Origin: a virus
IMG/VR virus record: IMGVR_UViG_3300031707_000158
Location: 1 to 25,460 of that record
Strand: one strand, 5' to 3'
DNA: 25,460 nucleotides
Below the pieces are notes generated by a model. The model was not told where the DNA came from and did not search any database. It saw only the letters and a list, made by a program, of their open reading frames with translations. Every line of letters begins with the position of its first letter. The first letter of the stretch is position 1. A program made the translations under genes and the position numbers. Positions 1 through 25,460 of the stretch are shown here, one piece after another.

Positions 1-514
1 CTAATTGTACTCCGACAACATCATCGCCGCCATGAACATAATAAAGCATATCACCAAAGGAAAACCCGCTCGAAGAACCGCCCAATGTAGTAGCGTTGGT
101 AAGTTTCCAGTTGTCTTCATCGCTGTCATCCACGCCCATCGTGAACTTCGTTACGGGCGTCGCCCCGACGGCCCATTGGATGATGGGGTCGCGGGCCGTG
201 CCGCTCGCGTTGCTGAGCTTCAAGAAAGGCGCAACGGACGACGAACTCAAATAGAGCCCCGCGTGGTAGGGCGTTGCCGCGATCCTGACGTCCTGGTCGA
301 TATAGCTGTCCCCCGAGATGGTGAACGACCGCGTGGCCCCATCTATGAGGAAGTTGAGCGTCCGCCCCGCCGTGTCGTTCTCGTTCCAGTTGAACAGTAA
401 TGAGTGGCTGAGATTCGTGTCCCACAGCCGTACCTTCTGGACTGGTCCCTGGGCGAAAAGAAAAACAACCGCCATGAGCGCCGCGATCGCCGCGGCGATG
501 AATCGTTTTTTCAT
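1..514 (-). CDS. Fibre-like protein with N-terminal signal peptide (3' end outside window)
   Basis: This is an open reading frame of 171 codons that runs off the left edge. The start is ATG at 514, with AAGGAG six bases upstream. The first 22 or so residues look like a Sec signal peptide: a basic n-region (MKKR), a hydrophobic core rich in Ala, Val and Phe, and a possible cleavage after AQG. The rest is rich in Ser, Thr, Asn, Asp and Gly, with short beta-type repeats and segments such as DPIIQW and FTMGVDDSD, which resemble trimeric phage tail-fibre or head-fibre domains. It is the last gene of the tail cluster in the window, where fibre genes usually sit. A signal peptide is unusual on a virion fibre, so it could instead be a phage-encoded surface protein. 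The frame is well supported by its RBS, signal sequence and lack of stops; the function is inferred. Confidence 0.75.
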   Translation of the reverse strand, partial: MKKRFIAAAIAALMAVVFLFAQGPVQKVRLWDTNLSHSLLFNWNENDTAGRTLNFLIDGATRSFTISGDSYIDQDVRIAATPYHAGLYLSSSSVAPFLKLSNASGTARDPIIQWAVGATPVTKFTMGVDDSDEDNWKLTNATTLGGSSSGFSFGDMLYYVHGGDDVVGVQL

Positions 515-525
515 GGTCTACTCCT

Positions 526-768
526 TTATTTGGTTTTGGGCTCCTGGATCTGCGCGGGCGTCTTTGCGGGCGCGCTCGTCCCGGCCGTCTTCCCGTTGAG
601 ATATGAGACGATCTGCTGGATCGCCATCCCCTGGTCGTTCACTACCTTGATCAGCGCCGTCGTCTGCATCATCGCCTCGATCTTCGCGAATCGCACGAAG
701 CACGTCACCGCAAGGGCGATGACAAGGGCGAAGATGATCACGTCCTTCAAACTGATCTCTATTTTCAT
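526..768 (-). CDS. Small membrane-anchored coiled-coil-like protein (80 aa)
   Basis: The start chosen is ATG at 768, because GGAGG lies five bases upstream and the ATG overlaps the previous stop (ATGA). A longer reading from 810 has no such support. About seven residues precede one transmembrane helix (residues 8-25, DVIIFALVIALAVTCFV). An amphipathic, helix-forming stretch follows (residues 27-58), and then a disordered tail rich in Pro, Ala, Lys and Thr. The topology resembles small phage accessory membrane proteins such as inner-membrane spanins, but no specific family is recognised. It lies between a beta-rich tail protein and a signal-peptide fibre-like gene, so it may work with the latter at the cell envelope. 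Confidence 0.7.
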   Translation of the reverse strand: MKIEISLKDVIIFALVIALAVTCFVRFAKIEAMMQTTALIKVVNDQGMAIQQIVSYLNGKTAGTSAPAKTPAQIQEPKTK

Positions 769-1235
769 GATGTCCTCCATCCTGAACCTGTAAAGAATTC
801 TATGAGCCACTGCCCGGCTGCGATGACCTTGAGCCTCACGAGCGCGAAGGTCTCCTCGGCTAAGTCGTTATAGACCGTTCCACCGGCGCCGGAGTCGTTT
901 ATCGTATCCGTACCGACCGCCTGGATCGTGAGTTTCCCGGCGCCCTTCTTAACGAACTCAACCCATCGACCGATCTCTGAAACCGTCACGGACGGAAATG
1001 TGAAGGTCTTTGCCCCGGCCGCGTTCATGATCATTGTCTTCCCGAAATCCTCTTCACCGAGGACATAATCCTCGGTATAGTTTTCGACCACATCAATTTT
1101 ATCGTCATTGACTTCCTCGATGATGGTCGTCGGAATTGAAACCGTGGGCGCTTTCTGAATCGATTTGACGAGCCTCTGTAGTTTCCTGAGACGGCCCAGG
1201 ACCTGGTCATCGGAAGGAAACTTTTTTCCTATCAT
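765..1235 (-). CDS. Beta-rich tail-associated protein (156 aa)
   Basis: Residues 1-50 are helical and charged. Residues 60-150 show a pattern common in phage tail appendage domains: alternating beta strands with motifs such as KTFTFPSV, GKLTIQAVG and TINDSG, ending in a Trp-rich strand (QWLIEFF). I take it to be a structural tail or fibre-associated protein, possibly a carbohydrate-binding or fibre-base domain. The start ATG lies one base after the TAA of the 525-aa tail gene upstream and has no clear Shine-Dalgarno, so it is probably translated by coupling. Its stop overlaps the next start (ATGA). No family can be named with certainty. Confidence 0.75.
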   Translation of the reverse strand: MIGKKFPSDDQVLGRLRKLQRLVKSIQKAPTVSIPTTIIEEVNDDKIDVVENYTEDYVLGEEDFGKTMIMNAAGAKTFTFPSVTVSEIGRWVEFVKKGAGKLTIQAVGTDTINDSGAGGTVYNDLAEETFALVRLKVIAAGQWLIEFFTGSGWRTS

Positions 1236-1236
1236 T

Positions 1237-2814
1237 TTAATATGTCAGAGAGTCCAATAACGTGACGAGGTGGCTTGACCTGTCCTCGGGGTTCTTATGC
1301 ACCTCGAGGATCCGGAAGAGGACTCCATTGAGGGTGCCGCCTGAGTAATCCGCCCGAGGAAGCGTGAGTTTGACCTTCATCGTCGGGATCAGATCGAAGC
1401 CATAGCCCGCCAGAACGTCGAACTCTGCGATCCGCGTCGGGTATTGCAAATTCACCTTCCGAGTCGATCCGGGGTCCGTTCCGAGGTAATCTTTGGCCGC
1501 CTGGATGGCGTCCGCCGAGTCCTTGAGCTCCGTCTCGATCTCGATCGATTCCTGCCGATTATAGAGGTACTTCGCGACGTCGGATTTTTCCTCAGCTACG
1601 AGCCAGTCCCCGCTCGTCGGGTCCTCATAGTATTTGACCTTCGCCGCATGATAGACGTTCGACCATACCCGGCGCATGGTGAAATTCTTAATGTGCTGTT
1701 CTTTCAGATGAGGCGTTCCAGCTGGTTCTCCTGACGTGAGACACCTGACCGTGAAATCCCCGGCGAGTGAAGGCAGGAATTTGAAGAGATGGCCAGCTTC
1801 CAGGAGTTGCTTTGTTCGATCGAACTCGACCTCTTCTTCCATCGAAAGGGCGAGGTCTTGGGTCCGGGCCGATTTAAGCGTAGCCAAGTCAGCGGCGTTG
1901 ATCCCGGTCGCTGATCCGTTCAAGATATTGACGTAGATGTCCTTGAGGACGTCCGCGACGTTCTCCATCAGCGAAGTGTCCACGTTCTCAAGCCCCTGAA
2001 TGTCGCCGACGAGATTCGAGAGGTCTAATTGCTGAGGGAAAGAAATCGCATAAGCCCACCATGTCTCAATCCTATTGATCGCGGATGGTAGTGAGACAAC
2101 GCCTACTCGAATTTCGGCCGGATTATAGGCCGACAAGATCGTGACCTTTAAATTCGATACTGGTGGAGTTCCTCTTTTTGTCGACCATACAAAAACGCTT
2201 GTGACATAAAATCCTGTCGCGCCAGTTTTGAATGATTGAGCAATCCTAGTGGTCGCGGCCGTCTTCCTGAGATTCTGGCCCGCCCCCCTTACGCCGCCTG
2301 CGTCGATTTGGTTTATGATCGTCCCGCCGATCGTCGTCATTCCTCGAACCCGGAAAAGAAGGTCGTGCGCGACGGGGGTCCAAACTCCACCACCATCGAT
2401 CGTAAACAACTGACCGTCAGCATACCCGCTTCCGCCATTGAGTTTGAAAGAAATATAATTATTAGCATCGACCGGATAGGTTCCCTCTATCACAAAATAA
2501 TAGGTTGTATTTGGTTGCACATAAGGTGTTGAAGATAAAGTAAATTCCCCCTTTACCAGATCGATCGTATAATCCGCTCCCTCCACAAGAGTAACCCCGG
2601 CGTTCCGGATCGCGTCTATCGCGTGGAGACCACGCCTGGAGAATTTGAACTTAGTCGACGTAGTATCGATGCAGATCGGAGTCACGTTTTTCAGGATGCC
2701 ATACCGCTCGGGGATAGGCAGACCTTCCGCATCGTCTTGGAGGTTCGGATAGGACGTCTCGCCGGCCGGGGCGGACTTCCAGTACTTGAATCTCGGGATC
2801 ATGATTTTCAGCAT
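1237..2814 (-). CDS. Putative tail-tip/baseplate protein (525 aa)
   Basis: This is a long, well-formed ORF downstream of the tape measure and two other tail-tip proteins, which is the position of baseplate hub or tail-associated proteins in siphoviruses. The N-terminal half is beta-rich with many Thr, Gly and Tyr residues. Around residues 80-120 it contains a segment (YTIDLVKGEFTLSSTPY) like the assembly domains of appendage proteins. The C-terminal half (residues 330-525) is mixed alpha/beta and ends in FRILEVHKNPEDRSSHLVTLLDSL, a pattern reminiscent of hub proteins. No lysozyme or peptidase motif was seen. The start ATG lies a few bases after the previous stop. The role is inferred from position. 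Confidence 0.75.
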   Translation of the reverse strand: MLKIMIPRFKYWKSAPAGETSYPNLQDDAEGLPIPERYGILKNVTPICIDTTSTKFKFSRRGLHAIDAIRNAGVTLVEGADYTIDLVKGEFTLSSTPYVQPNTTYYFVIEGTYPVDANNYISFKLNGGSGYADGQLFTIDGGGVWTPVAHDLLFRVRGMTTIGGTIINQIDAGGVRGAGQNLRKTAATTRIAQSFKTGATGFYVTSVFVWSTKRGTPPVSNLKVTILSAYNPAEIRVGVVSLPSAINRIETWWAYAISFPQQLDLSNLVGDIQGLENVDTSLMENVADVLKDIYVNILNGSATGINAADLATLKSARTQDLALSMEEEVEFDRTKQLLEAGHLFKFLPSLAGDFTVRCLTSGEPAGTPHLKEQHIKNFTMRRVWSNVYHAAKVKYYEDPTSGDWLVAEEKSDVAKYLYNRQESIEIETELKDSADAIQAAKDYLGTDPGSTRKVNLQYPTRIAEFDVLAGYGFDLIPTMKVKLTLPRADYSGGTLNGVLFRILEVHKNPEDRSSHLVTLLDSLTY

Positions 2815-2818
2815 CGGC

Positions 2819-3496
2819 TTATATGACCCCCGTCATGAGGTCCTCGACGGTGATCTCGACCTCGTTCTCCGTCCACGTTATGTCGCCCGTCCAGCCGTCC
2901 CAGAAGACGGCGAAGTCCGCATCCGCCGCCCCGTTCTCGCCGATCCGGGCGGTGAGCCGCTTCCCCTCGTAGATGTAATCGGTGAGATCCGTGTCGAAGT
3001 ATCCCTCGCCGTTCATGAACTTCAGGCTGCCGAAGGTCTGCTTCGTCCCGCCCTCGTGGTAGCCCCCCGTCATGTAGGCGACGGGCGGGATCGAGTTCTT
3101 TCCGACAAGTGGAAGGTAGGGCCTGCCACCGAAGATGTAAGGCCGGGTCCCGAAGCGTCTCCAGAGGTAGGCCGCGATGATGAAAGTTCCACCGCCCGGG
3201 TCAACTCCGCCCGCGACGTGAATATAAAGGCATTGCGTCGCGGCGTCCCAGTACCAGGTCGAGGCCGTCGTTCGACAATTAGCCAGCGTATCCTCCGTGA
3301 ATATCGCCCCGTTAACTTTAACCTGGCTCGGCTTGCCCTCGTGCTCGCCAAATTTATCGGTATGAGTATGGAGAATCCACCAAGCACCCGTCGCTCCGTC
3401 TTGCATCCAGACGTGCGGAGTATCGATCCTGTGGGCGATTTCGATCTCGCAAAGGACGACGCTGTCCTGGTTCACCTCGCCGGGTGTGTAGGGCAT
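2819..3496 (-). CDS. Putative tail-tip protein (225 aa)
   Basis: The start chosen is ATG at 3496, because it shares a base with the previous stop (TGATG) and GGAGG lies seven bases upstream. A longer reading from 3532 has no such signal. The protein is rich in Trp, Tyr, His and Gly and looks entirely beta. The C-terminal segment (residues 195-222, with FAVFWDGWTGDITWTENEVEI) has the repeated strand pattern of proteins that form rings under the tail tube. By order it is the second of three proteins after the tape measure, so it probably belongs to the distal tail or hub complex. No family is recognised with confidence. Confidence 0.7.
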   Translation of the reverse strand: MPYTPGEVNQDSVVLCEIEIAHRIDTPHVWMQDGATGAWWILHTHTDKFGEHEGKPSQVKVNGAIFTEDTLANCRTTASTWYWDAATQCLYIHVAGGVDPGGGTFIIAAYLWRRFGTRPYIFGGRPYLPLVGKNSIPPVAYMTGGYHEGGTKQTFGSLKFMNGEGYFDTDLTDYIYEGKRLTARIGENGAADADFAVFWDGWTGDITWTENEVEITVEDLMTGVI

Positions 3497-4257
3497 CAGA
3501 GCTCCTCCCTGAATCTGAGGCTGGTCTCCCAAAGCGCGCCGCTGACGGTCATCGGGAAGGCAATGTATTCCAAGAAATGACCGTAGACCGTGCTGGCAAT
3601 TTCGTCACTCGTATCGAAGCATACCCACAGCGGTAACTTTTTACCGCATGTCGTATTTATAGCTGAGTAACCCGCGGCGTCAGACTGACCAATGATAGAG
3701 ATGGGCACGTCGTAAACCTCATAGAGCGGCCGCTCAGTCACGGACGCCTGGCCGCCCGAGCTATAACTAACTTCCGAATCGCTCTCGGGCCAATGGTTCG
3801 ATCCCCCGCGACACTCCCCCTCCGGCTCAAAGACGGGCCCAAGATAGATGCGTGAGGCGGAGAGATATCCGTCCGGATTCCCGGGATCAAACATGGATAA
3901 TATCCACGTTGTATATGGGACAGTCGGCGTTGCAAGGGCAATTTCAATCCTTTTTTCGGCGACTTCTTCAACCGTAGGATTTATCGTAAAAATATTATTG
4001 CCGTCTCCGGTTAATATGACAGTCGCTCCCGTCGTGAGATTCATGTTTTCAAGAACAAATCCCTGAATCGCACGAGGGACTGTAAAGACCGCCTGAATCC
4101 ATTCACCGCCTGAACCCGTCGCCGCGCTTCTCCAATCCACGGTCTTCCAGCGGTTCTGTAACTGTTCAACCGGATAATCGGCCGCCTCGGAACTCGCCGT
4201 CACGACCGCCGAATCGAACCAGTTCTGCCAGAAGAACCTCATCTTTTTGAAAATCAT
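3496..4257 (-). CDS. Putative distal tail protein (253 aa)
   Basis: The start is ATG at 4257, overlapping the tape-measure stop (ATGA); the longer reading from 4323 lies inside the tape-measure gene and is rejected. The N-terminal 130 residues have the character of a galactose-binding or discoidin-like beta sandwich: an aromatic start (RFFWQNWFD), then SSEAADYPVEQLQNRWKT and later WIQAVFTVPRAIQGFVLENMNL. The C-terminal part (residues 175-253) is beta-rich. Directly downstream of the tape measure is the usual place for the distal tail (Dit) protein, which forms the ring between tube and tip. Homology to Dit cannot be shown by eye, so the call rests mainly on position. Confidence 0.7.
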   Translation of the reverse strand: MIFKKMRFFWQNWFDSAVVTASSEAADYPVEQLQNRWKTVDWRSAATGSGGEWIQAVFTVPRAIQGFVLENMNLTTGATVILTGDGNNIFTINPTVEEVAEKRIEIALATPTVPYTTWILSMFDPGNPDGYLSASRIYLGPVFEPEGECRGGSNHWPESDSEVSYSSGGQASVTERPLYEVYDVPISIIGQSDAAGYSAINTTCGKKLPLWVCFDTSDEIASTVYGHFLEYIAFPMTVSGALWETSLRFREEL

Positions 4258-7200
4258 CCCACACCCCCGATGGTCCGCGGCGGTATCATATAGTTTGACC
4301 GCTTGTACTGCCCGTGAAGCCACTCGACCCGGCCGTTCGCGATCCGGAGCATCCGCTCATCGAGTTTCGTTCCATCCAGGTAGAATGGGATGGTCAGATT
4401 GATCGGGCCTTGTCCCCCGCCGCCTCCGGATTGCGGGATGCCTGCCAGTGGCCGTCCAGCCAGGTAGTCATCAAGATTTCCGATAATTTCGGGCTTGCGT
4501 TCAGCAACCATCGCCATTTGAGGGGCCCATGCAATTCCGCCCGAAGCGAAGCCTATTTCCCCGATTTTTTTATCTATGCTCTTGAGATATCCGACGACGT
4601 CTTTCAGGTAATGGCTGGAGGCAATGGTTTTTAAATAGCCACCGATTGTTCCCAGCCTATCCTTCACGCCTTTATCCAACTTCGTTGAAATGGCCCAAAG
4701 CGCCGTCTTGATATTGTCGTTGAGCGTATCAAATATCCTTGTGAGGAGGCTGATCTGGATATCTTGTCTTTCGACAACACGACCCATGCCGTCACCGGCG
4801 CCGGAACTACCGGAAGAGAAAATTCTTTTGAGCAAATTTAGGCCCGCCACGATGCCGAGTGCCAAGAGCGACGTGACGATGATCGCGGGCGCGGCTGCCG
4901 CAATGATCGTCGCTGCTGAAGCGATTCCGGTAGCCAATGCAACCATAGCACTAGCGATTGCCGTCGAGATTGAAATGATCGCCGCGCCGATCCCCGTCGC
5001 CAGACCGGAGATGAACCCGCCGATACCCGTTCCGATCCCAGAGATGAATTCCCCGATGGTCGTACCCAGGCCCTTGACATGCTCTCCCGTACCATCCAAC
5101 GCTCCGGCAACCGCATCCGTGCCCTTCCCGACGAGCTTCTCCGCCAATTTCTTGATGAGATCACCGATAGGTTTGAACATCGTGGTAAGGAAGATCGTCG
5201 TCATATTTTCGCAGGCCGTGGCGAAGATCCCTTTGACTTTGAACCAAAGACTATCTTGCCGCTTTAATTCATCATCGGCTTGCTTTTGCCGGGCCGTATC
5301 CTCGGCGATTCGGATGGCATTGAGGTCAGTCTCATGCTTCCATTGGAGGGCCAAGAGTTTTGCGGCCTGCGCTTCTTCCCTCTTGTACTTCGCATCTTCT
5401 CGCGCGCGTTCAAGCGCCACTTTCGCGTTTTCCCTGGCGATTTCGCGGGCTAGTTTAGCGGTCTCGTATTTCCTCTCCAGCGCATTAAGCGCCGCCTCTT
5501 TCTGGACCTCCGTCATCTTGCTGTTCTCTATGGCTTTCTTGTCGCGTTCGTACTTATCGGCGTATCGTTTATCTTCCTTGTCTTCCTGGCGGCTCCTCCG
5601 TCTGTCCGCATCTTCCTCAGCCCGCGAAATTTGCAATTCCTGCACATCGAAAGCCCTGCGGGACGCATCTGTAATTTTGTCGTAAGCCGAGTCTGCCGCC
5701 TTTACCATGTCGTCATAATAGGAGCTGTCGAATTTAGGGGTCTCGGGCATGGCCCCGAAGAAACCCTTGAAGTTGAAGAGTCCGGCAATCTCCGAGGCGA
5801 TATCCCGCATGGAGTCGGCGATGACGGTGGAACATTCCTGCCAAACGGATTTTGTTTTATCAGCCGCATCCTCACTTGCCGCAGGGATGTTTTGTAGATG
5901 CGCCGGGAGGTCCTTCATGGCCAGCTTTTCAAAATCGGCCTGCATCTGGTTCCGGAGGTCCTCGAACTCTTTAGACATGGCATCAGCAACCTCTTCGGCT
6001 GTTGCTGGCAGATTATCCATGCTCGACATGACCGTATCGAATGCTTTACCGAGGTCGATGACGGGACCTTTCAAGGCCGTCAGTCTGCCTTGAAGCGTGT
6101 TGATCTCTGTACAGATGCGTTGGATTTCATCGGCCGTTAATTTACCCCGGTAGGTGACCAATGCCTCATTCAGCTTTTTGATCTGTGCTTCGATATCCGA
6201 ACGGAACGTGATGCCGAGTTGTTCGGCGAGAGATCGGGTTTCAACCGTAACTCCGGTAATTTGTTCTTTGAGTTTTGCGATTTGATCTTCGAGCGCCTTC
6301 ACCGCTCCCGGCGTCGCTTCAGCCGAGTCCTTCAATAGCCGAAGCGCTTCTTCGGCCTTCTTCAATTCTTCCGTGAGTTCCGTTTTGGTCTTGACGCCAA
6401 GTTCCTTGAATAGCGCGGCTAGAGCCGAGAGGGCCGGGTTAAGACCGTCAATGGCACCCTTCTCTTCCAGGAGCACGTCTTTCATCCCGCGTCCGCCCTC
6501 TGTCGCATAAAGCCGAGCAAGGGCGTTGGCCTCAGATAAGACGATGTTAGAATCCTTCATTCCGAGGGCAACTTTGCGAATGCCGGAATTAACGCCCTCA
6601 AGAAAGGCCTCAAAGCCCGAGGACCCGGATTCCTTCATGGCGTCCCGCATATTGTTGAATTCAGACTTGAAGTCCGACATGGCCTTTATCGCGGTAATGA
6701 TTCCCACGGTGACGATGATGGCGATCGGGCCTGCGGCGATAGCCTTTAACGCCGTTAATCCCTTAATAAGCCCGGGGAGAGCATATAAGACTGGCCCGAT
6801 GGTCATCATCAGAGCGCCTAGGCCGAGCGCGACCTTGCTCAGCCCAGAGGCCAATTCGGGATGCTCTGCCGCCCATTCCCGGACCTTGATTACGATGCTA
6901 GTAATCTTTTCGACAAGTCCCTTCACCGCGGGCATGAGCGCCTGTCCGATCTGAATCCCGACACCCTGGAGTCCGCCCTTGAGATCCACGAGACTATCAT
7001 TAAAATCGGAACAAGCCTTTGCGGTCTCTACGGTTAAAACCTTTCCGAGACGCCCGGCTTCTTCGGCCTCACGCCTGAGCCCATCGGCACCCAGATTGAG
7101 CGTCGGGATAAGCGACATGCCGCCCTTGCCAAGAAGATCAACTGCGGCCGTCGTCTTAACCGCCCCATCCTCCATCCCCGAAAATCGTGTCGCAACGTCA

Positions 7201-7661
7201 AACAGGACATCCGTCGTAGACCGAAGGTTCCCGTTGGCATCCGTGACGGAAATTCCTAAACCCTTGAATAAGGCAATCGCTTCTTTATTTCCGGAGTTCG
7301 CATCGACCATCTTGCCGGATAGGAATTTCATCCCGACAGCTAAATCTTGAGCCGATGCCCCATTCTTTTTTAACGTACCGTCCAGCCCGGTTAGAAGTTC
7401 AACGCTGGCCCCGGTCCGTTGGTGCATCTCGTCCATCTCATCGCCATAGTCGGCCGTTTTCTTAATCATGGCCCCGAGCGATGCGACCACGAGCCCGCCG
7501 ACTACGGTGAGTGTTTTTCCGAGGCTCTTGAATTGCTGTTCGTGCCGCATGACCAGCCCGGACAGGCTCTGCTGGTCCTTCTTTACCGACTCGACAGACT
7601 TCTGCCAGCCCGCGATGTTTAACTCAAGGCGTCCTATTGCGGCGCCCGCATCGAAGCTCAA
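4254..7661 (-). CDS. Tail tape measure protein (1135 aa)
   Basis: This is the longest gene in the window. It sets tail length and is thought to help DNA cross the cell envelope. The start is TTG at 7661, two bases after the gpT stop, with GAGAGG five bases upstream. The N-terminus (residues 1-60) carries the typical helical MRHEQQFKSLGKTLTVVGG segment. Hydrophobic stretches lie at about 270-320 and about 863-943, the second a long Gly/Ala/Ile-rich membrane-like region. Between them, about 670-810 is a strongly charged coiled coil rich in Arg, Lys, Glu and Ala. The C-terminus is Gly-rich. At roughly 0.15 nm per residue the tail would be near 170 nm. Its length, composition and place after the gpG/gpT pair are diagnostic. 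Confidence 0.95.
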   Translation of the reverse strand: MSFDAGAAIGRLELNIAGWQKSVESVKKDQQSLSGLVMRHEQQFKSLGKTLTVVGGLVVASLGAMIKKTADYGDEMDEMHQRTGASVELLTGLDGTLKKNGASAQDLAVGMKFLSGKMVDANSGNKEAIALFKGLGISVTDANGNLRSTTDVLFDVATRFSGMEDGAVKTTAAVDLLGKGGMSLIPTLNLGADGLRREAEEAGRLGKVLTVETAKACSDFNDSLVDLKGGLQGVGIQIGQALMPAVKGLVEKITSIVIKVREWAAEHPELASGLSKVALGLGALMMTIGPVLYALPGLIKGLTALKAIAAGPIAIIVTVGIITAIKAMSDFKSEFNNMRDAMKESGSSGFEAFLEGVNSGIRKVALGMKDSNIVLSEANALARLYATEGGRGMKDVLLEEKGAIDGLNPALSALAALFKELGVKTKTELTEELKKAEEALRLLKDSAEATPGAVKALEDQIAKLKEQITGVTVETRSLAEQLGITFRSDIEAQIKKLNEALVTYRGKLTADEIQRICTEINTLQGRLTALKGPVIDLGKAFDTVMSSMDNLPATAEEVADAMSKEFEDLRNQMQADFEKLAMKDLPAHLQNIPAASEDAADKTKSVWQECSTVIADSMRDIASEIAGLFNFKGFFGAMPETPKFDSSYYDDMVKAADSAYDKITDASRRAFDVQELQISRAEEDADRRRSRQEDKEDKRYADKYERDKKAIENSKMTEVQKEAALNALERKYETAKLAREIARENAKVALERAREDAKYKREEAQAAKLLALQWKHETDLNAIRIAEDTARQKQADDELKRQDSLWFKVKGIFATACENMTTIFLTTMFKPIGDLIKKLAEKLVGKGTDAVAGALDGTGEHVKGLGTTIGEFISGIGTGIGGFISGLATGIGAAIISISTAIASAMVALATGIASAATIIAAAAPAIIVTSLLALGIVAGLNLLKRIFSSGSSGAGDGMGRVVERQDIQISLLTRIFDTLNDNIKTALWAISTKLDKGVKDRLGTIGGYLKTIASSHYLKDVVGYLKSIDKKIGEIGFASGGIAWAPQMAMVAERKPEIIGNLDDYLAGRPLAGIPQSGGGGGQGPINLTIPFYLDGTKLDERMLRIANGRVEWLHGQYKRSNYMIPPRTIGGVG

Positions 7662-7662
7662 G

Positions 7663-8327
7663 TCATCCTCTCCCTATTCGTTTTCCGCCCGTCATGTCAA
7701 GCCAACTCGTTATTTTCGGGGCCGCCGGCGCGTCCCCCCCCTCTGCTACGTCCAGGTTCCGCAGCGCGCTTTGATAAAAGGCCATTTCAGACCTCACGAC
7801 GTTCACCTCGGCCCAGGGCATCCGGGACATTCGGATTGCATCGATCTTCTCATTTAGCTCTTTCCTTTGGGCCGCCAAAAGCCAGAACTCGAAATCCCTG
7901 ACGTCTAGGTTCAGGAGATCCCTGAACGAGAAAAGCCCGGGGAAGGCCCCCGCTATTACTGCGAGACTCCGCCCTCGGGCATCGGCGCGTTTTTTTCGGA
8001 CGCCGCCTCCGCCGCTTCGGGTGATGCAGACTCCACCACCTTGCCAGCCCTATCGCTCTTCATGGCTGCCATCACATCTTCAAGCATTCGATTCAGAATC
8101 CGGACATCGGTTGTCTCGACATCCTTCGGTTCAAGCCCGAAAATAAGCGCAACCTGCTGAGTGACGGCGGTCATGTCATCCAACGTTCCGGCCTTTCTCT
8201 GTTCTTCAAGCTTCCCGACCTCTTTGGTCAGATAAGGCGAAAGCGGGACGGACTCGTAGGTCCGCCCGCCCTCAACCTCGATCGTCACCGGCTCGAAAAG
8301 ACTGGTCTCGATCTTAAATCGTGGCAT
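7663..8327 (-). CDS. Tail assembly chaperone gpGT-type fusion made by -1 frameshift (221 aa)
   Basis: Translation starts at 8327 and follows the gpG-like frame for 113 codons. It then slips back one base on A AAA AAC (7995-7989) and continues for 108 codons to the TGA at 7663. The frame after the slip is open without interruption and reads RADARGRSLAVIAGAFPG followed by LLNLDVRDFEFWLLAAQRKEL, which is typical of gpT-like C-terminal domains. The T frame has no convincing start of its own; the only start-like codon is a TTG at 7878 with no Shine-Dalgarno. As in phage lambda, both G and GT products are expected to bind the tape measure and recruit tube protein during tail assembly. The next gene start (TTG at 7661) follows immediately. 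Confidence 0.88.
7956..8327 (-). CDS. Tail assembly chaperone, gpG-like (123 aa)
   Basis: The start chosen is ATG at 8327 (MPRFKIETS), just after the tail-tube stop; the reading from 8360 would overlap the tube gene. The first 35 residues are beta (FEPVTIEVEGGRTYESVPL). Helices follow that include EVGKLEEQRK and VRILNRMLEDVMAAM, and the C-terminus is disordered and rich in Ala, Glu and Ser. Size, helical middle and position between tube and tape measure match the gpG family of tail chaperones. The unshifted product ends at the TAA at 7956-7958, eleven codons after the slippery site. Confidence 0.88.
   Translation of the reverse strand: MPRFKIETSLFEPVTIEVEGGRTYESVPLSPYLTKEVGKLEEQRKAGTLDDMTAVTQQVALIFGLEPKDVETTDVRILNRMLEDVMAAMKSDRAGKVVESASPEAAEAASEKNAPMPEGGVSQ
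7989..7995 (-). promoter_or_regulatory. Programmed -1 ribosomal frameshift site A AAA AAC
   Basis: On the minus strand the in-frame codons are GAA AAA AAC, which gives the canonical X XXY YYZ heptamer A AAA AAC in the correct register relative to the ATG at 8327. A shift of -1 joins the gpG frame to an open downstream frame that ends at 7663. GC-rich sequence follows (CGCC ... GGCG can pair across about ten bases) and may stimulate the shift, though I cannot fold it reliably. Confidence 0.88.
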
Positions 8328-8332
8328 GGCGA

Positions 8333-8842
8333 TTACGGGGTCGGGAGGCCGACGCGCCACATGTTGCCGACGTTGCCCGAGACATCGTCCGGGAGCGCGT
8401 TAAATGTGACCATCGTGATCCGCTGGCCGGAGTTGTCGAAACCCCAGTCGATCTTCGAGGTCGGATCGGCCTTGAAAATGACCAGGGTCGCGTCGGGATC
8501 GATCGAGGGCAGGGCCCCGTCCATGATCGTCAGGATCAGCTCCTTGGCGATGGATCGTCCGCTGAGGCCCGTCGTTGTGGCCACGATCATGCCGTCCGCG
8601 TCGATGGTCGCCCCGGCGATGAGGTCCTCGATCAGGGCCAATGCCTGATTGGTCAGCGGGACCTCGACGGAAGCCTTGCGGCCCTTCGTGACGGTGTTCT
8701 GGATCGTCTCTCCGGTCTGGTCATAGGTGATCTCCGTCTTCATCACCTCGTCCGTGAATTTGACGCCTCCCTTGGTATAGCCAAGATCGACGCCGTCGTA
8801 CTTGATCTGGCAAGGGCCAGTCTCCCCGAGTGGAAAACTCAT
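8333..8842 (-). CDS. Major tail tube protein (169 aa)
   Basis: The start ATG at 8842 has a strong Shine-Dalgarno (AGGAGG, five bases of spacing). The protein is mostly beta: a short N-terminus (PCQIKYDGVDLGYTKGGVKF), a strand pair at KASVEVPLTNQ, a central helix (ALALIEDLIAG), and C-terminal strands (DPTSKIDWGFDNSGQRITMVTFNAL). This matches the fold expected of tail tube proteins of the lambda V/T5-like superfamily. It is the only tube candidate, there is no sheath gene beside it, and the tail chaperones follow immediately. It should polymerise into the hollow tail tube around the tape measure. Confidence 0.85.
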   Translation of the reverse strand: MSFPLGETGPCQIKYDGVDLGYTKGGVKFTDEVMKTEITYDQTGETIQNTVTKGRKASVEVPLTNQALALIEDLIAGATIDADGMIVATTTGLSGRSIAKELILTIMDGALPSIDPDATLVIFKADPTSKIDWGFDNSGQRITMVTFNALPDDVSGNVGNMWRVGLPTP

Positions 8843-8868
8843 ATTAGCCTCCTATATGGCTGTATTCC

Positions 8869-8887
8869 GAAGGGCTCCCGCCCGTTC
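8869..8887 (-). other. Small hairpin ahead of the tail tube gene
   Basis: In the short gap between the tail terminator gene and the tube gene, the transcript can form a stem GAA(C)GGGC/GCCCTTC capped by GGGA, a GNRA-type loop. No T-run follows, so it is not a terminator. It could stabilise or mark the start of the tail-tube message, which needs high expression. The stem is short and could be chance. Confidence 0.3.
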
Positions 8888-8896
8888 GTTCTTTTC

Positions 8897-9298
8897 TCAT
8901 GTCGGACTCGCTGCTATCTGATAATTCGTTGAGTATTCGAAGCCGCCTTTCTCATCTTGGCCGATATATTGTGGTTTTGCCAAAGCAGAAATTGACCAAA
9001 TCTTATACTGTTGGCCCCCCGAAACGAGCGGTCCGATCGTCCAGCCGGACGTCCCGTGAATGGCGTTGTAGATCGTCCATGCATCTTCGCGGGCCTGGAC
9101 TATCGTCTCCCCCCGCGTGGCGACTTGAAGCATCGCATCCATTCTGTATGGGAGGTCAAAATCGGCCGGGCCGCCGTTATCCAGCAGGGTATGGCACCGC
9201 ACCGGTGCGTCCTGAGCGCGGAAGCCGACCTGGAGATTCCCTCCTCGGGTCAACCCGGGAACTCGGGTGCAGATCCAGACGGCCAGCTCTTTCAGCAC
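8897..9298 (-). CDS. Tail terminator / minor capsid-type protein (133 aa)
   Basis: The start is GTG at 9298, two bases after the stop of the previous gene, with a G-rich Shine-Dalgarno (GGGGG) close upstream. The protein is a compact alpha/beta domain: N-terminal helix (LKELAVWICTRV), a strand with VGFRAQDAPVRCHTLLDN, and a central helix (ETIVQAREDAWTIYNAIH), then strands to the C-terminus. This pattern is common in tail terminator proteins (lambda gpU-like and Minor_capsid_3-like), which cap the tube and join it to the head. Its position just before the tail tube gene agrees. Confidence 0.75.
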   Translation of the reverse strand: MLKELAVWICTRVPGLTRGGNLQVGFRAQDAPVRCHTLLDNGGPADFDLPYRMDAMLQVATRGETIVQAREDAWTIYNAIHGTSGWTIGPLVSGGQQYKIWSISALAKPQYIGQDEKGGFEYSTNYQIAASPT

Positions 9299-9299
9299 G

Positions 9300-9794
9300 T
9301 CATCCCCCAGTTGCCTCTTTGATTCTTGTCGCGACGATCTGCATATATTTTTTCATGAACATCATCATTTTTGATTCAAGATATTTCGGCCCGACTCCAC
9401 CCTCAGACCAGTTCACTTTCTTATTCACGGCCTCATGCCACTTCGCCGCATAGGGCTGGCGGAATATCAGTTTGCAGATAATGTCCTTCGCGCCGTATCG
9501 CTCTGCCGCACCGCCTCCACCCTTCATGTGGTCCCCGTCCTTGCCGCCGGACTTCTCGACAACCTTGCTCTGAGTGATCCCTTCCAGGATCAGCGTATAG
9601 TCGCCCCGGAGGTTCCCTTCGAGGTGAGGTGTCTTGGGCGTCACATTGTCAGCATCGTTCTTCAGTTCAGAGATCGCCTCAAACAACCCCTTTTCAGCAG
9701 CGGCGGGAGCGGTCTTCAAGGCGTAGGCAAGGAATTTCGTGTCGAAGTCCTTCCAGTCCAGGCTGAAACCGCCGTCCTTCATTGGTCCGGTCAT
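9300..9794 (-). CDS. Putative tail completion / neck protein (164 aa)
   Basis: The start chosen is ATG at 9794, because it overlaps the previous stop (ATGA); a GTG at 9803 is the alternative. The N-terminal helices (KDFDTKFLAYALKTAPAAAEKGLFEAISELKND) are followed by TPKTPHLEGNLRGDY and later IFRQPYAAKWHEAVNKKVNWSEGG, then a long C-terminal helix that starts at KYLESKM. This order is typical of HK97 gp10-like and minor-capsid-2-like proteins: a helix, then a TP..G.LR segment, then PYA..(H)E. These act at the head-tail junction. Context between the neck and tail terminator genes supports the call. Confidence 0.75.
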   Translation of the reverse strand: MTGPMKDGGFSLDWKDFDTKFLAYALKTAPAAAEKGLFEAISELKNDADNVTPKTPHLEGNLRGDYTLILEGITQSKVVEKSGGKDGDHMKGGGGAAERYGAKDIICKLIFRQPYAAKWHEAVNKKVNWSEGGVGPKYLESKMMMFMKKYMQIVATRIKEATGG

Positions 9795-10090
9795 GTTATC
9801 CACACTTCATAATGAGACGTTGAGAAATCCGTCTTCTTGTCAACCCGCATGATGGCATGTTCGACGCCCTCGATGGTGATCCGGTCCGCGTTCGTCGGCG
9901 CGACGATATCGCCGGCCAAGTAAACCAGCGCCCCGGAAACGACCTGCTCGCCCTGGGCGTTACGGATGAGCTTGTTCTGCCATTCCACTCGGGCCATGAC
10001 AGCGACGGTCGTGTAGGTAGGCGTGTTCCACTGGTCGAATGCCGTGAGGTACTTGATCGAGATGCTATCGACGAGATAGGCGCTGATCAT
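9791..10090 (-). CDS. Putative head closure / neck protein (99 aa)
   Basis: A small beta-barrel-like protein: YLVDSISIKYLTAFDQWNTPTY, then VAVMARVEWQNKLIRNAQGEQVVSGALVYLAGD, then the strand-rich end ITIEGVEHAIMRVDKKTDFSTSHYEVWIT. This strand order is that of head closure or stopper proteins (SPP1 gp16-like and minor capsid-1-like), which seal the connector before tail joining. It overlaps the minor head protein gene upstream by four bases and the tail completion gene downstream by four bases. Confidence 0.75.
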   Translation of the reverse strand: MISAYLVDSISIKYLTAFDQWNTPTYTTVAVMARVEWQNKLIRNAQGEQVVSGALVYLAGDIVAPTNADRITIEGVEHAIMRVDKKTDFSTSHYEVWIT

Positions 10091-11001
10091 CTGTTCCTCC
10101 AGGCCAGGGCGTTCTCGGAGGTCGGGTTGAGATTGTGTTCACAATTCGGATGTACGGGGGGCATCGCCTCGTCCGGCAACTGATCGTATGTATCGCTGTC
10201 GCCGGAGAGCGAATAAATTTCTCCTTCATATTTCTTGCATTCTTCACACGGATTATCGTGTGTGGAGAATTGAACCAGATCGTTGTCGAATTCCTTGCAG
10301 AGCTCCTTCGTTGCCTCTGTCTGCGCCTCTCTCATCCGCGTCCTGGCGACCAGCTCCGCATAGGACTTGACGTCATAGTGTCGCCCATTTATGACTATAA
10401 AATCCTTGCCGCCGAGCTTGCTCAATAGGTAATCGCGGATTGTCCTACTCACTGTGCCGCTCGATAATGTCGCCTGGGCCACGTCCGCCGGGCGCGCCTT
10501 CTTTAAAAGCCGTTTGATAAACGGGAGCGCGTCGGTACTCTCGAACATCTGCACCTGTGCGAGTTTCGCCACGCCTACCGCGGCCTGGGAAACGACGGAC
10601 AGATACTTCCGCGCCGTCTTTTCGATCGTCCGGTTCGCCTTCCAGTAATCCGTCATCACGGTCTTCGTCAGAGCACTGATCTTCTTGTCGTGCCGAGCCG
10701 GGTTATATTTCGACGCCGGGATCCGCTGCGCCCCGATCATCTCAAGACGCGTCCGGGCCACCCCTGCGCTTTCCTCATACGCCGCCCGGATAGCACCCGG
10801 AGCCCACATCTGGACAGCCGTGTCGAGCGAGCGGATGATGTCCTTAACTTGTGACAGCGCCCTCCCCGATTCCGCCGCCGCGTAAGTAGCGGGGTCTAAT
10901 GAAGATAGAACCGCGATGATCCGCTCCGCCGCCGAATCATAGACGGATTGAATCAACGCGATCCGCGCCTTCATCGGAATCAGGGACAATGTCTTAGGCA
11001 T
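10087..11001 (-). CDS. Minor head protein, Mu gpF-like (304 aa)
   Basis: The start chosen is ATG at 11001 (MPKTLSL), one base after the preceding stop. A longer reading from 11043 gives an Arg-rich extension inside the previous gene and is rejected. The protein is helical for about 210 residues. A conserved head-morphogenesis segment follows (DYLLSKLGGKDFIVINGRHYD and VKSYAELVARTRMREAQ). The C-terminus holds NPCEECKKYEGEIYSLSG and later HPNCEHNLNP, a Cys/His set likely to bind zinc. These features are characteristic of the phage minor head / gpF-like family, which helps start capsid assembly or DNA injection. Confidence 0.85.
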   Translation of the reverse strand: MPKTLSLIPMKARIALIQSVYDSAAERIIAVLSSLDPATYAAAESGRALSQVKDIIRSLDTAVQMWAPGAIRAAYEESAGVARTRLEMIGAQRIPASKYNPARHDKKISALTKTVMTDYWKANRTIEKTARKYLSVVSQAAVGVAKLAQVQMFESTDALPFIKRLLKKARPADVAQATLSSGTVSRTIRDYLLSKLGGKDFIVINGRHYDVKSYAELVARTRMREAQTEATKELCKEFDNDLVQFSTHDNPCEECKKYEGEIYSLSGDSDTYDQLPDEAMPPVHPNCEHNLNPTSENALAWRNR

Positions 11002-11002
11002 C

Positions 11003-11479
11003 TTAGAAGTCCGTCGCGTCCTCGTTCGCGCCCTTGTCCTCATCCCGGCCGATGTCGGAAATGTAGAACGGGGCTGGAGCCGCCGAGAAGTCCTCGAGGA
11101 TCAGCGCCACGAATGGCGGGATCGGGAGTTTCGTCAGGTCCCCTTCGGCATATTGCTCCTTGACGATCCCCGCGACGGTGACGCCTTGAGCCTGAATGCC
11201 CTTGCGCCGGTCCTCGTCGGCCAAATGAATGAGCATATATAGCGCCAATTCGCACTGGGCCTTCTGGAGGATGACGAGCTCCGCTACCGTCGCGCTCGCA
11301 AAAATGGGAAGGTCGAAAAGCCCGGAATAGAAAAGCCGATCATAAGCCGTCGTCAGCGCGGCGGTTTCCTTCGCCCGCCCCGAAGTCAAAGGGATGGTCG
11401 TCCAAGCGTCGGAGGACAGCCGCGTCGAAAAGTAGGCGTCGGCCTGCGTGAGGGTCAGATATCCTATTTCACCGGGCAT
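11003..11479 (-). CDS. Head-tail connector-type protein (158 aa)
   Basis: The start ATG at 11479 has a strong Shine-Dalgarno (GGAGG, five bases of spacing) that contains the stop codon of the preceding glycosyltransferase gene. The N-terminus (GYLTLTQADAYFSTRLSSDAW) and a following helix (AKETAALTTAYDRL) form the classic signature of phage head-tail connector/adaptor proteins often annotated as DnaT-like or gp6-like. Further helices cover residues 60-95. The C-terminus is acidic. It probably forms the ring beneath the portal. It restarts the structural gene order after the glycosylation cassette. Confidence 0.8.
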   Translation of the reverse strand: MPGEIGYLTLTQADAYFSTRLSSDAWTTIPLTSGRAKETAALTTAYDRLFYSGLFDLPIFASATVAELVILQKAQCELALYMLIHLADEDRRKGIQAQGVTVAGIVKEQYAEGDLTKLPIPPFVALILEDFSAAPAPFYISDIGRDEDKGANEDATDF

Positions 11480-11488
11480 TTTATCCTC

Positions 11489-12232
11489 CTAAAATAGTTG
11501 CGGATCATTCGCGTGGGCCGCACACTCCGCCCGTATCTTTTCTTCCGTGATATCGAAATTTTGAAAGCCCCAAGTATGACGTAGGTTTTCGGCGCTTTGT
11601 AATTCCCGCCGGCCTCGCATCCGCCGCACTATGGCTAAATCCACGTCGGCCATCATCCAATGCGCACCGTCGAATCTCGTGATTGAAATCTGAATCTTCG
11701 GATTCGGTTGATATTTATGAAACCCCGGCGTCCAATGAATATCCAGGCCCGATTTAACGATAATGGGCTTCCTGTACATGCCATTGAATCCGGCCGTCCT
11801 GTTCGGATCGCCATGCCTTCTCTGTAAAATAATCGGCCAAGATAAGTTCAGGTCTTTGTCCGTTCGATGACGGTAAACCTGCCATATATCGGCATAGATC
11901 AGGTTGCCGTCAGCCTGGCTTAGAGCCGTCCTTGCGTCCCCTCCCCCGCAGGGAAAGATGAACTCGTCCGTGTCCGGGGCCATTATCCAATCGCTATCCA
12001 CGGTAGCCGCGCCCTGGGCAACCAACCTCGTGACAAAGCCATAATCAATCTTCCCGGGCAGTTTGTAATTCCTGATCTTGGCGTTCGGATATCGAGAAAT
12101 AATCTCCGCCGTGCCATCGTTCGTCGCCTCGTCCAGGAGGATGATAATTTCATCGGCGAAGGCATAGTGGCTCAGAAAGAATGGGGCCAGCATCGCCTCG
12201 TTGAACCAGCGGGATATCACGGTGATCTTCAT
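11489..12232 (-). CDS. GT2-family glycosyltransferase (247 aa)
   Basis: A GT-A fold enzyme of family 2. The N-terminal Rossmann-like half shows ITVISRWFNEAMLAPFFLSHY, a nucleotide-sugar-binding strand (EIIILLDEATNDGTAEII), and the metal-binding DxD-type motif DTDEF at residues 87-91. The C-terminal half contains GFNGMYRKPIIVKSG and HWTPGFHKY, likely for acceptor binding. No transmembrane segment was seen, so it should act in the cytosol on a soluble acceptor with a nucleotide-sugar donor. The start ATG at 12232 overlaps the methyltransferase stop (ATGA), so the two are translationally coupled. Sugar and acceptor are unknown; a virion protein is my inference. Confidence 0.85.
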   Translation of the reverse strand: MKITVISRWFNEAMLAPFFLSHYAFADEIIILLDEATNDGTAEIISRYPNAKIRNYKLPGKIDYGFVTRLVAQGAATVDSDWIMAPDTDEFIFPCGGGDARTALSQADGNLIYADIWQVYRHRTDKDLNLSWPIILQRRHGDPNRTAGFNGMYRKPIIVKSGLDIHWTPGFHKYQPNPKIQISITRFDGAHWMMADVDLAIVRRMRGRRELQSAENLRHTWGFQNFDITEEKIRAECAAHANDPQLF

Positions 12233-12825
12233 GCGAATTCCTTAATAATGAGCCCGATGCCCATTTGGTATCCGGCTGTAATCCCCGCCTTTAGTGAATT
12301 GTAATGCCGGATAGTAAGGAGGAGGTTGCCCGTGTCTGTCTCGGCTATTTCTTTCCAGAGCCGGCCCACGTCGTCGAGGCCGTGAGTTCCGATGATCCCG
12401 CCACTGATGTCGTGGAGGACGATCATGTGCTTGGTCAATGGCCCATATGTCTCATAGTCGGACTTGACGCCCGCATAGGAATGATCGCCGTCGATAAAAA
12501 GTAAATCGATCGGTCGTCCCGCAAGGCGACCCTGTAATTGTGCGAATGTTTCGGGGTCCTGGGAATCGCCGTGGATATCGGGATGGCCGGGGGACCAATA
12601 GTTCACGTCGATCCCGATGTGCTCGGCATTTAATAGTTCCGTATAAAAAGGCTTTTGGGCATTATTCATAACGCCTATCTCGACGACGATCGGCCTCGGA
12701 ATTTCGCGGGTTCTAAAATAGTTGCCGGCAAACTCCAGAAAGCATCTCCATTCCTGAGTCGATTGGCCCAGGCATCCCTGGGCGATTTTCATCAAATCAT
12801 CGAATTCGGCTCTGCGAAGGTTCAT
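12229..12825 (-). CDS. Class I SAM-dependent methyltransferase (198 aa)
   Basis: The start chosen is ATG at 12825, overlapping the previous stop (ATGA), with a GAGGG Shine-Dalgarno; the reading from 13041 lies inside the preceding gene. Motif I is VVEIGV (residues 47-52), followed by the acidic strand end IGIDVN (70-75), LLFIDGDHSY (108-117) and VLHDIS (136-141). This order matches Methyltransf_24/CmcI-like methyltransferases, many of which act on sugars or small molecules. It lies between two glycosyltransferase genes, so O-methylation of the transferred sugar is the simplest reading. Substrate unproven. Confidence 0.83.
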   Translation of the reverse strand: MNLRRAEFDDLMKIAQGCLGQSTQEWRCFLEFAGNYFRTREIPRPIVVEIGVMNNAQKPFYTELLNAEHIGIDVNYWSPGHPDIHGDSQDPETFAQLQGRLAGRPIDLLFIDGDHSYAGVKSDYETYGPLTKHMIVLHDISGGIIGTHGLDDVGRLWKEIAETDTGNLLLTIRHYNSLKAGITAGYQMGIGLIIKEFA

Positions 12826-14462
12826 ACCAGTCCCTCGTTTAATACCCAGGGCCCCTCTATATCGGGGAAGTGTTTCGATATGCGAAATCCGCGAGTTCCT
12901 GCGTGGCCATGATGCACGTATTCGCTGGGAGTTCCCGCCTGGCCGCGTTCCGCATCGCTGAAATGGGAAAGGCCCGGAAATTGCTTGAGGATTTTCCCGG
13001 ACAATCCCTTTTTGTGAATATCGAGCATTGTTAAATAGCACGGCGCGCCGTGGTGGACATAGGGATAAAACTTCCGATAATTTCCAATATCGATGAGTTG
13101 AAAATAGGGCTGAAGATATCTCACAAAGCCTTCAACATGACCATGCGGTCCGTGAATAAAGCGATTGAAATCCGCCCGTTCATCAATGTCTCCGACGCCG
13201 AACGTGTCGTCCTCCATCATGGCCAGCATCGCCGGGAGGCACGGCTCCAAGAGTTCAATGTCGGAGTCGAAGATGAGGGCGTAGGGCGTCTTGGCCCTCT
13301 CTATCCCCATGCACATTCCCCGCCCGTGGCCGATGTTATAGCCGAGCGAGACGACGGTCGTGATGTCCGACGCCAGTCCGCGCACGTAGGTCGCGCACGG
13401 GTCATCCTTATCAGAGCCGTCGATGATTATGATCGGCATCTCGGGATGGAATTTACGGATGGAATCATAGGCCCGTTCGATCAGGTCTTTTGTGTTCCAA
13501 CAAACCGTGATCCCGGTGATAGGAAGATCCGTCTGGAAATACGAGCGGTAGTTTTCGCTGGTCAACTTCCCGCTCAGGATGTCCAGGTAAACCTGGCAAT
13601 CCTTCGGTACCCATTTCTTGAACGTCGCCCGATCAGCCGTGTCTTTAACCCCGCGATACATGGCCGGGTTATGGCCGATCCCTATCCCGGTACGCCCGGG
13701 CAGGCCCTTGATGCCTAGATATAGCGGCTTTTCGTTATCATTAAAACGATATCCCCGATTACCGACTTTCCGCCATATCCTCAAGTCCACAGCTGTACCA
13801 GCCGGATGGGGTGGTACAAGTTCATCGTTGTCATGTAAGATTTCTATAAATTCCGGCAAAAATGAATTCCTGAAAGCCGTTTCAGAAAGAGAACAATGTG
13901 AGGCGTTTTGGTGGATATGATATCCGCCCGTCGGGAGGTGATAATATTTGGCCTGAGTGATTCCGACGACTTCATGCTGATCGAGTTTGCGCGCCACTTC
14001 TGCGATATATTCCGGTGCGTAATAGTCATCGTCCTCCATGATGATTATCTTGTCGCCGGCAATGAAAGGAAGCGCTGCCGCCAGGTTAAGGCTAAGCGTA
14101 TGCTGCGGATCGTCCGGGCGCGGCTCACGCCGAACATATTTGATGAAGTCGTGAATTTTGAAAGCCTCATCCAGCATCGTTGGCACCTTGCCGTCATCGA
14201 CGACGATCCACTGGCCCGGCTTCTGCGCCTGGTGTTTCATCCATTGCTGACAGAGCGCAAAAGCGAGCGGCCGGTCGCCCGTCGGAGTTATGCAGGTAAT
14301 CCGAAAATCGGTTGGCAGGGTCTTGATATAGTTTACGGGATCAGGAGGAAGACTAGGCGTGGCCGTTCTATACGTTTTATGGCTTGCGTGGTCCGCCCGT
14401 TGTTTTTGCCGTAGGGCCAAGATCTCTGCAACGCGGGGATCCCTCGTGGTTATCATTGCCAT
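12822..14462 (-). CDS. Two-domain glycosyltransferase (546 aa)
   Basis: The start chosen is ATG at 14462, with AAGGA six bases upstream; ATG at 14456, which overlaps the previous stop (ATGA), is the alternative. Two GT-A-like domains lie in tandem. Domain 1 (about 52-290) has FRITCITPTGDRP, QWIVVDDG and the acidic metal site IIIMEDDDYYAP (residues 139-150). Domain 2 (about 313-540) has ITGITVCWNTKDLIERA, PIIIIDGSD and ALIFDSDIEL (residues 395-404). The N-terminal 30 residues contain RVAEIL, also found near the start of the neighbouring gene product. No membrane segment is visible. Two active sites in one chain suggest building of a disaccharide or longer glycan. The middle of this gene is AT-richer than its surroundings (40-43% GC in two rows counted). 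Confidence 0.85.
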   Translation of the reverse strand: MAMITTRDPRVAEILALRQKQRADHASHKTYRTATPSLPPDPVNYIKTLPTDFRITCITPTGDRPLAFALCQQWMKHQAQKPGQWIVVDDGKVPTMLDEAFKIHDFIKYVRREPRPDDPQHTLSLNLAAALPFIAGDKIIIMEDDDYYAPEYIAEVARKLDQHEVVGITQAKYYHLPTGGYHIHQNASHCSLSETAFRNSFLPEFIEILHDNDELVPPHPAGTAVDLRIWRKVGNRGYRFNDNEKPLYLGIKGLPGRTGIGIGHNPAMYRGVKDTADRATFKKWVPKDCQVYLDILSGKLTSENYRSYFQTDLPITGITVCWNTKDLIERAYDSIRKFHPEMPIIIIDGSDKDDPCATYVRGLASDITTVVSLGYNIGHGRGMCMGIERAKTPYALIFDSDIELLEPCLPAMLAMMEDDTFGVGDIDERADFNRFIHGPHGHVEGFVRYLQPYFQLIDIGNYRKFYPYVHHGAPCYLTMLDIHKKGLSGKILKQFPGLSHFSDAERGQAGTPSEYVHHGHAGTRGFRISKHFPDIEGPWVLNEGLV

Positions 14463-15226
14463 AGGTCGTCCTTGTCTCCAAACTCGAAGCACCTGAGCGC
14501 GGAGTCCGGGTTAAGGTTGATGACCCGCGGCCTGCCATTGAGTAATGCCGCGCCCGCCTCGAAAGCCCGCTTGAATATATTCAATGCATCCGGGTTCCCG
14601 CCGGAAGGATAGCCGTCGTGATAGTTTTTTTCCCCGGCCGGGCCCCTTGAGCAATCATAGCCGAGTAGATAGACCGGGTCCCCACCCAAGACCATCGCTA
14701 GATTCAGGGCCCCGTAGCCCGAGTTCTGGCCGTGAAACAGCCCGTCCCTGAGGCTCTTCGTCCAGCCGATCTCGCCAGCCGACGGCAAGGAATAGACGCC
14801 CGGCGGGTACGAGTAGCCGGAGAGGTCCAGCCACAATTTCACGCCTTCGAAGGCCTCGAATGCAGTCTTGAAATTGTCGCCGAGTTTTCCTTCCATGATC
14901 CAGTCCAAAAACGGCCGGTCCATTCCGAATACGATGTCCGCGAAGGGAACGTCATAAAATGATTTATTGATGGCGATGACCCGCTCACCGCGGAGCCGTT
15001 CGAAGTCGAACCCCTTGAGGCTCGGCCCGCCGCCGACGATGAAGCACCGCCGGCCGGCCCAAGAGCCGTCGGGCAGGATCTCCCATGCCGGCCGTTGGGC
15101 GGGCGAAGCCGCCACCTGATTATTCCTCCAGGTCCGGGTCCGCGCCGCGGCTTCGCGGGCGGAGATCGAGTGCCGCAGGATCTCGCTGACCCGCGCCGAC
15201 CGCATCGTCAGCAATTCAGTCGCCAC
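14453..15226 (-). CDS. MptE/DUF115-like Rossmann-fold protein of glycan cassette (257 aa)
   Basis: The start is GTG at 15226, with GGAGGAGG close upstream. After a helical N-terminal segment of 40 residues (contains RVSEIL), a Rossmann-like motif follows: CFIVGGGPSLKGFDF (residues 61-75), then ERVIAINKSF and ADIVFGMDRPFLDW. The C-terminal part contains PVYLLGYDCSRG (residues 184-195) and NYHDGYPSGGN. The GxGPSL strand-loop and LGYD motif resemble DUF115/MptE-like and sialyltransferase-like proteins that are found in phages beside glycosyltransferases. It probably binds a nucleotide-sugar or related donor. Catalysis is not proven. Confidence 0.75.
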   Translation of the reverse strand: MATELLTMRSARVSEILRHSISAREAAARTRTWRNNQVAASPAQRPAWEILPDGSWAGRRCFIVGGGPSLKGFDFERLRGERVIAINKSFYDVPFADIVFGMDRPFLDWIMEGKLGDNFKTAFEAFEGVKLWLDLSGYSYPPGVYSLPSAGEIGWTKSLRDGLFHGQNSGYGALNLAMVLGGDPVYLLGYDCSRGPAGEKNYHDGYPSGGNPDALNIFKRAFEAGAALLNGRPRVINLNPDSALRCFEFGDKDDLWQ

Positions 15227-15244
15227 CTTGCCTCCTCCGCATTT

Positions 15245-15281
15245 GAAAAAGATGGGGGAGGAACCGTCCGGGCCCCTCCCC
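15245..15281 (-). terminator. Rho-independent terminator after the capsid gene
   Basis: On the minus strand the sequence after the capsid stop reads GGGGAGG, a 13-base loop region, CCTCCCC, and then CATCTTTTTC. The seven-base-pair GC stem extends by two G-U pairs. A T-run directly downstream makes this the clearest intrinsic terminator in the window. It separates the capsid gene from the glycosyltransferase cassette. Confidence 0.75.
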
Positions 15282-15323
15282 GCATCTGCGTTGTCAAAGG
15301 ATCACGCCTCCCCTGGCCCGTGG

Positions 15324-16325
15324 TTATGCGATCGCGCAGCGCTTGAACTGCTCCTGGTCGCCGATCGCCCCGCCGTACCGCATCCAGCCGACAGCGATGT
15401 CGGCATAGGCTTCCTCATCGAACTTGTTGAAGATGGTGAGGTTCATGCGGTTGCCGCCTTTGGCTTTGATCTTGGGCAGGACGACGTAATAGACCGTGGT
15501 CGTCGTCAGCATGGTGGTCGGGAGTAGCCGGAACTTGTAGCCCACCATAGAGGGCCCACCATATCCCTGAAGCAGAAGCCCGAGAGCCTTGGTCAGCCGC
15601 CCGACGATCTGCAACGGGGTAAGAACGGTGAACGTGGCATTGGCCGCGGTCACGCCATAACCCTTGTCCTGGAGGTCCAGTAGGATCGTCTGAGCCGCGA
15701 GATTCAACGTCTGGGCATCCCGGTTGGCCGTATAGGTCTGCTCCGTGGCGGCGAGTCCCGCCGGATCGGGGAGCTGCCAGCCGATGTTCTGCGCGGCAGC
15801 GACCGCCTCGATCAATGCATAGAAGCAGGCCGCCTTGTGCTCGGCCGCCTTGTTGACGAACGCGACGGCGTTGTCCTCGAGTGTCCAGTACTTCTTGTCG
15901 TCGATGAGCAGCCGGCTCCAGCCCAGGCCGCCGCCGTAGATGTCGAAGGCGACCGAGACCTTCGTCCCGGCCATTTTGAAGATCAGGGCCTTATCGCCGA
16001 GCGCTACCTTGGCGAAGGTCAACCCGTCCTCGACGTCAAGGATGTCGAATCCGCTCTCGTTGGTGCCCGTGAAGTCGCGAATGTCGAAGATCTCCTCGAA
16101 CCCGGTATCATAGGCCGGGACCGCATGGAACTTTTCGAGGATCTGATGAGCGGCCGCCGGGAAGTCGCCCGGCCCGCCGAATGCCTGGAGTGCTTGCTGG
16201 TAACGCTTGGCTTCCGCTTTCTGTCTCTCGCCCGAGGCGAAATACTGGACGGCCGCGAAGATCTTGTCCCGACCCGCCTGGGTCGAGAAGTCAAGCTTGC
16301 TGAGGTCTGAAAAGATTTTGCTCAT
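15324..16325 (-). CDS. Major capsid protein (333 aa)
   Basis: The start chosen is ATG at 16325, because GGGAG sits seven bases upstream; the ATG six bases earlier would leave only one base of spacing. The protein has a helical N-terminal arm (residues 1-50), a Gly/Pro-containing linker, then an alpha/beta body (VSVAFDIYGGGLGWSRLLIDDKKYWTL). A helical region with KAACFYALIEAVAAAQ follows, and then strands rich in Thr and Val near TTMLTTTTVYYVVLPKIKAKGG. Size and position after the scaffold and decoration genes match an HK97-fold coat protein. A strong terminator follows. No motif is unique to the family, so the call rests on order, size and fold pattern. Confidence 0.85.
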   Translation of the reverse strand: MSKIFSDLSKLDFSTQAGRDKIFAAVQYFASGERQKAEAKRYQQALQAFGGPGDFPAAAHQILEKFHAVPAYDTGFEEIFDIRDFTGTNESGFDILDVEDGLTFAKVALGDKALIFKMAGTKVSVAFDIYGGGLGWSRLLIDDKKYWTLEDNAVAFVNKAAEHKAACFYALIEAVAAAQNIGWQLPDPAGLAATEQTYTANRDAQTLNLAAQTILLDLQDKGYGVTAANATFTVLTPLQIVGRLTKALGLLLQGYGGPSMVGYKFRLLPTTMLTTTTVYYVVLPKIKAKGGNRMNLTIFNKFDEEAYADIAVGWMRYGGAIGDQEQFKRCAIA

Positions 16326-16337
16326 GGTCATGCTCCC

Positions 16338-16709
16338 TTACGCGGCCACGTCGCCGTTGAAATCGGCCAGGACGGTGTTATCAAACGCGCCGGCCGCGAC
16401 GAGACACCGCCCGCAAACCACTCCGCTTCCGCCGGAAGTGGTCACTCCGGCATCGCCGCTCGTGAAATAGAGCTTGTCCCCCTGGGCGAATACCGGTCCG
16501 CCGGTGCACGCGATCTTAGGGAGAAGAATCTTGTGAGCCGCGATGCACAGCGCGACGTGCACGCCGACGAGGACGGTCTCATAAGCCACGCCGATCAGGC
16601 CGCTGACGACGTACATCGCCCCGGCCACGACCCCGCCGACCGGGGCGGGGACGGTGATCGACTTGGTCTTGTCGGTCCCGCACCGCAATTGAATTCCTGT
16701 GATTGCCAT
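16338..16709 (-). CDS. DUF2190-like capsid decoration protein (123 aa)
   Basis: The start ATG at 16709 has AGGAGG five bases upstream. The protein is all beta with many Gly and Val residues. It contains VAGAMYVVSGLIGVAYETVLVG, KILLPKIACTGGPVFAQGDKLYF and VVCGRCLVAAGAFDNTVLADFNGD. This strand pattern is typical of the DUF2190 family, small capsid cement proteins often encoded between protease/scaffold and coat protein, as lambda gpD is. It likely stabilises the expanded capsid. Confidence 0.82.
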   Translation of the reverse strand: MAITGIQLRCGTDKTKSITVPAPVGGVVAGAMYVVSGLIGVAYETVLVGVHVALCIAAHKILLPKIACTGGPVFAQGDKLYFTSGDAGVTTSGGSGVVCGRCLVAAGAFDNTVLADFNGDVAA

Positions 16710-16727
16710 AGTTACCTCCTGTGGCTT

Positions 16728-16749
16728 CCCGCCCGCACTATCAGGCGGG
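16728..16749 (-). other. Hairpin spanning the scaffold stop codon
   Basis: CCCGCC and GGCGGG can pair over a ten-base loop that contains the last bases of the scaffold stop codon region. It lies just ahead of the Shine-Dalgarno of the decoration gene and has no T-run. It might modulate expression between scaffold and decoration/coat genes. Evidence is structural only. Confidence 0.3.
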
Positions 16750-17310
16750 GATCAATTCGTTGTTTTTCGGATCGAGGAGGTTCGTCTTGTCCCGATTTTC
16801 TTCGGCGGCCCGGGCGGCAGCTTCAGCGGTTTTTTCCGCATCGGTCTTTCCGCCCTTGTCACTCGCGCCCTTCGTGTCGCCCATCAGTTCTGTGAACTCG
16901 GTCACTTGATCATCGACGAATTTATTCAGTTCGTCCTTGACCTTGGCCTCGTCCTTCGGGGTAAAGGATTTCTCGAAGGATTTGCGGATGAACTTGACAA
17001 GACGTTCGTCCCCTTTAAGCTTGGGGCGTTCGGTAAGCACGGTCTCGAACGATTCCCGAGCCTTGGTCTTCAGCACGCTGGTCTTTGAAGACGCCAGCTC
17101 GTCCTGCAGGGCCTTCTTCTCCGTCTCCAGGGTTGCGGCCTTCGCCTCGACATCCTGAAGCCTCCGGATCTGATAGCCCTTGGCGTTGTTGATTTTCTCC
17201 TCCACGTGCTCCTTGATGAAGGGGTCGGAGGTAAGGGCCGTGGGCGCAAACACGTCCGACGGGCCGAACTTACCCTCCTGGATTGCCTGTCTGATTTCTT
17301 CCAGGGTCAT
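16741..17310 (-). CDS. Nested scaffold protein from internal start (189 aa)
   Basis: Within the protease gene and in the same frame, ATG at 17310 (residue 193 of the longer product) is preceded by AAGGAG with eight bases of spacing, one of the best Shine-Dalgarno sites in the window. It lies exactly at the junction of protease and scaffold regions (MTLEEIRQAIQ). The product would be a free, helical, charged scaffold with a coiled coil, as with Mu Z inside I and lambda Nu3 inside C. Independent expression is inferred from the signal. Confidence 0.78.
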   Translation of the reverse strand: MTLEEIRQAIQEGKFGPSDVFAPTALTSDPFIKEHVEEKINNAKGYQIRRLQDVEAKAATLETEKKALQDELASSKTSVLKTKARESFETVLTERPKLKGDERLVKFIRKSFEKSFTPKDEAKVKDELNKFVDDQVTEFTELMGDTKGASDKGGKTDAEKTAEAAARAAEENRDKTNLLDPKNNELIPA

Positions 17311-17886
17311 TTTGTGGTCTCCTTGATGGGATTTCTCGGCAAACGCCCGGAACTGCGCCAAAAGCGTGGCTCCGGGGAACGCCGGTTTTTTTACATGGGA
17401 ACTGCCGAGGGCAATCCCCGTGACTTCCTGAATATCGACGTCCTTGACGTCAAACTCCCGGCTATCATTCGGGACCATGACCACTGCCTCAATCGAGGCC
17501 ACGTCGAGCGGGAGGTCCCTGAACTGCGGGTAGATGTAGGCGACGGCGATGGATGACAGCGAGCCTTCGATGTTCTTGAGCGCCTTGCCCACGATCTCCC
17601 CGATGGCCTGTCGTCCTTCGGCCTTGTTCGTGGGTCCGTGGTTGTGGTAGACGGGGATTCCGAGTCCGAGCTTCTCCGTGAGCTTCTCTATGGCGGACTG
17701 GAACCACCGCTGGACCGTCGCGCCGATGCCGACCATGTCCGGCCGGCATTCGCCCTCCTGGCCGACGCGGAAGACTTTGAAGACCGGGTTCGGGTCTTCG
17801 CGCTTGATATCCTTGATCGTGCGGGGAGAAATGAGCCCGAGGACTTCCGAGTCCGCCATCGCCAAGACACGCGCTAGGATTTTCAT
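16741..17886 (-). CDS. Prohead protease fused in frame to scaffold (381 aa)
   Basis: The start chosen is ATG at 17886, with GGGAG six bases upstream and a four-base overlap with the previous ORF; the reading from 17910 lacks this. Residues 1-185 form the protease part: IPVYHNHGP (78-86, likely catalytic His), EGSLSSIAVAYIY (107-119, likely catalytic Ser), and SSHVKKPAFPGATLLAQF (162-179), which closely resembles the end of Mu gpI-like protease domains. Residues 193-381 are helical, with a coiled coil around 245-275 and a Lys/Glu/Ala-rich tail, as expected of a scaffold. The exact catalytic residues are inferred. Confidence 0.82.
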   Translation of the reverse strand: MKILARVLAMADSEVLGLISPRTIKDIKREDPNPVFKVFRVGQEGECRPDMVGIGATVQRWFQSAIEKLTEKLGLGIPVYHNHGPTNKAEGRQAIGEIVGKALKNIEGSLSSIAVAYIYPQFRDLPLDVASIEAVVMVPNDSREFDVKDVDIQEVTGIALGSSHVKKPAFPGATLLAQFRAFAEKSHQGDHKMTLEEIRQAIQEGKFGPSDVFAPTALTSDPFIKEHVEEKINNAKGYQIRRLQDVEAKAATLETEKKALQDELASSKTSVLKTKARESFETVLTERPKLKGDERLVKFIRKSFEKSFTPKDEAKVKDELNKFVDDQVTEFTELMGDTKGASDKGGKTDAEKTAEAAARAAEENRDKTNLLDPKNNELIPA

Positions 17887-18080
17887 GTCATTCTCCCGTA
17901 AGGCTCCCAAACGCCGCGTCCCGGACGTTGGCGCTCTTGATGATGTCCCGCCAGATCTGCCGGCGCCCCTGCCTCGGGACCCCCATGCGGTGGGTGCATC
18001 GTGGCATCGAGCCGGCGAACGATGGCCCGCACTTTCCGAGCCCGCCGGCGGAGCCTCCAGAGGCGGAACTTTCGAAACAT
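17883..18080 (-). CDS. Small basic ORF with likely frame switch (65 aa as read)
   Basis: The start ATG at 18080 has AAGGGA six bases upstream and follows the previous stop closely. The first 30 residues are a basic helix (MFRKFRLWRLRRRARKVRAI). The rest of this frame (HGGPEAGAPADLAGHHQE...) looks like out-of-frame DNA. G or C at codon position three is 24 of 31 in the first part and only 18 of 34 in the second, while the adjacent frame gives 26 of 30 there. The coding signal therefore seems to move by +1 at a run of five G residues near 17984. It could be a frameshifted gene, a programmed shift, two tiny genes, or a sequencing error. Confidence 0.55.
   Translation of the reverse strand: MFRKFRLWRLRRRARKVRAIVRRLDATMHPPHGGPEAGAPADLAGHHQERQRPGRGVWEPYGRMT
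17888..17986 (-). CDS. Alternative-frame distal segment (32 aa from ATG)
   Basis: This frame reads MGVPRQGRRQIWRDIIKSAN and then VRDAAFGSLTGE, which is more protein-like than the overlapping frame and ends at a TGA two bases before the protease start. No Shine-Dalgarno precedes its ATG, so it is more likely the C-terminal half of the upstream small gene, reached by a +1 shift, than a gene of its own. The joined product would have about 63 residues. Function unknown. Confidence 0.4.
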   Translation of the reverse strand: MGVPRQGRRQIWRDIIKSANVRDAAFGSLTGE

Positions 18081-18083
18081 GGC

Positions 18084-18290
18084 TTATCCCTTCGGCTTGC
18101 GTCCCGGCTTTTTATGGGAGGGGGCCAGGACGGGTTTCACGTCCTTCTCTCCGGTGATCGCCGGGGTTTGGCGCTTGGCCCCCACGTTCGAAGTCGTCAG
18201 TAAAGGCCCCTTGGCTGCCTTGCGCACCGCCGGATACGCGGGCCGCTGAGGCTCAACGCTGTTGGTTGTCGGTACGTTTCTGGTTATCAT
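18084..18290 (-). CDS. Small disordered protein after portal (68 aa)
   Basis: The start ATG at 18290 lies inside the end of the portal gene (38-base overlap) and has GGAG seven bases upstream. The product is rich in Pro, Lys, Thr and Val, has no predicted hydrophobic core, and ends in a basic tail (SHKKPGRKPKG), so it is probably disordered and nucleic-acid- or protein-binding. Its place between portal and protease suggests a head-assembly role. No family recognised. Confidence 0.6.
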   Translation of the reverse strand: MITRNVPTTNSVEPQRPAYPAVRKAAKGPLLTTSNVGAKRQTPAITGEKDVKPVLAPSHKKPGRKPKG

Positions 18291-19650
18291 TGGGATTCTC
18301 CGTCGTATTCGCGTTCTTGTCCTGGTTGTCCGGGTTCAATGGCGACTTATTGAATCGCTCCAGCGCCACGGCATCCCGCTCCGCCGCCTTCTCCATTTCG
18401 GTGTCCACATCGATCCCCGGGATCTGCGAGAGGAACGCCTCGAGACTGATGGCGTCGGCCGTATAAGCCGGCAGGAAAACGTCGACGATCCGCTTCCAGG
18501 CGGCCTCTGTGACGTAAGGGATGAGGACCTTATATCGAGACGGGTCGAGCGGCGCCTTCGTCGAATTCTTGTTGCGGACCAGCATCGACTTCTCGATGAT
18601 CTCGCTGTAGGTGCCCGTCCAGATTGAGCGCTCTTTCGAGGTCGAGGCCGTCACAAGCTCCATGAGATTGTCCGCCGTCGCCCTGTTGCTCATGAGATCG
18701 GGAAGGCCCAGGAAGTGCACGGGCGTGCCTGTCGTGCCCGAGATCATCTTCGCGTTAGTCGTGATCTCTTTCTCGAGCGCCTCGTTGCCGCCCTGGAGGC
18801 TCGGCGAAACGTAGTTGATCTTGCCGGCGATGACGACCATCTTCCGGAGCTTCCAGTTGATGTTCGCCGTGGCCGCATTCATGGCCTTGGCGTCGGCCGC
18901 GTTCGCACACTCGATGGTCGGAATGGGCGCGACATATAGGTGGTTGATCTCCCGCCAGTCGCGGAGCGCCTTGTCCAGGGCCTCGATCTGGGTAAGGCAC
19001 TTGCCGACTTTGGGAATTGGCTTGTTCGGCTGGTGGATCCGGCCGCCGAACCGCGCATAGACGAAATCCGCTTCCTCGAGCACGGTGTCTGTTGAGGAGC
19101 CCTTCTCTTTCCAAGCCACGCTGTCATACCAGGAGTAGTCGTTTTCGACGTGATGGACGTTATAATTCTTGTCGACCCGCGACCTGAATTGGATAGATAC
19201 CTGCTGGTCTTTCTCATTCCAAACGAGATGGCTCAGGAAACAGCCCTCTATCTCGGCTTCCTTGGCAAACTCCTGCGCCATCTCTCGATCGAGATTGTTG
19301 TAGGCGAAGAAATCCTGGATGAATTTCATCTCGTCGGATTTCTTGAATTCCTTGTCCGCCGGGATCGCGGCCACTCCTTGACCGATGATGAAGGCCGACC
19401 GCACGTCAATGATGTTCCCCGTCTGAAGGACGCCCCACTCGGCCTCGCCGTCGTACTTCTTGGCGATCTCCCTGATCGTCGCCATGTATTCCCGGTACTC
19501 GTTGCCGGCGTAAACCTTACCGTCGTTTTTCTGGGCGGTGGTGATATCGTCGATCAAAAGGGCCTGAAGTTCATTGGTCTCCCGCAATTTCTGGAAATCG
19601 CCCCGCATAGCCTCGAGGGCTTGCTTCGTCTTTCGACCCGTGATATCCAT
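18253..19650 (-). CDS. Portal protein (465 aa)
   Basis: The start chosen is ATG at 19650, which shares a base with the terminase stop (TGATG); the reading from 19791 lies within the terminase gene. The protein has an N-terminal helical region, then a mixed alpha/beta body with LQTGNIIDVRSAFIIGQGV, helices ending in AKEAEIEGCFLSHLVWNEKD, and a long C-terminal helical part (residues 250-400) with TGTPVHFLGLPDLMSNRATAD, which resembles the portal stem/clip to wing transition. The C-terminus is polar and rich in Asn, Asp and Gln. Size, fold pattern and position right after the large terminase identify the dodecameric portal through which DNA is packaged. Confidence 0.88.
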   Translation of the reverse strand: MDITGRKTKQALEAMRGDFQKLRETNELQALLIDDITTAQKNDGKVYAGNEYREYMATIREIAKKYDGEAEWGVLQTGNIIDVRSAFIIGQGVAAIPADKEFKKSDEMKFIQDFFAYNNLDREMAQEFAKEAEIEGCFLSHLVWNEKDQQVSIQFRSRVDKNYNVHHVENDYSWYDSVAWKEKGSSTDTVLEEADFVYARFGGRIHQPNKPIPKVGKCLTQIEALDKALRDWREINHLYVAPIPTIECANAADAKAMNAATANINWKLRKMVVIAGKINYVSPSLQGGNEALEKEITTNAKMISGTTGTPVHFLGLPDLMSNRATADNLMELVTASTSKERSIWTGTYSEIIEKSMLVRNKNSTKAPLDPSRYKVLIPYVTEAAWKRIVDVFLPAYTADAISLEAFLSQIPGIDVDTEMEKAAERDAVALERFNKSPLNPDNQDKNANTTENPNDNQKRTDNQQR

Positions 19651-20882
19651 CAGTAGACCTCTCCGCCCTGGCAAACGTAAGCGCCGCCGCTCCTCATGTG
19701 GGTGTAAATGCCATAACGCACCGCGTCCATAGCGTGATCGTCGAACTTCACCGGCTCCGGCAGGGGGTTGCCGCTTTTGTCGACGCGCCACTTGTACTTC
19801 TTGGCCTCCCGGATGATGTTCTCCGAGCCTTCGACGATATGGATCTTCTTGCTCTTCAGGAAGATGATGCCGGCCCGGACAGAGTCGGCGCCCTTCTCCG
19901 CCGGCAGGATGTTGAACCCGGCCCCGCAGAGTTCGTCGATCGACTTCGGCTCGGAGGAATCGAAGTACACGTCATCGTTGGCGCCCACATTCCCCTCCGC
20001 CATCTTTTCTCCAAGCATGGGATTCGTGAGTCCGTCCTGATACACGACCTCCTGGAGCCAGAACTCATTGTTGCCGAAACGCCAGATCCGGATGCAGGCC
20101 GAGGGATTGACGGAATAGCCGAAGTCCCCGCCATAGAAGACCTCGTCATAGCGCGCCGGCAACTCCTTCACCACATCCCAGTTGTAGATCTTCCCCTTTG
20201 CCACGGCCCACTTGCCGAGCCCATAGATCAAATACATCGTCTCGTCCTGGTCCTTGAGTTCGGCCAGGCGCGCGCGGTACTTCTCGCGGACCTCCTGTAT
20301 GGGGTTGTCCTCAATCGTTGAGTTGTGGACGCAGGCGTCCGGGTTGATATTGTCGAAGAACATCTCCTTGAGCCAGGGCGCCTCGATCTCGTCCGGGTTG
20401 AACGTGAGGATGATCTGGTGGTATCCCGGGCCCGGCTCGCGGAGCCTGAGGTCGATCTGGAGGAAGTCCTGCTTCGTGAACTCGGTCGCCTCCTCGAGCC
20501 AGATTCCCGTGATGCCTTTGATGCTCTTGATCTTTTCGGGATCGTCTAGGCCGTCGAAAAGGACTTCGACAAGGTCGCCCATCGGGTTGCGGAAGATGAT
20601 CGTCCGATCGGTCTTGTTGAACTCGTAGGGCACGCCGAGCTCGTCGAGTATGGTCTTGAATACGGCCAGGACGGATTCCCGGACACGGGACCGGACTTTC
20701 CGGAGAACGAGGAACCTGTGCCGGCCCTCCCTCATGCCGCGGACGAAGAGCTTTCGGGCCGCGAACTCGGTCTTGCCCGAGCCGGCGCCGCCGCAGAGGA
20801 CGAGATAGCGCTTCTTCTCCTCGATTAAGGGAAAGAACGAGGACGATATCAAGATCTCCATCTCGCGCGCTTCTTCCGTCAT
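19650..20882 (-). CDS. terL: Terminase large subunit (410 aa)
   Basis: The ATP-driven DNA-packaging motor and nuclease. The Walker A motif is GGAGSGKT (residues 31-38) and the Walker B with catalytic Glu is IWLEEATEF (127-135). The C-terminal RNase H-like nuclease carries acidic residues in GGDFGY (D253), YFDSSEP (D308) and DDHAMDAVRYG (D381-D386). The order matches the PBSX/Terminase_3-type large subunits, and the length is slightly short but complete. It overlaps the small subunit gene upstream by four bases and the portal gene downstream by one. It works with the small terminase at the portal vertex. Confidence 0.96.
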   Translation of the reverse strand: MTEEAREMEILISSSFFPLIEEKKRYLVLCGGAGSGKTEFAARKLFVRGMREGRHRFLVLRKVRSRVRESVLAVFKTILDELGVPYEFNKTDRTIIFRNPMGDLVEVLFDGLDDPEKIKSIKGITGIWLEEATEFTKQDFLQIDLRLREPGPGYHQIILTFNPDEIEAPWLKEMFFDNINPDACVHNSTIEDNPIQEVREKYRARLAELKDQDETMYLIYGLGKWAVAKGKIYNWDVVKELPARYDEVFYGGDFGYSVNPSACIRIWRFGNNEFWLQEVVYQDGLTNPMLGEKMAEGNVGANDDVYFDSSEPKSIDELCGAGFNILPAEKGADSVRAGIIFLKSKKIHIVEGSENIIREAKKYKWRVDKSGNPLPEPVKFDDHAMDAVRYGIYTHMRSGGAYVCQGGEVY

Positions 20883-21340
20883 TTCTTTGGCTTCCCGTTT
20901 CCTTTTCCCTTACCGCTGTCGCCGGACCTGGTATGGACGACGCGGATTGTGAGCTTGTCGCCGGTCTTGATAGAGCCGGAGTGCTCGAGCTGCGTCTTCT
21001 CCCGCCATTTCTCCGGCTGCCGGTTCTTTAGCCAGAAGATCATGGCGGTCGTGTCGCCGGCCATCCATACCCTTTTCCCGCTTTTATCAAGCGTCTCGTA
21101 TCCGATCGCCTTCTTATAGAGGCTCTGAGTGATCTGAAAGTCCGCCTTGAGCTTCCCCCTTTTTAGGGACTGCAAAAACGCGGGGTGTTTCTTCCAGTAA
21201 TTCAGGGTTCGGGGGCTGATATCGAGGATGACAGCAATCTGCTCATCGATCAACCCCATGCTGGCAATGACCTCCACCTTTTCGAGGTTGAGTTGATCCA
21301 TCTTGAACGGGTGATTGAGCTTCGCGACTTTGACTTTCAT
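20879..21340 (-). CDS. terS: Terminase small subunit (153 aa)
   Basis: The N-terminal helix-turn-helix (about residues 24-52: VIASMGLIDEQIAVILDISPRTLNYW) is of the kind used to bind packaging sites. A central helical segment (GKLKADFQITQSLYKKAIGYE) is probably the oligomerisation region, and the C-terminus is basic and Gly/Lys-rich. Start and stop overlap both neighbours by four bases (ATGA). Directly upstream of the large terminase, it should recognise phage DNA and start packaging. The family assignment rests on the helix-turn-helix and context. Confidence 0.88.
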   Translation of the reverse strand: MKVKVAKLNHPFKMDQLNLEKVEVIASMGLIDEQIAVILDISPRTLNYWKKHPAFLQSLKRGKLKADFQITQSLYKKAIGYETLDKSGKRVWMAGDTTAMIFWLKNRQPEKWREKTQLEHSGSIKTGDKLTIRVVHTRSGDSGKGKGNGKPKK

Positions 21341-22659
21341 CGGCCAGTCCTCCGGATCTTCTCTTCAGGGACGCCAGTGAAATCGGCATAGCGCTTGATG
21401 ATGACGTCACAGTACTTGGTATCGATCTCCATGAGGAAGGCATTGCGGCCAGCCTTCTCGGCCGCGATGAGGGTGGAGCCTGAGCCGCCGAATAGGTCCA
21501 GGACGTTCTCGGCTTTCCTCGAGGAGCACTCCATCGCACGCACCGCGAGCTCCACGGGCTTCTCGGTCAGGTGGACCATGCTGGCCGGGTTGACCTTCTT
21601 GACCGACCAGACGTCCGTGGCGTTCGATGGGCCGAAGAACTTGTGGGCGGCCCCTTCGCGCCAGCCGTAAAAACACCATTCGTGGTTCCCCATGAAGTCC
21701 TTCCTGGTCAGGACCGGGTGCTCCTTGACCCAGATGACAGCCTGGCTGAAGTAGAGGCCGCTCTCGCGAAGAGCCGGCGGATAGTTGCCGCAGTTCGCGT
21801 AGCCGCCCCAGATGTAAAATGAGCGACCGGGCATGAGGACCCTGGCCAGGTTCCCGAACCAGACCCTGAGAAGAGCGTTGTATTCTTCCTCGGAAAGAAA
21901 GTCGTTCTCGAGCGGGCGGTCCTTCGCCCTCATCTTGATGATCGAGGCGCCTTTCTTCCTCCTGGGTTTACGTGCCGTGTCGAATGCCTGGTGGTGTTTC
22001 ATTGTGCCGGAGGCCTTCGCGGCCGCGATGGCATTAACCGACCGAGGCTCCACCTTGACGTTGTAGGGCGGATCCGTGTTGACCAGGTGGACCCTCTCCC
22101 CATTCATGAGCTGATCGAGATCCTCGGGGCTCCCGCTGTCGCCGCACATGAGCCTGTGTCGTCCCAGCAGAAAGACCTGCCCTTTTTGTGTAATCGACGG
22201 AGAGTCATCGATCTCCGGAACCTGGTTCGCCTTATCGTCAAATTCTAAGGAGAATCCTTCGAGAAGGATCTTCAAGTCCACCGCCTGGCCGATGTCGACC
22301 TTGAAGTCCTCGAGGTTGAGCTTGGCCATGTAGGGGAAGATGAGCTCTGCCAGCTTGTCCTCCTCGTAATAGCCGGCGCGATCGTTGTCGGAGAGCGCGT
22401 ACTCGATCTTTGCAGCCTCGTCCTTCGGAGCGACGATGGAGATCTCGACATCCTGGACCCCGAGCTCCTGGAGGGCCCGGATCCTCATGTTCCCGCCCAG
22501 GACGACGTACTTCTTGCCGGCCTGGTAGCAGACGAGCCGTTTGTAAACGCCGAGCTTAAGGATCTGCTTCTTGAGGCGCTCGAAGTCCTCCGCCTTGATA
22601 CCGCGGGGGTTTTTGTCCCACGGGACGATGGAGGAGATGGGGACCTTGATGATCTTCAT
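21337..22659 (-). CDS. ParB-domain/DNA methyltransferase fusion (440 aa)
   Basis: Residues 1-90 form a ParB/sulfiredoxin-like domain: VPISSIVPWDKNPRG, then YVVLGGNMRIRALQELG, matching the ParB GxxR motif. Residues 160-435 form a DNA methyltransferase with DPPY at 196-199 (motif IV) before DLFGGSGS at 388-395 (motif I). That order is of the beta class of N4-cytosine or N6-adenine methyltransferases, with the target-recognition region between them. Such fusions are common in phage genomes. The role could be protection from host restriction or marking of packaged DNA. It sits directly before the small terminase with an ATGA overlap. The target sequence is unknown. Confidence 0.93.
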   Translation of the reverse strand: MKIIKVPISSIVPWDKNPRGIKAEDFERLKKQILKLGVYKRLVCYQAGKKYVVLGGNMRIRALQELGVQDVEISIVAPKDEAAKIEYALSDNDRAGYYEEDKLAELIFPYMAKLNLEDFKVDIGQAVDLKILLEGFSLEFDDKANQVPEIDDSPSITQKGQVFLLGRHRLMCGDSGSPEDLDQLMNGERVHLVNTDPPYNVKVEPRSVNAIAAAKASGTMKHHQAFDTARKPRRKKGASIIKMRAKDRPLENDFLSEEEYNALLRVWFGNLARVLMPGRSFYIWGGYANCGNYPPALRESGLYFSQAVIWVKEHPVLTRKDFMGNHEWCFYGWREGAAHKFFGPSNATDVWSVKKVNPASMVHLTEKPVELAVRAMECSSRKAENVLDLFGGSGSTLIAAEKAGRNAFLMEIDTKYCDVIIKRYADFTGVPEEKIRRTGR

Positions 22660-22667
22660 GCTCAGCG

Positions 22668-22994
22668 TTACCCCTTCCGCCCCAGAAGCAGATCGACCTT
22701 GCCCTCAATGCGAACAAGCGCTTTTCCGGTATTGTCCTTGAATTCGACGAGGCCCGAGATCGCCTCTCCATGCTCCTGACACTTCTTGCCCGTTCCAGGC
22801 TTTTCCGCTGGGGTTGATTTCGTGGCGCAGTTCCCGCTCGCCTTCCACTTCCGGTTGTTGAAAATGATCGAAAGCCACGAACCGACGGCGGCCACCCCGG
22901 CCAGGCCTACGGCGGGCCACGTGACGGGATCGCCATGCCGAATAGCCTCTGAGGCCGCTTGCGCCGTGAGCATGATCATGGGTAGGAGCATCAT
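22668..22994 (-). CDS. Membrane-anchored lysis-associated protein (108 aa)
   Basis: The start ATG at 22994 overlaps the previous stop (ATGA). A hydrophobic N-terminus (residues 1-13) is followed by one clear transmembrane helix (about 28-46: VGLAGVAAVGSWLSIIF) and a basic patch (NNRKWK). A soluble, probably coiled-coil tail follows, with HGEAISGLVEFKDNTGKALVRIEG. The pattern resembles small phage holin/antiholin or XhlA-like proteins with one or two membrane segments and a coiled coil. Located at the end of the lysis block. The name is not assured. Confidence 0.65.
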   Translation of the reverse strand: MMLLPMIMLTAQAASEAIRHGDPVTWPAVGLAGVAAVGSWLSIIFNNRKWKASGNCATKSTPAEKPGTGKKCQEHGEAISGLVEFKDNTGKALVRIEGKVDLLLGRKG

Positions 22995-23287
22995 TTCTTC
23001 CCCTCCGCCTTGAGCCTTTCGATCTCAAGCTCAAGCGCCCGGATCCTATAGATGAGCCGGAAGAGTTCGATGGGATATGCCTTAGTGACGACGAGGTAAT
23101 CCCGTGCCTGATCCTCGTTCGGTTCCCAGACGACGGCGCCCGCGACGACGCGCCCGACGATCCGCGCCTCGCCGATCGCCACAGGGACCTGTTGGATCCG
23201 CGCCCTACAGCTCGCCCAGAAGCTCAGCGAGAAGCAAATTGACAACGCCAATATCGCCGTCGTTAAGCGCCTTGAGCAGATGTTCAT
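22991..23287 (-). CDS. Lipoprotein-like/exported small protein (98 aa)
   Basis: The start chosen is ATG at 23287, with AAGGA five bases upstream; the reading from 23374 has an unlikely basic extension. Residues 5-27 look like a signal sequence: RRLTTAILALSICFSLSFWASC, with Cys27 possibly lipidated although Trp at -3 departs from the lipobox. A short beta region follows, and then a C-terminal coiled coil (residues 73-96). The first 83 bases overlap the 65-aa gene in another frame. Topology and overlap recall outer-membrane spanins (Rz1 within Rz), but sequence similarity is not evident. Confidence 0.6.
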   Translation of the reverse strand: MNICSRRLTTAILALSICFSLSFWASCRARIQQVPVAIGEARIVGRVVAGAVVWEPNEDQARDYLVVTKAYPIELFRLIYRIRALELEIERLKAEGKK

Positions 23288-23402
23288 ATTTTTCCTTGCG
23301 CTCTTTTTCGAGTTTATCGAGTTTTTCCCGGATCTTTTCCGCCTCATCCTTATGAAGCATGGGAAGAAGCTCATTGATGATCTTCAGAAGTTCGGCTATC
23401 AC
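23205..23402 (-). CDS. Small coiled-coil protein (65 aa)
   Basis: The start is GTG at 23402, overlapping the endolysin stop in GTGA form. The whole sequence is helix-forming: AELLKIINELLPMLHKDEAEK, then a highly charged stretch (REKLDKLEKERKEKYEHL), and a Leu-rich end. It has no membrane segment. It sits between endolysin and the exported 98-aa gene and overlaps the latter in a different frame. Function unknown; it may be a regulator of endolysin or holin, or a structural partner of the exported protein. Confidence 0.6.
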   Translation of the reverse strand: MIAELLKIINELLPMLHKDEAEKIREKLDKLEKERKEKYEHLLKALNDGDIGVVNLLLAELLGEL

Positions 23403-23854
23403 ATGAGTCCTCCCTTGAACGGGTCGATAATGATTCGCGGCCCCTTCCGGTAGTCCAGCGGCCGAATCTTGACGAAGGCGTTCTGGGCGATCGCGTCTCC
23501 GACCGTGATCGTCCCGGATCCCCCGCCGTCCGCGCCGATGGCGAAGGCGTTATCGATCATCAAGACGACATGCTCCGCCCGGCCGTTGCGGTCAAGGTAA
23601 AAGGCAAGACACCCGGCGTAGCCGAGCGCCACCTGACTGGGACGGAAAATGGAAAGCAGATCGTTCGCGGTATAGTCCCGGTCGTGGGCCAGCCGGCCGA
23701 CGCCCTGAAGGACTTCGACGATAAGGCCGGAGCAGTCGAACCCAGCCATTGGGTCGTTGCCTCCCCAATGGTAGGGCGTCCCTATGAAGTGCTTGGCATA
23801 GTCCACCGCGATCGCGCGGAGGTAAGCGGCCTTGATATAATCCTCTTGCTTCAC
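23399..23854 (-). CDS. NlpC/P60-family endolysin (151 aa)
   Basis: A cell-wall endopeptidase that cleaves peptide cross-links. The catalytic Cys is in FDCSGLIVEVLQ (C41) and the His is in GRAEHVVLMI (H95), with typical spacing. The preceding GTPYHWGGNDP segment is a hallmark of the family. The start is GTG at 23854 without a good Shine-Dalgarno; an internal GTG at residue 17 is possible but would remove only the leading helix. No signal peptide is seen, so release would depend on a holin. It lies in the lysis block. Confidence 0.9.
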   Translation of the reverse strand: MKQEDYIKAAYLRAIAVDYAKHFIGTPYHWGGNDPMAGFDCSGLIVEVLQGVGRLAHDRDYTANDLLSIFRPSQVALGYAGCLAFYLDRNGRAEHVVLMIDNAFAIGADGGGSGTITVGDAIAQNAFVKIRPLDYRKGPRIIIDPFKGGLM

Positions 23855-23903
23855 GCGATCAGCGTGGATGAAAATAGAAACGTGTCAAGAGGTTGGGAGA
23901 GCA

Positions 23904-23942
23904 TTAATTAACTTTCCCCATATACGGCAGGAAAATAATTAA
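23904..23942 (-). repeat. AT-rich inverted repeat after the zinc-site gene
   Basis: TTAATTAACTTTCC (23904-23917) and GGAAAATAATTAA (23930-23942) are near-perfect inverted arms around a 12-base loop. It overlaps the stop codon region of the zinc-site gene and precedes the endolysin gene. The weak, AT-rich stem with flanking A/T could be a bidirectional terminator, an operator or an mRNA-processing hairpin. Only the symmetry is seen directly. Confidence 0.55.
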
Positions 23943-24313
23943 ATATGGCTGGTCCTTAAGTCTTGCTCCAAACAGGCAAACCGGCAATAGACCCGCCCCG
24001 GGCGCGTGTCGTTAATGACGACAACCATTTTCACTGGGTTGATTCTGTTGCCGCACCAACTACATGCGAGTCCGCTTTTGAAGCGGACACTGGATTTCTT
24101 GATGACGACTGGTCCGCGAAGAACGGCAGGGGCCGGAGCCTTCCCCTCCTCGTGAACGAGACACGGACCTTTTGGGAACGGGCCGCTCTCCGCGCGCCTG
24201 CGTCTGAGCCGGACGTTTCTTGCCTTGCATACATGGCCGTCACGCGCCGGACAGGAATCGCAGCTTTCGACATGGTAGGTTTTGCCTTGATATTCGAGAA
24301 GGTATCGATTCAT
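23939..24313 (-). CDS. Cys-rich, likely zinc-binding protein (124 aa)
   Basis: Two sets of Cys residues could each bind zinc: C18, C21, C29, C51, and C84, C87, C110, C114 (CSWC ... YCRFAC). The middle is basic and disordered. The second set resembles a treble-clef or zinc-ribbon as found in small DNA- or RNA-polymerase-binding regulators. The start ATG at 24313 has a weak GAAGAG upstream. Its place between holin-like and endolysin genes may reflect regulation of late transcription, but that is inference. No family recognised. Confidence 0.65.
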   Translation of the reverse strand: MNRYLLEYQGKTYHVESCDSCPARDGHVCKARNVRLRRRRAESGPFPKGPCLVHEEGKAPAPAVLRGPVVIKKSSVRFKSGLACSWCGNRINPVKMVVVINDTRPGRVYCRFACLEQDLRTSHI

Positions 24314-24327
24314 GTGCTCTTCATTTA

Positions 24328-24368
24328 GCCCCGGAAAGGGGCGGGCGAAAGGAGGGAAAACCCGCCCC
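24328..24368 (-). other. Two mutually exclusive GC hairpins after the holin gene
   Basis: On the minus-strand transcript, GGGGCGGG and CCCGCCCC (24361-24368 with 24338-24345) pair over a 15-base loop. The bases at 24338-24342 can instead pair with 24328-24332 (GCCCC/GGGGC, five-base loop). Only TTT follows the first stem, so termination would be weak. The arrangement resembles an attenuator or partial terminator limiting readthrough to the next genes. Confidence 0.4.
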
Positions 24369-24395
24369 CCGAGGCTCGAAAATTCTGATCGTGGT

Positions 24396-24740
24396 TCAGG
24401 TCTTCGCCAGACGCAGATCGGTCTTGAATAGAACCCCGATGATCAGCGTCAGGACCGCGATGATGCTTTCCGCCAGGACTGGCGGGATTACTCCGGCCGT
24501 GCCCAGGGCGGTGATGATGGCATTGATAATCATCAGCCAGAACTTCGGGTCCTTGAACCTCCCGACCTGCGCTCCGATCTTGGCCAGGTCCGCCTTGGCT
24601 TCGCCGAAGACCCAGACCAGGACGGCGGCAAGGCCGGTCGCGAGGACGGTCGCGTCGATCGACAGCCCGAACGTCGTGACCAGGACGCCCAGGATCGCAC
24701 CGATCACGGCGACGAAAACCGCGATTGTTTTTCTGCTCAT
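24396..24740 (-). CDS. Holin-like membrane protein (114 aa)
   Basis: The start chosen is ATG at 24740, with AGGAGG eight bases upstream; a GTG three codons earlier would overlap the Shine-Dalgarno. Three hydrophobic segments: about 5-24 (IAVFVAVIGAILGVLVTTFG), 27-47 (DATVLATGLAAVLVWVFG) and 70-104 (FWLMIINAIITALG to IIAVLTLIIGVLF), separated by charged loops. This size and topology fit class I-type phage holins, and an endolysin gene lies just downstream. It would form pores that free the endolysin. No exact family can be named. Confidence 0.72.
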   Translation of the reverse strand: MSRKTIAVFVAVIGAILGVLVTTFGLSIDATVLATGLAAVLVWVFGEAKADLAKIGAQVGRFKDPKFWLMIINAIITALGTAGVIPPVLAESIIAVLTLIIGVLFKTDLRLAKT

Positions 24741-24752
24741 GATGAGCACCTC

Positions 24753-24848
24753 CTATTGAGAATTTCTATCTCGCGTGATCTCGTAGCCGACACCACAGAC
24801 CAACGCGAGAATATAGACGAAGATGAGTGCGAGCGGTGTTATGTCCAA
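24753..24848 (-). CDS. Very small membrane protein (31 aa)
   Basis: An ORF with a TTG start at 24848, overlapping the end of the HNH gene, with a G-rich Shine-Dalgarno-like run just upstream. The product is MDITPLALIFVYILALVCGV then GYEITRDRNSQ: one transmembrane helix (residues 5-21) and a short charged tail. Its TAG stop lies immediately before the holin Shine-Dalgarno, which suggests coupling. It might be an antiholin or second holin component. It is short and lacks an ATG, so confidence is modest. Confidence 0.5.
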   Translation of the reverse strand: MDITPLALIFVYILALVCGVGYEITRDRNSQ

Positions 24849-25126
24849 AGTCCCCCCTTCGCTTTTCTTGGGTGCCTGAACGGTTGATCGAGGCGGTTAT
24901 GACATCGCTGGCAAAGCGCAATTAGGTTAAGTTTCCGACTATCTGTTGGATCGCCATTAATATGATGAACAGTAAGAACAACTTCCGAACCCGTGATGGG
25001 ATGATGGAAGCCGTTCGCGGCCAGACAGAGTTCGCATTTCCAACCCGCGCGCTCACGAAGAAGCAAGGACAACCTATCCCAATTCTCGGGATAGAGGACT
25101 CGTTTCTCCGGCTTGATCGGACTCAT
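24839..25126 (-). CDS. HNH endonuclease (95 aa)
   Basis: The beta-beta-alpha-metal motif is clear: CELC (C31, C34), TVHHINGDPTDSRKLNLIALC, CQRCHNRLD (C72, C75, H76). The first His is H54/H55, the Asn is N67, and the last His is H76; the two CxxC pairs should hold a structural zinc. In many phages a small HNH enzyme assists terminase cleavage at packaging; freestanding homing nucleases are the alternative. Here it is separated from terminase by the lysis genes. The start overlaps the preceding stop by four bases. Confidence 0.92.
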   Translation of the reverse strand: MSPIKPEKRVLYPENWDRLSLLLRERAGWKCELCLAANGFHHPITGSEVVLTVHHINGDPTDSRKLNLIALCQRCHNRLDQPFRHPRKAKGGLWT

Positions 25127-25455
25127 AAGAACAATCCCATTTGCTCAGCTGGCGGCGCGAGCTTCGGATAGAACGACAGTATCGTCCCCACGCGCCTGTG
25201 CGCCTGTATCGGCCCCCACGCCTTCGTGATGTAGGATTTGAAGTCCTGCACCTCAGCGACCGTCTGAGGCAGGAACAGTCCGTCCTCGCATGAGCAGATC
25301 GGCAGCCCGGAGTAAAGTTCCCGGCAGTCCCGATCCGTGAGCGTTGGGCGATACAGCCTCAGCTCGGCGAGCAGCACCTTGCGCGGCATGGCGTTGGTGC
25401 GCCCCTTGCATCCCTGCATGATGCGCATTATCTGGTCGCGTAAAAAGGTATTCAT
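25123..25455 (-). CDS. Small phage protein with clamp-binding-like C-terminus (110 aa)
   Basis: The frame has an ATG at 25455, but no stop is seen upstream before the window edge, so the true start may lie outside. Helical segments (FLRDQIMRIMQG; LLAELRLYRPTLTDRDCRELYSGL) suggest a winged-helix-like domain. The C-terminal residues AEQMGLFL contain Q-M-G-L-F, matching the Qxx-LF type of bacterial sliding-clamp (DnaN) binding motif, whose consensus is QL(S/D)LF. It may therefore link a replication or DNA-end function to the clamp. No family is recognised. Confidence 0.7.
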   Translation of the reverse strand: MNTFLRDQIMRIMQGCKGRTNAMPRKVLLAELRLYRPTLTDRDCRELYSGLPICSCEDGLFLPQTVAEVQDFKSYITKAWGPIQAHRRVGTILSFYPKLAPPAEQMGLFL

Positions 25456-25460
25456 TGGCC

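Follow-up and report, generated by a model that had tools for sequence, protein, structure and literature searches.

Cassette genes and their families

The window analysed here is a 25,460-bp IMG/VR virus record. The minus strand carries its main late genes in the order TerS, TerL, portal, small ORF, protease/scaffold, decoration protein, major capsid protein (MCP), a cassette of four genes, the head-tail adaptor Ad1, minor head protein, further connectors and tape measure. The identities of portal and protease rest on position and length, the best PHROGs for both being unannotated. A fusion of a ParB-like protein with a DNA methyltransferase (21337-22659) is found immediately upstream of the terminase small subunit. 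The features discussed below are:

18084..18290, minus strand: small basic low-complexity protein with tag-like PTTNSVEPQ and LTTSNVGAK and a Lys-rich GRKPK tail
16741..17910, minus strand: probable prohead protease/scaffold, candidate partner of the tag (position; matches only phrog_24820, of unknown function)
16338..16709, minus strand: head decoration (cement) protein, alternative acceptor (domain/PHROGs match)
15324..16331, minus strand: MCP, Phage_capsid_4-like, candidate acceptor (domain/PHROGs match)
15255..15281, minus strand: terminator-like hairpin with 11-bp stem between MCP and D115 (position conserved in relatives)
14453..15226, minus strand: D115, MptE/Maf/GT42-like glycosyltransferase, the fixed gene behind MCP (domain, profile and fold)
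15185..15211, minus strand: N-terminal tag of D115, LTMRSARVS (motif model, codon comparison)
12822..14456, minus strand: double GT2-type glycosyltransferase, here double GT (domain match, motifs)
14427..14453, minus strand: N-terminal tag of double GT, ITTRDPRVA (motif model, codon comparison)
12229..12825, minus strand: class I methyltransferase, Methyltransf_24 (domain match), proposed to be a glycan O-methyltransferase
11489..12232, minus strand: GT2 glycosyltransferase, Glyco_tranf_2_4 (domain match)
11003..11479, minus strand: Ad1, downstream border of the variable slot (PHROGs)

The ORF and domain check confirmed that the four genes reported in the initial annotation are present between MCP and Ad1 on the minus strand, with corrected starts. 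D115 begins with GTG after GGAGGAGG. The double GT begins with ATG at 14456, or with the in-frame start at 14462, and ends at 12822, a longer ORF start at 14492 being discarded; the methyltransferase begins with ATG at 12825, in place of the discarded ORF start at 13041, and ends at 12229. The genes had been described as all joined by four-base overlaps, and this is accurate for the three internal junctions, all of them ATGA, but not for the MCP side, where 97 bp containing the terminator-like hairpin separate MCP from D115. Ad1 begins 9 bp past GT2 with a ribosome-binding site of its own. A chance origin of the cassette was dismissed because all four proteins match a family and the set turns up again in relatives.

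Profile searches agreed with the identities first assigned to the products (MptE/DUF115-like, double GT, class I methyltransferase and GT2), the match of D115 to PF01973 (MptE-like; E 9e-4, 19.6 bits) being under the curated Pfam cutoff of 34.6. D115 matches phrog_4603, 'alpha-2,3-sialyltransferase', at E 5e-25; the C-terminal half of the double GT matches PF00535 (E 7e-21), the methyltransferase Methyltransf_24 (E 3e-7) and GT2 Glyco_tranf_2_4 (E 4e-8). Both the double GT and GT2 score above cutoff against PF00535/PF13704 and carry DXD-type motifs, those of the double GT (DDG/EDD and DSD) being invariant in 10 relatives. The AlphaFold model of the double GT (10 sequences) reached a pLDDT of 40.8 and no fold was assigned. 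As was claimed initially, none of the four products has a TM-like segment.

D115, at about 250 aa, consists of a single domain and an N-terminal tag. Its structure model (pLDDT 92.7, alignment of 74 sequences) is predicted to share the fold of the Maf catalytic domain: Maf of Magnetospirillum (5mu5) was the sole PDB fold match at E <= 0.001 (E 8e-5, prob 1.00), and the likeness covers just part of Maf (TM 0.49 on the query, 15% identity). The D115 sequence profile also matches Cst-II (E 4e-4, profile positions 44-184). These two matches agree with the published resemblance between the PF01973 domain of Maf, an enzyme that O-glycosylates Ser/Thr of flagellin, and Cst-II (PMC11339370). Maf thus offers a precedent in fold and in the cytosolic attachment of O-linked sugars to a structural protein that self-assembles (PMC11339370), but it is a three-domain protein (632 residues in 5mu5), and only the D115 gene adjoins a capsid gene; moreover, no gene of the nonulosonic-acid pathway, which supplies the donor type of Maf enzymes, was identified in the window. 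With the GT42 sialyltransferases Cst-I and Cst-II, D115 shares a GGGPSL-type loop region and the name of its PHROGs family. The Cst enzymes, however, use lipooligosaccharide as substrate, and no CMP-sialate donor pathway was recognised in the window.

A fixed gene and a variable slot

Scans with MCP, double GT and D115 gathered relatives amounting to 101 distinct MCP loci. D115 lies directly behind MCP in all 90 distinct loci with downstream sequence of 1 kb or more, and in 70 of 70 ascertained via MCP only; it is therefore a core head-cluster gene of the lineage. The earlier description of the cassette as an interruption of the head gene order is accordingly misleading, since D115 belongs to that order and variation is confined to the genes after it. 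The gap between MCP and D115 in relatives is typically 50-100 bp, and a terminator-like hairpin was found in 55 of 77 such gaps as against 44 of 385 shuffled gaps, a frequency consistent with enzyme levels far below capsid levels. The hairpin sequences of these 55 relatives are unlike one another.

MCP relatives 38-72% identical to that of the window occur on MAG contigs, five of seven assigned to Candidatus Aminicenantes, one to Acidobacteria and one to Omnitrophota. The host link to Aminicenantes that these contigs provide is uncertain, as is the binning of viral contigs. Two related MCP loci (L158 and L160) lie on large contigs of one MAG, Candidatus Aminicenantes MAG fen_413, and are probable prophages.

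The interval from D115 to Ad1 is a swap site for glycosyltransferases, methyltransferases, radical-SAM and nucleotide-sugar enzymes. It ranges from 0 bp to 9.2 kb in the 46 loci with a recognised Ad1, and in L092 and L096 the slot is empty, D115 standing alone with 0 bp to Ad1. The 427 slot proteins form 136 clusters, 77 of them singletons, and the Pfam tally of 127 representatives includes methyltransferases, radical SAM (10), GT2, SDR epimerases, FkbM methyltransferase, CTP_transf-like, LicD, polysaccharide deacetylase and PKD. The complete set of the window (double GT, methyltransferase and GT2) is present in 12 of 95 loci, and the methylated oligosaccharide suggested initially can hold for the gene set of the window only. 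In L002 the MCP is 48% identical to that of the window while the double GT is 81% and GT2 85% identical; in L017 the MCP is 87% identical and the slot is different. These contrasts in identity show that slot content moves independently of the capsid gene. Searches among cultured phages found no match to the double GT and just weak matches to GT2 and the methyltransferase (one metagenomic megaphage).

Radical-SAM proteins recur in the slots (L021, L082, L097, L061, L075 and others), and collagen-like Gly-X-Y repeat proteins, possible head fibres, are found at the Ad1 end in L123 (15704-17044) and L115 (13338-14921).

In 46 of 95 loci the D115 ORF is fused or extended to at least 400 aa, with GT2, Nucleotid_trans, GT29-like or methyltransferase domains as fusion partners in examples, and such fusions suggest a common acceptor. 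None of the 427 slot proteins is polytopic (at least three TM-like segments), and none is a polytopic flippase or Gtr/Wzy membrane protein, the hallmark of a serotype-converting gtr/O-antigen cassette.

D115 is also encoded near MCP or adaptor in phages outside the lineage. Pseudomonas phage D3 has the order MCP, orf6.5, D115 (orf7 region) and Ad1, its D115 being 29% identical. The order MCP-D115-Ad1 is common to D3 and the window, but D3 is without slot enzymes between D115 and Ad1 and no tag was seen in its annotated proteins; the MCP search from the window did not match the D3 MCP. The stretch of D3 that resembles D115 (L165, about 5001-5555) starts ahead of orf7 as annotated and reaches into orf6.5, so the annotated orf7 start is probably too late. 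Psp6 has MCP, a small ORF and D115, and further on a methyltransferase and the connector, and D115 is within a few genes of MCP or adaptor in phages from metagenomes whose MCPs belong to other families (phrog_617/10, 1328, 247 and 267; phrog_1623 structural protein). In CcrColossus D115 is not by the MCP but behind a large tail protein, followed by nucleotide-sugar transferase, methyltransferase and GT9 genes. D115 was absent nearby in Microcystis phage MACPNOA1, a distant MCP relative, and the MCP fold therefore does not need it. A literature search on DUF115 with phage capsids, or on the D3 sialyltransferase, found nothing relevant.

An N-terminal tag on D115 and other proteins

The N-terminal extensions of D115 have a nine-residue motif in common (ITTRDPRVA / LTISDLPRR; ITTRDxRV). 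A one-per-sequence model trained on the D115 proteins of the lineage reached a log-likelihood of 404, as against 130-145 in shuffled controls, and 82 copies were counted where shuffles gave 3.9, with at most three per protein. A two-component EM motif fit collapsed to background composition and was dropped. The tag is present in 83 of 88 D115 within the MCP lineage, a descriptive figure as the model was trained there, and in 1 of 17 elsewhere, the one (L109) being on a contig that ends before its MCP. Independent support comes from the shuffles and from unrelated proteins carrying the tag.

Among the slot enzymes, 20 of 381 pass the tag threshold, about half of these weakly or in regions possibly matched by chance. 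The tag stands at the start of the double GT in the window and in L002, L100, L101 and L057, it opens an unrelated Nucleotid_trans enzyme in L099, and it is near the N-terminus of a GT9-family enzyme in L050. Outside the slot, a small tag-array protein is encoded in the portal-protease interval of 38 of 59 loci with room for it, where 2.6 were expected, as counted by a looser regular expression written after the motif had been seen. Small basic proteins with two to four ITT-type tags and GRPKK/GRKPK tails are exemplified by L158 8068-8253, L057 7384-7725 and L067 7800-8267; those of the window and relatives had no match in PHROGs.

Pairs of tagged N-termini have 7-8 identical residues, 3-5 of them written by different codons, so selection acts on the tag peptide and not on the DNA. 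A recombination junction as the source of the shared N-termini was ruled out by the same codon differences. Model confidence across the tag of D115 is 88-93, and the tag may consequently pack on the D115 domain or on a partner. Like the capsid-targeting sequence of T4, a short N-terminal peptide common to unrelated head proteins that directs them into the prohead and is cut by the prohead protease, the tag is a short N-terminal peptide on several unrelated proteins, one of them encoded in the head cluster; it differs in sequence and can be repeated. We tentatively suggest, as a possibility somewhat short of a likely one, that the tag, [LIV]-T-[TMI]-x-[DS]-x-x-[VR], may be a lineage-specific head-docking code that brings exchangeable glycan enzymes, as well as the tag-array protein, to the capsid during its assembly; an enzyme gaining the tag would thereby join a plug-in virion glycosylation factory. 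Ser or Thr is present at tag positions 2-4 in 73 of 76 tags, and in a variant of this idea the conserved Thr residues might themselves be the sites glycosylated by D115.

Proposed glycosylation of the virion and other possible roles for the cassette

We consider it probable that the cassette works as a module for O-glycosylation of the virion: D115 would prime a head protein, exchangeable enzymes would build up the glycan, and the enzymes would be tethered to head assembly by the tag. Capsid protein would be made first, and read-through of the terminator would yield catalytic amounts of D115. This proposed priming protein O-glycosyltransferase, of Maf/GT42 fold, would add the first sugar to Ser/Thr of a cytosolic head protein during assembly, most likely MCP or the head decoration protein. 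The double GT, methyltransferase and GT2 would then extend and methylate that sugar, and other phages of the lineage, with different slot enzymes, would place different glycans on the same kind of head. The tag on D115, on several slot enzymes and on the small array protein may tether the enzymes to the assembling head. The initial annotation had argued for a cytosolic acceptor among the virion proteins, and this part of it stands as the best reading, partly supported overall, because the linkage of D115 to MCP is invariant, the fold is that of Maf, polytopic proteins are absent, D115 recurs by other MCP families and the tag is shared. Counting against the module are the position of D115 by a tail protein in CcrColossus, its absence in MACPNOA1, the many slot enzymes without a tag, the partial likeness to Maf and the missing nonulosonic-acid pathway.

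The main rival, on account of the tag on a small basic head-cluster protein, is that the tag is a prohead-targeting signal, much like that of T4 internal proteins, by which the array protein, D115 and tagged glycosyltransferases are taken into the head, enter the next cell with the DNA and glycosylate a host target there. The location of the tag at or near the N-terminus, the Lys-rich GRPKK-like tail of the basic protein in many relatives and the confinement of the tag to one MCP lineage would all suit such delivery. We nevertheless regard it as unlikely, since D115 stands beside the MCPs of other phages without the tag, many slot enzymes are untagged, and the sugar-biosynthesis and radical-SAM enzymes of the slot fit synthesis in the late phase better. 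A comparably low probability is given to conversion of the host surface, whereby changes to LPS, capsule or S-layer glycans would block superinfection. Phage glycosyltransferase cassettes with this function are well known, D115 resembles Cst-II, a lipooligosaccharide enzyme, and the slot glycan enzymes vary fast; yet the 427 slot proteins include no GtrA/GtrB-like, flippase or polymerase-like polytopic protein, the cassette belongs to the late head operon, where its place behind MCP is fixed, and the tag is common to a small head-cluster protein.

A virion surface protein other than MCP, such as cement or the collagen-like or PKD-domain proteins that some relatives encode in the slot next to Ad1, is a rather improbable acceptor. 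Collagen-like (L123, L115) and PKD proteins do occur in slots, and the D115 of CcrColossus lies behind a tail protein, but most slots, including that of the window, are without either, whereas MCP is always adjacent. Modification of nucleosides or DNA by the set appears very improbable indeed: phage glycosyltransferases and methyltransferases can act on DNA bases, but no base-hypermodification genes were recognised in the window, enzymes of the Maf/GT42 fold and of GT2 are not DNA glucosyltransferases, and the cassette sits in the late head operon.

Glycosylation of the virion by phage enzymes, the reading that we prefer, has precedents. To our knowledge, it has been documented in tailed phages mainly for a few mycobacteriophages. 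In Che8, Corndog and Myrna, phage glycosyltransferases glycosylate capsid and tail tube proteins, according to PMC12363180 and to Freeman et al. 2023, cited by PMC11256854. The glycosyltransferases of the window are likewise phage-encoded and free of membrane segments. In Maravista, an F1 phage, the genes for glycosyltransferases are located towards the 3′ end of the genome (PMC11256854); the arrangement described here is different, combining a Maf-like gene fixed behind MCP, a swap slot and a tag common to several proteins.

If the cassette is indeed a virion glycosylation module, the whole Aminicenantes-linked lineage and many other phages in which a Maf-like gene lies close to that of the capsid protein, among them D3, would make glycosylated heads, and the head glycan would be swapped like an antigen type. 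The tag could explain how soluble glycosyltransferases get directed to the capsid. The proposal also gives a testable function to a gene that is widely annotated as 'alpha-2,3-sialyltransferase' or 'hypothetical' beside capsid genes.
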